From NCBI GenBank assembly GCA_937872445.1, contig CALMSL010000101.1:1-64000 (forward strand): 64,000 nucleotides of DNA. Reading direction: 5' to 3'. This DNA is from an uncultured Microbacteriaceae bacterium. Lineage in GTDB: Bacteria; Actinomycetota; Actinomycetes; Actinomycetales; Microbacteriaceae. The first letter of the stretch is position 1. Each line of letters opens with the position of its first letter. The notes under the pieces were generated by a model. That model saw only the letters and a list, made by a program, of their open reading frames with translations, was not told the origin of the DNA and made no database searches. Below, one piece after another: positions 1 to 64,000 of the stretch. Made by a program: the position numbers and the translations under genes.

Positions 1-318
1 CATGCATAGCACTGTGACCTATGTCGCGAGACACCAGTGACGTATCACTAGGGACATATGTCCTGAACTCACACACCCTCAGCTCCACAATTTTCCTGAA
101 CTCACACACCCTCGGCTGCGTCATTGTGAAGTGTCGCGACATCGTTTTCCCTGCGAGGGGTCATCGACCCGAGTTGATGACGGTGCCGTCTTTGGCGACC
201 AGCCTGGCCGGCGACCCATTCGTGGCGGCGACACGCGGGGCGGCCGCCGAACAGATCGATACTGAATCCCGCCCCACTTAGACTTGCCACGTCTCGTGGA
301 GTTTTCGAAGGAGGGCCT
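1..318. other. Non-coding left edge, possible insertion-sequence remnant
   Basis: No convincing gene is seen in these 318 bases. The first 145 bases carry four variants of one motif: TATGTCGCGAGAC at 20-32, TATGTCCTGAACTC at 57-70, TTTCCTGAACTC at 91-102 and GTGTCGCGACATC at 131-143. There is also a GGACATATGTCC palindrome at 52-63. Clustered motifs of this kind are typical of the outer ends of IS481-like elements in actinobacteria, so this is probably the edge of an element lying to the left; that is an inference. The rest leads into a strong ribosome-binding site for the next gene. Confidence 0.4.
61..117. repeat. Direct repeat pair, 24 bp each
   Basis: Two copies of a 24-base unit beginning TCCTGAACTCACACACCCTC lie at 61-84 and 94-117, with one mismatch and a 33-base period. 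They sit inside the motif cluster described for the left edge and may be transposase-binding repeats of an insertion-sequence end. Confidence 0.6.
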
Positions 319-2847
319 GTGCATCAGGTACGACGGCGCCTGCGGCACCTCATCCGTCCGCTGTGGGTGCGCTGGAGTACCGAACTTCGCGCAGTGTGGC
401 GGCGGCTGCCGGTGCGGCCCCGAACGGTGCTGTACGAATCCTTTGCCGGAAACGGCGCCGTCTGCAACCCGGAGGCAATTTTCCGGGAACTCCTGTTGGC
501 CCCGGATATGGCGGACCTGCGTCATACCTGGGTGCTCAAGGATCTCCGAAGCCACCGGGCCATCCGGTCGGAGTTTGCGGAACATCCCGGTGTGAGATTT
601 GTGCGGTACCGTTCCGCCCGGTACTTCCGGGCGCTCGCGACCAGCGAGTATCTCATCAACAACGCCACCTTCCCGCCGGAGTTCAGCAAGCGCACCGGGC
701 AGACGTATCTGAATACGTGGCATGGAACCCCCTTGAAACAAATGGGTTACGACATGCCGAACGGCGCGCTGGAGTCCGCAAACACGCTGCGGAACTTCGT
801 CTCCGCTGACTTTCTGCTCTCACAGAATTCCTTCATGACGCGTCAGATGTACGAGGGTGCCTACAAGTTGCGAGGAATATTCCGGGGACTCATTATCGAG
901 GAGGGCTACCCCAGAGTCGACCGGCAATTCATGGATGAGTCCGCCCGACAGGCAGGCAGGGCCCAATTGGAGTCCGCCGGAATCGAGCTCGGCGAACGGG
1001 AGATCGTGCTCTACGCCCCGACCTGGAAGGGGGATTCGTTCTCGTCACCGGATGACGATGCTCGCGAACTCCTCGACGCGGCTCGGGACCTGCAACGATC
1101 GTTGGGCGAAGACAACTATGTCGTTCTGCTCAAGACCCACCAGATCATTCACCACTTTGCGGCAGCCGACACCGAATACCGGCCGGTCCTCGTTCCCAAC
1201 GAGATCCCGACGAACACCGTGCTGGGTGTGAGCAGCATCCTCATCACCGACTACTCCTCGATCCTTTTCGACTTCTTGTCCACGGGCCGGCCAATACTCT
1301 TCTATCGGCCGCATCCTGCCGACTACAACTCGTCCCGTGGCACCTACTTTGACCCCGAACAGCTGCCCGGGCCGGTGTGCGATACCATCCAACAGGCCAC
1401 GGACGCGGTGCGCTCCTGTGTGCGAGGCGGGCTCCCGGCGGGCGCAACCGCCACCCGTTACGCGCAGTGGCAGGAACGGTTCGCGGGCTGCGACGATGGA
1501 AACTCCAGCAGTCGGGTCGTGGACGTGGTTTTCCGAGGTCAGGCGGACGACCACAACACCGTGTCCATCGCCGATGACTCCCGCACGGCACTTCTGTTGC
1601 ACCTCGGGTCGTTGCGTCCCAACGGCATCACCTCGTCGGCGCTCACCCTCCTGAGCCTGCTCGACCACACCCGTTTCGATGTCTCTGTCGTCTTCAATCG
1701 GCCCTCCGAGGCCGGGCAACTCGCGAGCCAGTCGCGCATCGACCCGCGAGTGCGCCAATTCCACCGCGTCGGCGGCATGGGCGGCAGCAGTGTCGATCGA
1801 TTGCGGCGACGACTCTCCGAGGTGCGCGGCAAACGAAGCGTGCATGCCTCTTCTGCCGCGCAGCGCCGCATGTGGGACGACGAATGGACCCGATGCTTCG
1901 GGGGCACCCGATTTAGCCACGTTGTGGATTTTGACGGGTACGGTCCGTTCTGGGCGACACTCCTCCTGCACGGTCGGGCCACGAGCAACTCGATCTGGCT
2001 CCACAACGACATGGTCGCAGAAACGGATCGCATCATCCGCGGACGGAAGCGAATCCGGCTCTCGCTTGGCGCCGTATTTGCGCTCTACCCCGAGTACGAC
2101 GCCCTGGTGTCTGTTTCGCCATCGCTCAGCGACGTCAACCGCAGGGCACTCAGCGCGCGATATGGGATCGAACCGGCACGGTTCGTGTCGGCACGAAACC
2201 TCATCCACGACCAACACATCCTCAGTGCCGCCCAGGCTCCCCTCGAGGAAGTCGTCACGGGCGGCGACGAACAGGAGAGCATTCCAGAGTGGGCCATCGA
2301 GCTTTCTCCTTCTCGCAGATCCGCCTCTGGTGACAAAACCTCGTGGTTCATCACCGTCGGCCGCTTCTCTACCGAAAAGAACCAGTCACGGCTCCTGCGT
2401 GCGTTTCACACCGTGCACCGAACCCACCCGGAAAGCCGAATGCTGCTGGTCGGCTACGGGCCACAGCGCGGCGAATTGGAGCAGCTCATCCAAAGCCTCG
2501 GCCTGGAGGCGTGCGCATTCCTTGTCGGCCCGTACAACAATCCGTTTCCGATCCTCGCCGCCGCGGACTGCTTCGTTCTCTCCAGCGATCATGAAGGGCA
2601 GCCCATGGTGATCCTGGAAGCAGCAATCCTCTCACTGCCCATTGTCTCCGTGAACTTCGACACCATCCGCGACGCACTCCCCGACAGCGTCATCCACATC
2701 GTCGACCAGTCTGACGAAGCGCTCGCCGAAGGGATGCTGGCGTTCCTGCGCGGCGAGGTCGCCCCCCAACGTCTGGATGTCGAGAGTTACAACCGCGCGG
2801 CGATGGACGAGTTTGTGACGGCGATTGGCGTCAACGCACCTGTCTGA
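319..2847 (+). CDS. Two-domain glycosyltransferase: CDP-glycerol glycerophosphotransferase fused to GT4
   Basis: 842 residues. The N-terminal half (about 1-400) looks like a TagB/TagF-type glycerophosphotransferase: WHGTPLKQMGY near residue 134, LYAPTWKGDSF, LKTHQIIH and TDYSSILFDF near 310. The C-terminal half (about 425-842) is a GT-B family 4 glycosyltransferase, with VGRFSTEKN near 681 and the donor-binding stretch EGQPMVILEA near 758. Together they would build a glycerol-phosphate or glycan-decorated cell-wall polymer at the inner face of the membrane. The GTG start is set by AAGGAGG at 308-314. No signal peptide is seen. The gene stands alone and converges on nhaA; related wall-polymer genes may lie to the left of the window. 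The domain calls are firm, but the acceptor and polymer are unknown. Confidence 0.85.
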   Translation: MHQVRRRLRHLIRPLWVRWSTELRAVWRRLPVRPRTVLYESFAGNGAVCNPEAIFRELLLAPDMADLRHTWVLKDLRSHRAIRSEFAEHPGVRFVRYRSARYFRALATSEYLINNATFPPEFSKRTGQTYLNTWHGTPLKQMGYDMPNGALESANTLRNFVSADFLLSQNSFMTRQMYEGAYKLRGIFRGLIIEEGYPRVDRQFMDESARQAGRAQLESAGIELGEREIVLYAPTWKGDSFSSPDDDARELLDAARDLQRSLGEDNYVVLLKTHQIIHHFAAADTEYRPVLVPNEIPTNTVLGVSSILITDYSSILFDFLSTGRPILFYRPHPADYNSSRGTYFDPEQLPGPVCDTIQQATDAVRSCVRGGLPAGATATRYAQWQERFAGCDDGNSSSRVVDVVFRGQADDHNTVSIADDSRTALLLHLGSLRPNGITSSALTLLSLLDHTRFDVSVVFNRPSEAGQLASQSRIDPRVRQFHRVGGMGGSSVDRLRRRLSEVRGKRSVHASSAAQRRMWDDEWTRCFGGTRFSHVVDFDGYGPFWATLLLHGRATSNSIWLHNDMVAETDRIIRGRKRIRLSLGAVFALYPEYDALVSVSPSLSDVNRRALSARYGIEPARFVSARNLIHDQHILSAAQAPLEEVVTGGDEQESIPEWAIELSPSRRSASGDKTSWFITVGRFSTEKNQSRLLRAFHTVHRTHPESRMLLVGYGPQRGELEQLIQSLGLEACAFLVGPYNNPFPILAAADCFVLSSDHEGQPMVILEAAILSLPIVSVNFDTIRDALPDSVIHIVDQSDEALAEGMLAFLRGEVAPQRLDVESYNRAAMDEFVTAIGVNAPV

Positions 2848-2895
2848 GGGTTCCCACGGGATGATTGCCGTGGCAACCGGATGCCTCCCCGTTGT

Positions 2896-4095
2896 TCAAC
2901 GGGCTTTGTGGCTGTCCCAGCGGAGCGTCGCCGCGGCAAGGACTGTTGCGACCAGCGTCGCAGTCAGGATCGCGATCTTCGCTCCATCGGATTGCACAGC
3001 CCCAGGGAACGACAGCTCGGCAATGAGCAGGGATACCGTGAACCCGATACCGGAGAGCAACCCGACCGGGACGAGGTCGCGCAGGTTGAGCGTCTCCGGA
3101 AGGCGCAGTGCACTGAAGCGCGTGACGAGGGCGGTCGTGGCCAGCACGCCCACCAGTTTTCCGACAACAAGGCCGACCACGATCGCGGTCACCACGGGCT
3201 GCGCAAACAGGGCGCCGGCGCCGCCCGCATCCACGATCGAAACACCGGCAGCGAAGAACGCGAAGATCGGCAGGGCGACGGCCGCCGACCACAGGCGCAC
3301 GGCGTGCTCATAGTGGTGGGTGCGCGGGCGCGGTTCGTCGTAGAGGAGCCTCGCGGGAACGACAACGCCCAGCAGCACACCGGCAATGGTGGCGTGCACC
3401 CCGGAATCGTGCATGAGGGACCACGCCACGAGCGCGAGCGGGAGCAGAATCCACCAGCGCGGTTTGCGCATCCGAACGGCGAGGGCGAACACGGCAATGG
3501 CGAGGATCGCGAGCACGAGGGCGAGAATGTTGATGCCCGCGGTGTAGAACACGGCGATGATCACGATCGCCAACAGGTCGTCCACGACGGCTAGGGCAAG
3601 GAGGAATGTTCTCAGCGCCGTCGGCAACCCGCGGCCGAAGATCGCCAGAATCGCAAGGGCAAACGCAATATCGGTGGCGGTGGGAATGGCCCAGCCCCGG
3701 AGAGCGCCGGGGTCGCCGGCGACGAGAACAATGCCGATGTAGAGTGCGGCGGGAAGCACCATCCCGCCGATCGCCGCAAAGATCGGCACAGCAGCTTCCT
3801 TCATGTTCCGCAGGCTTCCCGCGACGAACTCGTGTTTGAGTTCCACCCCCACGACGAAGAAGAAGATGGCCAGCAGGCCGTCGGTTGCCCAGGCTGCGAG
3901 CGAAAGGTCCAGGTGCAGTGCTGCGGGGCCGACAACAACCTCCGACAGTTCGAAATAGCCGGCGCGCCACGGGGAATTTGCCCACACCAGCGCGATGAGC
4001 GCAGCGAAGACCAGGAGGCCGCCGCTCGTGGTTTCCAGAGTCAGCCAGCGGCGAACGCGCTTACGTCGGGAGGGGGTGATGGGGGGTTCGGACAT
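2896..4095 (-). CDS. nhaA: Na+/H+ antiporter NhaA
   Basis: 399 residues, usual family length, with about a dozen hydrophobic segments. It exchanges cytoplasmic Na+ for external protons and serves salt and pH homeostasis. Recognisable NhaA features are the FFFVVGVELKHEFV segment, the PTATDIAFALAILAIFG segment carrying the aspartate expected in transmembrane segment 5, and AVVDDLLAIVIIAVFY. A longer reading frame runs to 4164, but ATG 4095 has a GGAG ribosome site 7 bases upstream and removes a 23-residue non-homologous tail, so I start there. The gene converges on the glycosyltransferase gene with 48 bases between them, which hold a small CCACGG/CCGTGG hairpin without a T-run. It is divergent from the DUF1684 gene. 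Confidence 0.95.
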   Translation of the reverse strand: MSEPPITPSRRKRVRRWLTLETTSGGLLVFAALIALVWANSPWRAGYFELSEVVVGPAALHLDLSLAAWATDGLLAIFFFVVGVELKHEFVAGSLRNMKEAAVPIFAAIGGMVLPAALYIGIVLVAGDPGALRGWAIPTATDIAFALAILAIFGRGLPTALRTFLLALAVVDDLLAIVIIAVFYTAGINILALVLAILAIAVFALAVRMRKPRWWILLPLALVAWSLMHDSGVHATIAGVLLGVVVPARLLYDEPRPRTHHYEHAVRLWSAAVALPIFAFFAAGVSIVDAGGAGALFAQPVVTAIVVGLVVGKLVGVLATTALVTRFSALRLPETLNLRDLVPVGLLSGIGFTVSLLIAELSFPGAVQSDGAKIAILTATLVATVLAAATLRWDSHKAR

Positions 4096-4197
4096 ACAAC
4101 TCCAAGGGATCAGCGCCCCAGCGACAGGGTCATCGAGGGAACCGCCGACCAGACTTCCCGGCAACCCAAAGAAACCAGTCTAACGGGATGCGCGCAA

Positions 4198-4209
4198 TAG
4201 GCTCGCAGA
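4198..4209 (+). promoter_or_regulatory. Leaderless -10 element
   Basis: TAGGCT at 4198-4203 lies exactly six bases before the ATG of the DUF1684 gene. No Shine-Dalgarno sequence is visible. This spacing places transcription start at or next to the start codon. Confidence 0.5.
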
Positions 4210-4836
4210 ATGGAATCTGCGACAACCGCACTTCAGGTGGCCGACTGGCGAATTCAAATGTGTGAACTCTATTCGCGCGTTCGAAAACTGAGCCTCGAGG
4301 ACCCGCCCGCCGCGCACCGCGCGTGGCGCGATCGGCGCGACGAGTTGTTCGCCACCCATCCGGCGACCCCGCTGCTTGCGGGGGATCGCGCAGCTTTCAC
4401 TGGTCTGCCGGTGGCAGACTACGACCCTGGCTGGCGGTTCGAGTGCGACATTCGGGCACCACACAGGTCGGCGATGATGCGCGCAGAGACAGGCACGGAT
4501 GGCGTTGTTCCGTTCGAATTAGTTGGCACGATTTCCGCGCCAGAGGTCGGCGAACTCGACCTGTGGCGTCTTGCCAGCTACGCGGGAGGGCTTTTTCTCC
4601 CCGTCCGGGATGCGCTTGCCGGCGCCCCAGGCGGCACCTACGGCGGCGGGCGCTATCTGCTCGACACCGTCAAAGGAGCGCACCTCGGCACCGGCCGCGA
4701 TGGTGCACTCATCATTGACTTCAACTTCGCCTACAACCCGTCGTGCACCTACGACCCGGCGTGGGCGTGTCCGTTGCCGGGGGCCGGCAACACCGTGTCC
4801 GTGCCGATTCCGGTGGGGGAGCGTTACTTCTCCTAG
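4210..4836 (+). CDS. DUF1684 family protein
   Basis: 208 residues, resembling the DUF1684 family. The conserved C-terminal part is visible: GGRYLLDTVKGAHLG near residues 153-167, then DFNFAYNPSCTYDP and WACPLPGAGNTVSVPIPVGE. The biochemical role of the family is not established; it is a soluble beta-rich protein with no signal peptide or membrane segment here. The ATG has a TAGGCT hexamer six bases upstream and no ribosome site, which suggests a leaderless transcript. The gene is divergent from nhaA and converges on the SDR gene with 7 bases between stops. Confidence 0.85.
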   Translation: MESATTALQVADWRIQMCELYSRVRKLSLEDPPAAHRAWRDRRDELFATHPATPLLAGDRAAFTGLPVADYDPGWRFECDIRAPHRSAMMRAETGTDGVVPFELVGTISAPEVGELDLWRLASYAGGLFLPVRDALAGAPGGTYGGGRYLLDTVKGAHLGTGRDGALIIDFNFAYNPSCTYDPAWACPLPGAGNTVSVPIPVGERYFS

Positions 4837-4843
4837 CGGGCGC

Positions 4844-6337
4844 TCACCAGGCGGCAGGGCGGTAGTCCTTCAGAAACACGCCGTAGAGGTCTTCACCGTC
4901 TTCGCCGCGCACGATCGGGTCGTACACGCGGGCGGCGCCGTCCACGAGGTCCAGGGGTGCGTGGAATCCTTCCCTTGCGAGGCGCACCTTCGTGTGATGC
5001 GGGCGCTCATCGGTGATCCAACCGGTATCCACGGCCGTCATGAGGATGCCGTCCGTTTCGAGCATTTCTCCCGCGCTCGTGCGGGTCAGCATGTTGAGCG
5101 CGGCCTTGGCCATATTGGTGTGCGGATGCCCGGGCCCCTTGTACCGTCGCGCGAACTGTCCCTCCATCGCCGACACGTTGACAACGTATTTGCGGCGCGC
5201 CGTGCTCGCCGCCATCGCCGGGCGCAACCGGCTGATGAGCAGGAACGGAGCCGTCATGTTCGCGAGCTGCACCTCGAGCAATTCGAGCGGTTCCACTTGC
5301 TGCACGTGCTGAGTCCAGCTGTTGATGTGCAGTTCGTCCGGCACGAGCCCGCCGGCGTCGATCGCCGTCCCCGCGGCCATCCGTTCCAGTGAGGACGAGC
5401 CCGCCGCCATCGCGAGCTCGGCAAGCTCCTCAGCGCGGGAGTTCCCGTCGGACGCGGGAGTTGCTTCGCCCGCCGCCAGCGACATCACCCGCGCTGCATC
5501 AATGTGCCCGGATTCCGGCAGCAGCATGTGCGGGTGCAGGTCGTGGGAGTGGCCGAACGTGAGGATTTCCGGCATCGGCCCGTCGGGAAGCGGCTCCGAC
5601 TCGGCTGCGGCGAGCGGGGCGTAGGCGCCGGGGGAGCGACGAACCGTTTGCGCGGCATTGTTGATCAGGATGTCGAGAGGACCGGCCTCGGCGACCGATT
5701 CCGCGAGCCCGAGCACCTGGGCGGGGTCACGCAGGTCGATGCCGACGACGCGCAGGCGGTGCAACCAGTCGGCGGAGTCCGGAAGCGAAGAGAACCGTCG
5801 AACCGCATCCCGCGGGAAACGGGTCGTGATGGTCGTGTGGGCGCCATCGCGCAGCAGCCGCAACGCGATGTGCATCCCGATCTTGGCGCGGCCCCCGGTG
5901 AGCAGTGCACGCCGACTGGTGAGGTCGGTGCGCGCGTCGCGTTTGGCGTGGCTGAATGCCGCGCACTCCGGACAGAGCTGATGGTAGAACGCGTCCACCT
6001 GGGTGTACTGCTTCTTGCAGATGTAGCAGGCGCGCGGCTTGAGGAGTTCGCCGGCGACGGGAGCGGCCACCCGTGCGGCGAGCGGGATGCCCCGGGTCTC
6101 GTCGTCGATACGATCCGGTGCTCCTGTGGCCGTTGCAGCCACCACGGCGCGGTCCGCCTCCGCGATCGTCGCGCGTTTCTCCAGGCGCCGGTTCTTCTTG
6201 ACGGCTTTGAACATCCGCGCTGTCGCCTGACGTACGGCGATGAAATCAGGATGTTCCTCGTCGATGTCGTCCATTGCCGCGAGCACGCGCAGCACGGTGT
6301 CGAGGTCTGCGGGGTCGATCGCATTGCCGTCGCTCAT
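4844..6337 (-). CDS. SDR-family protein with N-terminal zinc ribbon
   Basis: 497 residues, about twice the length of a classical short-chain dehydrogenase. Residues 1-100 are charged and helical. C104/C107 and C122/C125 form a CxxC...CxxC zinc-ribbon-like knuckle. The Rossmann fold starts at TGGRAKIG (147-154), followed by DILINNAAQ. The active-site Ser region reads NVSAMEGQF. Where the catalytic Tyr of the Y-x3-K motif is expected, the sequence is HTNMAK, giving Thr407 and Lys411; the nearest Tyr is 399. The substrate is unknown and ordinary dehydrogenase activity is doubtful. It may be an NAD(P)-binding protein with another role. No good ribosome site precedes the chosen ATG. Confidence 0.8.
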   Translation of the reverse strand: MSDGNAIDPADLDTVLRVLAAMDDIDEEHPDFIAVRQATARMFKAVKKNRRLEKRATIAEADRAVVAATATGAPDRIDDETRGIPLAARVAAPVAGELLKPRACYICKKQYTQVDAFYHQLCPECAAFSHAKRDARTDLTSRRALLTGGRAKIGMHIALRLLRDGAHTTITTRFPRDAVRRFSSLPDSADWLHRLRVVGIDLRDPAQVLGLAESVAEAGPLDILINNAAQTVRRSPGAYAPLAAAESEPLPDGPMPEILTFGHSHDLHPHMLLPESGHIDAARVMSLAAGEATPASDGNSRAEELAELAMAAGSSSLERMAAGTAIDAGGLVPDELHINSWTQHVQQVEPLELLEVQLANMTAPFLLISRLRPAMAASTARRKYVVNVSAMEGQFARRYKGPGHPHTNMAKAALNMLTRTSAGEMLETDGILMTAVDTGWITDERPHHTKVRLAREGFHAPLDLVDGAARVYDPIVRGEDGEDLYGVFLKDYRPAAW

Positions 6338-6467
6338 GGTCGGGTCCAGCTCATGCTTTCTCCGCGAACATCACCGCACGATTCTACCCATCGGCGCGGG
6401 CCCCATCGCCGCAAGGGCTCAGCGCCGGGTCACCGGGCGGACGTAAGCTGAATCGAAAGGATGACGA

Positions 6468-6926
6468 ATGTCTCTCACACAACGAATTTCGCTTCACGAC
6501 GTCGACCCGGACGCCTACAAGCCGATGTACGCGCTGGAAAAGTACGTTCATGCGGGAACCCTGGGCGAACCGCTGCTCGCCCTCATCAAGACCCGCGCAT
6601 CGCAGATCAACGGATGCGCGCACTGCCTCGACATGCACGTGCGGGAAGCGCGGAACGCCGGAGTCGACCAGCGCAAGGTGGATGTGCTCGCCGCGTGGCG
6701 CGAGGCGCCGGTGCTGTATTCGGATCGCGAACTCGCCGCGCTTGCCCTCACGGAACAGGTCACGCTCATCAGCCGCGACGGCGTTTCGGACGCCGTGTGG
6801 TCGGGCGTGGTCGCGCAGTTCAGCGAGAAGGAGATCGTGGAGCTCCTCATGGCCATTTCCGCGATCAACGTGTGGAATCGACTCGCGGTGAGCACCCATC
6901 AGGACCTGCCCAGTTCCGACGGCTGA
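6468..6926 (+). CDS. Carboxymuconolactone decarboxylase / AhpD-like protein
   Basis: 152 residues. The AhpD core is clear: GCAHCLDMH (about residues 45-53), giving the CxxC-x3-H catalytic set used by alkylhydroperoxidase D-type disulfide reductases. It probably acts in peroxide or thiol chemistry in the cytoplasm; the partner is not identified, and no ahpC lies nearby. The ATG follows an AAAGGA ribosome site. It converges on the DMT transporter gene; a weak hairpin (CAGGACCT/AGGTGCCTG, 6946-6966) followed by TTT may end the transcript. Confidence 0.85.
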   Translation: MSLTQRISLHDVDPDAYKPMYALEKYVHAGTLGEPLLALIKTRASQINGCAHCLDMHVREARNAGVDQRKVDVLAAWREAPVLYSDRELAALALTEQVTLISRDGVSDAVWSGVVAQFSEKEIVELLMAISAINVWNRLAVSTHQDLPSSDG

Positions 6927-6969
6927 CGAGGTCTGCCGGATGCCGCAGGACCTGCCGAGGTGCCTGTTT

Positions 6970-7899
6970 CTAGGAAACTCCGAGCAGTACGGCGGCCGTG
7001 ATGGCCAGCGCAACGCCCAGGAACTGCACGCGGGAGATGCGCTCCTTGAGCAGGAACCACGCCAGGAGAACTGTGGCGAGAGGGTAGAGGCTTACCAGCA
7101 CGGCGACCACGGCAAGGTTTCCGGCGTGCAGTGCGACGACGAGCAGCACGTTGCCGATGCCGAGCAACACGCCTCCAACTCCGCTCAACACCCAGATTCG
7201 CAGGCCGGCGGGAGCCGGACTCACCGGCGGAGCGTCTCGCAAACGAGCCTCGGCCGCTGTCGGATGACCGTTGAGCCACGCATCGCTCGTGCGCAGCCGC
7301 CGGAAGGCGAGGAACGGTGCGAGTACGACGAGGCCGACGGCGAGGTCGAGGAAGGCTGGAAACACCCCGGACTCGGGCGGCGCGATGTCCAGCGTCACCA
7401 CGGAAAGCCCGAGAGTGACTCCCGCGAAAATCGCGAGCACTCCGCCGCGCGCGGTGATCCGCTCAATCGGAGGCTCCCCGGTCTCGGCCCTGGCCGGGAC
7501 CGAAATGAGGGTGGTCGCCACGAGGGCAATAGCTACGGCGACCCACGCGATCGGTTGAAGGGTCTGCCCGGTGACGGCAGCGACAACGACCGGGATGGAT
7601 GTCTGGATGAGCGCGATGAGGGGTGCGAGGAGGCTCATCGGGCCGATCGCGAGCGCCGCATAGAACGTGACCATTCCGACGGCCGCGAACACTCCGGCAA
7701 TCGATCCGGCCCACAGCGCCACATCGCTGTACGTCCAGGCGCTCATGAACAACCAGAGGGTTCCGACTATCGTCGCGGTGAAGTAGACGAAGGTGCTGGT
7801 CTTGAGCACGGTGAGCTTACGAGCCGTGTAGGCGCCGAGAAAATCGGAGGCACCGTAGAACACGCTCGCCGCGAGAGCGACGGTAACGACAAAGATCAT
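6970..7899 (-). CDS. EamA/DMT-family transporter
   Basis: 309 residues with about ten hydrophobic segments arranged as two EamA repeats, the usual design of drug/metabolite exporters in the inner membrane. The first repeat begins at the N-terminus (FYGASDFLGAYTARKL); the second starts near residue 195 after a hydrophilic loop. A third-from-last segment reads NLAVVAVLVSLYPLATVLLA, typical of the family. The transported compound cannot be told. The ATG has no clear ribosome site; a GATAAC sequence lies just upstream. It converges on the AhpD-like gene and is divergent from the nucleoside hydrolase gene. Confidence 0.85.
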   Translation of the reverse strand: MIFVVTVALAASVFYGASDFLGAYTARKLTVLKTSTFVYFTATIVGTLWLFMSAWTYSDVALWAGSIAGVFAAVGMVTFYAALAIGPMSLLAPLIALIQTSIPVVVAAVTGQTLQPIAWVAVAIALVATTLISVPARAETGEPPIERITARGGVLAIFAGVTLGLSVVTLDIAPPESGVFPAFLDLAVGLVVLAPFLAFRRLRTSDAWLNGHPTAAEARLRDAPPVSPAPAGLRIWVLSGVGGVLLGIGNVLLVVALHAGNLAVVAVLVSLYPLATVLLAWFLLKERISRVQFLGVALAITAAVLLGVS

Positions 7900-7976
7900 G
7901 GGTTATCAGCCGCGCCGCACCGTCATGGGACAACTTTAGCCTTCGGCGGGGGGAGAATTTGCGCGGGTGCCGGCTT

Positions 7977-7988
7977 TAGGCTGACTCC
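7977..7988 (+). promoter_or_regulatory. Leaderless -10 element
   Basis: TAGGCT at 7977-7982 is six bases before the ATG of the nucleoside hydrolase gene, with no ribosome-binding site between. A leaderless transcript is inferred. Confidence 0.5.
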
Positions 7989-8912
7989 ATGACTCCCACG
8001 AAACTCCTGCTCGATTGCGACCCTGGTCTGGATGATGCCCTCGCCATTCTCCTCGCCCACAGTGACCCGGCGCTGGAGCTCGTGGCGCTGACGACGGTAG
8101 GCGGAAACGTCGTCCTCGAGAACACGACCCGCAATGCGCTCGAACTGCGCGAACACCTCGGATTCCCCGATGTTCCGATCGCCTCAGGTGCGGCCGGCCC
8201 GCTCGTGCGGGAGGCGAAGAACGCCGCAGAAGTGCACGGCCCTGGGGGTATCGGCGATGTCATCTTGCCCCCGGCGATGCTCCCGCTCGACTCGCGCAAC
8301 GCCGTCGACCTCATCATCGAAACCCTGCGGAATGCGCCGGGCGAAATCCACCTCGTGGCGACCGGGCCGATGACGAACATCGCCCTGGCCCTTCGCCAGG
8401 AGCCCCGCGTTGCCCAGTGGGCCGCATCCTTCGTCATCATGGGCGGCTCGTTCACGCGCGGCAACACCACTCCCGCCGCGGAGTTCAACATCTACGCCGA
8501 CCCGGAGGCTGCCGCCGAGGTGTTCCGCGCGGGGTGGCAGGTCGTGATGGTGGGCCTGGACCTCACGCTTCAGGCGCTCGTCGACGATGCCATCAAGGAA
8601 CGGATGCTTGCGCTCGGCACTCTCGGCCGCGAACTGGTGGTCCCGCTCGCCACATTCTGGAACGACCCGCAGGATCCGGACTGGGGCGGTCAGGCGGTAC
8701 ACGACGTGTGCGCGGTGGCCTACATCAGCCGGCCGGACCTGTTTACGAGCGTGCCCGCGCGGGTCGAAGTGGAAACGGCGGGGGAGTGGACTGCGGGCAT
8801 GACGGTCACCGATTTCCGGTCCAGCATCCCGAACGCGCTCGTGCCGGTGAAGCTCGACGTTGCCGGGTTCTGGGATTATGTGCTGAGCAGTTACGCGCGG
8901 GTGGCGTCCTAG
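7989..8912 (+). CDS. Inosine/uridine-preferring nucleoside hydrolase
   Basis: 307 residues, normal length. The calcium-binding motif DCDPGLDDA at residues 7-15 defines the family, and the C-terminal half contains FWNDPQDPDWGGQAVHDVCAVAY with the conserved HD pair. The enzyme splits ribonucleosides into base and ribose for salvage. No signal peptide. It is preceded by a TAGGCT hexamer at leaderless spacing. The stop codon overlaps the convergent molybdoenzyme gene by four bases. Base specificity cannot be read from the sequence. Confidence 0.92.
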   Translation: MTPTKLLLDCDPGLDDALAILLAHSDPALELVALTTVGGNVVLENTTRNALELREHLGFPDVPIASGAAGPLVREAKNAAEVHGPGGIGDVILPPAMLPLDSRNAVDLIIETLRNAPGEIHLVATGPMTNIALALRQEPRVAQWAASFVIMGGSFTRGNTTPAAEFNIYADPEAAAEVFRAGWQVVMVGLDLTLQALVDDAIKERMLALGTLGRELVVPLATFWNDPQDPDWGGQAVHDVCAVAYISRPDLFTSVPARVEVETAGEWTAGMTVTDFRSSIPNALVPVKLDVAGFWDYVLSSYARVAS

Positions 8913-10486
8913 GACACGGTCACGTCGATCGAGTGGAGGCCCGTCGCTCCGTCGGGCACCACATCCGCCTGCAGTGCGGTCTGCACCATGCCGTTGGCAT
9001 CGGTCGCCCGCACGGTGAGCGTGTGGCGACCGGGCCGGGCATCCCACCGATACAGCCACTGGCGCCAGGTGTCGGCGGAAATGGCGTCCGCGAGTTCGGC
9101 ATCCGACCACGGGCCGTCGTCCACGCGAACCTGCACTCGGGAGATTCCGACGTGCTGTGACCAGGCGACACCTGCGACGGCCACCGTCCCCGCCGAAACG
9201 GTGCCCGATTGCCGCGGGGTGTCGATGCGCGAGGAGAGCTTCACCGGTCCGCGCGCACTCCATCCGCGGTGCGTCCAGTAGGCCGCATCCGCCGCGAAGG
9301 TCGTGACTTTCAACTCCGTCACCCACTTGGTTGCCGAAACGTACCCGTACAGGCCGGGAACCACCATCCGCACCGGGAAACCGTGCTCGGCGGGCAGCGG
9401 CGTGCCGTTCATCGCCACCGCGAGGATCGCATTCCTGTCGTCGGTCAGCGCGGTGAGCGGCGTCCCGGCGGTGAAACCGTCCGCGCTGCGCGACAACACC
9501 ATGTCCGCACCCGGCGTCGGGCCCGCCCGTTCCAAAAGGTGCCGGATCGGGTAGCCGAGCCACAGCGCATTTCCGATGAGGCCGCCTCCCACGTAGTTCG
9601 AGACGCACGCGAGAGTCGCATAGCTCTCCTCCAGCGGGAGCGCGAGAAGTTCGTCGAATGTCACAGTGACCTCGGTGTCGACAAGTCCGGTGATGCGCAA
9701 TGACCACTGCGCAGGGTCGATGGAGGGAACGATGAGTGCGGTGTCGATGCGGTAGAAGTCGGCGTTGCTCGTGACGAGCGGCGCGATGCCCGGCACATCG
9801 AGCGACGCACCGGAAGGGATCGGCGCCGCGGCAACGGCAGGGTGCGGCAGGGTGAACATCCGCCGTGCGGAGTCGACGGCCTGGATTCCGGTGGCGACGA
9901 TCCGCCCGCCGACGGTGGCAAGGATGCCGAGCCCGGCCGCAAGTCCGGCATTCACGAGAAAGGTTCGCCGCGACGCACCCTGGCTGCGCGCTCCAACCGA
10001 CGAGTCGACGGCGACCGACCGCCGCGTGAGCACGGCAAGCACCCACACGCCGACGAGGATGGCCGCAATCGACGGAATCGCCGACACGACGGAGGAGCCT
10101 GCCCGCGTCATCGCGGCGACAAGACCGAGCCCGCCGACCGCCGCGACGATGACCCGCCCCCATGGTGGCTTTGCCCGTTCGACGAGCCCGGCGAGGGCGG
10201 CAAGTGCGGTCACGAGCAGGGCGACGGAGGCGATGATCACCGGTTTGTCCGCTGTTCCGAATACAGCGATGACGCTCTCCTTGAGCCACGACGGCGCCAG
10301 ATCGATCACGAGGGAACCGGCCGAGAACAGAGGACTTGCCGTTGGCGACAGGATCGCCGCGAGCACCTCTGCGACGCCTAATCCGGCGCTCACGGCGGCA
10401 AGACCCGCGAACACGGCCCGCCAGCGCGCGCGGATAGTTTCAGCGGATGTCCGCCGGGGTTTCGCGCCATCCTGCTCGTCTGGCAT
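8909..10486 (-). CDS. Membrane molybdopterin-dependent oxidoreductase with internal Tat motif
   Basis: 525 residues. The C-terminal 300 residues are a sulfite-oxidase-type molybdopterin domain; Cys294 in TLACVSNYVGG is the expected molybdenum ligand, and a C-terminal Ig-like dimerisation domain follows (about 400-525). Ahead of it are four hydrophobic segments (about 23-46, 82-103, 110-129, 133-155), then a twin-arginine motif SRRTFL (172-177) leading into a fifth hydrophobic segment (178-198). This layout implies Sec insertion of four helices, then Tat export of the folded cofactor domain to the outside. No haem partner gene is adjacent. Substrate unknown. Start supported by TATGCT at leaderless spacing and a GAGGGG stretch. 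Confidence 0.88.
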   Translation of the reverse strand: MPDEQDGAKPRRTSAETIRARWRAVFAGLAAVSAGLGVAEVLAAILSPTASPLFSAGSLVIDLAPSWLKESVIAVFGTADKPVIIASVALLVTALAALAGLVERAKPPWGRVIVAAVGGLGLVAAMTRAGSSVVSAIPSIAAILVGVWVLAVLTRRSVAVDSSVGARSQGASRRTFLVNAGLAAGLGILATVGGRIVATGIQAVDSARRMFTLPHPAVAAAPIPSGASLDVPGIAPLVTSNADFYRIDTALIVPSIDPAQWSLRITGLVDTEVTVTFDELLALPLEESYATLACVSNYVGGGLIGNALWLGYPIRHLLERAGPTPGADMVLSRSADGFTAGTPLTALTDDRNAILAVAMNGTPLPAEHGFPVRMVVPGLYGYVSATKWVTELKVTTFAADAAYWTHRGWSARGPVKLSSRIDTPRQSGTVSAGTVAVAGVAWSQHVGISRVQVRVDDGPWSDAELADAISADTWRQWLYRWDARPGRHTLTVRATDANGMVQTALQADVVPDGATGLHSIDVTVS

Positions 10487-10498
10487 CCCCTCAGCATA
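10487..10498 (-). promoter_or_regulatory. Leaderless -10 element
   Basis: On the minus strand TATGCT (10498-10493) is followed by GAGGGG and then the ATG of the molybdoenzyme gene. The six-base spacing fits a leaderless start, although GAGGGG could also act as a ribosome site. Confidence 0.45.
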
Positions 10499-10542
10499 AG
10501 TCGGGATCGGGTATCTCCGCGGGAGTGTGCGACGGTTAACGG

Positions 10543-13122
10543 GTGCAGATTCCCGACAGCGGCGACCCGGACCTCGTCTATTCCGCCTTCGTCGACTGGG
10601 CTTCCTCCGAAGGATTCACCCTGTACCCCGCGCAGGACGAAGCGATCATGGAACTTGTTTCCGGCGCGAACGTCATCCTCAGCACGCCGACCGGCACCGG
10701 CAAGTCTCTCGTCGCGGTCGCCGCGCATGTCGCGGCGCTCGCGGCAGGGAAACGCAGCTACTACACGGCTCCGATCAAGGCGCTCGTGTCCGAGAAGTTC
10801 TTCGCGCTCGTCGATATTTTCGGCGCGGAGACGGTGGGAATGGTAACGGGCGACTCGAGCGTGAACCCGGATGCGCCGATCATCTGCTGCACGCAGGAGA
10901 TCCTCGCGAACCTGTCGCTGAGGCACGGAGAAGACACCCCGGCTGACCTCGTGGTCATGGACGAGTTCCACTTCTACGCGGACCCCGAACGCGGCTGGGC
11001 CTGGCAGGTTCCGCTCCTGCGGATGCCGCGCACGCAGTTCCTGCTCATGTCCGCGACCCTCGGGGATGTCGACTGGCTCGCCGAGGATCTCACGAGGCGC
11101 ACCGGGCGGCCCACGGCATCCGTCACCGGGGTCGACAGGCCGGTTCCCCTGCACTATTACTACGCGACAACGCCCATCCACGAAACGGTCGAGGAGCTGC
11201 TGTCCACCGGCGAGGCACCGATCTACATCGTGCACTTCTCGCAGGCCGCGGCGCTCGAGCGCGCGCAGGCGCTCACGAGCGTGAAGATCATCGACCGCGA
11301 GCAGCGAGACGCGATTGCCGACCTCATCGGCGACTTCCGTTTTACGACGAAGTTCGGCCAGACCCTCTCGCGGCTCATCCGCTCCGGGATCGGCGTGCAC
11401 CACGCGGGCATGCTGCCCAAGTACCGCAGGCTCGTGGAGCAGCTCGCCCAGCGCGGGCTCCTGAAGGTCATTTGCGGCACGGACACCCTCGGGGTGGGCA
11501 TCAACGTGCCCATCCGCACGGTGGTGCTGACCGCGCTCACGAAGTACGACGGCACGCGGATGCGCCAGCTGAACGCGCGCGAATTCCACCAGATCGCGGG
11601 GCGTGCCGGACGGGCCGGGTTCGACACCGCGGGGACCGTCGCCGTTCAGGCGCCGGAGCACGAGGTGGAAAACGCGAGGCTCGTCGCAAAGGCGGGCGGA
11701 GATGAAAAGAAGCTCAAGCGCATGGTGCGCAAGAAGCCGCCGGACGGGTTCGTGTCGTGGGGTGAGCCGAGCTTCAGCCGCCTCGTCGCGGCAGAGCCCG
11801 AGCGGCTCGTCTCCAGCATGCGGATGAGCCACGCCATGCTGCTCAACGTCATCGGTCGGGGCGGCGACGCGTTCGCCGAGGTGCGCGCGCTCGTGGAGGA
11901 CAACCACGAACCGCGGCCGCGGCAGCGTGAGCTCGCCCGGCAGGCGCTCGCGATGTACCGCACGCTGCGCACCGCCGGGATCGTCGAGCAAAGTTATTCG
12001 GGGGCTCCCTTCGAGACGGCCTCCGGCCTCCTCAGGGAGCGGCATGAGAATCCGCACCCTGAGGAGATCGCCGAAGGCGATCGTCTCGAAGGGGGCCGGG
12101 CGGTGACCATCCGCCTCACGGTCGACCTGCAGCCGAACTTTGCGCTCAACCAGCCGCTCTCCCCGTTTGCTCTCGCCGTCATCGACCTGCTCGACCCTGA
12201 GGCGGCAAGCTACGCGCTCGATGTCATCTCCGTCATCGAGGCGACCCTCGAGGACCCGCGTCCCGTGCTCTCCGCCCAGGAGCACCGCGCCCGCGGCGAG
12301 GCAATCGGCGCCATGAAAGCCGAGGGCATCGAGTACGACGAACGGATGGAACTGCTCGAGGCGATCACGTACCCGAAACCGCTCGACGAGTTGCTGGAAG
12401 CCGCGTTCGAAACCTACCGCGCATCCCAGCCGTGGGCCGCGGACTTCGAGCTTCGCCCCAAATCGGTCGTGCGCGACCTGTACGAGAACGCCATGACGTT
12501 CAACGAGTATGTCGGCTTTCAGGGCATCGCGCGGTCGGAGGGCATGCTGTTGCGGTACCTTTCCGACGCCTTCCGCGCGATCCGCCAGACCATTCCGGAG
12601 TCGGCGAAGACGGAGGAGATCCAGGACCTCATCGAGTGGCTCGGCGAACTCGTGCGGCAAGTGGATTCGAGCCTCCTGGAGGAGTGGGAGGAACTCAGCC
12701 ACCCGGGAGCCGCGCACGACGATGAACCGGTCGTGCCGCCGCCACCGCCCTCCGTGGTCACGAACGAGCGCGCGTTCCGGGTGCTCGTGCGGAATGAACT
12801 GTTCCGCCGCGTCCAGCTCGCGGCCCTCGACGACGCCGAGGCTCTGGGCGAACTTGACGCCGAGTCCGGGTTCGACGCCCGGCGCTGGGGCGAAGCGCTC
12901 GACGCCTACTACGCCGTTCACGACCACATCGGAACGGATGCGGATGCCCGCAGTTCCGCGATGCTCATGATCGAAAAGACGCCCGAAGCGTGGAATGTCC
13001 GTCAAATTCTGGCCGATCCGGCGGGCGACCACGACTGGGGGATCAGCGCGATCGTCGACCTCGCCGAATCGGCCGAGCAGGGCGTGGCGGCCATCCGGAT
13101 CACGGGCGTGGGCGAACTTTAA
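10543..13122 (+). CDS. DEAD/DEAH-box helicase, DUF3516 type
   Basis: 859 residues. Superfamily 2 helicase motifs are in order: Walker A STPTGTGKS near residue 46, motif II DEFH in VVMDEFHFYADPERG near 140, motif III LMSATLG, and motif VI HQIAGRAGRAGF near 350. The C-terminal 400 residues match the DUF3516 extension of actinobacterial helicases. It is likely an RNA helicase in the cytoplasm, related in layout to Ski2-like enzymes; its target is unknown. The GTG start at 10543 has no strong ribosome site and no clear leaderless hexamer, so the exact start is less sure. Confidence 0.88.
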   Translation: MQIPDSGDPDLVYSAFVDWASSEGFTLYPAQDEAIMELVSGANVILSTPTGTGKSLVAVAAHVAALAAGKRSYYTAPIKALVSEKFFALVDIFGAETVGMVTGDSSVNPDAPIICCTQEILANLSLRHGEDTPADLVVMDEFHFYADPERGWAWQVPLLRMPRTQFLLMSATLGDVDWLAEDLTRRTGRPTASVTGVDRPVPLHYYYATTPIHETVEELLSTGEAPIYIVHFSQAAALERAQALTSVKIIDREQRDAIADLIGDFRFTTKFGQTLSRLIRSGIGVHHAGMLPKYRRLVEQLAQRGLLKVICGTDTLGVGINVPIRTVVLTALTKYDGTRMRQLNAREFHQIAGRAGRAGFDTAGTVAVQAPEHEVENARLVAKAGGDEKKLKRMVRKKPPDGFVSWGEPSFSRLVAAEPERLVSSMRMSHAMLLNVIGRGGDAFAEVRALVEDNHEPRPRQRELARQALAMYRTLRTAGIVEQSYSGAPFETASGLLRERHENPHPEEIAEGDRLEGGRAVTIRLTVDLQPNFALNQPLSPFALAVIDLLDPEAASYALDVISVIEATLEDPRPVLSAQEHRARGEAIGAMKAEGIEYDERMELLEAITYPKPLDELLEAAFETYRASQPWAADFELRPKSVVRDLYENAMTFNEYVGFQGIARSEGMLLRYLSDAFRAIRQTIPESAKTEEIQDLIEWLGELVRQVDSSLLEEWEELSHPGAAHDDEPVVPPPPPSVVTNERAFRVLVRNELFRRVQLAALDDAEALGELDAESGFDARRWGEALDAYYAVHDHIGTDADARSSAMLMIEKTPEAWNVRQILADPAGDHDWGISAIVDLAESAEQGVAAIRITGVGEL

Positions 13123-13159
13123 CGAGCGCAACGGGCGGGGCGGGGTGTTTACTGGGGGC

Positions 13160-14569
13160 ATGACCCGCCAACAGCGCCTCGTGCTTGCGATCGCGATTCT
13201 CGCCTCGTTTGTCGCGTTCCTCGACGGATCCGTCGTGAATGTCGCACTCCCCGCCATCAGCGGCGAGCTCGGTGGCGGTCTGTCCACCCAGCAGTGGGTT
13301 GTGGACGCCTACCTGATCACTCTCGGCGCGCTCATCCTCGTCGCAGGCTCGCTGTCGGATGTCTTCGGGCGGGTTTTCGTGATCCGCGCCGGCCTGTGGG
13401 GTTTCGGCCTGACCTCCCTGCTGTGCGCCCTCGCGCCGACAGCGGAGATCCTGATCATCGGACGCGGGCTCCAGGGCATCGCGGGCGCGCTCCTCGTCCC
13501 GAGCTCCCTCGCCCTCATCATGTCGGCGTTTCGCGGAGCGCCGCAGGCGAAGGCGATCGGATCGTGGACTGCGTGGACCAGCGCGGCGTTCATTGCCGGA
13601 CCGATCATCGGCGGGCTGTTCGTCGACCTGTTGTCGTGGCGGTTCGTGTTCGGCATCAACGTCATCCCGATTGCCATCACGATCATCCTTCTCGTGAAGG
13701 TGGAGCACACCGGCGAACGCGATCGCAGCATGACGATCGACTACGCGGGGGCCCTCCTGGCGATCGTGGGGGTCGGTGGCCCGGTGTTCGCACTCATCGA
13801 ACAGGCCAATTTCGGCTGGTCGAGCCCCGTCATCTGGATTCCCCTGGTGGTCGGAGTCCTTGCGTTCGCGGCATTCCTGTGGCGCCAGGCCACCGCGAAA
13901 CAACCCATGATGCCTCTCGCTCTGTTCACGGTACGCAATTTCGCGGTCGGAAACGTCGCGACCTTCTTCATCTACGGTGCGCTCGGCATGTCCGGCTTCA
14001 TCCTCGTGGTGTTCCTGCAGCAGACCGCGGGATGGGGGGCAACTCTCGCCGGTGCGGCGGCGCTTCCGGTCACCATCATCCTCATGCTCCTGTCCTCCTA
14101 CTTCGGAGGGCTCTCCGGGAAGTACGGCCCGCGCCTGTTCATGGCGGTGGGGCCGATTCTCGCCGGAATAGGGCACCTCCTCATGCTCGCGGTCACGGCA
14201 CAGGTCGACTACTGGTGGCACCTGTTTCCCGGCATCCTGCTCTTCGGTCTGGGTCTGGCGATCACGGTCGCCCCGCTCACCTCCGCCATCCTTGGCGCGA
14301 TCAGCGAGAAGCAGGCAGGGATCGGTTCCGCCGTGAACAACGCCATTGCGCGGATCGCCGGGCTCCTGATCGTGGCGATGCTCGGAATCATCGTCGTCGA
14401 GCGGCTCGATGTCGGCGGTTTGCACCGCGCGTTGATCGTGTGCGCCGGTCTGCTCTTCGCGGGCGGGGTGATCTCAGCGATCGGGATCCAGAACAACGTG
14501 AAGCGCGCGCCGCACACCGCCGTCACTGAGGCGGTTGCCCCTGGAAACCCTCAGGACGCCGTGAGCTGA
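13160..14569 (+). CDS. MFS exporter, DHA2 (EmrB/QacA) family
   Basis: 469 residues with about 14 hydrophobic segments, the size of DHA2 drug:H+ antiporters. Family motifs visible are FLDGSVVNVALPAI in the first helix region and GSLSDVFGRVFVIRAG (motif A) after helix 2, then GRGLQGIAGALLVPSSLALI. The reading frame is open further upstream, but ATG 13160 has a GGGGG stretch just upstream and gives the normal N-terminus. It probably exports toxic organic compounds; the substrate is unknown. The 3' end overlaps the convergent ubiA-like gene by 19 bases. Confidence 0.9.
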   Translation: MTRQQRLVLAIAILASFVAFLDGSVVNVALPAISGELGGGLSTQQWVVDAYLITLGALILVAGSLSDVFGRVFVIRAGLWGFGLTSLLCALAPTAEILIIGRGLQGIAGALLVPSSLALIMSAFRGAPQAKAIGSWTAWTSAAFIAGPIIGGLFVDLLSWRFVFGINVIPIAITIILLVKVEHTGERDRSMTIDYAGALLAIVGVGGPVFALIEQANFGWSSPVIWIPLVVGVLAFAAFLWRQATAKQPMMPLALFTVRNFAVGNVATFFIYGALGMSGFILVVFLQQTAGWGATLAGAAALPVTIILMLLSSYFGGLSGKYGPRLFMAVGPILAGIGHLLMLAVTAQVDYWWHLFPGILLFGLGLAITVAPLTSAILGAISEKQAGIGSAVNNAIARIAGLLIVAMLGIIVVERLDVGGLHRALIVCAGLLFAGGVISAIGIQNNVKRAPHTAVTEAVAPGNPQDAVS

Positions 14570-15417
14570 GTCCCGGACAGCGCAACGGAAGCGACCGCGA
14601 CGAGAGCGCCGAGGATCAGGAGCCGAAACAGCGGCCGGGCGGGCGGGCGCGTGACAGCGAGCACGATTCCGACGACCACGATGAGCGACTCGACGCCGAA
14701 GGCAATCCACGCGAGCACTCCCGGGGGCTCCCCGGTCCCGGACAGCGAAGGACCGCTCACCACGAGCGTGGTGGCCCCGGCAAGCGCAGCGAACGTGACG
14801 ATTCCCGACGTTTGCGCTCCGAGCCGGTGCGGGAGCCCGACGACTCCCGTCAACCGGTCATCGTCAAGGTCGGGGAGGGCATTCGCGAAATGAGCGGCAA
14901 CGCCGAGAAGGGCGCCCGCAGCCACGACCCAGGGCAGCGGAAGCTTCGGAGCGCTCTGCGCGAGGGTCACGACCGCCGGCAGGGCGCTGAATCCGACCAG
15001 GTACGGCAGCACCGACAACGCCGTGCGTTTGAGCCAGAGGTTGTAGGTCCAACCCGACGCGATGAACAGCGCGTGCGCGAGGGTCGCAGGGCCACCGAGG
15101 ACACCCGTGGCAGCGATCCCTGCCGCGCCGGCGACGAACGCCGCGTTCCGCACTGCGGATACGCTAATCCATCCGCGAGCTACCGGCTTGTCTGCGCGCC
15201 CCGCGTGGAAGTCGCGCTCGGCGTCGAGCCAGTCGTTGGAGAGTCCGACCGAAAACTGGCCCAACAGTATGGCGAATCCGATGACCGCGATTCGCCAGGG
15301 CGCAAGCCCCGCGCCTATCCCCAGGACGATGCAGATCAGGGTGACGGCGGCGCTCGGCCCGGGATGCGCCGACAGCACCAGGAGCACGGGTGGACTCCGC
15401 TGCGGTCCGCTGTGCAT
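14551..15417 (-). CDS. UbiA-family prenyltransferase
   Basis: 288 residues with seven to nine membrane segments. The two Asp-rich motifs of the family are present: NDWLDAERD (first, near residue 60) and DLDDDRLTG (second, near 180). The enzyme would attach an isoprenoid chain to an aromatic or lipid acceptor. It follows the quinone-reductase gene on the same strand, so a quinone-related substrate is possible but not shown. A longer frame reaches 15678 but runs into the upstream gene; ATG 15417 is chosen and has TACGCT exactly six bases before it. Confidence 0.85.
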   Translation of the reverse strand: MHSGPQRSPPVLLVLSAHPGPSAAVTLICIVLGIGAGLAPWRIAVIGFAILLGQFSVGLSNDWLDAERDFHAGRADKPVARGWISVSAVRNAAFVAGAAGIAATGVLGGPATLAHALFIASGWTYNLWLKRTALSVLPYLVGFSALPAVVTLAQSAPKLPLPWVVAAGALLGVAAHFANALPDLDDDRLTGVVGLPHRLGAQTSGIVTFAALAGATTLVVSGPSLSGTGEPPGVLAWIAFGVESLIVVVGIVLAVTRPPARPLFRLLILGALVAVASVALSGTQLTAS

Positions 15418-15429
15418 CCTGACAGCGTA
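15418..15429 (-). promoter_or_regulatory. Leaderless -10 element
   Basis: Minus-strand TACGCT (15429-15424) is six bases from the ATG of the UbiA-family gene. It suggests that this gene has its own promoter in the 47-base gap after the quinone-reductase gene. Confidence 0.5.
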
Positions 15430-15464
15430 GTGGCCGTGTCGGGGAGTCCCCAATGCCGGGCCCG

Positions 15465-16442
15465 TCACGGCACGAGAAGCAGTTTCCCGATTCGATTCCC
15501 CGATTCCATCGCCTGGTGCGCACGACGAGCCTCCTCGAACGGAAAGCTGCGATCGATGACCGGCCGCACGTGCTTCGACGCGACCAGGGGCCAGGCGTTG
15601 GCGAGAACGCTCGCGACAATCTTCTCCTTCTCCGCAAGTGGTCGGGCGCGCAGCGTGCTCGCCCGGATGGTGCCCCACTTCGCCATGAGCCGTCCGACGC
15701 TCAGCTCGCCGGGCACACCGCTCTGGTTGCCGATCAGTTCAATTCGACCGTGCGGGGCGAGCGCCCGAAGATTGCGGTCGAGATATCCGCCGCCGATGGC
15801 GTCGAGGATCACGTCCGCTCCGCGGCCTTCGGTGGCGGCAAGCACGGTTTCGACGAAGTCCTGATCCCGATAATCGATGAGAATGTCCGCCCCCAGCGTG
15901 CGGCACGCGTCCAGCTTCTCGTCGGATCCTGCGGTGACGGCAACCCGGCACCCGATCGCGCGCGCCAGCTGGATCGCCATGGTGCCGATGCCTCCGGATC
16001 CGCCGTGCACGAGGAGCGTCTCGCCGGAACGCAGGTCGGCGCTCATGAACACGGTCGACCAGACGGTGCACATCGCCTCCGGAAGCCCTGCGGCCTCCGT
16101 CAGGTCCACGGTGTCCGGAACGGGCAGCACGAGCCCGGCTGGTGCCAGCACGAGTTCTGCGTAGCCGCCGCCGGCAAGAAGAGCGCACACCCGGTCGCCC
16201 GGTTTCAGGTCCGCGACCGCGTCGCCGGCCGCCACGATGGTTCCGGACACCTCCAGGCCCGGCCAGTCCGGCGCCCCGCCCGGAGGCGGATAGTTGCCTT
16301 CGCGCTGATGGAGATCGGCCCGGTTCACCCCGGCGGCGGCGACCGAAATCACTACGTCGCCTCGGCCGGGCACCGGGTCCGGACGGTCCTCCACGCGGAG
16401 AACCTCAGGGCCGCCGGGGGCGGGAATCGTCACGGCTCGCAT
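15465..16442 (-). CDS. Zinc-independent NAD(P)H:quinone oxidoreductase (MDR family)
   Basis: 325 residues. It has the quinone oxidoreductase pattern of the medium-chain reductase family: GVNRADLHQREGNYPPP near residue 38, a Rossmann motif HGGSGGIGTMAIQLA near 150, and RASTLRARP in the last third. The structural and catalytic zinc cysteines of alcohol dehydrogenases are missing. It reduces quinones or related carbonyls with NADPH in the cytoplasm. It lies between the small membrane-protein gene and the UbiA-family gene on one strand. TACTGT lies six bases before the ATG. Confidence 0.92.
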   Translation of the reverse strand: MRAVTIPAPGGPEVLRVEDRPDPVPGRGDVVISVAAAGVNRADLHQREGNYPPPGGAPDWPGLEVSGTIVAAGDAVADLKPGDRVCALLAGGGYAELVLAPAGLVLPVPDTVDLTEAAGLPEAMCTVWSTVFMSADLRSGETLLVHGGSGGIGTMAIQLARAIGCRVAVTAGSDEKLDACRTLGADILIDYRDQDFVETVLAATEGRGADVILDAIGGGYLDRNLRALAPHGRIELIGNQSGVPGELSVGRLMAKWGTIRASTLRARPLAEKEKIVASVLANAWPLVASKHVRPVIDRSFPFEEARRAHQAMESGNRIGKLLLVP

Positions 16443-16454
16443 GACAGAACAGTA
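16443..16454 (-). promoter_or_regulatory. Leaderless -10 element
   Basis: Minus-strand TACTGT (16454-16449) is six bases before the ATG of the quinone-reductase gene, and no ribosome site is present. Confidence 0.5.
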
Positions 16455-16481
16455 CGCCGGGTTGCCGCGGCGCTGGGCGTG

Positions 16482-16826
16482 CTACTTCGTGGGGAGCTGG
16501 TATCCCTCGAGATTTTCGATCACGATCGGCTGAAAGCCGTCCTGCGTGGCGACCGTGCCCGGCGCCGCGGGGGAAACTGCCCGCGCGGCGGTTGCGGGCG
16601 ATACCGTGCCGGTGGCCACGACCGCCAGCATGGTCGCCGCGACAACGAACGAGGCTGCTGCGGCGCTCGTGGATGCCGTCGCGATCGTGAGTGTGCCTGC
16701 CGCGCGGAGTCTGCGGACCGCGATGCCAATGCCGACCAGGACCGCAACGGCGATCGCGAGGGTGGCGATGAAGGGCAGGGGGATGATGGCGCCAGAAGCG
16801 GGCGCGAGATTCAACTCAGCAATCAT
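16482..16826 (-). CDS. Small membrane protein, unknown function
   Basis: 114 residues, not recognised. There are two hydrophobic segments (about residues 13-37 and 50-77), the first followed by RRLR, then an Ala/Thr/Pro-rich stretch and a conserved-looking tail ending NLEGYQLPTK. Topology and function are unknown. The frame stays open to 16958, but ATG 16826 is preceded by a GGAAGGA ribosome site and begins just ahead of the first membrane segment. A promoter-like pair is seen at 16930-16958. It is followed by the quinone-reductase gene after 39 bases. Confidence 0.6.
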   Translation of the reverse strand: MIAELNLAPASGAIIPLPFIATLAIAVAVLVGIGIAVRRLRAAGTLTIATASTSAAAASFVVAATMLAVVATGTVSPATAARAVSPAAPGTVATQDGFQPIVIENLEGYQLPTK

Positions 16827-16929
16827 TGCTGGTTGTTCCTTCCGGGGGTGTGAAGAAGTTTCCGCTCGGGTAACAGAAACCGTGCGCTTCGGCGAACCCT
16901 GTTTGGGGGGCACGCCTGCACGCAGTTGA

Positions 16930-16958
16930 ACGATACCGTACCTGCCGGTTTCGATCAA
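16930..16958 (-). promoter_or_regulatory. Candidate sigma-70-type promoter
   Basis: Minus-strand TTGATC (16958-16953) and TATCGT (16935-16930) are separated by 17 bases. It would drive the small membrane-protein gene with a leader of about 95 bases. The -35 box overlaps the 3' end of the AlkZ-like gene. Confidence 0.45.
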
Positions 16959-18040
16959 CGACCTCGGCCGTGCGCCCCGCTGACGAACTCAGAATAGCTG
17001 TGCTCCGCCTGCGAGATACCGCGATCGATTCGAGAGTTCGCCGACGAAAACATCCGGATGTCCAGCGCAACGCCGGTTCGCGATGGCGTGCGTTTCCACG
17101 ACCCGACGACGGTGCCGTCATCCACCACCGTTCCCCGAAACACCCCGTTGCCTCCTGGCACGATGTCGTCCGCTCGGCTCGCAGGAAGCTGTGGCGTTCG
17201 GTCGCGATAGCCGAGCAGGTATTCGTCGAATCCGGGAAGCAACCGCACGCCATCCCGCGGAAAATCCAGGGCGGTGTCGGCGGCGAAATATAGCGGTTCA
17301 CCGTCGCGGTCCACGGAGTCGAGTTGGTGCCGGGCGAGAGCGAGTCCCGTTCTGGCCTTCGTCAGAGTCATCGACGACCACCACGCAAAGTCGCGGATGC
17401 TTGCCGGCCCGTGGCTGCGGAAATAGCGCAGCACGAACTCGCCGATGGCCTCGTCGCGCTCGAGCTGGCGCTGGACGGGCGCCCATTCGTCGAGGAGCGC
17501 GAACGTCTGCGTCGTTCCGGATGGCGGGCCGAAAATGAGGGTGCCGGTCTGCGAGAGAAACCAGAGGATGTGATAACCGCGCTGGCCTGTCGTGGCCACT
17601 CCGGCGTCGTCGAAAACGCGGTACATCGCGTTTCGCGGACGGGAACGCCCACCCGAGAGCGCCTCATGCGCGGCAGTTCGGGCGCGCTCCAGATCGGCTT
17701 CGCCCAGGCCGAGCGCCAGTCGCCGCGCGAGCGAGCCGCGAATCAGCCGTTCGCGGGTCAGGGCGAGGATCCAGCGAAGATCCTCCGGTGCCACAACGTG
17801 GAGCGTCCCGCGCATCGGCCAGGAGCGCACGATGGAGCCGTCGACGAACGCCCGGTTAATGTCTGCCAGAGAAAGTTTCGGGTTCCGGAGGCCAATCGAC
17901 CACGTCGCGCTTGCGACATCCTGCGCCTGCATCGCCGTCATCCACCTCACGATGGCGGCGGGGCTCCACTCCGATGTCGTCGAGATTTCCTGCGCGGCCA
18001 TCCGCGCGCGAACCAGCGCCCGGTCCGCGGCCGCTGTCAC
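16955..18040 (-). CDS. Winged-helix DNA-binding protein, AlkZ/YcaQ-like
   Basis: 361 residues of the winged-helix family that includes the DNA glycosylase AlkZ. The AMQAQD stretch near residue 35 matches the Q-x-Q catalytic motif of AlkZ-type glycosylases. Further family marks are RSWPMRGTLHVVAPEDLRW and a C-terminal LLPGFDEYLLGYRDR segment. It probably excises alkylated or cross-linked bases. The GTG start overlaps the stop of the upstream GH15 gene as GTGA, so the two are translationally coupled. The frame continues upstream on paper, but only antisense to conserved GH15 codons. Glycosylase function is inferred from the motif. Confidence 0.8.
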   Translation of the reverse strand: MTAAADRALVRARMAAQEISTTSEWSPAAIVRWMTAMQAQDVASATWSIGLRNPKLSLADINRAFVDGSIVRSWPMRGTLHVVAPEDLRWILALTRERLIRGSLARRLALGLGEADLERARTAAHEALSGGRSRPRNAMYRVFDDAGVATTGQRGYHILWFLSQTGTLIFGPPSGTTQTFALLDEWAPVQRQLERDEAIGEFVLRYFRSHGPASIRDFAWWSSMTLTKARTGLALARHQLDSVDRDGEPLYFAADTALDFPRDGVRLLPGFDEYLLGYRDRTPQLPASRADDIVPGGNGVFRGTVVDDGTVVGSWKRTPSRTGVALDIRMFSSANSRIDRGISQAEHSYSEFVSGAHGRGR

Positions 18041-19809
18041 GCGGATGCCACCGCGATGGCGTCGGCGGCGCGCACGAGACCGAGGTGGGAGAGCGCCTGC
18101 GGGGTATTCCCGACGTGGAGGGAGGAGTCCACATCGTATTCCTCGGAGAGCATCCCCACGTCGTTGCAGAAACCGACCAGCCGATCCATGAGCGCGGTGG
18201 CCTCGCCCAGGCGACCCGAGTGCGCATATTGCTCCACGAGCCAGAACGAGCAGGCCAGGAACGGATGTTCGCCCGGCGGCAGGCCATCGTCCGAGTGGTC
18301 CGCGCGATACCGCAGGAGCAAGCCGTCGACGAGCAGATCCTTCTCGATCGCGGCGACCGTGCCCAGCATGCGCGGATCGTCGTAGTCGAGGTAGCCGATC
18401 TGCGGGAGCTGCAGCAGCGTGGCATCCACGGCTCTGCTTCCGAAATACTGCGTGTACGTGTTGCGCTCGGAATCGAACCCGCGGTGTTCGATGTCCTCCC
18501 GGATCTCGTCGCGGATACGCTCCCACTTCGCGACCGGACCGTCGAGCCCGTGGTCGCGAACGGCGCGGACGCCGCAATCCATGGCCGCCCACAGCATTGC
18601 TCGCGAGTGCGTGAACGCCTGCAGTGGGCCGCGCATTTCCCACATCCCGTGGTCGAGCCTCTGCCAGTTCTCCTCGACGAAGCTCAGCATCGCCCGCTGC
18701 AGCGGCCAGGAGAACTCGTCCTCCGCGACACCCAGGTCGCGGGCCTTGGCGAGCGCGAGCATCGTTTCGCCGAACACGTCGCCCTGATACTGCGTGTACG
18801 CCCCGTTGCCTTTGCGCACGGGAGACGCGCCGCGGTAGCCCGGCAGACTGTCGATCGTCAACTCGGTGAGTTCGCGTTCGCCGCCGAGACCATACATGAT
18901 CTGGATGTCGCCGGGATCCCCGGCGATTGCGCGCAGCAACCAGCGTCGCCAGGTTGCCGCTTCGCTGAGGAAGCCGCGGCCCAGGAGGGCGTCCAGCGTG
19001 GACGACGCGTCCCGCAGCCACACGAAGCGATAGTCCCAGTTGCGCACTCCACCCCACTGCTCGGGCAGGCTCGTGGTCGCCGCGGCAACAATGCCACCCG
19101 TGTCTTCGTGGGTGAGCGCACGCAGCACGAGAAGGGACCGGAGCGCCGCATCCTCATACCGGTCGGCGCGATGGGTGCACGATGCCGCCCAGTCCGTCCA
19201 CCACGCGGTCGTCTGCTCGATGGCGCTATCAACGGCGGGGGGCGGCGGCGCCACCCGATGCGACGGATACCAGGTGAGGGAGATGTCCACCGTTTCACCC
19301 TCTGCCACCGAGAATTCGCTCGCGTGCGCGTGGTCCGTCGCCTTCAGCTTCGGGCCGCGGACAACGACCGCATCCGGCCCGGCGACCGCGATGATGGCGT
19401 GCCCGCCCTTGTCCTGAATCTGACGCACCCACGGCATGGCATCCGCATAGCCGAAACGGATGCGCAATTCCTGTCGCATGGTGACGGTGCCCCGAATGCC
19501 GCGCACCCGGCGGATCAGGTCTGCTCGCCGATCACCGTGCGGCATGAGTTCCGTGACTTCCACTTCGCCGTTCTCGGTAACCCAGCGGGTCACCAGAGTG
19601 AACGTCGTTCCGAGATAGCGGCGGCTCGTCTCAACGACCGGGTCCACGGGGGCGAGGAGCCAGCGGCCGTGATCCTCCGTCCCCAGCAGCGCGCCGAACG
19701 TCGACGCCGAGTCGAATCTCGGCAGGCACAGCCAGTCGATGCTGCCATCCCGTCCGATGAGCGCGGCAGTATGGCAATCGCCGATCATCGCGTAATCTTC
19801 GATGTTCAT
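18037..19809 (-). CDS. Glycoside hydrolase family 15 (glucoamylase/trehalase-like)
   Basis: 590 residues. The N-terminus IEDYAMIGDCHTAALIGRDGSIDWLCLPRFDS is the hallmark of the bacterial GH15 group that includes mycobacterial trehalase. The catalytic (alpha/alpha)6 barrel follows, with WGGVRNWDYRFVWLRDASSTLDAL near residue 265 and HPFLACSFWLVEQ near 515. No signal peptide, so it is cytoplasmic and likely releases glucose from trehalose or a storage glucan. Two ATGs are possible; 19809 is chosen because GGAAGG sits six bases before it. The gene is divergent from the glucose-6-phosphate dehydrogenase gene, which would use the product after phosphorylation. Confidence 0.88.
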   Translation of the reverse strand: MNIEDYAMIGDCHTAALIGRDGSIDWLCLPRFDSASTFGALLGTEDHGRWLLAPVDPVVETSRRYLGTTFTLVTRWVTENGEVEVTELMPHGDRRADLIRRVRGIRGTVTMRQELRIRFGYADAMPWVRQIQDKGGHAIIAVAGPDAVVVRGPKLKATDHAHASEFSVAEGETVDISLTWYPSHRVAPPPPAVDSAIEQTTAWWTDWAASCTHRADRYEDAALRSLLVLRALTHEDTGGIVAAATTSLPEQWGGVRNWDYRFVWLRDASSTLDALLGRGFLSEAATWRRWLLRAIAGDPGDIQIMYGLGGERELTELTIDSLPGYRGASPVRKGNGAYTQYQGDVFGETMLALAKARDLGVAEDEFSWPLQRAMLSFVEENWQRLDHGMWEMRGPLQAFTHSRAMLWAAMDCGVRAVRDHGLDGPVAKWERIRDEIREDIEHRGFDSERNTYTQYFGSRAVDATLLQLPQIGYLDYDDPRMLGTVAAIEKDLLVDGLLLRYRADHSDDGLPPGEHPFLACSFWLVEQYAHSGRLGEATALMDRLVGFCNDVGMLSEEYDVDSSLHVGNTPQALSHLGLVRAADAIAVASA

Positions 19810-19844
19810 TGGCATCCTTCCATCTTGTCATCAGTGACCGGGGT

Positions 19845-19856
19845 TACCCTTGGCGG
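19845..19856 (+). promoter_or_regulatory. Leaderless -10 element
   Basis: TACCCT at 19845-19850 is six bases before the ATG of the glucose-6-phosphate dehydrogenase gene. TTGTCA at 19825-19830 lies upstream but only 14 bases away, so it is a poor -35. Confidence 0.45.
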
Positions 19857-21230
19857 ATGGCAAAAGGAATTGGAACTCTCGTCATCTTTGGCGCAGGGGG
19901 GGATCTGGCGAAGCGATTGCTGCTGCCTGGGCTCGGCCAGCTGGTTGATTCCGGGCGAAGTGAAGACTTCTCCCTGCTCGGCGTTGGCCAGGACGCCATG
20001 TCCACGGCCGCGTGGCGGTCCCGAGTGGAGAAGTCGTTTGCGACGAGCGGAGCGACCGGATCCCGGGCGCGCGCGCTCGCAGCAAAATCCGAATACCTCA
20101 CCGCGGACGTGACAAACCGGGACGACCTGGAATTGATCCTGTCCACATGCACGGGAACGCCCGCGTTTTATTTCGCCCTCCCGCCAAGGATCACGATTGC
20201 GGCATGCACGGCATTGGCCAAAGTGAACCTTCCGGACGGCACCGTGTTCGGTCTGGAAAAGCCGTTCGGCACCGACCTCAAAAGCGCAGCGGCATTGAAC
20301 CGGCAACTGGTGAAAATCATCCCGGAGAACCGCATTCACCGCGTGGATCACTTCCTCGGCAAATCAACCGTTCTGAACCTCCTCGGCCTGCGATTCGCCA
20401 ATCGGATCCTCGAACCCGTGTGGAACTCGGACAACATCGACAGCGTCGAAATCATCTTCGACGAGCAACTGGGGCTGGAGGGGCGCGCCGGATACTACGA
20501 TCATGCCGGGGCGCTTGTTGACATGATCCAAAGCCACCTCCTGCTCGTCATGGCGCTCGTCGCCATGGAACCGCCGTCCAGCATCGACGCGGAGGATCTT
20601 CGCGGATCCATGGCGCAGGTGCTGAGGGCGACAAACATTCGCGACGGAGATGCCGCAGCATCAAGCAGGCGCGCTCGCTACACGGCGGGCACGGTGAAGG
20701 GCAGGAAATTGCCCTCGTACATCGATGAGCCGGGCGTCGATGCGAAGAACAGGACCGAGACTCTTGCCGAAGTGACGCTCACGGTCGACAACTGGCGATG
20801 GGCGGGCGTGCCATTCACGCTGCGATCAGGAAAGGCGCTGTCCAAAGCGAGGAAGGAGATCGTCGTCACGTTCAAGGACGTACCGCACCTGCCGATCGGA
20901 TTTACCGGTCGGCCGGGACCTGCGGCGCTTCGAATCTCTCTGAGCCCCGATGACATCAGCCTGGACTTGAACATCAACGGGCAGGGCGATCCGTTCACGA
21001 TCGATCGTGTCGTCCTGAGCACCGAATTCGGCGCCGGCGAGCTTGAGCCGTACGGCGAAGTTCTCTTCGGCCTGCTGGCCAATGATCCGACGCTGTCCGT
21101 GCGCGCCGACGAGATTGAGGAGTGCTGGCGCATCGTGGCACCGGTACTGGCCGCCTGGAAGAAGGATGCGGTCAAGCTCGACACATACCTCGCCGGCTCG
21201 GATGGGCCGAAGCGATGGCGTCGGCGCTGA
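19857..21230 (+). CDS. zwf: Glucose-6-phosphate dehydrogenase
   Basis: 457 residues. It converts glucose 6-phosphate to 6-phosphogluconolactone with NADP+ at the entry of the pentose phosphate pathway. Evidence: the N-terminal nucleotide motif FGAGGDLAKRLLLPGL, EKPFGTDL, the substrate motif HRVDHFLGKSTVLNLL (near residue 160; the usual form is RIDHYLGKE) and FRFANRILEP-like sequence. The protein is 40-50 residues shorter than typical Zwf and the active-site segment diverges, so it may be a second, specialised paralogue. ATG 19857 is chosen over upstream codons that overlap the divergent GH15 gene. Confidence 0.85.
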   Translation: MAKGIGTLVIFGAGGDLAKRLLLPGLGQLVDSGRSEDFSLLGVGQDAMSTAAWRSRVEKSFATSGATGSRARALAAKSEYLTADVTNRDDLELILSTCTGTPAFYFALPPRITIAACTALAKVNLPDGTVFGLEKPFGTDLKSAAALNRQLVKIIPENRIHRVDHFLGKSTVLNLLGLRFANRILEPVWNSDNIDSVEIIFDEQLGLEGRAGYYDHAGALVDMIQSHLLLVMALVAMEPPSSIDAEDLRGSMAQVLRATNIRDGDAAASSRRARYTAGTVKGRKLPSYIDEPGVDAKNRTETLAEVTLTVDNWRWAGVPFTLRSGKALSKARKEIVVTFKDVPHLPIGFTGRPGPAALRISLSPDDISLDLNINGQGDPFTIDRVVLSTEFGAGELEPYGEVLFGLLANDPTLSVRADEIEECWRIVAPVLAAWKKDAVKLDTYLAGSDGPKRWRRR

Positions 21231-21295
21231 GCCGGCTCCCAGTGATGTCGGAGCGGGCCGCTGCACCGCGAGCGGGATCGCCCGCCGCGTGCGCC

Positions 21296-22345
21296 TCAGA
21301 GCAGGCCGAGCCGGTCTAGCTCCTCCGCCAGGCCAGCCCCGTCCGAAGCCCGAACCCAGGGTGTCGGGCTATCTGCTCCGTACTGCTGAACCTTTGACCG
21401 CCGTCCGGCCAGAACGGCCTCGCCGCCGGAAAGCTGCCGGATGGCGATGGCCGCGACCCGGTCGGGGTGCGCTGCGGAAAAGGAATCGTAAAGTTCTTCA
21501 TCGTTCTGTCCGTCGTCACCGACGAGAATCCATTGCAGCTGCGGGAACTCGCCGACCAGCCGAAGCAGGCTCTCCTCCTTGTGCGCACGCCCGCTGCGGA
21601 ACAACCGGTCGTGGGTCGGACCCCAGTCGGTCAGCAGCAGCGGTCCCGGCGGGAATAGGTGGCGAGACAGGAATCGGGTGAGTGTCGGCGCAACGTTCCA
21701 CGCTCCCGTCGACAGGTACACCACGGGAGAGCCGGGGTGATCCCTGACGAGCTTCTCGAACAGCACGGCCATGCCGGCAACCGGTGTTCGAGCGTGCTCG
21801 TCCAGGACGAACGTGTTCCACGCAGCGACCAGCGGTCGAGGCAGCGCGGTCACCATGACCGTATCGTCGACGTCGGAGATCAACCCGATGGTGGCCTTCG
21901 GGTCGACGATGAAGACCGGGGCTTTCACCCGGTCAGATCCTTCAGTGCGCATCGTGATGGTGTGCCATCCGGGGGAGAGGGACACGTCAATCACCGCGTC
22001 GATGACTCCGCCTCGATCCGCGGTGAGCGGATACTCGACGCCGTCAATTCCCACCAGCACGGCGGCGTCCCCCACGGGTACGCTCGTGAAACTCCGCCAG
22101 CCTCGAATCTTTTTGTAGCGGATGTCGTCGGTTGCGCCCGGGCGAGCGAGGAGGACTCTCGAGAGCACGCGGATCCACGACGTAGATCCGTATCCGGTGT
22201 ACGGAATGACGGTCGGGGTGAGGCCGCGCTTTCGGGCGCGTCGTTCCCGAAACTGGTGAAAACGATCCTCAAGTCTCGCCGGAAGGCGTGGCGCGGTCTC
22301 TTCCTCGGGTGCCGGGGCGTCGGAAGGCGGCTCAGACCCGATCAT
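21296..22345 (-). CDS. App1-family (DUF2183) phosphatase-like protein
   Basis: 349 residues. The central IGLISDVDDTVMVTALPRP segment near residue 155 carries the DxDxT motif of HAD-like phosphatidate phosphatases of the App1/DUF2183 family. YLSTGAWNVAPTLTRFL and WILVGDDGQNDEELY complete the HAD-type core. The N-terminal 150 residues form a beta-rich domain. In yeast App1 dephosphorylates phosphatidate; the bacterial role is not settled. No signal peptide. It is divergent from the tetR gene, and both could be read from the palindrome-rich gap between them. Confidence 0.82.
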   Translation of the reverse strand: MIGSEPPSDAPAPEEETAPRLPARLEDRFHQFRERRARKRGLTPTVIPYTGYGSTSWIRVLSRVLLARPGATDDIRYKKIRGWRSFTSVPVGDAAVLVGIDGVEYPLTADRGGVIDAVIDVSLSPGWHTITMRTEGSDRVKAPVFIVDPKATIGLISDVDDTVMVTALPRPLVAAWNTFVLDEHARTPVAGMAVLFEKLVRDHPGSPVVYLSTGAWNVAPTLTRFLSRHLFPPGPLLLTDWGPTHDRLFRSGRAHKEESLLRLVGEFPQLQWILVGDDGQNDEELYDSFSAAHPDRVAAIAIRQLSGGEAVLAGRRSKVQQYGADSPTPWVRASDGAGLAEELDRLGLL

Positions 22346-22438
22346 GGCCCCAGTCTTTCACGTTCATCGCGTCACGCGGCGCGAATTCGGCCGCGGGTGA
22401 GTGCCCCAGGGGCGCGGCAGTGGAACGCCAACCTGAGT

Positions 22439-22485
22439 ATTGCCATAATTCACGGCAATGATTGGTGCCCCCGCGCCGGGGGCAC
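22439..22485. promoter_or_regulatory. Two inverted repeats upstream of the TetR gene, candidate operators
   Basis: ATTGCC-N9-GGCAAT (22439-22459) and GTGCCCCCG-CGC-CGGGGGCAC (22465-22485) are perfect inverted repeats placed between two divergent genes. Autoregulatory binding by the TetR protein is a reasonable inference for the first. The second could instead be a hairpin. Confidence 0.4.
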
Positions 22486-22557
22486 GCTAGGATTTCTCCA
22501 CACATTCCCACAATTTCTGCAGGTCTCAGGCGGGCTGCGACAGAGACGGAGTCAATC

Positions 22558-23190
22558 GTGTCCGGATCAAGCACACTCTTACGCAACGAACCTGTGCAGG
22601 CGCGCAGCAACGCACGCCTCACCAGTTTGCTGGATGCGGCGGCGGCCGCAATCGACGAAGTCGGCTACGAGCGGCTCACCACGGCGATGGTCGCGGAGCG
22701 CGCCGGCGCATCCATCGGCACGGTGTACCGGTACTTTCCTGATCGAATCGCCGTCCTGCAGAGCGTGGCCTCCCGCGCGGTTGATCGATTCACCGATCGA
22801 ATCAACGATTCTTTTGCCGCAGAACAGTACGAAACCTGGTGGGAAACCATCGATTCGCTCATCGATCAGGGCGTTGATGCTTTTGCGAACGAGCCTGCGT
22901 TCGCGGCAATTCGGTTCGGCGACGTTCTGGATTTGCGCCCGCGCGAAGGCCATGTCACCGGCAACAGCCGTGTTGCGAGCCACGTCGCATCGATTCTGGT
23001 GTCCCGCTATGGGCTTGCGGGCGGAGCCGGGCTTTCGTACCATCTCGAGGTCGCCTTTACCATGATCGACGCACTGCTGGCTCGGGCGTTCATGTTCGAT
23101 GCGCGCGGGGATGCGGCTTTCATCGACGCAGCGCGCACCGTCGCAAGGACCTACCTCGAGAGCGTGCTCGGAGAACCGCAAGCGCGGTGA
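22558..23190 (+). CDS. TetR-family transcriptional regulator
   Basis: 210 residues. The N-terminal helix-turn-helix is typical: LLDAAAAAIDEVGYERLTTAMVAERAGASIGTVYRYFPDR (about residues 23-60 counted from the GTG). The C-terminal ligand domain is not assigned. The GTG at 22558 has GACGGAG six bases upstream; the longer open frame has no support. It lies directly upstream of the osmoprotectant ABC operon with 145 bases between, so it may control that operon as well as itself. Confidence 0.85.
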   Translation: MSGSSTLLRNEPVQARSNARLTSLLDAAAAAIDEVGYERLTTAMVAERAGASIGTVYRYFPDRIAVLQSVASRAVDRFTDRINDSFAAEQYETWWETIDSLIDQGVDAFANEPAFAAIRFGDVLDLRPREGHVTGNSRVASHVASILVSRYGLAGGAGLSYHLEVAFTMIDALLARAFMFDARGDAAFIDAARTVARTYLESVLGEPQAR

Positions 23191-23335
23191 ATTTCCTGAA
23201 AGTCTGACCAATCGGGAATGCCAGTGGCACCGAATAGTGTTTGACTTTGATGTCTGGGCGTGAGCTGAACCATTGCTCACTTCGAAACATATGAGTTGCA
23301 CACCACTGTCCGGCGAGGAATTGGCCTAATTCATC

Positions 23336-24241
23336 ATGATCGAGTTTCGCGGAGTGTCCAAGCAATTTGACGACGGCACACTCGCGGTTGACGACTTCAG
23401 CCTGGTGATTCCCTCGCACAAAACCGTGGTTCTGGTCGGTTCGTCCGGCTGCGGAAAGACCACGTTGCTGCGCATGATCAATCGGATGGTCGATCCGACG
23501 AGCGGGTCGATCCTGATCGACGATGAGGATATCGCCGGCCTCGAACCCGTCAAGCTTCGTCGTCGCATCGGCTACGTGATGCAGAATTCCGGCCTGCTTC
23601 CTCATCGGAAAGTCATCGACAACGTGGCCACGGTGCCGCTATTGGAGGGCGTTCCCAAACGCCAGGCGTACGCCCGCGCGATGGAACTGCTCGACACCGT
23701 CGGCCTCGATCGCTCGCTCGCGAACCGGTACCCGAGTCAGCTTTCCGGAGGGCAGCAACAGCGGGTAGGCGTTGCGCGGGGCCTTGCAGTCGACCCCAAT
23801 ATCCTTCTCATGGATGAGCCGTTCGGTGCCGTCGACCCGATCGTGCGCGCCGACCTGCAGCAGGAGCTCATCCGTCTTCAGCAGGAACTGGGCAAGACCG
23901 TCGTATTCGTCACTCACGACATCGACGAGGCGTTCCTGCTCGGCGACCAGGTCGTAATCCTGCAGGTGGGCGCCCAGATTGCTCAGCAGGGGACGCCCAC
24001 CGAGATCCTGGCCAATCCGGCGACCGAATTCGTCGCGGATTTCATCGGCGCCGGGCGTGGAAAGCGCCGCCTGTCGGTGGACGCGAGCGTCGAATCCGAG
24101 GGAAACGATCTCGTGCTCGTCGACAGCGCGGGACACGCTGCCGGTGTCGTGGACGCGCCAGGCGGGGTCATCGCGAACGGGGATTCCGGCCCGAAATCGC
24201 GCAGCATTTCGAACAAAACCGATCAGGCCGGGGACGCCTGA
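23336..24241 (+). CDS. opuCA: Osmoprotectant ABC transporter, ATP-binding subunit
   Basis: 301 residues. ATPase of a glycine betaine/choline/carnitine importer. Walker A GSSGCGKTT near residue 37, signature LSGGQQQRVG near 140, Walker B ILLMDEPFGAVDP near 160 and the switch VFVTHDIDEA are intact. The tail after residue 240 is short and lacks the full CBS pair of longer OpuCA/ProV proteins. First gene of a four-gene operon; its stop overlaps the next ATG (TGATG). The gap upstream holds GAATT-GGCCT-AATTC (23318-23332), a possible operator next to the start. Confidence 0.92.
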   Translation: MIEFRGVSKQFDDGTLAVDDFSLVIPSHKTVVLVGSSGCGKTTLLRMINRMVDPTSGSILIDDEDIAGLEPVKLRRRIGYVMQNSGLLPHRKVIDNVATVPLLEGVPKRQAYARAMELLDTVGLDRSLANRYPSQLSGGQQQRVGVARGLAVDPNILLMDEPFGAVDPIVRADLQQELIRLQQELGKTVVFVTHDIDEAFLLGDQVVILQVGAQIAQQGTPTEILANPATEFVADFIGAGRGKRRLSVDASVESEGNDLVLVDSAGHAAGVVDAPGGVIANGDSGPKSRSISNKTDQAGDA

Positions 24242-24915
24242 TGCAGTGGCTATGGGAGAACCGTGATCTGGTTTTCGGACTGTCGCTGGAACACGTGCGA
24301 CTGAGTGCGATCCCGATCATCGTCGGCCTCATAGCCTCCATCCCGCTCGGCTGGCTCGCCAACCGATTCCGGGTGACGCGCGCCATCCAGCTCACCCTGT
24401 TCGGAATCCTCTTCACGATCCCGTCGCTCGCGTTCTTCATCACGCTTCCATCGGTGCTCGGCACCAAAATCCTGAACCCCATCAACGTCGTCGTGGCACT
24501 CGCGGTCTACGCGATAGCCATCATGGTGCGGGGGGCCGCGGATGCTTTCGCCTCCGTCCCCAGGGACGTCATCCAGTCCGCCACAGCGGTGGGTTTCTCT
24601 TCGGCGTCGCGATTCTGGAAAGTGGAGTTGCCCCTTTCCGGCCCCGTGCTGCTGGCCAATCTGCGCGTCGTGTCGGTGACCACGGTGAGCCTCCTCAGCG
24701 TTGGGGCGCTGGTCGGCAACGGTGCTCTCGGATATCTCTTCATCAACGGGTATCAGCGTGACTTCCCGACGGAAGTGATGATCGGCATCATCTTCACGCT
24801 CATCATCGCCGTCCTTTTCGACCAGATTTTAGTGGCGATCGGCCGCATTCTGATGCCGTGGGCGCGGGGAGCGCGCGGTGCCAGTCGGGCGCTGACGGTG
24901 GGGGGTGCCGCCTGA
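24241..24915 (+). CDS. opuCB: Osmoprotectant ABC transporter permease
   Basis: 224 residues with five to six membrane segments. The EAA-type loop that contacts the ATPase is seen around DVIQSATAVGFSSASRFWKVELPLSGPVLLANLR. It forms the membrane channel of the betaine-type importer with the second permease. The start overlaps the stop of the ATPase gene by one base, and its own stop overlaps the next start in the same way, so all three are coupled. Confidence 0.9.
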   Translation: MQWLWENRDLVFGLSLEHVRLSAIPIIVGLIASIPLGWLANRFRVTRAIQLTLFGILFTIPSLAFFITLPSVLGTKILNPINVVVALAVYAIAIMVRGAADAFASVPRDVIQSATAVGFSSASRFWKVELPLSGPVLLANLRVVSVTTVSLLSVGALVGNGALGYLFINGYQRDFPTEVMIGIIFTLIIAVLFDQILVAIGRILMPWARGARGASRALTVGGAA

Positions 24916-25652
24916 TGTTGTTTGCGGCAGCACTGGCATTCATTTTCGATCCGGCGAACCTGCTCGGCGAAAAAGGGATACTCCCACGGTTGATGGACCA
25001 CCTTCTCTACACCGGGCTCAGCCTGGGGGCGGCGTTGCTCGTGGGCATCCCGATCGGGTTGCTCATCGGGCACACGGGGAAGGGCAAGAACTTCGTGATT
25101 GCCCTGACCGGGTCGTTCCGTGCACTTCCCACGTTCGGGCTCCTCTTGTTCATCATCCTGTTCACCGGACTCGGGCTCGGCCCGCTCGTTTTCGTCCTCG
25201 CGATCCTTGCCATCCCGCCGATCATCGCCGGCGCCTACTCCGGACTCGACTCGGTCAACCGCGAGACGATCGATGCTGCGCGGGCGATCGGGATGACGGA
25301 GTGGCAGATTCTCGGCAAAGTCGAAATTCCGCTCGCCCTGCCCCTCATTCTCGGCGGGGTCCGCTCCGCGACACTCCAGATCATCGCGACAGCGACCATC
25401 GCCGGCTATGTGGGGCTCACGGGCCTGGGACGGTTCCTCATCGAGGGCCTGGCCCTCCACGACTACACTCTGGCTTTCGCCGGCGCGATCCTCGTTGCCG
25501 CCCTCGCCCTCGTGGCGGACGGAATTCTCGCGCTCATCCAAAGACTTGTTGTCCCGCACGGGGTGTCCCGCGGGATGGCACGCACCACAACCAGGTCGAG
25601 CCGGCGCACCGCGCCGTCGGCCTTGACCGGGGCACCCCTCACGGAAGGATAG
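24915..25652 (+). CDS. opuCD: Osmoprotectant ABC transporter permease
   Basis: 245 residues, second permease. Its EAA loop reads ETIDAARAIGMTEWQILGKVEIPLALPLILGGVR (about residues 116-150) followed by the last helices GYVGLTGLGRFLIEGLALHDY. The ATG at 24915 overlaps the preceding stop (TGATG); the frame is open further upstream but lies inside the first permease gene. The hydrophilic tail of about 30 residues is rich in Arg and Thr. Works with the other three products of this operon. Confidence 0.9.
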   Translation: MLFAAALAFIFDPANLLGEKGILPRLMDHLLYTGLSLGAALLVGIPIGLLIGHTGKGKNFVIALTGSFRALPTFGLLLFIILFTGLGLGPLVFVLAILAIPPIIAGAYSGLDSVNRETIDAARAIGMTEWQILGKVEIPLALPLILGGVRSATLQIIATATIAGYVGLTGLGRFLIEGLALHDYTLAFAGAILVAALALVADGILALIQRLVVPHGVSRGMARTTTRSSRRTAPSALTGAPLTEG

Positions 25653-25656
25653 ACAA

Positions 25657-26583
25657 ATGCAATCACACAGAGTAAAGCGAATTACGGCGGGGCTCGTCGC
25701 AATCGGGCTGACCGCGAGCCTCGCGGCGTGCGCGTCCGGCAATCCGCTTGGCGGCGGTGGAAGCACCGAACTCGGCACGATCACGGTCGGGTCGCAGGGC
25801 TTCGCCGAAAGCGACATCCTGGCCCAGCTTTACGGGCAGATGCTCGCGGCCAACGGGTACACCGTCAAGTACGCGCCGTCGATCGGATCCCGGGAAACGT
25901 TTATTCCCGCCCTGCAGGATGGCTCCATCGGGCTCATCCCCGATTACGCAGGAAACCTGCTCTACGGCGCAGACCCCAAAGCCACGGCGACCTCCACCGC
26001 CGACGTGATGGCGGCTCTGCCCGCCGTGCTCAAACCGCTGGGGCTGACGATTTCGTCGGCGGCGCAGGCTCAGGATGCCGATGCGCTTGTCGTCACGAAA
26101 GAGTTCGCCGATGCGAACAAACTGGTGACCATCGCGGACCTCGCGCCGATTGCCTCAACCATCACGATCGGCGCGAACACGGAGTTCGAAGGCCGTTCCT
26201 ACGGGCGCGCGGGCCTCGAGTCGGTCTACGGTGTGACGGGCTGGAAGTTCAAGGCCATCGATGACTACGGCGGACCCGGCACGCTCAGCGACCTGCTGAA
26301 GAACAACATTCAGGTAGCCGACATTTACACGACGACCCCGTCGATCAAGGCGAACAACCTCGTCGTGCTTCAGGATCCCAAGCACCTGATCGCGGCGCAG
26401 AACATCGTCCCGCTGTTCAACGACAAGACGTATTCGGTTGCTGTCGCGAACATTGTCGACCGGGTGTCGAACGTGCTCACGACGGAAGAACTGATGAGTC
26501 TGAACGAGATCGCCGCCGGTGACTCCAAGCCGTCACCGGAGAAGGTGGCGAAGGACTGGCTCACCAAGATGGGTCTCCTGTAG
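25657..26583 (+). CDS. opuCC: Osmoprotectant ABC transporter substrate-binding lipoprotein
   Basis: 308 residues. An N-terminal signal ends in the lipobox LAAC (Cys27), so the protein is membrane-anchored outside the cell. The binding domain matches OpuAC/OsmF-type proteins: GSQGFAESDILAQLYGQML, APSIGSRETFIPALQDGSIGLIPDYAGNLL. It captures quaternary ammonium osmoprotectants and hands them to the two permeases. Last gene of the operon, four bases after the second permease. It converges on the dedA-like gene with nine bases between stops. The exact ligand is not readable. Confidence 0.92.
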   Translation: MQSHRVKRITAGLVAIGLTASLAACASGNPLGGGGSTELGTITVGSQGFAESDILAQLYGQMLAANGYTVKYAPSIGSRETFIPALQDGSIGLIPDYAGNLLYGADPKATATSTADVMAALPAVLKPLGLTISSAAQAQDADALVVTKEFADANKLVTIADLAPIASTITIGANTEFEGRSYGRAGLESVYGVTGWKFKAIDDYGGPGTLSDLLKNNIQVADIYTTTPSIKANNLVVLQDPKHLIAAQNIVPLFNDKTYSVAVANIVDRVSNVLTTEELMSLNEIAAGDSKPSPEKVAKDWLTKMGLL

Positions 26584-26592
26584 GGGCTTGAA

Positions 26593-27270
26593 TCAGGGAA
26601 TATCCTCCCGGGTGTTGGCATCGCCATCACCCGGGAGTTCCATGTGGCGGCGCTGGCTGCGCTCGAGGGCTTTGCGAATCGCGAAAGCCACCGCGAGGAA
26701 GACCACGATGATTCCCGCGAAGATGTACCCCGCGTAGTGGAGCCGGCCGGAAAGCTCCCGATACGTGCCGGCCGCTGCCCAGCCGACCGAGGCGTAGCCG
26801 ACTGCCCACACGGTGCAGGCGGGAACGGTCCAGGCGATGAACTTGCGGTACCGCATAGTGCTCATCCCGACGGTGAGTGGAATGAGCGAGTGCAGGATGG
26901 GAAGAAACCGCGAAACGAACACGGCGATCCCGCCCCGACGGTCCAGATAATTCTCCGCTCGCATCCAGTTTTCGTAGCCGATCCGCAGGCCGAGCCAGCT
27001 TCCGCGGATCTTGGGGCCGAAGAAACGGCCGAGCGCGAAACCGATGCTTTCCCCGGCCAGAGAGCCAGCGATGACGGCAGCAATGAGAGCGACATACTGC
27101 ACCCAGTCCTGGATTCCGGTGCTCGCGACGATCACAATAGTGTCGCCGGGAACGATCAGGCCGACCAGTATGGAAGTCTCCAGGAGCATCCCGATTCCCG
27201 CCAGAAGAGTGCGGAGCAGGGGGTCAACGCTCTGGACGAGTCCAAGAATCCAGGTCAGACCATCGTTCAT
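26593..27270 (-). CDS. DedA-family membrane protein
   Basis: 225 residues with four to five hydrophobic segments. The family core is present: GLIVPGDTIVIVASTG near residue 35, GRFFGPKIRGSWLG, and FVSRFLPILHSLIPLTVGMSTM with the conserved Arg and Gly. DedA proteins are membrane transporters, linked in other bacteria to undecaprenyl-phosphate or phospholipid recycling. ATG 27270 has a GGAGG ribosome site and overlaps the pabC-like stop as ATGA, so the two genes are coupled. Confidence 0.9.
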   Translation of the reverse strand: MNDGLTWILGLVQSVDPLLRTLLAGIGMLLETSILVGLIVPGDTIVIVASTGIQDWVQYVALIAAVIAGSLAGESIGFALGRFFGPKIRGSWLGLRIGYENWMRAENYLDRRGGIAVFVSRFLPILHSLIPLTVGMSTMRYRKFIAWTVPACTVWAVGYASVGWAAAGTYRELSGRLHYAGYIFAGIIVVFLAVAFAIRKALERSQRRHMELPGDGDANTREDIP

Positions 27271-28094
27271 GTCCCGGTGCCTCCTATCGGCTTGTGAAGC
27301 GCCTCGCGGCGGTGGCGCCACAGGCCAAGTCTGCCCGGGCTTTCTGCGAGCTTAGGGCCACCGACCCACGACGTGACGATGCGGATGCCATGTACCGCGC
27401 CCAGGGCCCACACCTCGGCACCGTCGAGATCGGCCGGAGTCGCCCGCTCCCGGTGGGTCTCCACGCCGAGCGCGGCCGCCATCGCGAACAGACTCCGCGC
27501 TGTGACGCTGTCGACGCGCTCGAACTCGCGCGCATCCTCGGCCAGCGGGGGCGCGCAGAGGACGTCTCCGCGCCACCACACAAGGGCGCTCGTCGTCCCG
27601 TCCACGATGAATCCGTCGCTTGTGAGGATGACCGCATCGTCAGCGCCGAGACGCCGAGCCCGGGTGCGAGCGGACAGCAGCGCGTCGACATCCGGCCCCT
27701 TGATCCCCGGCGCTTTACGCGGATCCGGCCGACCGAGGGTGGCGAGGACTGCTGAACGCGCCAGCTCTGGCGCGGGCCTGTGCCGGAACACAAGGTGGGC
27801 AGCGCCATCCTTCGACTGCAGTTCGAGGCGGGGAAACCAGTTGCCGTCCGCCGGTACGAGCGCGAGTGCGGCGTCCCAAAACGCCTCGAGGTCGAGTGCG
27901 GCGAAACCGTCCAGGTCATTCCCGCGCTGCCGGGCGGCTTCGAAAAATCGGCTCTCGTGAAGCTCGCGGGCGAAAATTCGCCCGTGCGTGACGAGAAACG
28001 AGTCCATCGCTTCGACTCGATATTCGCCGGGGTCGCAATAGTCGAGAGCGGCAAACGCGCCACCGACCCAGCGGTACAGCGCGTCGTTGCTCAT
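27267..28094 (-). CDS. pabC: Aminotransferase class IV, 4-amino-4-deoxychorismate lyase-like
   Basis: 275 residues. The fold-type IV PLP enzyme is recognised by the Lys region APGIKGPDVDALL (about residues 143-155) and SDGFIVDGTTSALVWW, where the usual Glu before the cofactor-binding turn is Asp. Placed divergently from the pabB-like gene, it most likely releases p-aminobenzoate from aminodeoxychorismate for folate. It could also be a branched-chain or D-amino-acid aminotransferase, but context favours PabC. ATG 28094 is 11 bases from the pabB start and has TACCCT at leaderless spacing. Confidence 0.78.
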   Translation of the reverse strand: MSNDALYRWVGGAFAALDYCDPGEYRVEAMDSFLVTHGRIFARELHESRFFEAARQRGNDLDGFAALDLEAFWDAALALVPADGNWFPRLELQSKDGAAHLVFRHRPAPELARSAVLATLGRPDPRKAPGIKGPDVDALLSARTRARRLGADDAVILTSDGFIVDGTTSALVWWRGDVLCAPPLAEDAREFERVDSVTARSLFAMAAALGVETHRERATPADLDGAEVWALGAVHGIRIVTSWVGGPKLAESPGRLGLWRHRREALHKPIGGTGT

Positions 28095-28106
28095 AGAGTT
28101 AGGGTA
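28094..28106. promoter_or_regulatory. Overlapping divergent leaderless -10 elements (pabB/pabC)
   Basis: On the plus strand TAGAGT (28094-28099) is six bases before the pabB ATG. On the minus strand TACCCT (28106-28101) is six bases before the pabC ATG. The two start codons are only 11 bases apart, so each -10 box overlaps the first base of the other gene. Expression from the two sides may be mutually exclusive. Confidence 0.55.
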
Positions 28107-29491
28107 TGCGCCGCCGGGTGATCTCGACACACCTGGACTATTGGGTTGACCCCGCCGTGGCATTTCCCGCGCTGTGCGCGGGCGACGGTCCCGCATTCTG
28201 GCTGGATTCCGGTTTCGACGCGACGACCGGAATCAGTTGTATCGGCGCCGGCGGCCGCGTGGTCACCGCGTCGGGCGGCGGCGATGTCACGGAGTGGGCG
28301 ACGGGAATCAGGCACGGGCAAACGATCTTCGATTTCCTGCGTCAGGAACAGGCCGGCGGTGCGTGCGACTCGGGTGGCGTGGTGCCGTTCCCGCTGGGCT
28401 GGGTGGGGTGGCTCGGCTATGAAAACCACGGGGCAACCCTGGGCACGGAGGGTGTGCGCGATTCGCGGTATCCGGATGCCGCATTCCAGCGCGCTGACCG
28501 CGCGGTGGTGTTCGACCATGGAAACCAATCGGTGACGCTCGTCGCCCTCGCCTCGTCGTGGACCGGGGATGCCGCGGCCTGGCGCGATGAGACGGCGAGC
28601 ATGCTGGCTGCGCTGGCCGGCGCAGGGGAGAGGCCGCTGGACGAAGCGCCAACTCCGCAGCACGAACCTGAATGGTTCAACTCCGAGGACGAATACCTTG
28701 GCATGATTGTGGAGTGTCAGCGGCGTATCCGTGCGGGAGACGCGTACCAGCTGTGCCTCACCACCGAAATCAGCGCGAGAGTGCGCCCCGACCCGGTTGA
28801 CACGTATCTTCGGCTTCGGCGGCTGAGCCCCAGCCACCATGGCGGGTTCCTGCGGTGCGCGGGGGTGAGCCTCCTGAGTTCGTCTCCGGAGCAGTTCCTC
28901 ACGGTGACGCCGGGTCGCCAGGTGGAATCGAAACCGATCAAGGGAACCCGGAGGCGCGGCGCAACCAGGGAAGAAGACGATGCGCTTCGCCGCGAGCTTG
29001 TCGCGAGCGACAAGGAGCGGGCCGAAAACCTCATGATCGTCGACCTCGTGCGCAACGACCTGTCCCGCGTGTGCGCAGTGGGCTCCGTCACGGTGCCGCA
29101 CCTTCTGGAGGTGGAAAGTTACGCCCAGGTGCATCAGCTCGTGAGCACGGTGCGCGGCACGCTTTCGCACGGCAGGGATCCGATCGACGCGGTTCTCGCC
29201 TGCTTTCCTGCCGGGTCCATGACGGGAGCGCCGAAACTCAGCGCGGTGCAGATCCTCGACTCGCTCGAGCGGCGGGCGCGCGGCATCTACTCCGGGGCAT
29301 TCGGGTACTTCGGGTTTGACGGAAGCATCGATCTGGCCATGGTCATCCGGAGCATCGTGCTTGATGAGCGGGGAGTCACAATCGGCACGGGTGGCGGAAT
29401 CACGGCGCTGTCGGAACCGCAAGAGGAGCTCGAGGAAACCCGCATCAAAGCGCGTGCACTGCTGCGCGCGCTCGGATTGATACCCTTGTAA
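28106..29491 (+). CDS. pabB: Aminodeoxychorismate synthase component I
   Basis: 461 residues, chorismate-binding family. The motif KPIKGTRRRG near residue 277 carries the PIKGT signature that marks aminodeoxychorismate synthases (anthranilate synthases have PxAGT). DPIDAVLACFPAGSMTGAPKLSAVQILDSLE and GIYSGAFGYFGFDGSIDLAMVIRSI follow. With a glutamine amidotransferase (PabA/TrpG, not in this window) it makes 4-amino-4-deoxychorismate for folate. Divergent from pabC, which would do the next step. No ribosome site; a leaderless start is inferred. Confidence 0.9.
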   Translation: MRRRVISTHLDYWVDPAVAFPALCAGDGPAFWLDSGFDATTGISCIGAGGRVVTASGGGDVTEWATGIRHGQTIFDFLRQEQAGGACDSGGVVPFPLGWVGWLGYENHGATLGTEGVRDSRYPDAAFQRADRAVVFDHGNQSVTLVALASSWTGDAAAWRDETASMLAALAGAGERPLDEAPTPQHEPEWFNSEDEYLGMIVECQRRIRAGDAYQLCLTTEISARVRPDPVDTYLRLRRLSPSHHGGFLRCAGVSLLSSSPEQFLTVTPGRQVESKPIKGTRRRGATREEDDALRRELVASDKERAENLMIVDLVRNDLSRVCAVGSVTVPHLLEVESYAQVHQLVSTVRGTLSHGRDPIDAVLACFPAGSMTGAPKLSAVQILDSLERRARGIYSGAFGYFGFDGSIDLAMVIRSIVLDERGVTIGTGGGITALSEPQEELEETRIKARALLRALGLIPL

Positions 29492-29569
29492 CTCGGGTCT
29501 CGGCGTGCAACGGCGCGCCGAAGATCAATGGCGATCGCCCGCACACCTTCCGCACGAAGAGAGATTGCC

Positions 29570-32116
<2,547 letters not shown>

Positions 32117-32212
32117 CATCGGGATTTCGCGCTCTGCTCCCTCGCAGGTGACGTCGAGGCGCTCTGTGCACAGCCGGCTCGCGGCCGTCTCCCTGCCAGA
32201 TTGAGCCGCGAT

Positions 32213-32224
32213 TAGCATCGGCGC
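32213..32224 (+). promoter_or_regulatory. Leaderless -10 element
   Basis: TAGCAT at 32213-32218 is six bases before the comEA ATG, with no ribosome site. The 96 bases from the leuS stop hold nothing else recognisable. Confidence 0.5.
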
Positions 32225-32845
32225 ATGCCGCCACCCGACCCCCTCGCGGCCTCGCGCACCAGCCGATTCCGGGTGGGCATCGGGGCGGCGGTGGTGCTGC
32301 TCCTTGTGGGGGTGGGCGTTGCCGTGCTCGTGTCAGCGCTCAGTTCCAGAGCCGGAACCCGAGCCGTCATCGGGGCATCCGAGCCGAAGCAGAGCGCCAC
32401 TGCGTCACCGAGGTCGACGAACGCCATCATCTTCGTCCACATTCTCGGGGCGGTGTCGGCGCCGGGCCTGTACCAGCTCCACGACGGCGACAGGGCCATC
32501 GACGCGGTCGCCGCCGCTGGCGGGTTCACGGTTGACGCGGATCGTCGCCAGCTGAACCTTGCGCGCTTCCTCTCCGACGGCGAGCAAATCTACGTCCCCA
32601 CCGAAGGGGAAGTCGTCTCCGGGGCGCCAGGCGCTGGCGCCGCGACATCCGGCGGCAAGGTGAACCTGAATACGGCGGATTCCGCAGCACTCGAAACGCT
32701 CCCGCGGGTCGGACCCTCCCTGGCTGCCCGCATCATCGCGTGGCGCGAAGCGAATGGCCGATTCACCTCGATCGAGGATTTGATGAGCGTTTCCGGAATC
32801 GGGGAAAAAACGTTCGCCGGGCTGAAGGACCTCGTGACGATATGA
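32225..32845 (+). CDS. comEA: ComEA-family DNA-binding protein
   Basis: 206 residues. One membrane segment (about 17-40) anchors it, followed by an outside linker, a SLBB-like beta-grasp domain (FVHILGAVSAPGLYQLHDGDRAIDAVAAAGG) and a C-terminal helix-hairpin-helix pair VNLNTADSAALETLPRVGPSLAARIIAWREANGRF. ComEA binds double-stranded DNA at the cell surface for uptake. It overlaps comEC as ATGA, so the two are coupled. Pilus and other uptake genes are not in this window, so natural competence cannot be claimed. Confidence 0.92.
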   Translation: MPPPDPLAASRTSRFRVGIGAAVVLLLVGVGVAVLVSALSSRAGTRAVIGASEPKQSATASPRSTNAIIFVHILGAVSAPGLYQLHDGDRAIDAVAAAGGFTVDADRRQLNLARFLSDGEQIYVPTEGEVVSGAPGAGAATSGGKVNLNTADSAALETLPRVGPSLAARIIAWREANGRFTSIEDLMSVSGIGEKTFAGLKDLVTI

Positions 32846-35169
32846 GGATCGACGCCAGGCTCGCGGTCCCGGCGCTCCTCGGCTGGGTCGTGGTCGGCGT
32901 CCTCATCGCCGTCCCTGCGCTGCTGGTCCCGGCCGCCATCGGGCTGTGGTTGCTGGGCGCCGTGGCTGCGGCGGTGGCGGTGCTTCGTCCGAGTTTCCGT
33001 CTGGTTCTCTCGATGGTGACCGTCGCGGCGGCGGTCGCGGCCCTGCTCGTGACGAGCGCCGCGGCGCTGACCCTTGCCCGGGATCCGGAGCTCCTGCGCG
33101 ACGCGGCGGATCGCCACCGTTTCGTCGAACTCACCGCCGTGCTCGATGTCGATACGCGCTCAACGCCACCGCGCGCGCCGACATCCGTGACGATCACCAA
33201 TGCCGCGGTCGGCGAGCAGTCGGTCGGCCCAATCGCCATTCCCGCGCTCGTGTTCGGAAACCTGCCGAGGTCGGGTATCGGATCGACCGTGACGGTGGCC
33301 GGGACCATGGTGGGCGCGGAGGCGGGGGAGCGGGTTCGCTTCCTCGTTTTCGCGCGCGGAAGCCCCCACCTCGCGGCTGGGCCGCCGTGGTTTCTGGACT
33401 GGGCCAACGGGTTGAGACGGGGCTTCCAGCGTGCGGCGGCCGAGCTACCGGGCGACGGCGGAGCCCTGCTGCCGGGGCTCGCGATCGGCGACACGAGCGC
33501 GGTGAGCGACTCCCTCGATTCCGCCATGAAGGTCACCTCGCTCAGCCACCTGACCGCCGTTTCCGGTGCGAACTGCGCCGTCGTGGTGGGGCTCGTCCTG
33601 CTCGCGGCGGGCGGCATGGGCGCGACGCGACGAGTTCGGATTACCCTTTCGATCGCCACTCTGGTGAGTTTCGTCATTCTGGTCACGCCCAGTGCCAGCG
33701 TGCTCCGCGCGGCCGTCATGGCCGCGCTCGTCCTTTTCGCGATGGCGGCCGGCCGGCCGATTCGCGGGGTCGCCGTGCTCTCCGCCGCCGTCATCGCACT
33801 TCTTGCCGCCGATCCGTGGCTGTCGCGCGACTACGGCTTCATCCTCTCCGTTCTGGCCACGGCGGGCCTGCTCGTTCTGGCCGGACCGCTGTCCCAGGTG
33901 CTGTCGCGGTGGCTGCCTCTGCCGATGGCCGCTGTGATCTCGATTCCCCTTTCGGCCCAGCTGGCCTGCCAGCCTGTGCTGATCCTGCTCAACCCGGCGA
34001 TCCCGGTTTACGGTGTCATCGCGAACCTCCTGTCCGAGCCCGCCGCCCCCATCGCGACGGTTCTCGGCCTCCTCGGATGCGCCAGCCTGCCGATTTTCGA
34101 GCCGCTGGGCCGCGTGTTCACCTACCTTGCGTGGCTGCCGTCCGCATGGATTTCGGCGGTCGCGCGATTCTTCGCCACGGCGCCCGGTTCGCAGGCTCCG
34201 TGGCTCCCCGGCGCGATCGGCGTCACGGCGCTCGTGGTTGTCACGGGCATCCTGCTGGTCGTCCTGCTTCGGCCCCGTACGCGCTCAGCGCGAATCCTGG
34301 CGGGCACTCTCGCCGCCCTGTTCGCGTGCTATTCGGGTGCGGCGCTGGGTTCGAGCATCGGTCGCACGCTCGCCGTTCCCGCGAACTGGCAGATCGCCGC
34401 GTGCGATATCGGGCAAGGGGATGCGGTCCTGGTTCGCAGCCGGGGGGAGACCGCCCTCATCGACACCGGACCCAGTCCGAAACTTCTCACGGCGTGCCTG
34501 AATGAATTGGGTATCGTGCACATCGACCTGCTCGTGCTCAGCCACTACGATCTCGACCATGTCGGCGGCACCTCGGCCGTGTTCGGGCTCGTCGACCGCG
34601 CGATCGTCGGGCCGGTTTCCGATGCGAGCGACACGGCGCTGCGGGAATCGCTGGTCAGTTCCGGTGCGGTCGTCGACGAGGTAGCGCACGGGGCGAGCGG
34701 AGCGCTTGGGGAACTTCGCTGGCAGATCCTGTGGCCGCCCGCTCGCCTCGGCACCGTTGAACCCGGAAATCCCGCCAGCGTCACGATCCGGTTCGACGGA
34801 GTCGGCGAATGCCTCCTCGGCTGCCTGAGCGCGATTTTCCTTGGCGACCTCGGCAATGAGGCGCAATCGAGGCTGCTCGGCCTGACACATCCGTCGCCGG
34901 TGGATGTGGTCAAGGTCGCACACCACGGTTCCGCGGACCAGTGCGAGAGACTGTACGAGAGGCTGGACGCGACTGTCGGCATCATCGGGGTCGGCAGCGG
35001 GAACACCTACGGGCATCCGACCGACGCGCTGCTCGGCATGCTCAAACGCGCGGGAACAGCGGTCACTCGCACCGATCTGGAGGGGATGATCCTCCTGTCG
35101 CCCACACCGGCCGGTCCCGTGCAGGTGTGGACGGGACGTGCGCCGGCCCGCGACGTTGGCTCCCATTAG
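32842..35169 (+). CDS. comEC: ComEC/Rec2 DNA-uptake channel
   Basis: 775 residues. The middle is the Competence domain with many membrane helices (HLTAVSGANCAVVVGLVLL near residue 233 is the family signature), preceded by an OB-like outer domain. The C-terminal 250 residues form a metallo-beta-lactamase-type domain: DIGQGDAVLVRS, LSHYDLDHVGG near 570 and VAHHGSADQ near 692. It forms the inner-membrane channel that passes single-stranded DNA. The ATG overlaps the comEA stop. Confidence 0.92.
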   Translation: MRIDARLAVPALLGWVVVGVLIAVPALLVPAAIGLWLLGAVAAAVAVLRPSFRLVLSMVTVAAAVAALLVTSAAALTLARDPELLRDAADRHRFVELTAVLDVDTRSTPPRAPTSVTITNAAVGEQSVGPIAIPALVFGNLPRSGIGSTVTVAGTMVGAEAGERVRFLVFARGSPHLAAGPPWFLDWANGLRRGFQRAAAELPGDGGALLPGLAIGDTSAVSDSLDSAMKVTSLSHLTAVSGANCAVVVGLVLLAAGGMGATRRVRITLSIATLVSFVILVTPSASVLRAAVMAALVLFAMAAGRPIRGVAVLSAAVIALLAADPWLSRDYGFILSVLATAGLLVLAGPLSQVLSRWLPLPMAAVISIPLSAQLACQPVLILLNPAIPVYGVIANLLSEPAAPIATVLGLLGCASLPIFEPLGRVFTYLAWLPSAWISAVARFFATAPGSQAPWLPGAIGVTALVVVTGILLVVLLRPRTRSARILAGTLAALFACYSGAALGSSIGRTLAVPANWQIAACDIGQGDAVLVRSRGETALIDTGPSPKLLTACLNELGIVHIDLLVLSHYDLDHVGGTSAVFGLVDRAIVGPVSDASDTALRESLVSSGAVVDEVAHGASGALGELRWQILWPPARLGTVEPGNPASVTIRFDGVGECLLGCLSAIFLGDLGNEAQSRLLGLTHPSPVDVVKVAHHGSADQCERLYERLDATVGIIGVGSGNTYGHPTDALLGMLKRAGTAVTRTDLEGMILLSPTPAGPVQVWTGRAPARDVGSH

Positions 35170-35194
35170 GCTGGGGCCACGGAAGGAGGTGAGG

Positions 35195-36211
35195 GTGCGG
35201 ATGGCAGCGACGCGGACTCAGAAGATCCCCCAGTTGACCTGGGACAAGGTGCGCCCGGCACCGGTCATACTCGTGTCCGGGACCGAGAACTTTCTCGCCG
35301 ATCGCGCGATCGGGCTGCTGCGCGACATTCTCCGCGCCGAGGATGCGAGCCTCGAGGTGAGCGATATCGGCGCCGACGACTACGCGCCGGGAGAGTTGGC
35401 GACGCTCGCGAGCCCCTCGCTGTTCTCGGAACCGCGGATGATCAGGGTGACGGCCGTCGAAAAATGCACCGATGCCTTCCTGAGCGACGCTCTCGGCTAT
35501 CTGGAGGCGCCGGCGCCGGACTGCTATCTGGTCCTCAGGCATGCCGGCGGCGTCCGCGGCAAGAAACTTCTGGACGCCCTGAGGGGCGGGCTCGGCGGTG
35601 GCATCGAAATCGCCTGCCCCGACCTGAAGAAGGAGACGGATCGGTCCGATTTCGTGTTTGCCGAGTTCCGCGCGGCGGGCCGGAAAATCACGCCGGGCGC
35701 TGCGCGCGCCCTGGTTGGGGCGTTCTCCGGTGACATTGCCGAACTTGCCGGTGCGTGCCGCCAACTGCTCGCCGACACCGACGGGGACATTTCGGAAGCC
35801 ACGGTCGAGCGCTACTACGCCGGACGCGTGGAGACGAACGCGTTCCGCGTGGCCGACATCGCCATCGCCGGGCGACATGGCGAAGCTCTCGTGCTCCTCC
35901 GCCACGCCCTGGCCTCCGGCGCGGATCCCGTACCGATCGTGGCGGCATTCGCGAGCAAGCTCCGCACCATGGCGAAAATCTCCGGCTCCCGCGGCAGTTC
36001 GGGGCAACTCGCCCAGCAGTTTGGACTGGCACCGTGGCAGATCGACCGCGCCAGACGAGACCTTCGGGGGTGGACCGAGGATGGCCTCGCCCGGGGAATC
36101 AGCGTTCTGGCGGAAACGGACGCGCAGGTCAAAGGGGAGAGCCGGGATCCGGTGTTCGCGCTCGAGCGCATGGTGAACGTGGTGAGCGCGCGCGGCGCAG
36201 CCCCGCACTAG
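35195..36211 (+). CDS. holA: DNA polymerase III delta subunit
   Basis: 338 residues. It is part of the clamp loader that places the beta clamp on DNA. Evidence: VILVSGTENFLADRAIGLLR at the N-terminus, CYLVLRHAGGVRGKKLLDAL in the AAA+-like core, and the C-terminal collar segment KLRTMAKISGSRGSSGQLAQQFGLAPWQIDRARR. The start is set by AAGGAGG at 35183-35189, five bases before GTG 35195; ATG 35201 in frame is a close alternative. The gene begins 25 bases after comEC, an arrangement common in bacteria. Confidence 0.92.
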   Translation: MRMAATRTQKIPQLTWDKVRPAPVILVSGTENFLADRAIGLLRDILRAEDASLEVSDIGADDYAPGELATLASPSLFSEPRMIRVTAVEKCTDAFLSDALGYLEAPAPDCYLVLRHAGGVRGKKLLDALRGGLGGGIEIACPDLKKETDRSDFVFAEFRAAGRKITPGAARALVGAFSGDIAELAGACRQLLADTDGDISEATVERYYAGRVETNAFRVADIAIAGRHGEALVLLRHALASGADPVPIVAAFASKLRTMAKISGSRGSSGQLAQQFGLAPWQIDRARRDLRGWTEDGLARGISVLAETDAQVKGESRDPVFALERMVNVVSARGAAPH

Positions 36212-36239
36212 ACAGCGCGGGGGTGCTGCCGAGGCAATG

Positions 36240-36271
36240 AAAAACGCTCCCGCCACCGAAGTGGGGGAGCG
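36240..36271 (-). terminator. Intrinsic terminator of rpsT
   Basis: On the minus strand CGCTCCCCCAC pairs with GTGGCGGGAGCG (one bulged base) around a TTCG tetraloop and is followed by TTTTT. This is the strongest terminator in the window and lies 16 bases after the rpsT stop codon. Confidence 0.85.
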
Positions 36272-36287
36272 CCCATCCGTGTGACGC

Positions 36288-36548
36288 TTAGAGCGCCGCG
36301 ACCTGCTTCGCGATGGAGGACTTGCGGTTCGCGGCCTGGTTCTTGTGAAGCACACCCTTGCTCGCCGCCTTGTCGAGCTTCTTCGAAGCGATCACAAGCG
36401 AGGCGGTTGCCGCCTTCTTGTCGCCGGAGGAGATTGCTTCGCGGGTAGCGCGGATCGCGGACTTGACCTCGCTCTTGATGGCCTTATTCCGTTCGGTCGC
36501 CTTGCGGTTGGTGCCGATGCGCTTGATCTGCGACTTGATGTTTGCCAC
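36288..36548 (-). CDS. rpsT: 30S ribosomal protein S20
   Basis: 86 residues, Lys/Arg/Ala-rich helical protein beginning [22 protein letters not shown], the S20 signature. It binds 16S rRNA early in 30S assembly. GTG start with AAAGGT five bases upstream. It sits alone on the minus strand between holA and lepA, with its own promoter (36667-36695) and terminator. A leader of about 110 bases separates promoter and start; S20 is autoregulated in other bacteria, and this leader could serve that, but no motif is assigned. Confidence 0.97.
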
Positions 36549-36666
36549 GGTGAACCTTTTCGTTGTTGTTGAACAGTCTGAGTCACGGCCGAGTGGCCGG
36601 GAGAGTCATGGTGGGAGCGTTTCGCGAATCCTCACATGGGGAGTCGCACGCGGGCCAAGAGGTAAC

Positions 36667-36695
36667 TTTATCAGACCAGCGCCGGTTTTAGGCAA
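36667..36695 (-). promoter_or_regulatory. rpsT promoter
   Basis: Minus-strand TTGCCT (36695-36690) and GATAAA (36672-36667) are separated by exactly 17 bases, a good sigma-70-type match for a ribosomal protein gene. The rest of the 277-base gap between rpsT and lepA holds no gene. Confidence 0.65.
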
Positions 36696-36825
36696 TCCTT
36701 TCGGCCGTCGCGCACGGGCCGTCCCGTTTGGGTCCAACCGTGTCCGGTGCCGGACGGTGGGAATCCACTCAGGCCCGGTCGTGGGAGAATTGTGCAACCC
36801 CTTTTCGCAACCATCGAAGGAACGC

Positions 36826-38691
36826 GTGACACCGAAATCACTGAAGGCGCTTGAGCCGTCGGCGACCGATCCTGCGTTCATCCGCAACTTCTGCATCATC
36901 GCGCACATCGACCACGGCAAGTCGACGCTGGCCGACCGGATGCTGCAGATCACGGGCGTCGTGAGCGACCGCGACATGCGCGCCCAATACCTCGATCGCA
37001 TGGACATCGAGCGTGAGCGCGGCATCACGATCAAGAGCCAGGCCGTTCGGATGCCGTGGTCGTCGACCACGGGCGAGGGCAAGCCGCAAACCTACGCGCT
37101 CAACATGATCGACACCCCCGGACACGTGGACTTCACTTACGAAGTGTCGCGGAGCCTCGCCGCGTGCGAGGGGGCGATTCTGCTCGTGGACGCAGCCCAG
37201 GGGATCGAAGCGCAAACCCTCGCGAACCTCTACCTCGCGCTCGACAACGATCTGGAGATCATCCCGGTACTCAACAAGATCGACCTTCCGGCCGCCGACC
37301 CGGAACGATTTGCGAAGGAGCTCGCCGGGTTGATCGGCGGGGACCCCGACGACGTCCTGAGGGTGAGCGGCAAGACCGGCGCGGGGGTGGAGGAACTTCT
37401 CGATCGGGTGATCGAGCGCATTCCGGCTCCGAAGGGCGACCCCGATGCGCCCGCGCGGGCGATGATTTTCGACTCCGTGTACGACAGTTACCGCGGGGTG
37501 GTGACATATGTCCGCATGATTGACGGTTCGCTGTCGCCGCGGGAGCGCATCCAGATGATGTCGACGCGGGCGATCCACGAGCTGCTGGAGATCGGGGTGA
37601 GTTCCCCCGAGCCGGTTCCCACGAAGGGGCTCGGCGTCGGCGAGGTTGGTTACCTGATCACCGGCGTGAAGGATGTGCGACAGTCGAAGGTCGGAGACAC
37701 GGTGACGACGGCGGCCAAGCCGGCGGCGGACGCGCTACCCGGGTACACCGAGCCGAAGCCGATGGTGTTCTCCGGGCTGTACCCGATCGACGGCAGCGAC
37801 TATCCCGACCTGCGGGATGCGCTGGACAAACTCAAGCTCTCGGATGCCGCGCTCGTGTACGAGCCGGAGACGTCCGTCGCGCTCGGATTCGGATTCCGTT
37901 GCGGATTCCTGGGGCTACTACATCTGGAGATCGTGACGGAACGGCTCGAACGCGAGTTCGGGCTCGACCTCATCACGACCGCCCCGTCCGTGATTTACCA
38001 GGTCACAAGCGACGACGGAAAGTCAGTGACGGTCACCAACCCGAGCGAATTTCCCGGCGGAAAGATTGCGAGCGTGAGCGAGCCGGTCGTGAAGGCGTCC
38101 ATTCTCGCGCCGAAGGATTATGTCGGAACCATCATGGAACTGTGCCAGGGTCGGCGCGGAACCATGCTCGGAATGGAATATCTCGGTGAGGATCGGGTGG
38201 AACTGCACTACACGATTCCGCTGGGCGAGATTGTGTTCGATTTTTTCGACCAGCTCAAAAGCCGGACCCAGGGCTACGGAAGCCTCGACTACGAACCGCA
38301 CGGCGAGGCGGAGGCGGACCTCGTGAAGGTGGACATCCTGCTTCAGGGGGAGCAGGTCGACGCGTTCAGCGCGATTGTGCACCGCGACAAGGCGTACGCG
38401 TACGGCGTGCTCATGACCGGGCGACTGCGGGAGCTCATTCCCCGGCAGCAGTTCGAGGTGCCGATCCAGGCGGCGATCGGTTCGCGCATCATCGCACGCG
38501 AGAGCATCCGCGCGATGCGCAAGGACGTGCTGGCGAAGTGTTACGGCGGGGATATCACGCGCAAGCGAAAATTGCTGGAAAAGCAGAAGGAGGGGAAGAA
38601 ACGCATGAAAATGGTCGGCCGCGTCGAAGTTCCCCAGGAAGCGTTCATCGCCGCACTGTCCGGGGATACGGAGAAGAAGGACAAGAAGTGA
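36826..38691 (+). CDS. lepA: Elongation factor 4 (LepA)
   Basis: 621 residues, usual length. Ribosome-associated GTPase with G1 [15 protein letters not shown]3 DTPGHVDF, G4 NKID and the LepA-specific C-terminal domain ending [20 protein letters not shown]. It helps 30S biogenesis and translation under ionic stress. GTG 36826 follows a GAAGGA ribosome site; the frame is open for another 468 bases upstream, but that stretch covers the rpsT leader and promoter and has no LepA likeness. Its stop overlaps the DUF1990 start by one base. Confidence 0.97.
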
Positions 38692-39344
38692 TGTCCGGGA
38701 TATCCCCGTGGCAGCAAACCGTCACCTACGGCGCGGTCGGTGGGACGAAAGCCGCCGACCTCCTGTCGTTTCCGCCGGCCGGATTTCGCCCCTTCGAGAG
38801 GCGATCCCGGATCGGGCATGGTGTCGTGCGATGGGAGCATGCCTGCCAGGCGGTCATGTCGTGGGGTGTTCAGCGCCACAGCGGGATGGACGTGCAGCTG
38901 CAGGACACGCCCGGCGAGGTGATCGAGGGAACATACACTCCGATCGTGTACGACGGAAGCGGATCCCCGATTGCGCCGGAAACGGCAGAAAGCGACGAAG
39001 TCGTGTACGGTGCGGAAGGGCAACCGCTGATCGCACCCGGAGACACGGCGACTCTGGTTCTGCCGATCTGGCCGGTGCGATTCCGCGCGCCGTGCCGGGT
39101 CATCTATGTCATCGACGAGCCGAATCGCAAAGGTTTCGCCTACGGAACGCTGCCCGGGCACCCCGAGATGGGCGAGGAAGCCTTTATCGTCGACCGCACG
39201 GACGACGGTTCGGTGTGGCTGACGATTCGCTCCTTCTCCAGGCCGTCAGCGTGGCACTGGTGGGCGGTGTACCCGATTCTGCGCCTCGTGCAGGCCGCGA
39301 TCACTCGCCGGTACTTTCGGTCGCTCTCCGACCCGCTCACCTGA
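38691..39344 (+). CDS. DUF1990 family protein
   Basis: 217 residues, DUF1990 family of unknown function. Recognisable parts: TYGAVGGTKAADLLSFPPAGFRPFERRSRIGHG at the N-terminus, VIYVIDEPNRKGFAYGTLPGHPEMGEEAF in the middle and SRPSAWHWWAVYPILRLVQAAITRRY at the end. It is likely soluble and beta-rich. The ATG at 38691 overlaps the lepA stop (TGATG); GTG 38688 is an equally placed alternative. Coupling to lepA is clear, but a functional link is not known. Confidence 0.88.
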   Translation: MSGISPWQQTVTYGAVGGTKAADLLSFPPAGFRPFERRSRIGHGVVRWEHACQAVMSWGVQRHSGMDVQLQDTPGEVIEGTYTPIVYDGSGSPIAPETAESDEVVYGAEGQPLIAPGDTATLVLPIWPVRFRAPCRVIYVIDEPNRKGFAYGTLPGHPEMGEEAFIVDRTDDGSVWLTIRSFSRPSAWHWWAVYPILRLVQAAITRRYFRSLSDPLT

Positions 39345-39351
39345 ACTGCGC

Positions 39352-39363
39352 GAGAATGCGCTA
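39352..39363 (+). promoter_or_regulatory. Leaderless -10 element
   Basis: GAGAAT at 39352-39357 is six bases before the hemW ATG. It keeps the A and T positions of a -10 box though the first base is G. No ribosome site is present. Confidence 0.35.
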
Positions 39364-40587
39364 ATGCCGTCCACCCTCCCGCTCGCCGATCCGGCGCCCG
39401 CCGACGGGCTGCTGCCGGCTTCCGCGGCCGCCGGGGCGCGCGAGCGCAACTTCGGCGTCTACGTGCACGTGCCGTTCTGCCGCGTACGCTGCGGATACTG
39501 CGACTTCAACACGTACACCTCGGATGAGCTGCGCGGCGCGAAGCGATCCGACTATGCCTCCCAGGCGATCGCCGAAGTCGCGTTCGCGCGGTCGGTGCTG
39601 GCAGGCTCCGGCGTGCCCGAGCGCGCGGCGACAACCGTGTTCTTCGGCGGCGGAACGCCGACGCTCTTGCCGGCCAGCGACCTCGCGGCCATGCTCGACG
39701 CGGTCCGATCAATGTGGGGGCTCGCCCCGGATGCCGAGATCACGACGGAGTCGAACCCCGACTCGGTGGATGCCGATTATCTGGTCGCGCTGAAGGCGGC
39801 GGGTTTCACCCGGGTGTCCTTCGGCATGCAATCCGCGGTGCCGCGCGTGCTCGCCACGCTCGAGCGCACCCACGACCCGCAGCGCGTTCCCCGCGTCGTC
39901 CACTGGGCGAGGGATGCCGGGCTCGACGTGAGCCTCGATCTCATCTACAACACCCCAGGCGAGAGCATCGGCGACTGGCGCACCTCGCTCGAGTCGGCGC
40001 TGGCCATGGAGCCCGACCACCTGAGCGCGTACTCGCTCATCGTCGAGGACGGGACCAAACTCGCCCGCCAGATCCGGCGCGGGGAAGTCCCGGCACCGGA
40101 TGACGATCTCGCAGCGGAACAGTACGAGCTCGCCGACCGGCTGCTCGCCGACGCCGGATACCGGTGGTACGAAGTGAGCAACTGGGCCAAAGGCGACGGG
40201 CACCGTTCCCGCCACAATCTTGCCTACTGGCAGGGCCACGACTGGTGGGGGGTGGGGCCCGGCGCGCACAGCCACGTGGGCGGTGTGCGCTGGTGGAACG
40301 TCAAGCACCCCGCGGCGTATGCCGACCGGATCCGCGCCGGCAGGTCGCCGGCCGCCGGCCGGGAAACCCTCGACGACGAGACCCGGCGGGTGGAGCGGGT
40401 CATGCTCGCCACGCGCATCAGCGACGGCCTGCCGACGAGCGAACTCACCCCCGAGGGGCGAACTGCCGTGGCACCCCTCATCGCCGACGAGCTCGTCGAT
40501 GCGGCCGCAGCGCTTTCCGGGCGCGTGGTGCTCACCGCGCGCGGCAGGCTGCTCGCGGACGCGGTCGTGCGCGCGCTCCTGAGCTAA
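39364..40587 (+). CDS. hemW: Radical SAM heme chaperone HemW
   Basis: 407 residues. The radical SAM cluster motif is CRVRCGYC (CxxxCxxC) in YVHVPFCRVRCGYCDFNTYT, the HemW form, and FGGGTPTLLP and YSLIVEDGTKLARQI follow. HemW inserts haem into target proteins and was long misannotated as oxygen-independent coproporphyrinogen oxidase. The HNLAYWQGHDWWGVGPGAHS segment is typical. The gene lies between the lepA pair and two DUF4870 genes on the other strand, with stops directly abutting. Confidence 0.93.
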   Translation: MPSTLPLADPAPADGLLPASAAAGARERNFGVYVHVPFCRVRCGYCDFNTYTSDELRGAKRSDYASQAIAEVAFARSVLAGSGVPERAATTVFFGGGTPTLLPASDLAAMLDAVRSMWGLAPDAEITTESNPDSVDADYLVALKAAGFTRVSFGMQSAVPRVLATLERTHDPQRVPRVVHWARDAGLDVSLDLIYNTPGESIGDWRTSLESALAMEPDHLSAYSLIVEDGTKLARQIRRGEVPAPDDDLAAEQYELADRLLADAGYRWYEVSNWAKGDGHRSRHNLAYWQGHDWWGVGPGAHSHVGGVRWWNVKHPAAYADRIRAGRSPAAGRETLDDETRRVERVMLATRISDGLPTSELTPEGRTAVAPLIADELVDAAAALSGRVVLTARGRLLADAVVRALLS

Positions 40588-40962
40588 CTACTTGATGAAC
40601 TTGATCGCGAGCGGGTATTCGTACGCCTCGCCCTTGTTCGCGGCAACCGCGGCAAGAATGCTGAAGATGATGTTGAGCACGTAGGCGACCGCAATGATCA
40701 GGAAACCGATCAACAGGATCGCTGTGATTCCGCCGACGACATACGCGATCACGAGCGTGATCTGGAAGTTGAGCGCTGTTCCCGTGTGTTGACGCACGAA
40801 CGGTCCGCGGTCCTTCAGCACGAGGTAGCCGATCAGGGCGGGCAGGAAATTGAAGAAGATCCCCCCGAGGTGCACGAGAAGCGCCCACAGTTTTTCATCG
40901 GACGGGCTGAGCGGCTGAGACGCCTGGTAGGGGTTGACTGGTTTTGGCATGGGCTCTGTCAT
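40588..40962 (-). CDS. DUF4870 domain membrane protein
   Basis: 124 residues. Short Pro-rich N-terminus, then three to four hydrophobic segments around LWALLVHLGGIFFNFLPALIGYLVLKDRGPFVRQHTGTALNFQIT, the DUF4870 signature. It ends YPLAIKFIK. Function unknown; members are small inner-membrane proteins. ATG 40962 has GGGGA four bases upstream; ATG 40971 in frame has none. It is a paralogue of the next gene upstream on the same strand, with a terminator-like hairpin between them. Confidence 0.88.
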   Translation of the reverse strand: MTEPMPKPVNPYQASQPLSPSDEKLWALLVHLGGIFFNFLPALIGYLVLKDRGPFVRQHTGTALNFQITLVIAYVVGGITAILLIGFLIIAVAYVLNIIFSILAAVAANKGEAYEYPLAIKFIK

Positions 40963-40970
40963 GGTCCCCA

Positions 40971-41008
40971 TTAAAGCAGGAGAGCCGGACCCGTGGGCCC
41001 GACTCTCC
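40971..41008 (-). terminator. Hairpin between tandem DUF4870 genes
   Basis: Minus-strand stem GGAGAGTCGGGCC / GGGTCCGGCTCTCC (40979-41008) with a short loop is followed by TGCTTTAA. It probably ends or weakens transcription from the upstream paralogue. The T-run is short. Confidence 0.6.
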
Positions 41009-41024
41009 CGAAAAGCCGGTTGAA

Positions 41025-41435
41025 CTACTTGATGAAACGGAAGTTGACCGGGTAACGGTAGCTGCCGCCGCCGTTCACCTTCACGCCGCCCATCACGGAG
41101 AACAGGACGTTCGCGAGGTAGATCAGCCAGCCGACCAGGGTCGGAAGCCACAGGATGCCCCATGCGCCGCTGGCAATGAGAATAGCGGTCAGAATCGCAC
41201 CGATGATCGCCCACGCAATGTAGAAGATCAGGAACGTGATCTGCCAGTTCAGAGCCTCCTTGCTCTCCTGCTTGGTGAGCGTCCCGCGGTCCTTGAAGAC
41301 GAGGAAGATGATGAGCGAGGGGAGCAGCCAGAGGATGCCTCCGAAGTGTGCCCACATGGCCCACTGCTTGTCCTCGGCAGCGGTCAACGGAGCCGCCGGC
41401 TGCGGCGCTGCGGCCGGGGGTGTTTGATCAGTCAT
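41025..41435 (-). CDS. DUF4870 domain membrane protein (paralogue)
   Basis: 136 residues. An Ala/Pro-rich N-terminus of about 18 residues precedes the domain AMWAHFGGILWLLPSLIIFLVFKDRGTLTKQESKEALNWQIT, with three to four hydrophobic segments, and it ends YPVNFRFIK, nearly the same as its neighbour. The two genes are a tandem duplication with different N-termini. ATG 41435 has GAAAGG nine bases upstream. It is divergent from hrcA. Confidence 0.88.
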   Translation of the reverse strand: MTDQTPPAAAPQPAAPLTAAEDKQWAMWAHFGGILWLLPSLIIFLVFKDRGTLTKQESKEALNWQITFLIFYIAWAIIGAILTAILIASGAWGILWLPTLVGWLIYLANVLFSVMGGVKVNGGGSYRYPVNFRFIK

Positions 41436-41589
41436 TGCTCTTGCCTTTCAGATGGTCGAACGAAATCCCGCTTGGGTTCGGACTGGGCCAGCCCTGGCGT
41501 GCCCCTCTCGCGAAGGTAATGCTGGGGCTCACCCATAAGGTACTGCCCATACTGTCCGCATGCAACGCCTAACTCGTGGTATGTCGCGA

Positions 41590-41595
41590 TACAAT
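41590..41595 (+). promoter_or_regulatory. hrcA promoter -10 element
   Basis: TACAAT at 41590-41595 is a near-consensus -10 box; no convincing -35 is seen. The CIRCE operator begins at its last base. Confidence 0.5.
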
Positions 41596-41621
41596 TAGCA
41601 GTCCCGATAACAGAGTGCCAG
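41595..41621. promoter_or_regulatory. CIRCE operator (HrcA binding site)
   Basis: TTAGCAGTC-N9-GAGTGCCAG differs from the consensus TTAGCACTC-N9-GAGTGCTAA at three positions and keeps the exact nine-base spacer. It lies over the presumed transcription start of hrcA, so HrcA would repress its own operon and release it on heat or protein-folding stress. Confidence 0.8.
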
Positions 41622-41640
41622 TCGCGAAAGGGGTGTGCGC

Positions 41641-42663
41641 ATGGTTTCGGATCGCAGCCTCGACGTCCTGCGGGTCATCGTTCAGGATTACGTCGCCTCC
41701 CGCGAACCGGTCGGGTCGAAATCCATCGTCGAACGCCACGCGTTCGGGGTGTCCGCTGCGACAATTCGCCACGACATGGCCCTGCTCGAGGAAGAGGAAC
41801 TCATCGCAGCACCCCACACGTCATCGGGTCGAATCCCGACCGACAAGGGGTATCGGGTGTTCGTCAACCAGTTGGCAGACCTGCGCCCGCTCACCGCCGC
41901 CCAGCGCCAGGCAATCGAGACGTTCCTGGGGAATTCATCGGACCTCGATGAAGTTCTCATTCGAACCGTGCGGTTGCTCTCGCAACTCACCCACCAGGTG
42001 GCGCTCGTGCAGTACCCCACGCTCGGCCGCTCTCACGTGCGGCACATCGAGCTGGTGCCGCTGAGCGCAACCCGGCTTCTCATCGTCCTCATCACCGACA
42101 CGGGACGGGTGGAGCAGCGCCACATTGATGTGGGTGCCGACGTCGACGAAGTCTTCCTCGGCGAGGCACGCGCGAAACTGAACACGCGGCTTGCTGGTGT
42201 CAGCCTCGGCGATGCGGTGTCGGTGCTGGAGAAAATCTCGGACGATTTTCCGCGCGACCGCGGCGCCGTGATCTCGGATATCGTGACCAGCCTTCGCGAA
42301 CAGGTTGCGGCGAACCGCGCCGAGAAACTGATCATGGCGGGCGCCGCAAATCTCGCCATGACCGCAGAGGATTTCGGCGGCAGCATCGTCCCCGTCCTTG
42401 AGGCGATCGAGGAGCAGGTCACCTTGCTTCGGTTGTTCGCCGAAATGGAGCCGGACCACCACGGCCTGGCCACGAGCATCGGCAGCGAGAACGCCGCCTT
42501 CGGCCTCGGGGAGACTTCCGTCCTCGCGAGTGGCTATTCTTCTTCGGGCGGGGAATTCGCCCGAGTGGGGGTGCTGGGGCCCACCAGAATGGACTACCCG
42601 AACAACATGGCAGCGGTGCGCGCCGTCGCCCGCTACCTTTCGCGCCTTCTCGGCGAGGAATAA
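41641..42663 (+). CDS. hrcA: Heat-inducible transcription repressor HrcA
   Basis: 340 residues. The N-terminal winged helix reads [54 protein letters not shown], followed by [21 protein letters not shown], the family signature. HrcA binds CIRCE sites and is kept active by GroEL. ATG 41641 has AAAGGGG seven bases upstream; GTG 41635 in frame is too close to it. The gene leads an operon with dnaJ and six further genes and has a CIRCE site at its promoter. Confidence 0.96.
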
Positions 42664-42677
42664 TTCGAAGGAAATTT

Positions 42678-43769
42678 GTGGCAGACCACTATCAGATACT
42701 TGGCGTAGAGCGGACGGCAACGCCCGAGGAAATCAAGAAGGCGTATCGACGGCTTGCGCGGGAACTGCATCCGGACGTGAACCCCGGGCCGGATGCGAAC
42801 GAGCAGTTCAAACTCGTGACTCATGCCTACGATGTGCTGTCCGACCCGCAACAGCGCGAACAGTACGACCTTGGCGGCTCGGGAGGCACTGGGTTCGGAG
42901 GTTTCGGGGACATCTTCGAAACGTTCTTCGGCGCCGCGCAACGCTCCAGCGGCCCGCGGTCCCGCCGGGAACGCGGGCAGGATGCTCTCCTGCGCATTGA
43001 GGTGGAACTCGCCGACGTGGTGTTCGGCACCACGCGGGAACTGGAGGTCGACACGGCGGTCGTGTGCGAATCCTGCGAGGGGTCCTGCTGCGCGAAAGGC
43101 ACTTCACCGGTCACGTGCGACATTTGCCAGGGCAGCGGGCAGATTCAGCGTTCCGTGCGCAGCCTTCTGGGCAATGTCATGACGTCAAGCCCCTGCGGCA
43201 CATGCCGCGGGTACGGCACGATCATCGCCAACCCGTGCCCGAACTGCGGCGGCCAGGGCCGAGTCCGGGCCAGGCGAAAAGTTTCCGTGGACATCCCGGC
43301 CGGCGTCGAAACCGGGTTGCGCCTTCAGCTCGCAGGCCAGGGCGAGGTGGGTCCGGCGGGCGGCGCGAACGGCGACCTGTACCTCGAAGTGAAGGTTCGG
43401 CACCACGACATTTTCAGCCGAAGCGGCGACGACCTTCTGGCCACGCTGGAAGTCCAGATGACGGACGCGATTCTGGGTACCGCCACCGAGTTCGAGGGGC
43501 TCGACGGCCCTGTTTCGGTCGAGGTGAAGGCCGGCACGCAAAGCGCCGACATCATCACGGTCAAGGATCGCGGGGTGACGCACCTGCGGGGGTCAGGTCG
43601 TGGTGACCTGAGACTTGGCGTGCAGGTCGTGACGCCCACAAAGCTCGACTCCAGAGCGCAGGAGCTGATCAAGCAGTTTGCTTCCTCCCGAAAGAAGACC
43701 GAACCGACCCTCATGCAATTCCAGCAGGGGCTGTTCCAAAAACTGCGCGATCGCTTTCTGAACCTCTGA
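42678..43769 (+). CDS. dnaJ: Chaperone DnaJ (DnaJ2 type)
   Basis: 363 residues. J domain at residues 1-70 with HPD in ELHPDVNPG, a Gly/Phe-rich linker ([20 protein letters not shown]), four zinc-finger repeats between about 130 and 200, then the C-terminal substrate domains. The first repeat reads CESCEGSC rather than CxxCxGxG; the other three are regular ([24 protein letters not shown]). It delivers unfolded proteins to DnaK. GTG start with GAAGGAAA upstream, 14 bases after hrcA. This is the copy paired with hrcA rather than the one in the dnaK operon. Confidence 0.95.
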
Positions 43770-43781
43770 TTGCCGGTCGAC

Positions 43782-44510
43782 GTGGCGCACTTCTATTTGA
43801 GCGACGACGCTTCCTCCGCCGTCAAGGGGAGCACGCTCGCGGTCACCGGTTCGGAGGCGCGCCACGCGATCACTGTCGGGAGGCTCGCTGCGGGGGAGCG
43901 AATGCGGGTGGGTGACGGAAGGGGGCTCATCGCTCACGGCGTGGTCTCCGCTGTCGGCGGTGATCGTTTTGAACTGCGGGTCGAGTCGACGCACTTCGAC
44001 GATGAACCGAGTCCGCAGTTGTGGCTCGCGCAGGCCCTGGCCAAGGGGGACAGGGATGAGCTTGCCATCCAGGCCGCGACCGAGCTCGGTATCGACGGCG
44101 TGATCCCGTGGGCCGCCTCCAGATCCATTGTGAGGTGGGAGCGGACGAAAGCGACCAAACATGAACAACGGTGGACGAGCATCCTTCGCGAGGCAAGCAA
44201 ACAGTGCGTTCGCTCGCGGATCCCTGCCCTGAAGCCGCTCGCTTCGACCGCACAGCTCGCTGCACTGGGCGACGAATACCAAATCCTCGTCCTCGAGCCG
44301 ACCGCGGCCGAACCGCTTCGGTCGTTCGCCGCAGATGGTCGGGACATCCTCCTTGTCGTCGGACCGGAGGGCGGCATTGCGCCCGCCGAGTTGGCTCGGC
44401 TTGCCGACGCCGGAGCAGTCGAGGTGAGCCTCGGTTCGACGATCCTACGCACGAGCACCGCGGGCCCGGCAGCAATCGCCGTGCTCAACTCTGTGCTCGG
44501 CCGGTGGTAG
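43782..44510 (+). CDS. rsmE: 16S rRNA (uracil-1498-N3)-methyltransferase
   Basis: 242 residues, SPOUT-class methyltransferase. The C-terminal knot is clear: LLVVGPEGGIAPAELARLADAGAVEVSLGSTILRTSTAGPAAIAVLNS. It methylates U1498 of 16S rRNA on the 30S subunit. GTG 43782 gives the usual AHFYL start; TTG 43770, right after the dnaJ stop, is an alternative if reinitiation is used. No clear ribosome site precedes either. Part of the hrcA-era cluster. Confidence 0.92.
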   Translation: MAHFYLSDDASSAVKGSTLAVTGSEARHAITVGRLAAGERMRVGDGRGLIAHGVVSAVGGDRFELRVESTHFDDEPSPQLWLAQALAKGDRDELAIQAATELGIDGVIPWAASRSIVRWERTKATKHEQRWTSILREASKQCVRSRIPALKPLASTAQLAALGDEYQILVLEPTAAEPLRSFAADGRDILLVVGPEGGIAPAELARLADAGAVEVSLGSTILRTSTAGPAAIAVLNSVLGRW

Positions 44511-44541
44511 GGCGCCGCCGCGCCGCACCGACCGTACCGGT

Positions 44542-44547
44542 TAAGAT
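44542..44547 (+). promoter_or_regulatory. Possible leaderless -10 element inside the cluster
   Basis: TAAGAT at 44542-44547 is seven bases before the HIT-family ATG 44555. It may give an internal promoter. Confidence 0.35.
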
Positions 44548-44554
44548 GGTCACC

Positions 44555-44923
44555 ATGACCGGTAGCGCAGAGCCGAGCCTCTTCACCCGCATCGTCGCGC
44601 GCGAAATTCCGGCCGACATCGTGTTCGAGAACGATGCCATCGTCGCCTTCAGAGACATCCATCCGCAAGCGCCGGTGCACCTGCTCGTCGTACCCAAGAC
44701 CCAGCAGTATCGCAGTGTTTCCGAGCTCGCAGCCGGCGACCCTGCGCTTCTTGCTGAGGTCATTGCCACCGCGAAGCAACTCGCCCTGGAGCATTGCGGC
44801 GGTGAGTTCCGGCTGGTTTTCAATGAGGGCGCGTCTGCCGGCCAGACGGTTTTCCACGTCCACGCGCACGTTCTTGGTGCCGAGCCGGGCGGCGAACTGC
44901 CGGAAGGATCCCTTGGCCAGTAG
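44555..44923 (+). CDS. HIT-family protein
   Basis: 122 residues. The histidine triad HVHAHVLG near residue 105 and IPADIVFENDAIVAFRDIHPQAPVHLLVVPK are typical of HINT-type purine phosphoramidases. The protein hydrolyses AMP-linked small molecules; the natural substrate is not known. ATG 44555 is chosen; ATG 44546 in frame would disrupt the -10-like TAAGAT. Its 3' end overlaps the phoH start by 11 bases. Confidence 0.92.
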   Translation: MTGSAEPSLFTRIVAREIPADIVFENDAIVAFRDIHPQAPVHLLVVPKTQQYRSVSELAAGDPALLAEVIATAKQLALEHCGGEFRLVFNEGASAGQTVFHVHAHVLGAEPGGELPEGSLGQ

Positions 44924-46034
44924 CGAAGACCCCAGCCTCGAAACCCAGAGTTCTGAGCGGGTCGCCCGCGAGCGGTTCGAGGTGGACGGCATCGCGATGG
45001 TTCGACTGCTCGGCCCGCAGGATCGGTTGCTGAAAACCGTGGAGAACCAGTTTCCCCTCGTCCGCGTTCTCGTGCGGGGCAACGAGGTGACGCTCGAAGG
45101 CAATCCTGAGCAGGTTGCCGCGGCGCGTCGCCTCGTGGATGAGCTCATCAGCATGGTGCGCAACGGGCAGGAGCTCGGATCGGCCGAGGTGGAGTCGTCC
45201 GCGCGGATGTTGAGGAATGACCCGGGAGCGAGTCCCGCCGAGGTGCTCAGCCAGGCGATCCTCACTTCGCGCGGTCGGAGCATTCGCCCGAAAACTCTGG
45301 GGCAGAAGGCCTACGTGGATGCCATCGACCAGAACACGATCGTGTTCGGAATCGGGCCGGCCGGCACAGGGAAAACCTACCTCGCCATGGCCAAGGCGGT
45401 GCAGGCGCTGCAGCGCAAGGAAGTCAATCGCATCATCCTGACGCGCCCAGCGGTCGAAGCGGGCGAGCGCCTCGGCTTCCTGCCCGGCACCCTCAACGAC
45501 AAGATCGACCCGTACCTCAGGCCGTTGTATGACGCACTCAACGAGATGATGGATCCGGATGTCGTCCCGAAACTGCTCGCGACGGGCACCGTCGAGGTCG
45601 CGCCGCTGGCCTACATGCGCGGACGCACCCTCAACGATTCCTTCATCATCCTCGATGAGGCACAGAACACGAGCCCGGAGCAGATGAAAATGTTCCTCAC
45701 CAGGCTCGGCTTCGGATCAAAGATTGTCGTCACCGGGGACGTGACCCAGATCGACCTCCCGGCCGGAGCGAGCGGGTTGCAGCTCGTGACCCGTGTGCTC
45801 GACGAGATTGACGACATCCACTTCGTGCGCCTCACGAGCGACGACGTCGTGCGCCACAGCCTCGTCGGGCGCATCGTCGACGCGTACACGAAATACGATG
45901 CCGAGCGGCAGGTGAAGCGATTCGAGCGCGATCATCCCGAGTCGCGGGATGGCGCGAATCGCGAGGAGCGCCGGGCGAACCTCAATCGAGGTCGGTATCC
46001 GGGCGACGGAAAACGGCGGGGTGGTCGATCATGA
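44913..46034 (+). CDS. phoH: PhoH-family ATPase
   Basis: 373 residues. An N-terminal KH-like domain ([19 protein letters not shown]) precedes the PhoH ATPase with Walker [13 protein letters not shown] near residue 152 and Walker [10 protein letters not shown] near 248. It is found next to ybeY in many bacteria and is thought to act with it in RNA metabolism. The start is TTG 44913, set by GGAAGGA at 44902-44908, inside the HIT-family gene. It overlaps ybeY as ATGA. Confidence 0.9.
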
Positions 46035-46501
46035 GCATCGAAGTGAACAACGAATCGTCGGTGGCCGTCGACGAGGTGGCGCTTCAGCGGCTCGCGATGT
46101 ATGCGCTGGACCAGCTCCACGTGCATCCGGATGCCGAACTGGGAATCGTCCTCGTCGATGAGGCGGCCATGGAACAACTGCACGTGCAGTGGATGGACGA
46201 ACCGGGCCCGACCGATGTGCTGAGTTTCCCGATGGACGAGCTTCGACCGGGAACGGACGAAGCAATGACACCGGCGGGGCTCCTTGGCGATATCGTGCTG
46301 TGCCCCCAGGTCGCGGCCGCGCAGGCGAGCGCGGCAGGGCACGGCCTGTCCGACGAACTGGTCCTCCTGACCTGCCACGGGCTGCTCCACCTTCTCGGAT
46401 TCGATCACGCGGAACCGCACGAAGAGAAGGAGATGTTCCGGATCCAGGGCGAGATTCTTGCCGGATTCTCTCAGGCCGAACGGAAACGACGAAAGAAATG
46501 A
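46031..46501 (+). CDS. ybeY: Endoribonuclease YbeY
   Basis: 156 residues. The zinc site [11 protein letters not shown] (H-x3-H-x5-H) near residue 120 and [10 protein letters not shown] identify YbeY, needed for 16S rRNA 3'-end maturation and ribosome quality control. The ATG overlaps the phoH stop and its own stop overlaps the next ATG, so translation is chained through phoH-ybeY-CNNM-era. Confidence 0.95.
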
Positions 46502-47793
46502 TTCCGGCCTTCGTGACCGTCGCCGTGCTGCTCGTCGCCCTCGGCGGGTGGCTCGCGGCGGCCGACGCGGCATTGGGCGTCCTGTCGCGCGCGGATCTTC
46601 ACGAGCTGGCGGCGACGTCACGGGCCACGAAGTCGCTGCAGGCGATTGCCGCGGATGTCGGTGCTCACCTGAACGCCGTGAACTTCATGCGGGTTGTGGC
46701 GGAGACGACCGCCGCCGTACTCGTGACGCTGGCATTCGCGTCCGTCTTTGCAGAATGGTGGTGGGCTCTCCTGCTGTCTGCGCTCATCATGACCATCGCA
46801 TCCTTCGTCCTCGTCAGCGCGAGTCCCCGCGCGGTCGGGCGGGTTTACGCCCGCCAGATCATCCGCTGGAGCGCGTGGCTCGTTCACACGTCGCGGGTCG
46901 TCCTCGGCCCCATCGCCGCGGCCCTCGTGGCGATCGGCAACCGGGTGACGCCCGGGCGCCCGCGAACCGTGTCCTTTTCCTCAGAGGAGCAGTTGCTGAG
47001 CATGGTGGATGAGGCCACGGAACTCGACGTGCTCGAGGAGGACGATCGGGAGCTCATCCACTCCATTTTCGAATTCAACGACACGGTGGTGCGCGAGGTC
47101 ATGATTCCGCGAACCGACATGGTGGCCATTGACAGCGATGCCGGGGTTGCGGAGGCGATGGAGCTGTTCCTGGGGAAAGGCGTATCGCGGATGCCGGTGA
47201 TCGGCGAGGATATTGACGAGGTTCTCGGCGTTCTCCTGCTCAGGGATGTCGCGCGCCTCGCCTTTGAACGGCCCCTCGACGTGGAGGGTACAACGGTGGC
47301 GGGACTTGCCCGCCCGGCGTTGTTTGTTCCCGAGTCGAAGAACGTCGACGAGCTGTTGAGGCAGATGCAGCGTGAATCGACCCACCTCGCGATGGTTGTG
47401 GACGAGTATGGCGGGATTGCGGGCCTTGTGAGCCTCGAAGACATCATCGAGGAGCTCGTCGGCGACATTTCCGATGAATACGACCGGGAGGTGGTTGTGG
47501 CGGCGGATCTCGGTGACGGGCGTTTCCGGGTCAGCGCCCGTTTGCCGGTCGATGAGCTTGGCGAACTGTTCGGTCTGGAACTCGACGATGACGACGTCGA
47601 CACGGTTGGCGGGCTGGTCACGAAAGCGCTGGGGCGCATCGCGACGACCGGCTCGGTTGCTCGGATTGCCGGGCTCGTGCTCACGGCGGAGCGCACGGAG
47701 GGCCGCGGGCGAAAGCTCAGGACGGTCATCGTGGAACGGGACCCGAACACCGAACTCGAGATGCCACCAGCGGGGGAGGAGGCCCCGGCATGA
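46498..47793 (+). CDS. CNNM/HlyC-CorC-type membrane protein with CBS domains
   Basis: 431 residues. An N-terminal DUF21/CNNM membrane domain with three to four helices (about 1-140), a CBS pair (about 200-320, with [35 protein letters not shown]) and a C-terminal CorC/HlyC domain (about 340-415). Proteins of this type are implicated in Mg2+/Co2+ export or sensing. ATG 46498 overlaps the ybeY stop. The open frame upstream belongs to ybeY read in another frame. Confidence 0.92.
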
Positions 47794-48683
47794 GCGACGC
47801 ATTCCGAGCGGGCTTTGCGACCTTCGTCGGTCGGCCGAACGTCGGCAAGTCGACACTCATGAACGCGCTCGTCGGTGAGAAGGTGGCCATCACGAGCAGC
47901 AAGCCGCAGACCACGCGGCGCGCGATCCGGGGGATCGTCCACCACGCGGACGGGCAGTTGATTCTTGTGGACACTCCCGGGATGCATCGACCGCGGACTC
48001 TGCTCGGCGAGCGCCTCAACGACGTCGTCCAATCGACGCTCGCGGACGTCGACGTCCTGTGCCTGTGCGTGCCCGCCAACGAGAAGCTGGGGCCGGGAGA
48101 CAGGTACATCAACGAGCAGCTCGACCAGTTTCCCAGGGCGAAGAAAGTGGCGATCGTCACGAAGGTCGACGTCGCCTCGAAGTCGGCGGTAGCCGAGCAG
48201 CTGCTCGCGGTGAGTGCGCTGCGCGAATGGGCGACGATCATCCCGGTGTCCGCTCTCACGGGCGTTCAGCTCGACATTCTCGCGCGCGAGCTCATTGCGC
48301 TGCTGCCCGAATCGGAGCCGCTGTACCCGCGGGAAACCATCACCGAGGAAGACACGGAGGCGCGAATCGCCGAACTCATCCGCGGGGCCGCACTCGAAGG
48401 CGTATCCGACGAATTGCCGCACTCGATCGCGGTCACGATCGACGATCTCGTGGAGCGCGACGACAAGGAATTGCTCGAGATTTACGCGAACCTGTGGGTG
48501 GAACGCGACAGCCAGAAGGGGATCATCATCGGCCACAAGGGCGGCAGACTCGCCGAGGTGGGTGCGAGGGCGAGGGCATCGATCGAGCCGCTGGTCGGCA
48601 AGCAGGTCTTCCTGTCGCTGCGCGTGAAGGTCGCCAAGGATTGGCAGCGTGACGCAAGGCAGCTTGGCCGGTTGGGTTTTTAG
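47790..48683 (+). CDS. era: GTPase Era
   Basis: 297 residues. G1 GRPNVGKSTLMN, G3 DTPGMH, G4 TKVD, then a KH domain with GIIIGHKGGRLAEVGARARASIE near residue 245. Era binds the 3' end of 16S rRNA and assists 30S maturation, matching the neighbouring ybeY. The ATG overlaps the CNNM stop as ATGA. Last gene of the cluster; no clear terminator follows. Confidence 0.97.
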   Translation: MSDAFRAGFATFVGRPNVGKSTLMNALVGEKVAITSSKPQTTRRAIRGIVHHADGQLILVDTPGMHRPRTLLGERLNDVVQSTLADVDVLCLCVPANEKLGPGDRYINEQLDQFPRAKKVAIVTKVDVASKSAVAEQLLAVSALREWATIIPVSALTGVQLDILARELIALLPESEPLYPRETITEEDTEARIAELIRGAALEGVSDELPHSIAVTIDDLVERDDKELLEIYANLWVERDSQKGIIIGHKGGRLAEVGARARASIEPLVGKQVFLSLRVKVAKDWQRDARQLGRLGF

Positions 48684-48777
48684 CGCGAGTTCCGGCCACG
48701 GCAGCGAATTCCGGACGCTCACATTGTCGGGTTTTGCCATACAATTCGCTCACAGCAAATGATGCGGGCGGAGCACC

Positions 48778-51561
48778 ATGGCGGTCGTCGAACGTGAGTG
48801 GGAACTGGCTCAGTTGCGCAGTTTCCTTGGCTCGGTCGGTGCACCCGGTGGCCGTTCCGCCGCCGTCCTCGGGGTGCCGGGAATCGGAAAGTCCACGCTG
48901 CTGGATGTGGTGACCGGGGAGTGTGCCGGGTGGCGCATCCTGAGCGCACGGGGGACTCCTCTCGGCACTCACGTTCCGCACGGGGTGCTGATCCAGCTGT
49001 TTTCGGGCCTGGCGCGAATCGGGGCGCCGGGAGATGAACCATTCGATGGTCCGGGCAGGATGCTTCGCGATCTCGTGTTGAACTGCGACATCGCTGCGGA
49101 TGCCGCGGCCCTGTCCTATTCGCTCCACTGGGTCATCGCCCGCCTGGCGGCCAACCAGCGAGTTCTCGTCGTCGTAGACGACCTCCACTGGGCTGACCCG
49201 GCATCGATCACGATTCTCGGCAATGCGATGGGATTGCTCCGGTCAGAACGGGCCGGATTCCTGTTCGGCGTCCGAAGAATTCCTCGGGAAATTGCGAATT
49301 CGGTGCTCTCGGAAATTCTTGAGGTATCCACGATCGTCGGCCCTGGGCCGCTCACTCTCGCGGGCACCGCGTCGATCGTGGCGGGCAGCGCGCCAGGAGG
49401 CTCGGGAGCTGAACTGGATGTCGGGCGCATACACGAGTTGTCCGGCGGGATTCCGTTTTTCGTGACTGAACTCGTCGCAATGGGTCTGGCGGGTCAGGAG
49501 CTCACTTCATCACTGCATGTCATCGAATCGATTGGTGGGCGGCTCGACCGCCTGGGGGACCCCCACGGGGAAGTGGCTCGCGCCGTCGCCGTGCTTGGTT
49601 CCGATGCAACGCCCGAGACAATCTGCGCTCTCGCGGCAGTGGCGGGCGACGCGCTTCCCCGGGTTGTCAGTGATCTGATCTCCGAAGGGATCTTTTCGGA
49701 TTCGGGACGACTGGAACTGGCGCACCCACTCATTTCGGAAGCCATCCGGAACGGCATGGACGCAGGCAGGCTGACCACCCTCCACGATCGGGCCGCTGGG
49801 ATACTCCACTCGCTCGGAGGATCCGGGTCACGCGTAGCTGCCCACATCGTCCGAAGCCCGATCGGGCATGACGAGTGGCGGGTTGCGCTGCTCTTGAGCG
49901 CCGGGCACGCGGCGCTCGCCTCCGGGTCGGTGGATGACGCCATCGTCTACCTTGGCCGTGCCCTGCTGGAGATGAGGGATGGGGATCCTCGACGGCCGGG
50001 CGTCCTCGTGGATGCCGCCAGGGCCAGCAGGGATGCCAACGACCCCGACGCGGCTGTGACCCAGTGGCGCGAGGCGCTCACGCTGGTCAGTGATATCACC
50101 GTGAGGACGCGAATACTTGCGGAGCTGGGCGCCACCCTGTTCGAGGCAGGTGACACGAGGGCTGCCGACGCGGCGTTCGAGCGGGGCATTAGTGAACTCA
50201 CAGCGTCCGGTGTGGCGACCACCCAACCGATCTACCGTGAATTCGCCGCGAAAGGATTGTCGGTGCGGTTGAGCATTTCGCATCATCCGTCACCGTTTGC
50301 GCAGGAAGTGGTAGAGCAGGCGATCGGACAGCGCCCGAAACTGGACACGTCGGAAGACGCCCGGCTTCTTGGTGCTGCAGCGGTAGGCCTCGCCCTGTCC
50401 GGAGCGTCGGAAGCACAGGCCTCAGCCCTTGCCCTCCGTGCGTATCGTCGCTGGCCCCGGTCGGGTTCTGGTTTCCCGGAGGACCCGGCGACATACCTGC
50501 TCGCCGCGGTTCTCAACATCACCAGCCAATTTGATGAGTGCGAGGAACTTCTCACGAGCGCCATCGAGGAGTCCAGAGTGAGTGGGCGGGTACTGAGCGA
50601 GGCAACGGCACGGTACTGCCGCGGTTCCCTGTACTTCGCCCGGGGCGATATCCGGCACGGCGTGCCCGATCTTCTTGCGGCAGTAAACTCCGTCCAGCTC
50701 GGCTGGGTGCGCTATCGCGAATCGGCCGAAACGATGCTGATTCGCTGCCATATCGCCCTAGGCGATACTGTCGCCGCTGCACGACTCGCCCTCGGGGACG
50801 AGTATTCGAGTGCGAGCGATGTACTGCGATCGATTCAGTACATCGGCAAGTCCGACTATTGGACCAGAGTGGGACGACCGTCGAAGGGGCTCGAATTCGC
50901 GTATCGGGCCCGTGACGCGGTTCCCAGCGGTACCGATGTTTTCGGCTTCGGCTGGCGCGCTTCAGCAGGGGACGCGCTGCTCGCACTCGGCGACAAGGCG
51001 GCCGCTCTGGCCCTGGCCACTCAGGAAGTCGCGCTCGCCGAGTCCACGGGAAGCTACGCCGCAGCGCTCGGACCGGCCCTCTACCGCCGTGCGAGAACGC
51101 TGGATGACGAGAGCGAGGCAATCGTGCTTGCGGAGCGCGCGCTGGAGCTGTTGGGGCCATCTCGGCCCTTCGCCCAGTTGCCGGTCAGGCAACTCCTCGC
51201 CGACCTCATGATCGCGCGAGGTGGGGTGGAGCGGGCCGCAGAAATGCTCGAAAATGCACTCGACTATGTGCAGTCGCAGAGGCTTGTTCGTGCCGAGAAG
51301 CGAATCCGTGCAGTGCTGGGGTCGATCGGGCACCCCATCGTGCCGTCGTCTCTCGAGCGGAGGGTTGCGTCGCTGTCTCCGTCAGAATTCCGGGTTGCGT
51401 CTCTCGCCGCTCAGGGCCTTTCCAATCGTGAGATCGCCGGAAATTTGTTCGTAACCCTGAAGACGGTGGAGTTCCACCTGTCGCATTGCTACCGCAAGCT
51501 GGGTATCCGGGCCAGACACGATCTGGCCCGGACGCTCAATCAACAGGTGGCCGTTGGCTAG
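48778..51561 (+). CDS. LAL-type LuxR-family regulator with ATPase domain
   Basis: 927 residues. N-terminal STAND/AAA-like ATPase: Walker A GVPGIGKST (32-40), Walker B VLVVVDDLHWADP near 130. A long tetratricopeptide-like helical middle follows, and a C-terminal LuxR helix-turn-helix LSPSEFRVASLAAQGLSNREIAGNLFVTLKTVEFHLSHCYRKLGI (about 860-905). Such large ATP-binding regulators respond to small ligands and often control catabolic or secondary-metabolism genes; the target is unknown. GGGCGGAG precedes the ATG. TACAAT at 48740-48745 may be its -10 box. It converges on the protease gene with a four-base overlap. Confidence 0.9.
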   Translation: MAVVEREWELAQLRSFLGSVGAPGGRSAAVLGVPGIGKSTLLDVVTGECAGWRILSARGTPLGTHVPHGVLIQLFSGLARIGAPGDEPFDGPGRMLRDLVLNCDIAADAAALSYSLHWVIARLAANQRVLVVVDDLHWADPASITILGNAMGLLRSERAGFLFGVRRIPREIANSVLSEILEVSTIVGPGPLTLAGTASIVAGSAPGGSGAELDVGRIHELSGGIPFFVTELVAMGLAGQELTSSLHVIESIGGRLDRLGDPHGEVARAVAVLGSDATPETICALAAVAGDALPRVVSDLISEGIFSDSGRLELAHPLISEAIRNGMDAGRLTTLHDRAAGILHSLGGSGSRVAAHIVRSPIGHDEWRVALLLSAGHAALASGSVDDAIVYLGRALLEMRDGDPRRPGVLVDAARASRDANDPDAAVTQWREALTLVSDITVRTRILAELGATLFEAGDTRAADAAFERGISELTASGVATTQPIYREFAAKGLSVRLSISHHPSPFAQEVVEQAIGQRPKLDTSEDARLLGAAAVGLALSGASEAQASALALRAYRRWPRSGSGFPEDPATYLLAAVLNITSQFDECEELLTSAIEESRVSGRVLSEATARYCRGSLYFARGDIRHGVPDLLAAVNSVQLGWVRYRESAETMLIRCHIALGDTVAAARLALGDEYSSASDVLRSIQYIGKSDYWTRVGRPSKGLEFAYRARDAVPSGTDVFGFGWRASAGDALLALGDKAAALALATQEVALAESTGSYAAALGPALYRRARTLDDESEAIVLAERALELLGPSRPFAQLPVRQLLADLMIARGGVERAAEMLENALDYVQSQRLVRAEKRIRAVLGSIGHPIVPSSLERRVASLSPSEFRVASLAAQGLSNREIAGNLFVTLKTVEFHLSHCYRKLGIRARHDLARTLNQQVAVG

Positions 51562-53090
51562 AACGTTGCCTGAAAACTGTTCAGGATCTGGGTGAGAACG
51601 GCATCCTTGTCCTGTGCGGATACCATCTGCACCGACAGAATCATGAAGTGTGTCTTCGCGACATCCGTCGAGGCGAGCACCGCAAAGTCGGTGCTCGTTC
51701 CGCCGCACGCGGTGAAGTACACGAACTGGCCGACGTAGTATCCGTCGTCGTACGGTCCCTCATTGCCGACGGTGCAGTCGGCGCCGGCCCCCGACTTGTA
51801 GTTCGCGATGACCACATTGGGGTCGGAGTTGACGGCTTCAGTGCTCGCGGCCACCTGCACCCCAGGTACCGACCATCCCTGGCCGAATGCCTGAAGATCG
51901 GGGCTCGCTGTGACGCTGTAGAACGTCAACCCGCTGTCGGTGAAACTGCTGCCGTCGAGCTGCGACCAGGTACTCGGCACGGTCACCCCAACAGAGCCGC
52001 TGTCATCGGTAATCGAGACAAAGCTGTCGACGTTGCCGCCGCCACCGGAGTTGCCGGAGGAGACCAGCTTGATCTCCTTGCCGTTGAACTGCCCTTCGTA
52101 CACGGAATCGTTGGACGGGCGATAGATGCGGTAGTCAATGGTGGCGTCGACGCCCTGAGTCTTGAGCACCTGGCAGTAGTCGGCGAGGCTGCCGTCCGGC
52201 GCCATGGATACCCCGGCGAGGTCGATCAGCACATCTCCCGGCTCGATGCCGCTGATGTCGGCCGGCCCGCCGGCAGCGACCGATTCAATCCAAATTCCGT
52301 TTGGGGTCCCGTCGTCGGCTGGGGGAAGAGCCTGGGCGTTGATTCCCATTGAGAGAACCGGCTTGCCCTTGATGAGGTCTGCAAGCACGGGAAGCACCTG
52401 ATCTCGGTGGATTGCGTAGTTGTAGTCCAGGTCGTCGTTTCCCGCGTAGTTCACGCCGACGACACGGCCATTGGGGTCGACGAGCGGGCCGCCGGAGTTT
52501 CCGCCTCTGATCCGCGCATCATGCTCGATGACGTGATCGAGGGATGCCCACGAGTCGTCCTGCGGAACATCATTCTTGGACACGATCCCGCGTGTCATCG
52601 TGAAATTCGGGTCGCCGAGGGGGAAGCCGGCCGAGTAGACGTCGAGGGCCGTCTCGATGTCGCCTTGATGCCAGGCGAAATACGGATAGGTCCCCTTATC
52701 CAATTGGATCACGGCAAGGTCGAGGCACTCTGACGCACCGAGAACTTTCGCGTTGTATTGCTTGCTCGAGTCGCCACCCAGCCAGACTTTGAGGGTGCCT
52801 GCGCCCACGACGACGTGGTTGTTGGTCACGGCAAGACCGCTCGGGTCGATGATGAAGCCCGAACCGCGTCCAGCGCTCTCGGACGCCTGCGTCGATCCCT
52901 GGGGAACGAACGTGCCCTGCGCCTGAATCTGTATGGTCGCCGACCGCACTCCCTTGAAGTCGACGGCAGGCGGGCCGCTCGGCAGGCCGATCCCGATACA
53001 GCCGCTCAATCCGAGTGCCGTGGTCATGACGATTGCCAACACGCTCATCGTGCGAACGTTGCGTCGCGTTGCTGCGTAAACTGTGCTCAC
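51558..53090 (-). CDS. Surface lipoprotein serine protease, S1C (HtrA/DegP-like), with extra C-terminal domain
   Basis: 510 residues from GTG 53090. The signal ends in lipobox LSGC (Cys31), so the protein is anchored outside the cell. The trypsin-like triad is His92 (TNNHVV), Asp124 (CLDLAV) and Ser199 (GGNSGGP). One PDZ domain follows (about 245-330, GIWIESVAAGGPADISGIEPGDVLI). After a Gly/Ser linker near 355-362 comes about 150 residues of unassigned domain. It likely degrades or holds damaged exported proteins. AGGAGG lies five bases before the start. The long stretch upstream holds a 24-base palindrome. Confidence 0.9.
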   Translation of the reverse strand: MSTVYAATRRNVRTMSVLAIVMTTALGLSGCIGIGLPSGPPAVDFKGVRSATIQIQAQGTFVPQGSTQASESAGRGSGFIIDPSGLAVTNNHVVVGAGTLKVWLGGDSSKQYNAKVLGASECLDLAVIQLDKGTYPYFAWHQGDIETALDVYSAGFPLGDPNFTMTRGIVSKNDVPQDDSWASLDHVIEHDARIRGGNSGGPLVDPNGRVVGVNYAGNDDLDYNYAIHRDQVLPVLADLIKGKPVLSMGINAQALPPADDGTPNGIWIESVAAGGPADISGIEPGDVLIDLAGVSMAPDGSLADYCQVLKTQGVDATIDYRIYRPSNDSVYEGQFNGKEIKLVSSGNSGGGGNVDSFVSITDDSGSVGVTVPSTWSQLDGSSFTDSGLTFYSVTASPDLQAFGQGWSVPGVQVAASTEAVNSDPNVVIANYKSGAGADCTVGNEGPYDDGYYVGQFVYFTACGGTSTDFAVLASTDVAKTHFMILSVQMVSAQDKDAVLTQILNSFQATF

Positions 53091-53174
53091 CGAATCCTCC
53101 TGCTGCAGCGAGTGCACCCCACCCGCCTGTGTAGCCAGCATTCCGTTTTGGGCGGTGCCGGGGGAGGACCGACG

Positions 53175-53198
53175 ACCCTAGTTTGCGAACACTAGGGT
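53175..53198. promoter_or_regulatory. 24-bp palindrome, candidate operator
   Basis: ACCCTAGT-N8-ACTAGGGT is a perfect eight-base inverted repeat whose centres sit one helical turn and a half apart. It is 85-108 bases upstream of the protease start codon and 32 bases after the lipoprotein stop. No T-run follows on either strand, so a regulator site is more likely than a terminator. Confidence 0.5.
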
Positions 53199-53229
53199 AG
53201 GCCGAGCACACGCAGGGGAGGTCGAACTT

Positions 53230-53880
53230 TTACGGATTCGCATCCCGGAGCGCCGGGCGGACCTGCACGACGTCCGCCCCGTACGCGGTGTCGAGGTGGC
53301 GCTGGATGTCCCCATCGTCGTAGACGTACGTTGCAAAGAGGTATCCGTTTTCGATCCAGGAGGTGAGGGGCCGCAACGCACCAACGGTCGCGAGTTCATT
53401 CTGGATGGCGAGAAGTCGCTGCTCTGGCGATGTGCCTGCGTTTTCGGGCTCCCGCCGGGGATCCACAATCCGAATCGGGTCGTACAGCGCGAGCCACATC
53501 GGTGGAGACGTGACCGTAAAGTGCGTGCCGTCCCAGGTGCCCTGCACGGCGTAGCCGCCCCACGTCACACCGTCGGAGGTTTCGGCGCCCTGCACCCCGC
53601 TCCAGTCCCATCCCGCAATTTCCGGTCCGCTGCACTGGGGCGGGTAGGACTCCGCGACTGGCCCGAGGCAGAACTGGGGTGCGCTGTCGCCGATCTGGAT
53701 AACCGTGCCCTGGCCGAGGACCTCGCCGGGGGCTGGGATGCCTTCGGGGGGTTGTGCGCCCGGCCGCGCGGGAGTTGAACACGCCCCGAGCAGTGCCGCG
53801 GCTGCGACGATGCCAGCGGCAACACCGAGTGCGGTGAACGGTATCCTCTGGAGCGAAGTGTGCGATCTCGAGGTCATCAC
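53230..53880 (-). CDS. Lipoprotein of unknown function
   Basis: 216 residues. A signal segment ends in lipobox LGAC (Cys34), followed by a Pro-rich linker. The rest is not recognised. It contains WDWSGVQGAETSDGVTWGGYAVQGTWDG and a C-terminal part with DIQRHLDTAYGADVVQVRPALR that may form an alpha/beta domain. The start may be GTG 53880 or ATG 53877. It lies upstream of the surface protease gene on the same strand, 139 bases away. The shared location outside the membrane suggests, but does not prove, a link. Confidence 0.7.
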   Translation of the reverse strand: MMTSRSHTSLQRIPFTALGVAAGIVAAAALLGACSTPARPGAQPPEGIPAPGEVLGQGTVIQIGDSAPQFCLGPVAESYPPQCSGPEIAGWDWSGVQGAETSDGVTWGGYAVQGTWDGTHFTVTSPPMWLALYDPIRIVDPRREPENAGTSPEQRLLAIQNELATVGALRPLTSWIENGYLFATYVYDDGDIQRHLDTAYGADVVQVRPALRDANP

Positions 53881-53965
53881 TCCACTGTGCCGCCAGATTC
53901 GCTCGAGCGTAACCCAACGGAAGTGCTTTCCCGGTCGTCACGGTGGGACGCTCCCGCGGTCACAG

Positions 53966-53974
53966 TGGTATTCT
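53966..53974 (+). promoter_or_regulatory. Extended -10 promoter of the leuA leader
   Basis: TGGTATTCT (53966-53974) is an extended -10 box. The leader peptide GTG lies six bases after it, so the transcript probably starts at that GTG. Confidence 0.55.
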
Positions 53975-53980
53975 GAATCC

Positions 53981-54025
53981 GTGTTGTTCCGCTCGCTGCT
54001 TCTTAGCTGCCGCGACGAGACCTAG
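53981..54025 (+). CDS. leuA leader peptide
   Basis: 14-residue reading frame MLFRSLLLSCRDET (GTG start, TAG stop), with Leu at positions 2, 6, 7 and 8. The three consecutive Leu codons (CTG CTT CTT, 53996-54004) sit just before the left arm of the hairpin at 54009-54048. This is the design of a leucine attenuator: ribosome speed over the Leu codons reports leucyl-tRNA supply to the downstream leuA gene. Leucine leaders upstream of leuA have been described in actinobacteria, so the class is known although this copy is new to me. The -10 box spacing suggests a leaderless start. Confidence 0.75.
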   Translation: MLFRSLLLSCRDET

Positions 54026-54060
54026 TTCGGGTCCCTCCTCGTCGCGGCTTCTGCTGATTT
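54009..54060 (+). promoter_or_regulatory. leuA attenuator hairpin
   Basis: GCCGCGACGAG (54009-54019) pairs perfectly with CTCGTCGCGGC (54038-54048); GACC/GGTC (54019-54033) adds an inner stem, and TTCTGCTGATTT follows. The leader peptide runs through the left arm, so a ribosome stalled at the Leu codons would block the hairpin and favour leuA expression. Whether it acts on transcription or translation is not clear because the T-run is broken. Confidence 0.65.
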
Positions 54061-54062
54061 AA

Positions 54063-56527
<2,465 letters not shown>

Positions 56528-56591
56528 GGTGTCATTCTTGTGCATTGGCCGACCGACCGCCGCGACGCGGCGAATTTGAAGCCGGTGCGCC

Positions 56592-56603
56592 GATAATTGG
56601 TGG
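56592..56603 (+). promoter_or_regulatory. Leaderless -10 element
   Basis: GATAAT at 56592-56597 is six bases before the recO ATG. Five of six bases match TATAAT, and no ribosome site is seen. Confidence 0.5.
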
Positions 56604-57383
56604 ATGCCCCTTTACCGTGACGAAGCCGTCGTGCTGCGCACCCACAAGCTGGGTGAAGCCGACCGCATCGTGACGATGCTGGGGCGCCAGCGCGGCAAGA
56701 TCCGAGCCGTGGCGAAGGGGGTACGCCGCACCGGGTCGAAGTTCGGGTCACGGCTCGAACCGTTCATGGTCGTGGACGCGCAATTCTACGAGGGACGAAG
56801 CCTCGACATCGTCACCCAGGCTGAATCCATTGGGGCGTATGGTGCCGAGATCATGGGTGACTACGCGAGTTTCACCGCCGCTAACGTCATGGTGGAAACT
56901 GCGGACAAGGTCACGGAGGACTCGGGTTCGCTTCAGCAGTACCTGCTCCTCGTGGGCGCGCTGAGGTCGCTGGCCCGCCGCGAACACAGCGCAAGCCTCA
57001 CCCTGGACTCGTATCTGCTGAGGTCGCTCGCCATCGCCGGCTGGGAACCGAGTTTCGTCAATTGCGCGGTGACCGGAGCACCTGGGCCGCACACCGCGTT
57101 CGTCGTCCAGCTCGGCGGGGTTGTTGCGGATCATGTGGCGCCGCCAGGGGCCCCGCGACTTGATGCTCTCACCCTGGAACTTCTGGCCGCCCTTCTTTCC
57201 GGCGACTGGACGCACGCGGATGCCTCGCCGGAGCGTTCCCAAAGTCAGGCAAGCGGGATCATCGCCGCGTACGTGCAGTTCCACCTGGAGCGCAGTCTTC
57301 GTTCTCTCCAGCACGTCGATCGGTCGCCGCAGCAGGATCGTGCTGTTCCGCTCCCTGAGGCACTCGAAGGGAGCACCGCATGA
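56604..57383 (+). CDS. recO: DNA repair protein RecO
   Basis: 259 residues. The N-terminal OB fold starts [51 protein letters not shown], the family signature. RecO helps load RecA on gaps in the RecFOR pathway. The C-terminal zinc cysteines of some RecO proteins are not obvious here. It overlaps uppS as ATGA, an order common in Actinobacteria. Confidence 0.94.
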
Positions 57384-58183
57384 CGCCGACTCCCAAGACG
57401 CACAAGGATTCCGTGGACTTTCGACCGGTCGACTGGACAGGAATCTACCCACCGAAACTTCCCTCCGCAGCCGTTCCGGAGCACGTCGCCATCGTGATGG
57501 ACGGCAACGGCCGCTGGGCGAACGCACGCGGGCTCACCCGCATCGAAGGTCACCGAGCAGGAGAAACTGCGCTGCTGGATGTCGTGGCTGGAGCCATCCA
57601 GCTCGGCGTCAAACACGTGAGCGTGTACGCGTTCTCCACCGAGAACTGGAAGCGCTCGCCCGACGAAGTGCGCTTTCTCATGGGGTTCAACCGGTCCGTG
57701 CTCCATCGCCGGCGCGACCAGTTGAACGACTGGGGCGTGCGCATCCGGTGGGCGGGCCGCAAGCCGCGACTGTGGGGTTCCGTTATCAAGGAACTCCAGT
57801 TCGCGGAACAGCTGACATCGCACAACTCCGTGCTCACTCTCACGATGTGCGTGAATTACGGCGGGCGCGTCGAGATCACGGATGCCGTGCGCGCGCTCGC
57901 GACCGAGGTTGCCGCGGGCAGGCTCACGCCGGGTGGCATCACCGAACGCAGCATCCAGCGGCACCTGTACACGCCCGACCTGCCTGACGTTGATCTGTTT
58001 GTGCGGAGTTCGGGGGAGCAGCGCACCAGCAATTTCCTGCTGTGGCAGAGCGCGTACGCGGAAATGGTGTTCCTCGACACCCTGTGGCCCGACTTCACGC
58101 GCGAGGACCTGTGGCGGGCGGTCGAAGTGTATGCCGCACGAAACCGGCGATTCGGCGGAGCACAGGACGCTCCATCGGTCTGA
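57380..58183 (+). CDS. uppS: Isoprenyl transferase (undecaprenyl diphosphate synthase type)
   Basis: 267 residues, cis-prenyltransferase. The substrate motif [22 protein letters not shown] near residue 40 and [25 protein letters not shown] near 205 are diagnostic. It makes the long-chain polyprenyl diphosphate used as lipid carrier in cell-wall synthesis; final chain length cannot be read. Translationally coupled to recO by ATGA overlap. Confidence 0.94.
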
Positions 58184-58275
58184 TGCGCAAAAAATCGTCA
58201 CGGCTGTCGGAAACGTTGCAGGAAAGCTGCTTTCAGAATGGCGCGCGTCGCCGACGTCGGGGGCAGGATTGAGTC

Positions 58276-59355
58276 ATGACCACAGCATCCGCGGCCACAA
58301 GCCGTCACCTTTCACCGGCACTCACCAGTGCCATCGGGCAATTCCGCGAGGACGCCGCGCGCGGGTATCTTGCGGTCGCCTCGATCGGCTTGCCGACGAA
58401 AGCGACCGTGGAAGCGCAATTGGCCGACATCGAGTTGTGGGCTGCCGGCCGCCGTGACCCCGTCGACTACGACGCGATCCACGAAAACACCCGCGCACAC
58501 TACGCGACGCTTGTTGGGGTTGCCGCAGACCGGGTCGCGACCGGTTCGCAGACGTCTGTCATGGCGAGCGTGTTCGCGGCGGCGGTGCCGGATGGCGCCG
58601 AGGTTCTGTGCGTGGACGGCGACTTCTCGTCGATCATGTTCCCGTTCCTGCAGAGGAAAGGGACCCGGGTGCGCGCGGTCCCGCTCGACGAGCTCGCCGC
58701 ATCCGTGACGGAGGACACCTGGCTCGTCGTGTTCTCGCTCGCCCAATCCGCGACCGGCCGCATCGCGGACGCTGCCGCCGTCGTCGCCGCTGCCCGGCAG
58801 CACGACGCGTTCACGGTGTGCGACCTCACTCAGGCCGCCGGCGTGTACCCGGCGGATGCGTCGATGTTCGATGCGACGCTGTGCCACGCCTACAAGTGGC
58901 TGTGTTCGCCGCGCGGGGTCGCCTTCATGACCGTGAGCGAGCGGTTCCAGAAGGTGTTGACTCCCATCCAGGCCGGCTGGTACGCGGGAGACGACGTGTG
59001 GGGTTCCTGCTACGGCCCGTCCATGGCGCTCGCCGCCTCGGCCCGCCAGTTCGATGTGTCGCCAGCATGGCCGGCATGGGTCGGCGCCGAGCCTGCACTT
59101 CGGCTGTTCTCCGGGCTTGATATGAACGAGGTGTGGGCGTTCACGAGCGGACTCGGCGACGCGCTGTGCGACGCGCTGGACATCCCTCAGCAGCATCAGC
59201 CGATCGTGACGTGGGCGGATGCGGACCAGAAGGACATGGCCAGACTCGTCGCGGCCGGGATCACGGTGTCCGGGCGCGCGGGGCGGTTGCGCGCATCCCT
59301 TCACCTGTGGAATGACCAGAGCGATGTGGAGGCGGTCGCGAAAGCGCTGCGCTGA
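58276..59355 (+). CDS. Class V aminotransferase-fold PLP enzyme
   Basis: 359 residues. The PLP lysine is in CHAYKWLCSPRG (near residue 212), with CDLTQAAGVYPADAS supplying the cofactor Asp, as in the cysteine desulfurase/kynureninase fold. Length fits a class V aminotransferase. Substrate unknown; no sulfur-carrier gene lies nearby, so a desulfurase role is not supported. AGGATTG lies just before the ATG. The 92 bases from uppS hold nothing else clear. Confidence 0.8.
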   Translation: MTTASAATSRHLSPALTSAIGQFREDAARGYLAVASIGLPTKATVEAQLADIELWAAGRRDPVDYDAIHENTRAHYATLVGVAADRVATGSQTSVMASVFAAAVPDGAEVLCVDGDFSSIMFPFLQRKGTRVRAVPLDELAASVTEDTWLVVFSLAQSATGRIADAAAVVAAARQHDAFTVCDLTQAAGVYPADASMFDATLCHAYKWLCSPRGVAFMTVSERFQKVLTPIQAGWYAGDDVWGSCYGPSMALAASARQFDVSPAWPAWVGAEPALRLFSGLDMNEVWAFTSGLGDALCDALDIPQQHQPIVTWADADQKDMARLVAAGITVSGRAGRLRASLHLWNDQSDVEAVAKALR

Positions 59356-59481
59356 GCACGCGAGGCGTGCGAGCCGTACCGCCTGCCTGGCGTTCTGTGC
59401 GGGTCGTCCGGCCCTAAACTGGAGGATCACTGCCGACCGGACGCGAGCCGCGCGCCCGGTAAGACCTCTGGAGTATCACTC

Positions 59482-60867
59482 GTGGCCACCGCCTCCTCCC
59501 TCGATGCCGTCATTTCTCTAGCCAAACGCCGCGGGTTCGTGTTCCAGGCGGGGGAAATTTACGGCGGATCACGGTCCGCGTGGGATTACGGTCCTCTGGG
59601 CGTCGAGCTCAAGGAGAACATCAAGCGCCAGTGGTGGAAGGCGATGGTCACCTCGCGCGACGATATCGTCGGGCTCGACTCCGCCATCATCCAGCCCCGC
59701 CAGGTGTGGGTCGCCTCCGGGCACGTCGGAGCGTTCACCGACCCGCTCACCGAGTGCCTGAACTGCCACCGCAGGTTCCGCGCCGACCACCTCGAGGAGG
59801 CGTACGAGGAAAAGAAAGGGCGGGCCCCGGAGAACGGGCTGGCCGACATCGTGTGCCCGAACTGCGGGACGCGCGGACAGTGGACCGAACCGCGCGACTT
59901 CCAGATGATGCTGAAGACGTACCTCGGCCCCGTGGAAGAGGAAAGCGGCCTGCACTACCTGCGGCCGGAGACCGCGCAGGGCATTTTCGTGAACTTCAAC
60001 AACGTGCTCGGCGCATCCCGGATGAAGCCGCCGTTCGGCATCGCCCAGGTCGGCAAGAGCTTCCGCAACGAGATCACGCCGGGGAACTTCATTTTCCGCA
60101 CGCGGGAATTCGAGCAGATGGAGATGGAATTCTTCGTCGAGCCCGGCTCGGATGAGGAGTGGCACCAGTATTGGATCGACGAACGGGTGAACTGGTATGT
60201 CGATCTCGGGTTGAACCGCGACAATCTTCGGCTCTTCGAGCATCCGAAAGAGAAGCTGTCCCACTACTCGAAGCGCACCGTCGACCTCGAGTACCGTTTC
60301 CAGTTCCAGGGCAGCGAGTGGGGCGAACTTGAGGGCGTGGCGAACCGCACGGACTTCGACCTGACGACGCACAGCGAGCACTCCGGAACCGACCTCTCCT
60401 ATTTCGACCAGACGAAGAACGAACGCTGGACGCCGTACGTCATCGAACCCGCAGTCGGCCTCACGCGGTCGATGATGGCGTTCCTCATTGACGCGTACCA
60501 CGAGGATGAGGCGCCAAACACGAAGGGCGGTGTCGACAAGCGCACGGTGCTTCGGCTCGACCGCAGGCTCGCCCCGGTGAAGGCGGCCGTGCTGCCGCTG
60601 TCGCGAAACGAGGAGCTGTCGCCGATCGCGAAGCAGCTCGCGGCGGATCTGCGCAAGTTCTGGAACATCGACTTCGATGACGCGGGTGCCATCGGGCGCC
60701 GCTACCGCCGTCAGGATGAGATCGGTACGCCGTTCGCGATCACGGTCGACTTCGACTCGCTCGAGGACAAGGCGGTGACCGTGCGCGAACGCGATTCGAT
60801 GGCGCAGGAGCGCATCTCCCTCGACCGCCTCCAGGGCTACCTCGCCGAGCAGCTCCTCGGCGCGTAG
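59482..60867 (+). CDS. glyS: Glycyl-tRNA synthetase (alpha2 type)
   Basis: 461 residues. Class II synthetase with motif 2 [30 protein letters not shown] near residue 193 and motif 3 with the [10 protein letters not shown] segment near 330. A zinc-type CLNC...CPNC pattern is present near 92-132. It is the homodimeric form used by actinobacteria. The GTG start has GGAG eight bases upstream. TAAACT at 59415-59420 is a possible -10 box. No T-box is seen. Confidence 0.96.
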
Positions 60868-60879
60868 GCGACCCGCGTG

Positions 60880-61014
60880 AGCCCAACCTCGACATCCGCC
60901 CCCATCTCTTTTGAAAATTCAGGAATCCACGTCAGCGACGGGCGTGAGAGGGTGTTTTTCCCCGGAATCCGACGTGGATTCCTGAATTTCCGCGGATCTC
61001 ACGTCGGTTGGGCT
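60880..61014. repeat. Large imperfect palindrome P1
   Basis: Outer arms AGCCCAACC (60880-60888) and GGTTGGGCT (61006-61014) frame an inner perfect 19-base inverted repeat, 60915-60933 with 60971-60989, beginning AAATTCAGGAATCC. The loop is 37 bases. The inner arm shares its AAATTCAGGAA core and CGTC end with palindrome P2 at the other side of the next gene. It lies in the gap after glyS. Confidence 0.8.
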
Positions 61015-61106
61015 TCCACTCCCACACAGCGCACGTATCCCTAGACAAGTAGGAAATTGCGGTCGAGCTGGATCCCGGGGCGTTGCAGTGGCCGCAGGAT
61101 TTGCGG

Positions 61107-62108
61107 ATGGAGTCCGTTCGGAGGATGGTCCAGCATCTCGGTGGGCTCGCGCAGAAGCAGGAACTCATCGCTCTGGGCGCACACGACTGGGCGCTAACCG
61201 CTGCCGTTCGGAGCGGTTCCGTCATCCGCGCGCGGCAGGGTTGGTACTCAACTCTCGACGACAACGATCCTGCCTTGCGCGCCTCCAGAGTCGGAGGCAG
61301 GTTGACCGGAATGTCCGCCCTCATCGCCCGTGGCGCCTGGACCTGGATCGACCATCCGCTGCACGTGTCAGTTCCTCGCCGTGCAAGTAGGCTCCGCGAG
61401 CAATGGGACCGATTCCGGCGGCTCAATCCAACCGAGGCGGAAGATGTTGTCATCCACTGGGATGACGATGCCATCCTTGCGGAAGGTGATGTGACGAGTG
61501 TGTCTCTGGCTGAGGCGCTTCGGTCAGTGGCCCTTGATGAGCCATTCGAAGTCGCGGTCGCGGCATTCGACTGGGCGTTCAAGTCGGGGTCAATCGACAG
61601 GATGTCGTTCGAAAGCATCCTGCTGGCTCTACCCGACGATGCTCGGATGATTGCGCATTGGATCGACCCGCGGTGCGACAGCATTCTCGAGAGTGTCGTC
61701 CGCAGCTGGCTTCAGATTGCCGGTTACCGTGTGGTCAGTCAGGTGAGAGTGGGCGATATCGAACGGATCGACCTCGTCGTCGAGGATGACGTGGCCATCG
61801 AGCTTGGCGGCAGAACCCATGAGGGCAGAAGGGAAGCGGATTGGCGCAAGAATGTCAAGATCACGGCGGAAGGCCGACATCCGATTCTTGCGACCTACTC
61901 GATGGCCAGATACGAATTCGCCTCGATTCTCGAAGCGATCGAGATCGCGCTGCGGCAGCGGCATCCGGAGCGACCCCAGGCTGGAAATTCAGGAACTCGC
62001 GTCGGCTCCGCCCCGTTCGGCCGCAGAAAATGGCGGTTGCTTGATTTCTCAGTGACGCGACTTCCTGAATTTCCAGCAAACGGGCCGCGGTGGCCTGGCC
62101 GGCAATGA
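61107..62108 (+). CDS. DUF559-type nuclease with AbiEi-like N-terminus
   Basis: 333 residues. The N-terminal part (about 1-80) is a winged-helix domain like that of AbiEi antitoxins (GGLAQKQELIALGAHDWALTAAVRSGSVIRARQGWY). The C-terminal domain resembles DUF559/Vsr-type endonucleases: Asp222 in RIDLVVED and Glu232 in IELGGRTHEG fit a PD-(D/E)XK site. No AbiEii-type toxin gene is next to it, so it is an orphan. Residues 292-333 are encoded within and just past palindrome P2, so the natural C-terminus may have been replaced. ATG 61107 has an AGGA ribosome site; TTG 61083 is the alternative. Function unknown; DNA processing or defence is possible. Confidence 0.75.
   Translation: MESVRRMVQHLGGLAQKQELIALGAHDWALTAAVRSGSVIRARQGWYSTLDDNDPALRASRVGGRLTGMSALIARGAWTWIDHPLHVSVPRRASRLREQWDRFRRLNPTEAEDVVIHWDDDAILAEGDVTSVSLAEALRSVALDEPFEVAVAAFDWAFKSGSIDRMSFESILLALPDDARMIAHWIDPRCDSILESVVRSWLQIAGYRVVSQVRVGDIERIDLVVEDDVAIELGGRTHEGRREADWRKNVKITAEGRHPILATYSMARYEFASILEAIEIALRQRHPERPQAGNSGTRVGSAPFGRRKWRLLDFSVTRLPEFPANGPRWPGRQ
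61980..62077. repeat. Large palindrome P2 within the 3' end of the nuclease gene
   Basis: Arms at 61980-62003 and 62054-62077 are 24 bases each with one mismatch, around a 50-base loop. The arm begins GCTGGAAATTCAGGAAC. The AAATTCAGGAA core is the same as in P1, 1.1 kb away, and both end in CGTC. The palindrome is translated as the last part of the nuclease gene. Confidence 0.85.
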
Positions 62109-62146
62109 CCGGGAATGCGCCGGGGGTCGCCATCGTTGGCCCCAGT

Positions 62147-62800
62147 GTGAGCGAATCCATCAAAGTTGACATCTGGTCCGACGTGCAGTGCCCGTGGTGC
62201 TACATCGGCAAGCGCAAATTCGAGGCGGGAGTTGCCGAGTTCGGCGGCGAGGTCGAGGTGGAGTATCACTCCTTCGAGCTCGCGCCGGATACGCCGGTCG
62301 ACTTCGACGGCACTCCGGCCGACTATCTTGCCCAGCGCAAGGGACTGTCGCTCGACCAGGTGGGGGAGATGCTCGAGCGTGTCACCGGAATCGCCGCGCA
62401 GGTTGGTCTCGACTACGACTACGGCTCGGTGCACCAAACGAACACGGTCAAGGCGCATGAGTTGCTCCACTACGCCAAGTCGAAGGGCCGTCAGGTGGAG
62501 ATGAAGGAGCGCCTGTTGAAGGCGTACTTCGTCAATGGCGAGCACGTCGGCCGCATCGAGGATCTTGCCGACATCGCCGCCGAGCTGGGCTTCGACCGCG
62601 CCGACGTTGTGCGCGTCCTCGAATCGAACGAATTTCTTCCCGCGGTGAAGGCAGATGTCGCCCTCGCGCAGGAGTACGGCATCCAGGGCGTGCCGTTTTT
62701 CGTGATCGACGGCAAGTATGGTGTGTCGGGTGCACAGGATGCATCGACGTTCGCCGCGGCGCTGCAGCAGGTACAGGACGAGAAAGTGGCACAGGCATGA
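62147..62800 (+). CDS. DsbA-family oxidoreductase (FrnE-like)
   Basis: 217 residues. A thioredoxin fold with active site CPWC in WSDVQCPWCYIGKRKFE near residue 13, and the cis-Pro region GIQGVPFFVIDGKYGVSGAQ near 180, typical of cytoplasmic FrnE-like disulfide oxidoreductases. GTG 62147 gives the common N-terminus of relatives (SESIKVDIWSD); ATG 62105, overlapping the nuclease stop, is an alternative without support. No ribosome site is clear. It overlaps the small ORF as ATGA. Confidence 0.9.
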   Translation: MSESIKVDIWSDVQCPWCYIGKRKFEAGVAEFGGEVEVEYHSFELAPDTPVDFDGTPADYLAQRKGLSLDQVGEMLERVTGIAAQVGLDYDYGSVHQTNTVKAHELLHYAKSKGRQVEMKERLLKAYFVNGEHVGRIEDLADIAAELGFDRADVVRVLESNEFLPAVKADVALAQEYGIQGVPFFVIDGKYGVSGAQDASTFAAALQQVQDEKVAQA

Positions 62801-62904
62801 CGAGCACACCCAAACCCGAGCCCGCCCCTAAGCCGCCATTCACAATGGTCGGCCAGCCGGACGCAGCCGCGTGCGTCGACGACGCGTGCGAGTTGCCGAC
62901 CTAA
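62797..62904 (+). CDS. Small protein, 35 residues, unknown function
   Basis: A 35-codon frame starts at ATG 62797, overlapping the DsbA-like stop as ATGA, and ends at TAA 62904, 22 bases before dusB. The product is Pro/Lys-rich at the N-terminus and acidic at the C-terminus, with two cysteines spaced CVDDAC near residue 26. The cysteine pair next to a thiol oxidoreductase gene suggests a redox or metal-binding role, which is inference. Coupling and codon use make it likely to be translated. Confidence 0.55.
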   Translation: MTSTPKPEPAPKPPFTMVGQPDAAACVDDACELPT

Positions 62905-62926
62905 GTTTTCTGGGAGAATTGAGGCG

Positions 62927-64000
62927 ATGACCACTCTCGCCACGGCAACTCCAACGCTGCAACTCGGGCCGATCGCCCTCGAGGTGCCGGTCGTGCTTGC
63001 GCCGATGGCGGGCATCACGAATACCGCGTTCCGCCGCCTGTGCCGCGAATTCGGCGCAGGCCTGTACGTGAGCGAAATGATCACGAGCCGGGCCCTCGTC
63101 GAGCGCGGCGAGAAGACGATGCGCCTCATCCGTCACCACGAGTCCGAGACGCCGCGCAGCATCCAGCTCTACGGCGTCGACCCGGACACGATGGCGGAGG
63201 CGGTCACGATGCTTGTCGCCGAGGACCGTGCAGACCACATCGACCTGAATTTCGGATGCCCGGTACCCAAGGTCACCCGCAAGGGCGGCGGGGCCGCGCT
63301 CCCGTGGAAACTCAACCTGTTCCGCGACATCGTCGAAGCGGCGGTGACGGCGGGCGGCGCGGTGCCGGTGACCGTCAAGATGCGCAAGGGCATCGACGAC
63401 GATCACCTGACCTACCTGGAAGCGGGCCGGATCGCGGCGGGAGCCGGTGCGGCGAGCATCGCGCTGCACGCGCGCACGGCATCCCAGTTTTACAGCGGCA
63501 CAGCCGACTGGTCGGCCATCGCCCGATTGAAGGAGGCGATCACGGACGTTCCGGTGCTCGGCAACGGCGACATCTGGAGCGGCGCGGACGCGATCCGCAT
63601 GGTCGAGGAAACCGGATGCGACGGTGTCGTCGTCGGCCGCGGATGCCTCGGCCGGCCGTGGCTGTTCGGTGACCTGGTTGCCGCGTTCAAGGTGCGGTCA
63701 GGGGAGCTTGCCGCGGATGAAGCCGCCGTGCTTCAGGCGCGCTCGACTCTCGGCGTCGTGGCGGCGACCGTCCGCCGCCACACCGAACTGCTCGCCGACT
63801 TCTTCTCGACGGACGATCAGAACGGCGAAGAGTGGGCGTGCCGCGACATCCGCAAGCACATGTCCTGGTACTTCAAGGGCTACCCGGTGGGCAGCGACCT
63901 TCGCTCGGCGCTCGCCCGGGTGGAGAGTCTTCAGCAGCTCGACGACCTGCTGGGTGAACTCGACTGGTCTCAGCCGTATCCCGGGGAGGATGCTGAGGGG
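62927..64000 (+). CDS. dusB: tRNA-dihydrouridine synthase DusB, cut by window end
   Basis: 358 codons are seen with no stop before the end of the window. The FMN TIM-barrel begins VVLAPMAGITNTAFRRLCREFGAGLYVSEM, and NFGCPVPKVTRKGGGAAL carries the catalytic Cys. It reduces uridines in the D-loop of tRNA with NADPH. The helical C-terminal domain is present (RDIRKHMSWYFKGYPVGSDLR). The ATG has GGGAGA nine bases upstream. Its end should lie a short way beyond the window. Confidence 0.95.
   Translation, partial: MTTLATATPTLQLGPIALEVPVVLAPMAGITNTAFRRLCREFGAGLYVSEMITSRALVERGEKTMRLIRHHESETPRSIQLYGVDPDTMAEAVTMLVAEDRADHIDLNFGCPVPKVTRKGGGAALPWKLNLFRDIVEAAVTAGGAVPVTVKMRKGIDDDHLTYLEAGRIAAGAGAASIALHARTASQFYSGTADWSAIARLKEAITDVPVLGNGDIWSGADAIRMVEETGCDGVVVGRGCLGRPWLFGDLVAAFKVRSGELAADEAAVLQARSTLGVVAATVRRHTELLADFFSTDDQNGEEWACRDIRKHMSWYFKGYPVGSDLRSALARVESLQQLDDLLGELDWSQPYPGEDAEG

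Follow-up and report, generated by a model that had tools for sequence, protein, structure and literature searches.

An AbiEi-like/PD-(D/E)XK nuclease gene paired with its own palindromic sites: a candidate two-part DNA system in Microbacteriaceae

To our knowledge, DUF559/AbiEi-like genes are widespread and poorly understood, and enzymes of the PD-(D/E)XK type are not known to drive a mobile element alone. By title or abstract, the open-licence PMC literature gave no account of a DUF559/AbiEi nuclease paired with a palindrome, which leaves the absence of such an account unproven. Several described systems share parts of the arrangement reported here. In REPtrons, RAYT (TnpA-REP) genes are flanked by dispersed REP/REPIN sequences, and the repeats also occur inside genes (available text of PMC3733652; see also PMC3116915). 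AbiEi monomers bind paired 23-bp inverted repeats, separated by 3 or 13 bp, upstream of their own gene and repress it (available text of PMC7319586). Rickettsia palindromic elements (RPE) are short palindromic sequences inserted in frame in unrelated protein genes (available text of PMC10969869). The internal eliminated sequences of Paramecium show a helical quantisation of length, which was read as a DNA loop in the excision complex (available text of PMC3464196). The MTES_1575 REase domain is named in the available text of PMC3710099.

The locus lies in a contig of an uncultured Microbacteriaceae bacterium, of which a stretch of 64,000 nucleotides was analysed (the window). We consider it probable (roughly 0.6) that the locus represents a two-part selfish or self-regulating DNA system, consisting of a gene for an AbiEi-like/PD-(D/E)XK protein and the private palindromic site of that protein. 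The arrangement appears to be new as a system and is built from known domain families. The features of the locus are listed in Table 1.

Table 1 Features of the nuclease locus and its neighbours in the window
Feature	Position	Strand	Remarks
Left neighbour, glyS (glycyl-tRNA synthetase)	59482..60867	+	Name presumed; domains by Pfam
P1 outer extension, GCCCAACC / GGTTGGGC	60881..61013	.	60881-60888 with 61006-61013; by eye from the sequence alone
P1, read as paired inverted half-sites	60915..60989	.	Arms 60915-60933 and 60971-60989; core-to-core 75 bp, length in the 74-77 class
Predicted nuclease gene	61107..62108	+	334 codons including stop; AbiEi-like N-terminus, Vsr/DUF559-type PD-(D/E)XK C-terminus; ORF opens at TTG 61083
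AbiEi-like N-terminal region	61110..61391	+	Residues 10-103 counted from 61083; PADLOC AbiEi, E = 1.6e-5
PD-(D/E)XK region	61692..61952	+	Pfam match at residues 204-253, extended by alignment
P2, read as paired inverted half-sites	61985..62072	.	Core-to-core 88 bp, length in the 85-88 class; overlaps the nuclease ORF at its 3' end
Right neighbour, DsbA-family gene	62147..62800	+	ORF opens at 62090

The nuclease gene likely starts at ATG 61107 rather than at TTG 61083, because the former is aligned with the starts of its relatives. The N-terminal region is likely a DNA-binding winged helix, and the PADLOC AbiEi model matches 14 of the 15 sequences aligned in A1. When the window protein and 14 relatives were compared with Pfam (E ≤ 0.1), matches were obtained to MTES_1575 (13/15), AbiEi_4 (9/15), DUF559 (7/15) and Vsr (1/15), no Y1_Tnp domain was found and the rest were chance matches. 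The C-terminal part thus belongs by profile with the Vsr, DUF559 and MTES_1575 nucleases, for which, unlike here, private palindromes are not described in the open-licence PMC literature. Two solved structures were matched by sequence, the better being the endonuclease-like protein 3hrl at a weak E-value of 0.006. Residues D230 (61770-61772) and E240 (61800-61802) are invariant in all 15 divergent and all 46 closer sequences. From the profile and the conserved acidic residues together, the window protein is predicted to be a nuclease of the Vsr/DUF559-type PD-(D/E)XK group. This agrees with the preliminary description of the gene as DUF559/AbiEi-like and of PD-(D/E)XK type, though the profile support of the window protein itself is weak (AbiEi E = 1.6e-5; MTES_1575 REase E = 1.3e-4, below the curated cut-off).

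An AbiEi-like N-terminus recognised by a defence-system library and a Vsr-type nuclease domain would also suit a defence device, in which a nuclease tethered to chromosomal sites cuts DNA that invades the cell, and these sites serve as reservoir, self-tag or autoregulatory sensor. We regard this reading as improbable. No known defence partner was found among the window neighbours, which are the gene that we take to be glyS and the DsbA-family gene.

The arms of P1 are complementary at 19 of 19 positions and the full arms of P2 (61980-62003 and 62054-62077) at 23 of 24, exactly as in the preliminary description (19-bp perfect arms; 24-bp arms with one mismatch), and the common arm core AAATTCAGGAA and CGTC end that it gave for the two palindromes were found as well. 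With up to one mismatch allowed, the core has four copies in the window (0.30 ± 0.59 expected), a number reached in 0 of 100 shuffles. The two palindromes had been placed on both sides of the gene. This holds for P1, which lies between glyS (59482-60867) and the nuclease ORF. It does not hold for P2, which overlaps the gene at its 3' end: the nuclease residues GNSG...PEFP are read from P2.

With the AbiEi antitoxins (S. agalactiae AbiEi and M. tuberculosis Rv2827c) the locus has in common an N-terminal region of the AbiEi type and paired inverted repeats upstream of its own gene, the 3- and 13-bp gaps of the antitoxin repeats being about one helical turn apart (available text of PMC7319586). 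It differs in its Vsr-type nuclease C-terminus, its second site at the 3' end, its dispersed sites and the lack of an adjoining AbiEii-like gene: in the window, no AbiEii (DUF1814) toxin gene is next to the nuclease gene, which is followed by the DsbA-family gene. The main rival to the two-part system follows this precedent. It is a pure regulon, in which a transcription factor of the AbiEi type that carries a nuclease-like domain uses the 5' palindrome as its operator, the dispersed palindromes are selected operators or boundary sites, and nothing moves. We consider it unlikely. It draws on the autoregulation of the AbiEi family through paired inverted repeats in two members (gaps of 3 and 13 bp; PMC7319586, available text) and on a promoter-like match over the left arm of P1 (1 found, 0.3 expected). 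A second copy over or after the 3' end of the gene, and a catalytic D and E that are invariant in 46/46 sequences, are less easily reconciled with it.

Relatives of the nuclease (E ≤ 1e-25) were found in 136 of 398 genomes of the bacterial family. The pattern AAAYTCAGG...CCTGARTTT was present in 43 of the 398, and the reversed pattern had 0 matches in every one. Among the 38 genomes with at least three elements, 34 carry the nuclease at E ≤ 1e-40 (odds ratio 97; P = 2e-27, a value obtained from genomes of one family, which are hence not independent). The exceptions are G005, G048, G301 and G318 (89 %, 98 %, 63 % and 81 % complete), and palindromes are kept without a nuclease at this threshold in G005 (5) and G048 (9). 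The AAAYTCAGG form is missing in 29 of 63 nuclease genomes, many of whose loci show other arm sequences (dialects), and some nuclease loci (e.g. L161 and L183) have no clear palindrome.

A blind inverted-repeat scan of the best 30 nuclease loci returned palindromes of the GGAAA[T/C]TCAGG type, and in these 30 loci the strict form was located upstream of the gene in 25, at its 3' end in 25 and at both places in 22. When 81 nuclease loci were scanned (80 distinct, as L080 and L085 are identical), the best inverted repeat reached at least 17/20 upstream in 50 loci (1/243 shuffles) and at the 3' end in 37 (0/243 shuffles), and an inverted repeat of this strength was seen inside the nuclease gene in 0/81. 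For the 34 loci with at least 16 on both sides, the mean common arm substring was 15.5 nt within a locus versus 8.5 nt across loci. Strong matched bracketing was observed for 13 of 41 nuclease genes and for 0 of 79 other genes not adjoining a nuclease. The 41 were taken from 50 named-genome loci (Salinibacterium, Glaciihabitans, Lacisediminihabitans, Frondihabitans, Frigoribacterium, Schumannella, Arenivirga, Galbitalea, Microcella, Rhodoglobus and unnamed MAGs), and the other nine were omitted: most of them are truncated at a contig end, L204 is almost the same as the window and L241 was overlooked. The pairing of nuclease and site is well supported; the link proposed in the preliminary description recurs across genera with lineage-specific arms (co-occurrence 34/38; bracketing 13/41 versus 0/79).

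The lengths of 135 distinct AAAYTCAGG elements were 74-77 bp (46 elements), 85-88 bp (76) and 96-98 bp (10), the others being 67, 119 and 135 bp. Thus 132 of 135 are in three length classes 11 bp apart and none is at 78-84 or 89-95 bp, for a scan range of 29-200 bp in which some loci had first been fetched by a 68-98 bp pattern. For 120 loci chosen by protein only, 81 of 82 elements were in the same classes (20, 54 and 7) and one was of 67 bp. The inner spans of 41 elements, nearly all of other dialects, were 53 (4), 60 (1), 63-65 (19), 73-77 (13), 83 (2) and 87 (2), which departs from a uniform null (P = 0.0005); this set includes L127, a mutant form of the window dialect, and also a small number of mutually orthologous elements. 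A central motif (approximately CCGCG..TTTCCGCGG) in the 88-mers has 16.9 bits, compared with 6.9 ± 0.2 bits in shuffled columns with equal restarts.

In 64 elements from seven genomes, the arm tails gave 425 matches within elements versus 435 ± 12 when permuted, so that no excess covariation was found. Arms of one element that do not covary point to two copies of one duplex half-site and not to a stem, and the palindromes are best read as paired duplex half-sites on whole helical turns. The proposal in the preliminary description that they are hairpin sites was accordingly dropped, as pairing the arms within an element brings no more agreement than pairing arms across elements of a genome, and the lengths track the duplex helical repeat.

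The same data weigh on the reading of the palindromes as REP/RAYT-like hairpins or transcription terminators that are near the gene by accident, which we hold to be very improbable. The bracketing does resemble REPtrons (PMC3733652, available text), many copies are intergenic, and a terminator-like match is found inside P2. Against this, covariation within elements was not observed, hairpins would not be expected to have their total length quantised by the helix, none of 15 proteins scanned showed a Y1 transposase domain, and the control genes were bracketed in 0/79 cases. Rfam returned nothing above the gathering score (two sub-threshold matches, E-values 0.056 and 0.78), and together with the missing covariation this led us to reject a REP hairpin or RNA stem. 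Terminators were rejected because terminator-like matches were no commoner than in shuffles (1 versus 0.8). The comparison with REP elements around RAYT genes made in the preliminary description remains apt for the geometry, as an enzyme gene is bracketed by a dispersed repeat with copies also inside genes. The protein here is AbiEi-like with a PD-(D/E)XK region and without a Y1/HUH tyrosine transposase domain (15 proteins), the sites are predicted duplex half-site pairs rather than hairpins, and the copies per genome are few. Since both the enzyme type and the hairpin fail, the resemblance to REPtrons is in outline only.

In geometry the elements also resemble the internal eliminated sequences of Paramecium, which likewise have short inverted ends, fast-evolving interiors and helical length quantisation (available text of PMC3464196). 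Those sequences are eukaryotic and are excised by a domesticated piggyBac-type transposase; the comparison covers sequence geometry.

For the two-part system, these features suggest a private site made of two inverted half-sites of about 20 bp (approximately TTCGGAAAYTCAGG plus a lineage-specific tail), a whole-turn spacer and a weak central motif. By homology with AbiEi, the N-terminal region would bind each half-site as duplex DNA, and two protomers on one face of the helix would meet over the centre of the spacer with their nuclease domains close to that point. Binding at the 5' copy would repress the gene itself, as AbiEi does. The helical-phase rule predicts how the protein is seated on DNA. 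Helical phasing fits the cooperative dimers of a regulon as well.

Nuclease subfamilies differ in their arms, and the same arm is found on both sides of each gene. The dialect arms include CGGCAA[T/C]TCAGG, TCGACAACTCAGGA, CTCCACAATTCAGGAG, GTTGTGCAGGACAT, CTTTCATCATTCAGGAG, GTTCGCAATTCAGGCA, CCAAATGAAGG and GTCCGAAATGCAGGA. In more distant relatives the arms are unrelated (e.g. CACGACCCGGGAAC, AACGACGCCAATTCT and GATCGTACTGACCCGTAT, the last from a different family of the class). In this wider set, 7 of 22 loci (L263, L264, L267, L280, L281, L284 and L285), counted by eye, are strong and matching on both sides and the others are weaker or blank. Paralogues of the same genome usually differ in their arms (G000, G287, G005 and G006) and orthologues are alike; the two cassettes (site, gene and site) of G028 have one common dialect. 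Such strong diversification of the recognition sequence between paralogues would also suit a defence device. As most of the examined subfamilies carry their own site beside the gene, the presumed target of each nuclease can be read from its flanks, and the subfamilies offer many natural enzyme-site pairs for studies of protein-DNA recognition.

The genome that contains the window (3.06 Mb, 214 contigs) has 14 elements of the window dialect, two each on contigs C13 and C101 and one each on C16, C48, C76, C95, C121, C145, C164, C166, C190 and C213. The palindromes are thus not unique; uniqueness had been named in the preliminary description as a finding that would speak against its proposal. Exact 11-mers number 27, including one lone arm on C200, and two elements have one mismatched arm. 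Just two of the 14 copies touch the window nuclease gene. In their interiors the 14 are unrelated, with a mean identity of 37 % and a maximum of 58 % over 91 pairs, while the arms are common to all; with loops so unlike, no recent burst of copying is seen.

Many copies are intergenic and the C95 element is between convergent genes. Three of the 14 are inside genes in open frames, namely purH (C76), an HrpA-type helicase gene (C164) and smc (C190). The purH product has about 28 extra residues between two aligned domains, with boundaries judged against M. tuberculosis PurH (3zzm) and not against a close element-free relative; the helicase and smc cases are known as open frames through the element, and comparison with element-free relatives was made only for purH (3zzm). 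Genes around these elements, and around the G028 and G001/L263 cassettes, were called with a simple in-house caller. Identities were tested for purH, the HrpA-type helicase, smc, dapD-like and citrate synthase genes, and other neighbours are presumably leuA, fumC, phoH and recO, named from their sequence. In-frame insertion is shared with RPEs, of which the elements differ in being paired with an enzyme; none is named for RPEs in the available text of PMC10969869. Copies in the open frames of purH, the helicase gene and smc, and one between convergent genes, are not what a regulon would lead us to expect, and a defence device leaves the insertions inside genes unexplained.

Six PF18741 matches were found in this genome, and only the window gene adjoins a AAATTCAGG palindrome. 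Simple proximity to AAATTCAGG palindromes was rejected as the rule, as the nuclease genes on C76 and C193 carry other dialects. The dialect of the C76 paralogue (AAATGAAGG) has seven elements in the genome (control 0), of which two bracket the paralogue and five are at other places, so that the prediction of paralogue-specific elements held for this dialect. For the C193 dialect the pattern used recovered a single element, located 3' of its gene.

Terminal inverted repeats, a length of 74-98 bp, unrelated interiors and insertions inside genes are also what MITEs of an unrelated DDE transposon would show, linked to the nuclease by common history only. We give this the least credence of the readings considered, since element dialects change with the nuclease subfamily and the genome has two dispersed palindrome families, each bracketing its own nuclease.

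The elements were compared between this genome and G003 or G005 in ten alignments, having been picked by exact cores in the former. Agreement was 178/180 in cores, 188/200 in tails, 402/449 in loops and 2446/2730 in flanks, and arms (366/380) are more conserved than loops (402/449; P = 1.6e-4). Where both elements of a locus are of strict form (27 loci), pairs of the same genome agreed at 4.96 of 10 tail positions versus 3.68 for orthologous upstream elements across genomes (P = 0.0002); the same test on loops was negative (P = 0.17 and 0.50). Arm constraint and concerted evolution fit a factor that drags its sites along, and several elements occupy corresponding positions in G000, G003 and G005; both observations are compatible with a regulon.

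The preliminary description had named clustering of copies around DUF559 genes as a check, and this was borne out in three of the four genomes tested. Strict-form elements within 50 kb of the nuclease gene numbered 6/6 in G117, 9/16 in G173 and 6/9 in G044 (each P = 1e-5, the lowest value that the test can give), with the bracketing pair excluded and a few elements being tandem copies; in G148 the count was 0/3. Outside this count, some elements of G028 are far from its nuclease genes among the matches listed.

Several observations point to duplication or movement of DNA, which a regulon does not provide for. In G001 the bracketing elements are direct repeats of 116 bp with 96.6 % identity. 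L077 and L263 have near-identical bracketing repeats, which in L263 are 79 bp long and 100 % identical, and L282 has a direct repeat of 53 bp (98 %) on both sides without a clear palindrome. The two G028 cassettes, of the same dialect, are at different places and their genes are 76 % identical in DNA. The G001 cassette is between dapD-like and citrate synthase genes, where the genome of the window and G003, from two other species, have a lone AAATTCAGG palindrome. This was the one site found when the neighbours of 110 cassette loci were compared with those of 94 element loci from few genomes, and by a rough estimate a chance coincidence has a probability of some per cent.

A search for target-site duplications around 132 elements, at lengths of 2-10 and offsets of 0-15, gave nothing (the highest z of 144 tests was 2.7). 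On this ground transposition of the classical kind, which duplicates its target, was rejected, and the MITE reading, whose terminal inverted repeats are present here, loses its second hallmark. Viral contigs contained no exact palindrome of the window dialect, no relative of the nuclease was found in viral contigs or phages, and plasmids gave one weak match to it (28 % identity, E = 3e-9). An origin from viruses or plasmids was therefore rejected, and the same absences count against a defence device.

For the two-part system, we infer binding, cutting and mobility by the nuclease. If the sites are nicked or cut and then repaired or recombined, the site, and at times the complete cassette of site, gene and site, would be duplicated and spread, and lone sites would be left behind. 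Such a process would give near-identical bracketing copies, lone sites, in-frame inserts and local clusters. In its strongest form the proposal is a class of mobile elements run by a PD-(D/E)XK nuclease alone, without a DDE, HUH, serine or tyrosine recombinase of its own, in which all sites follow a lineage-specific dialect and lone palindromes, including those in essential genes, are footprints comparable to solo LTRs. We put this forward tentatively, with somewhat less than even confidence. If true, such a candidate element would account for in-frame inserts in conserved genes such as purH. The nuclease-mobilised element of the preliminary description is at most suggested by the purH insertion, the cassette versus lone palindrome, the near-identical copies and the two G028 cassettes, and the missing target-site duplication tells against it.

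Counting against the two-part system, the cassette of the window clade is mostly at one place, glyS-dsbA, with both neighbours present in 45 of 70 loci, neither in 22 and one of the two in 3. As to empty sites in close strains, which had been named as a check, the G001 case (against the genome of the window and G003) is the one clear instance of cassette versus lone site, and the glyS-dsbA junction of G005 is empty (about 110 bp; glyS 97 % and DsbA 92 % identical). G005 may have lost the cassette or never gained it, and despite the empty junction it keeps five dispersed elements. The C13a element is missing in G003, but about 90 further bases are present there, so this is not a clean empty site. 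By eye, a stretch in the glyS-dsbA junction of G005 resembles the outer end of P2.

When the surroundings of the nuclease gene were inspected in two other genomes (locus L106 of G117 and locus L109 of G044), six strict-form palindromes were observed in each 20-kb stretch, amid housekeeping genes. This density is only loosely accounted for by the two-part model, in which the nuclease would bind and spread its private palindromic sites. In genome G000, palindromic elements lie within the open frames of conserved genes (see table), and elements are found at corresponding places in purH and smc of genome G003 and in purH and the helicase gene of G005. In loci L257, L258 and L260 (genomes G001, G002 and G004), the glyS-dsbA gap contains an opposite-strand gene, presumably short-chain dehydrogenase-like, where other genomes carry the nuclease cassette.

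A second palindrome family, AAATGAAGG...CCTTCATTT, is dispersed over contigs of the source genome (G000) and brackets a DUF559-like gene of its own on contig C76. An inverted repeat with core CCCTTCGAG may represent an additional family. Its reversed control gave 0 in the window, and its copies are paired or clustered in the C13 and C164 regions of G000 and likewise in locus L124 of G003.

Positions of palindromic elements and inverted repeats
Feature	Location	Coordinates
Element in smc	L032	1733-1809
Element in HrpA-type helicase gene	L030	3257-3332
Element in purH	L025	13716-13792
AAATGAAGG...CCTTCATTT family	G000 C76	12834-13998
Same, further positions	G000	C4 49152; C13 26297; C76 3164; C92 17629; C102 4511
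Inverted repeat, core CCCTTCGAG (TCCCTTCGAGACG / CGTCTCGAAGGG)	Window	12003-12018 / 12082-12097
Copies with core CCCTTCGAG	G000 C13 (L022)	about 3721-3829
Copies with core CCCTTCGAG	L030	4001-4128
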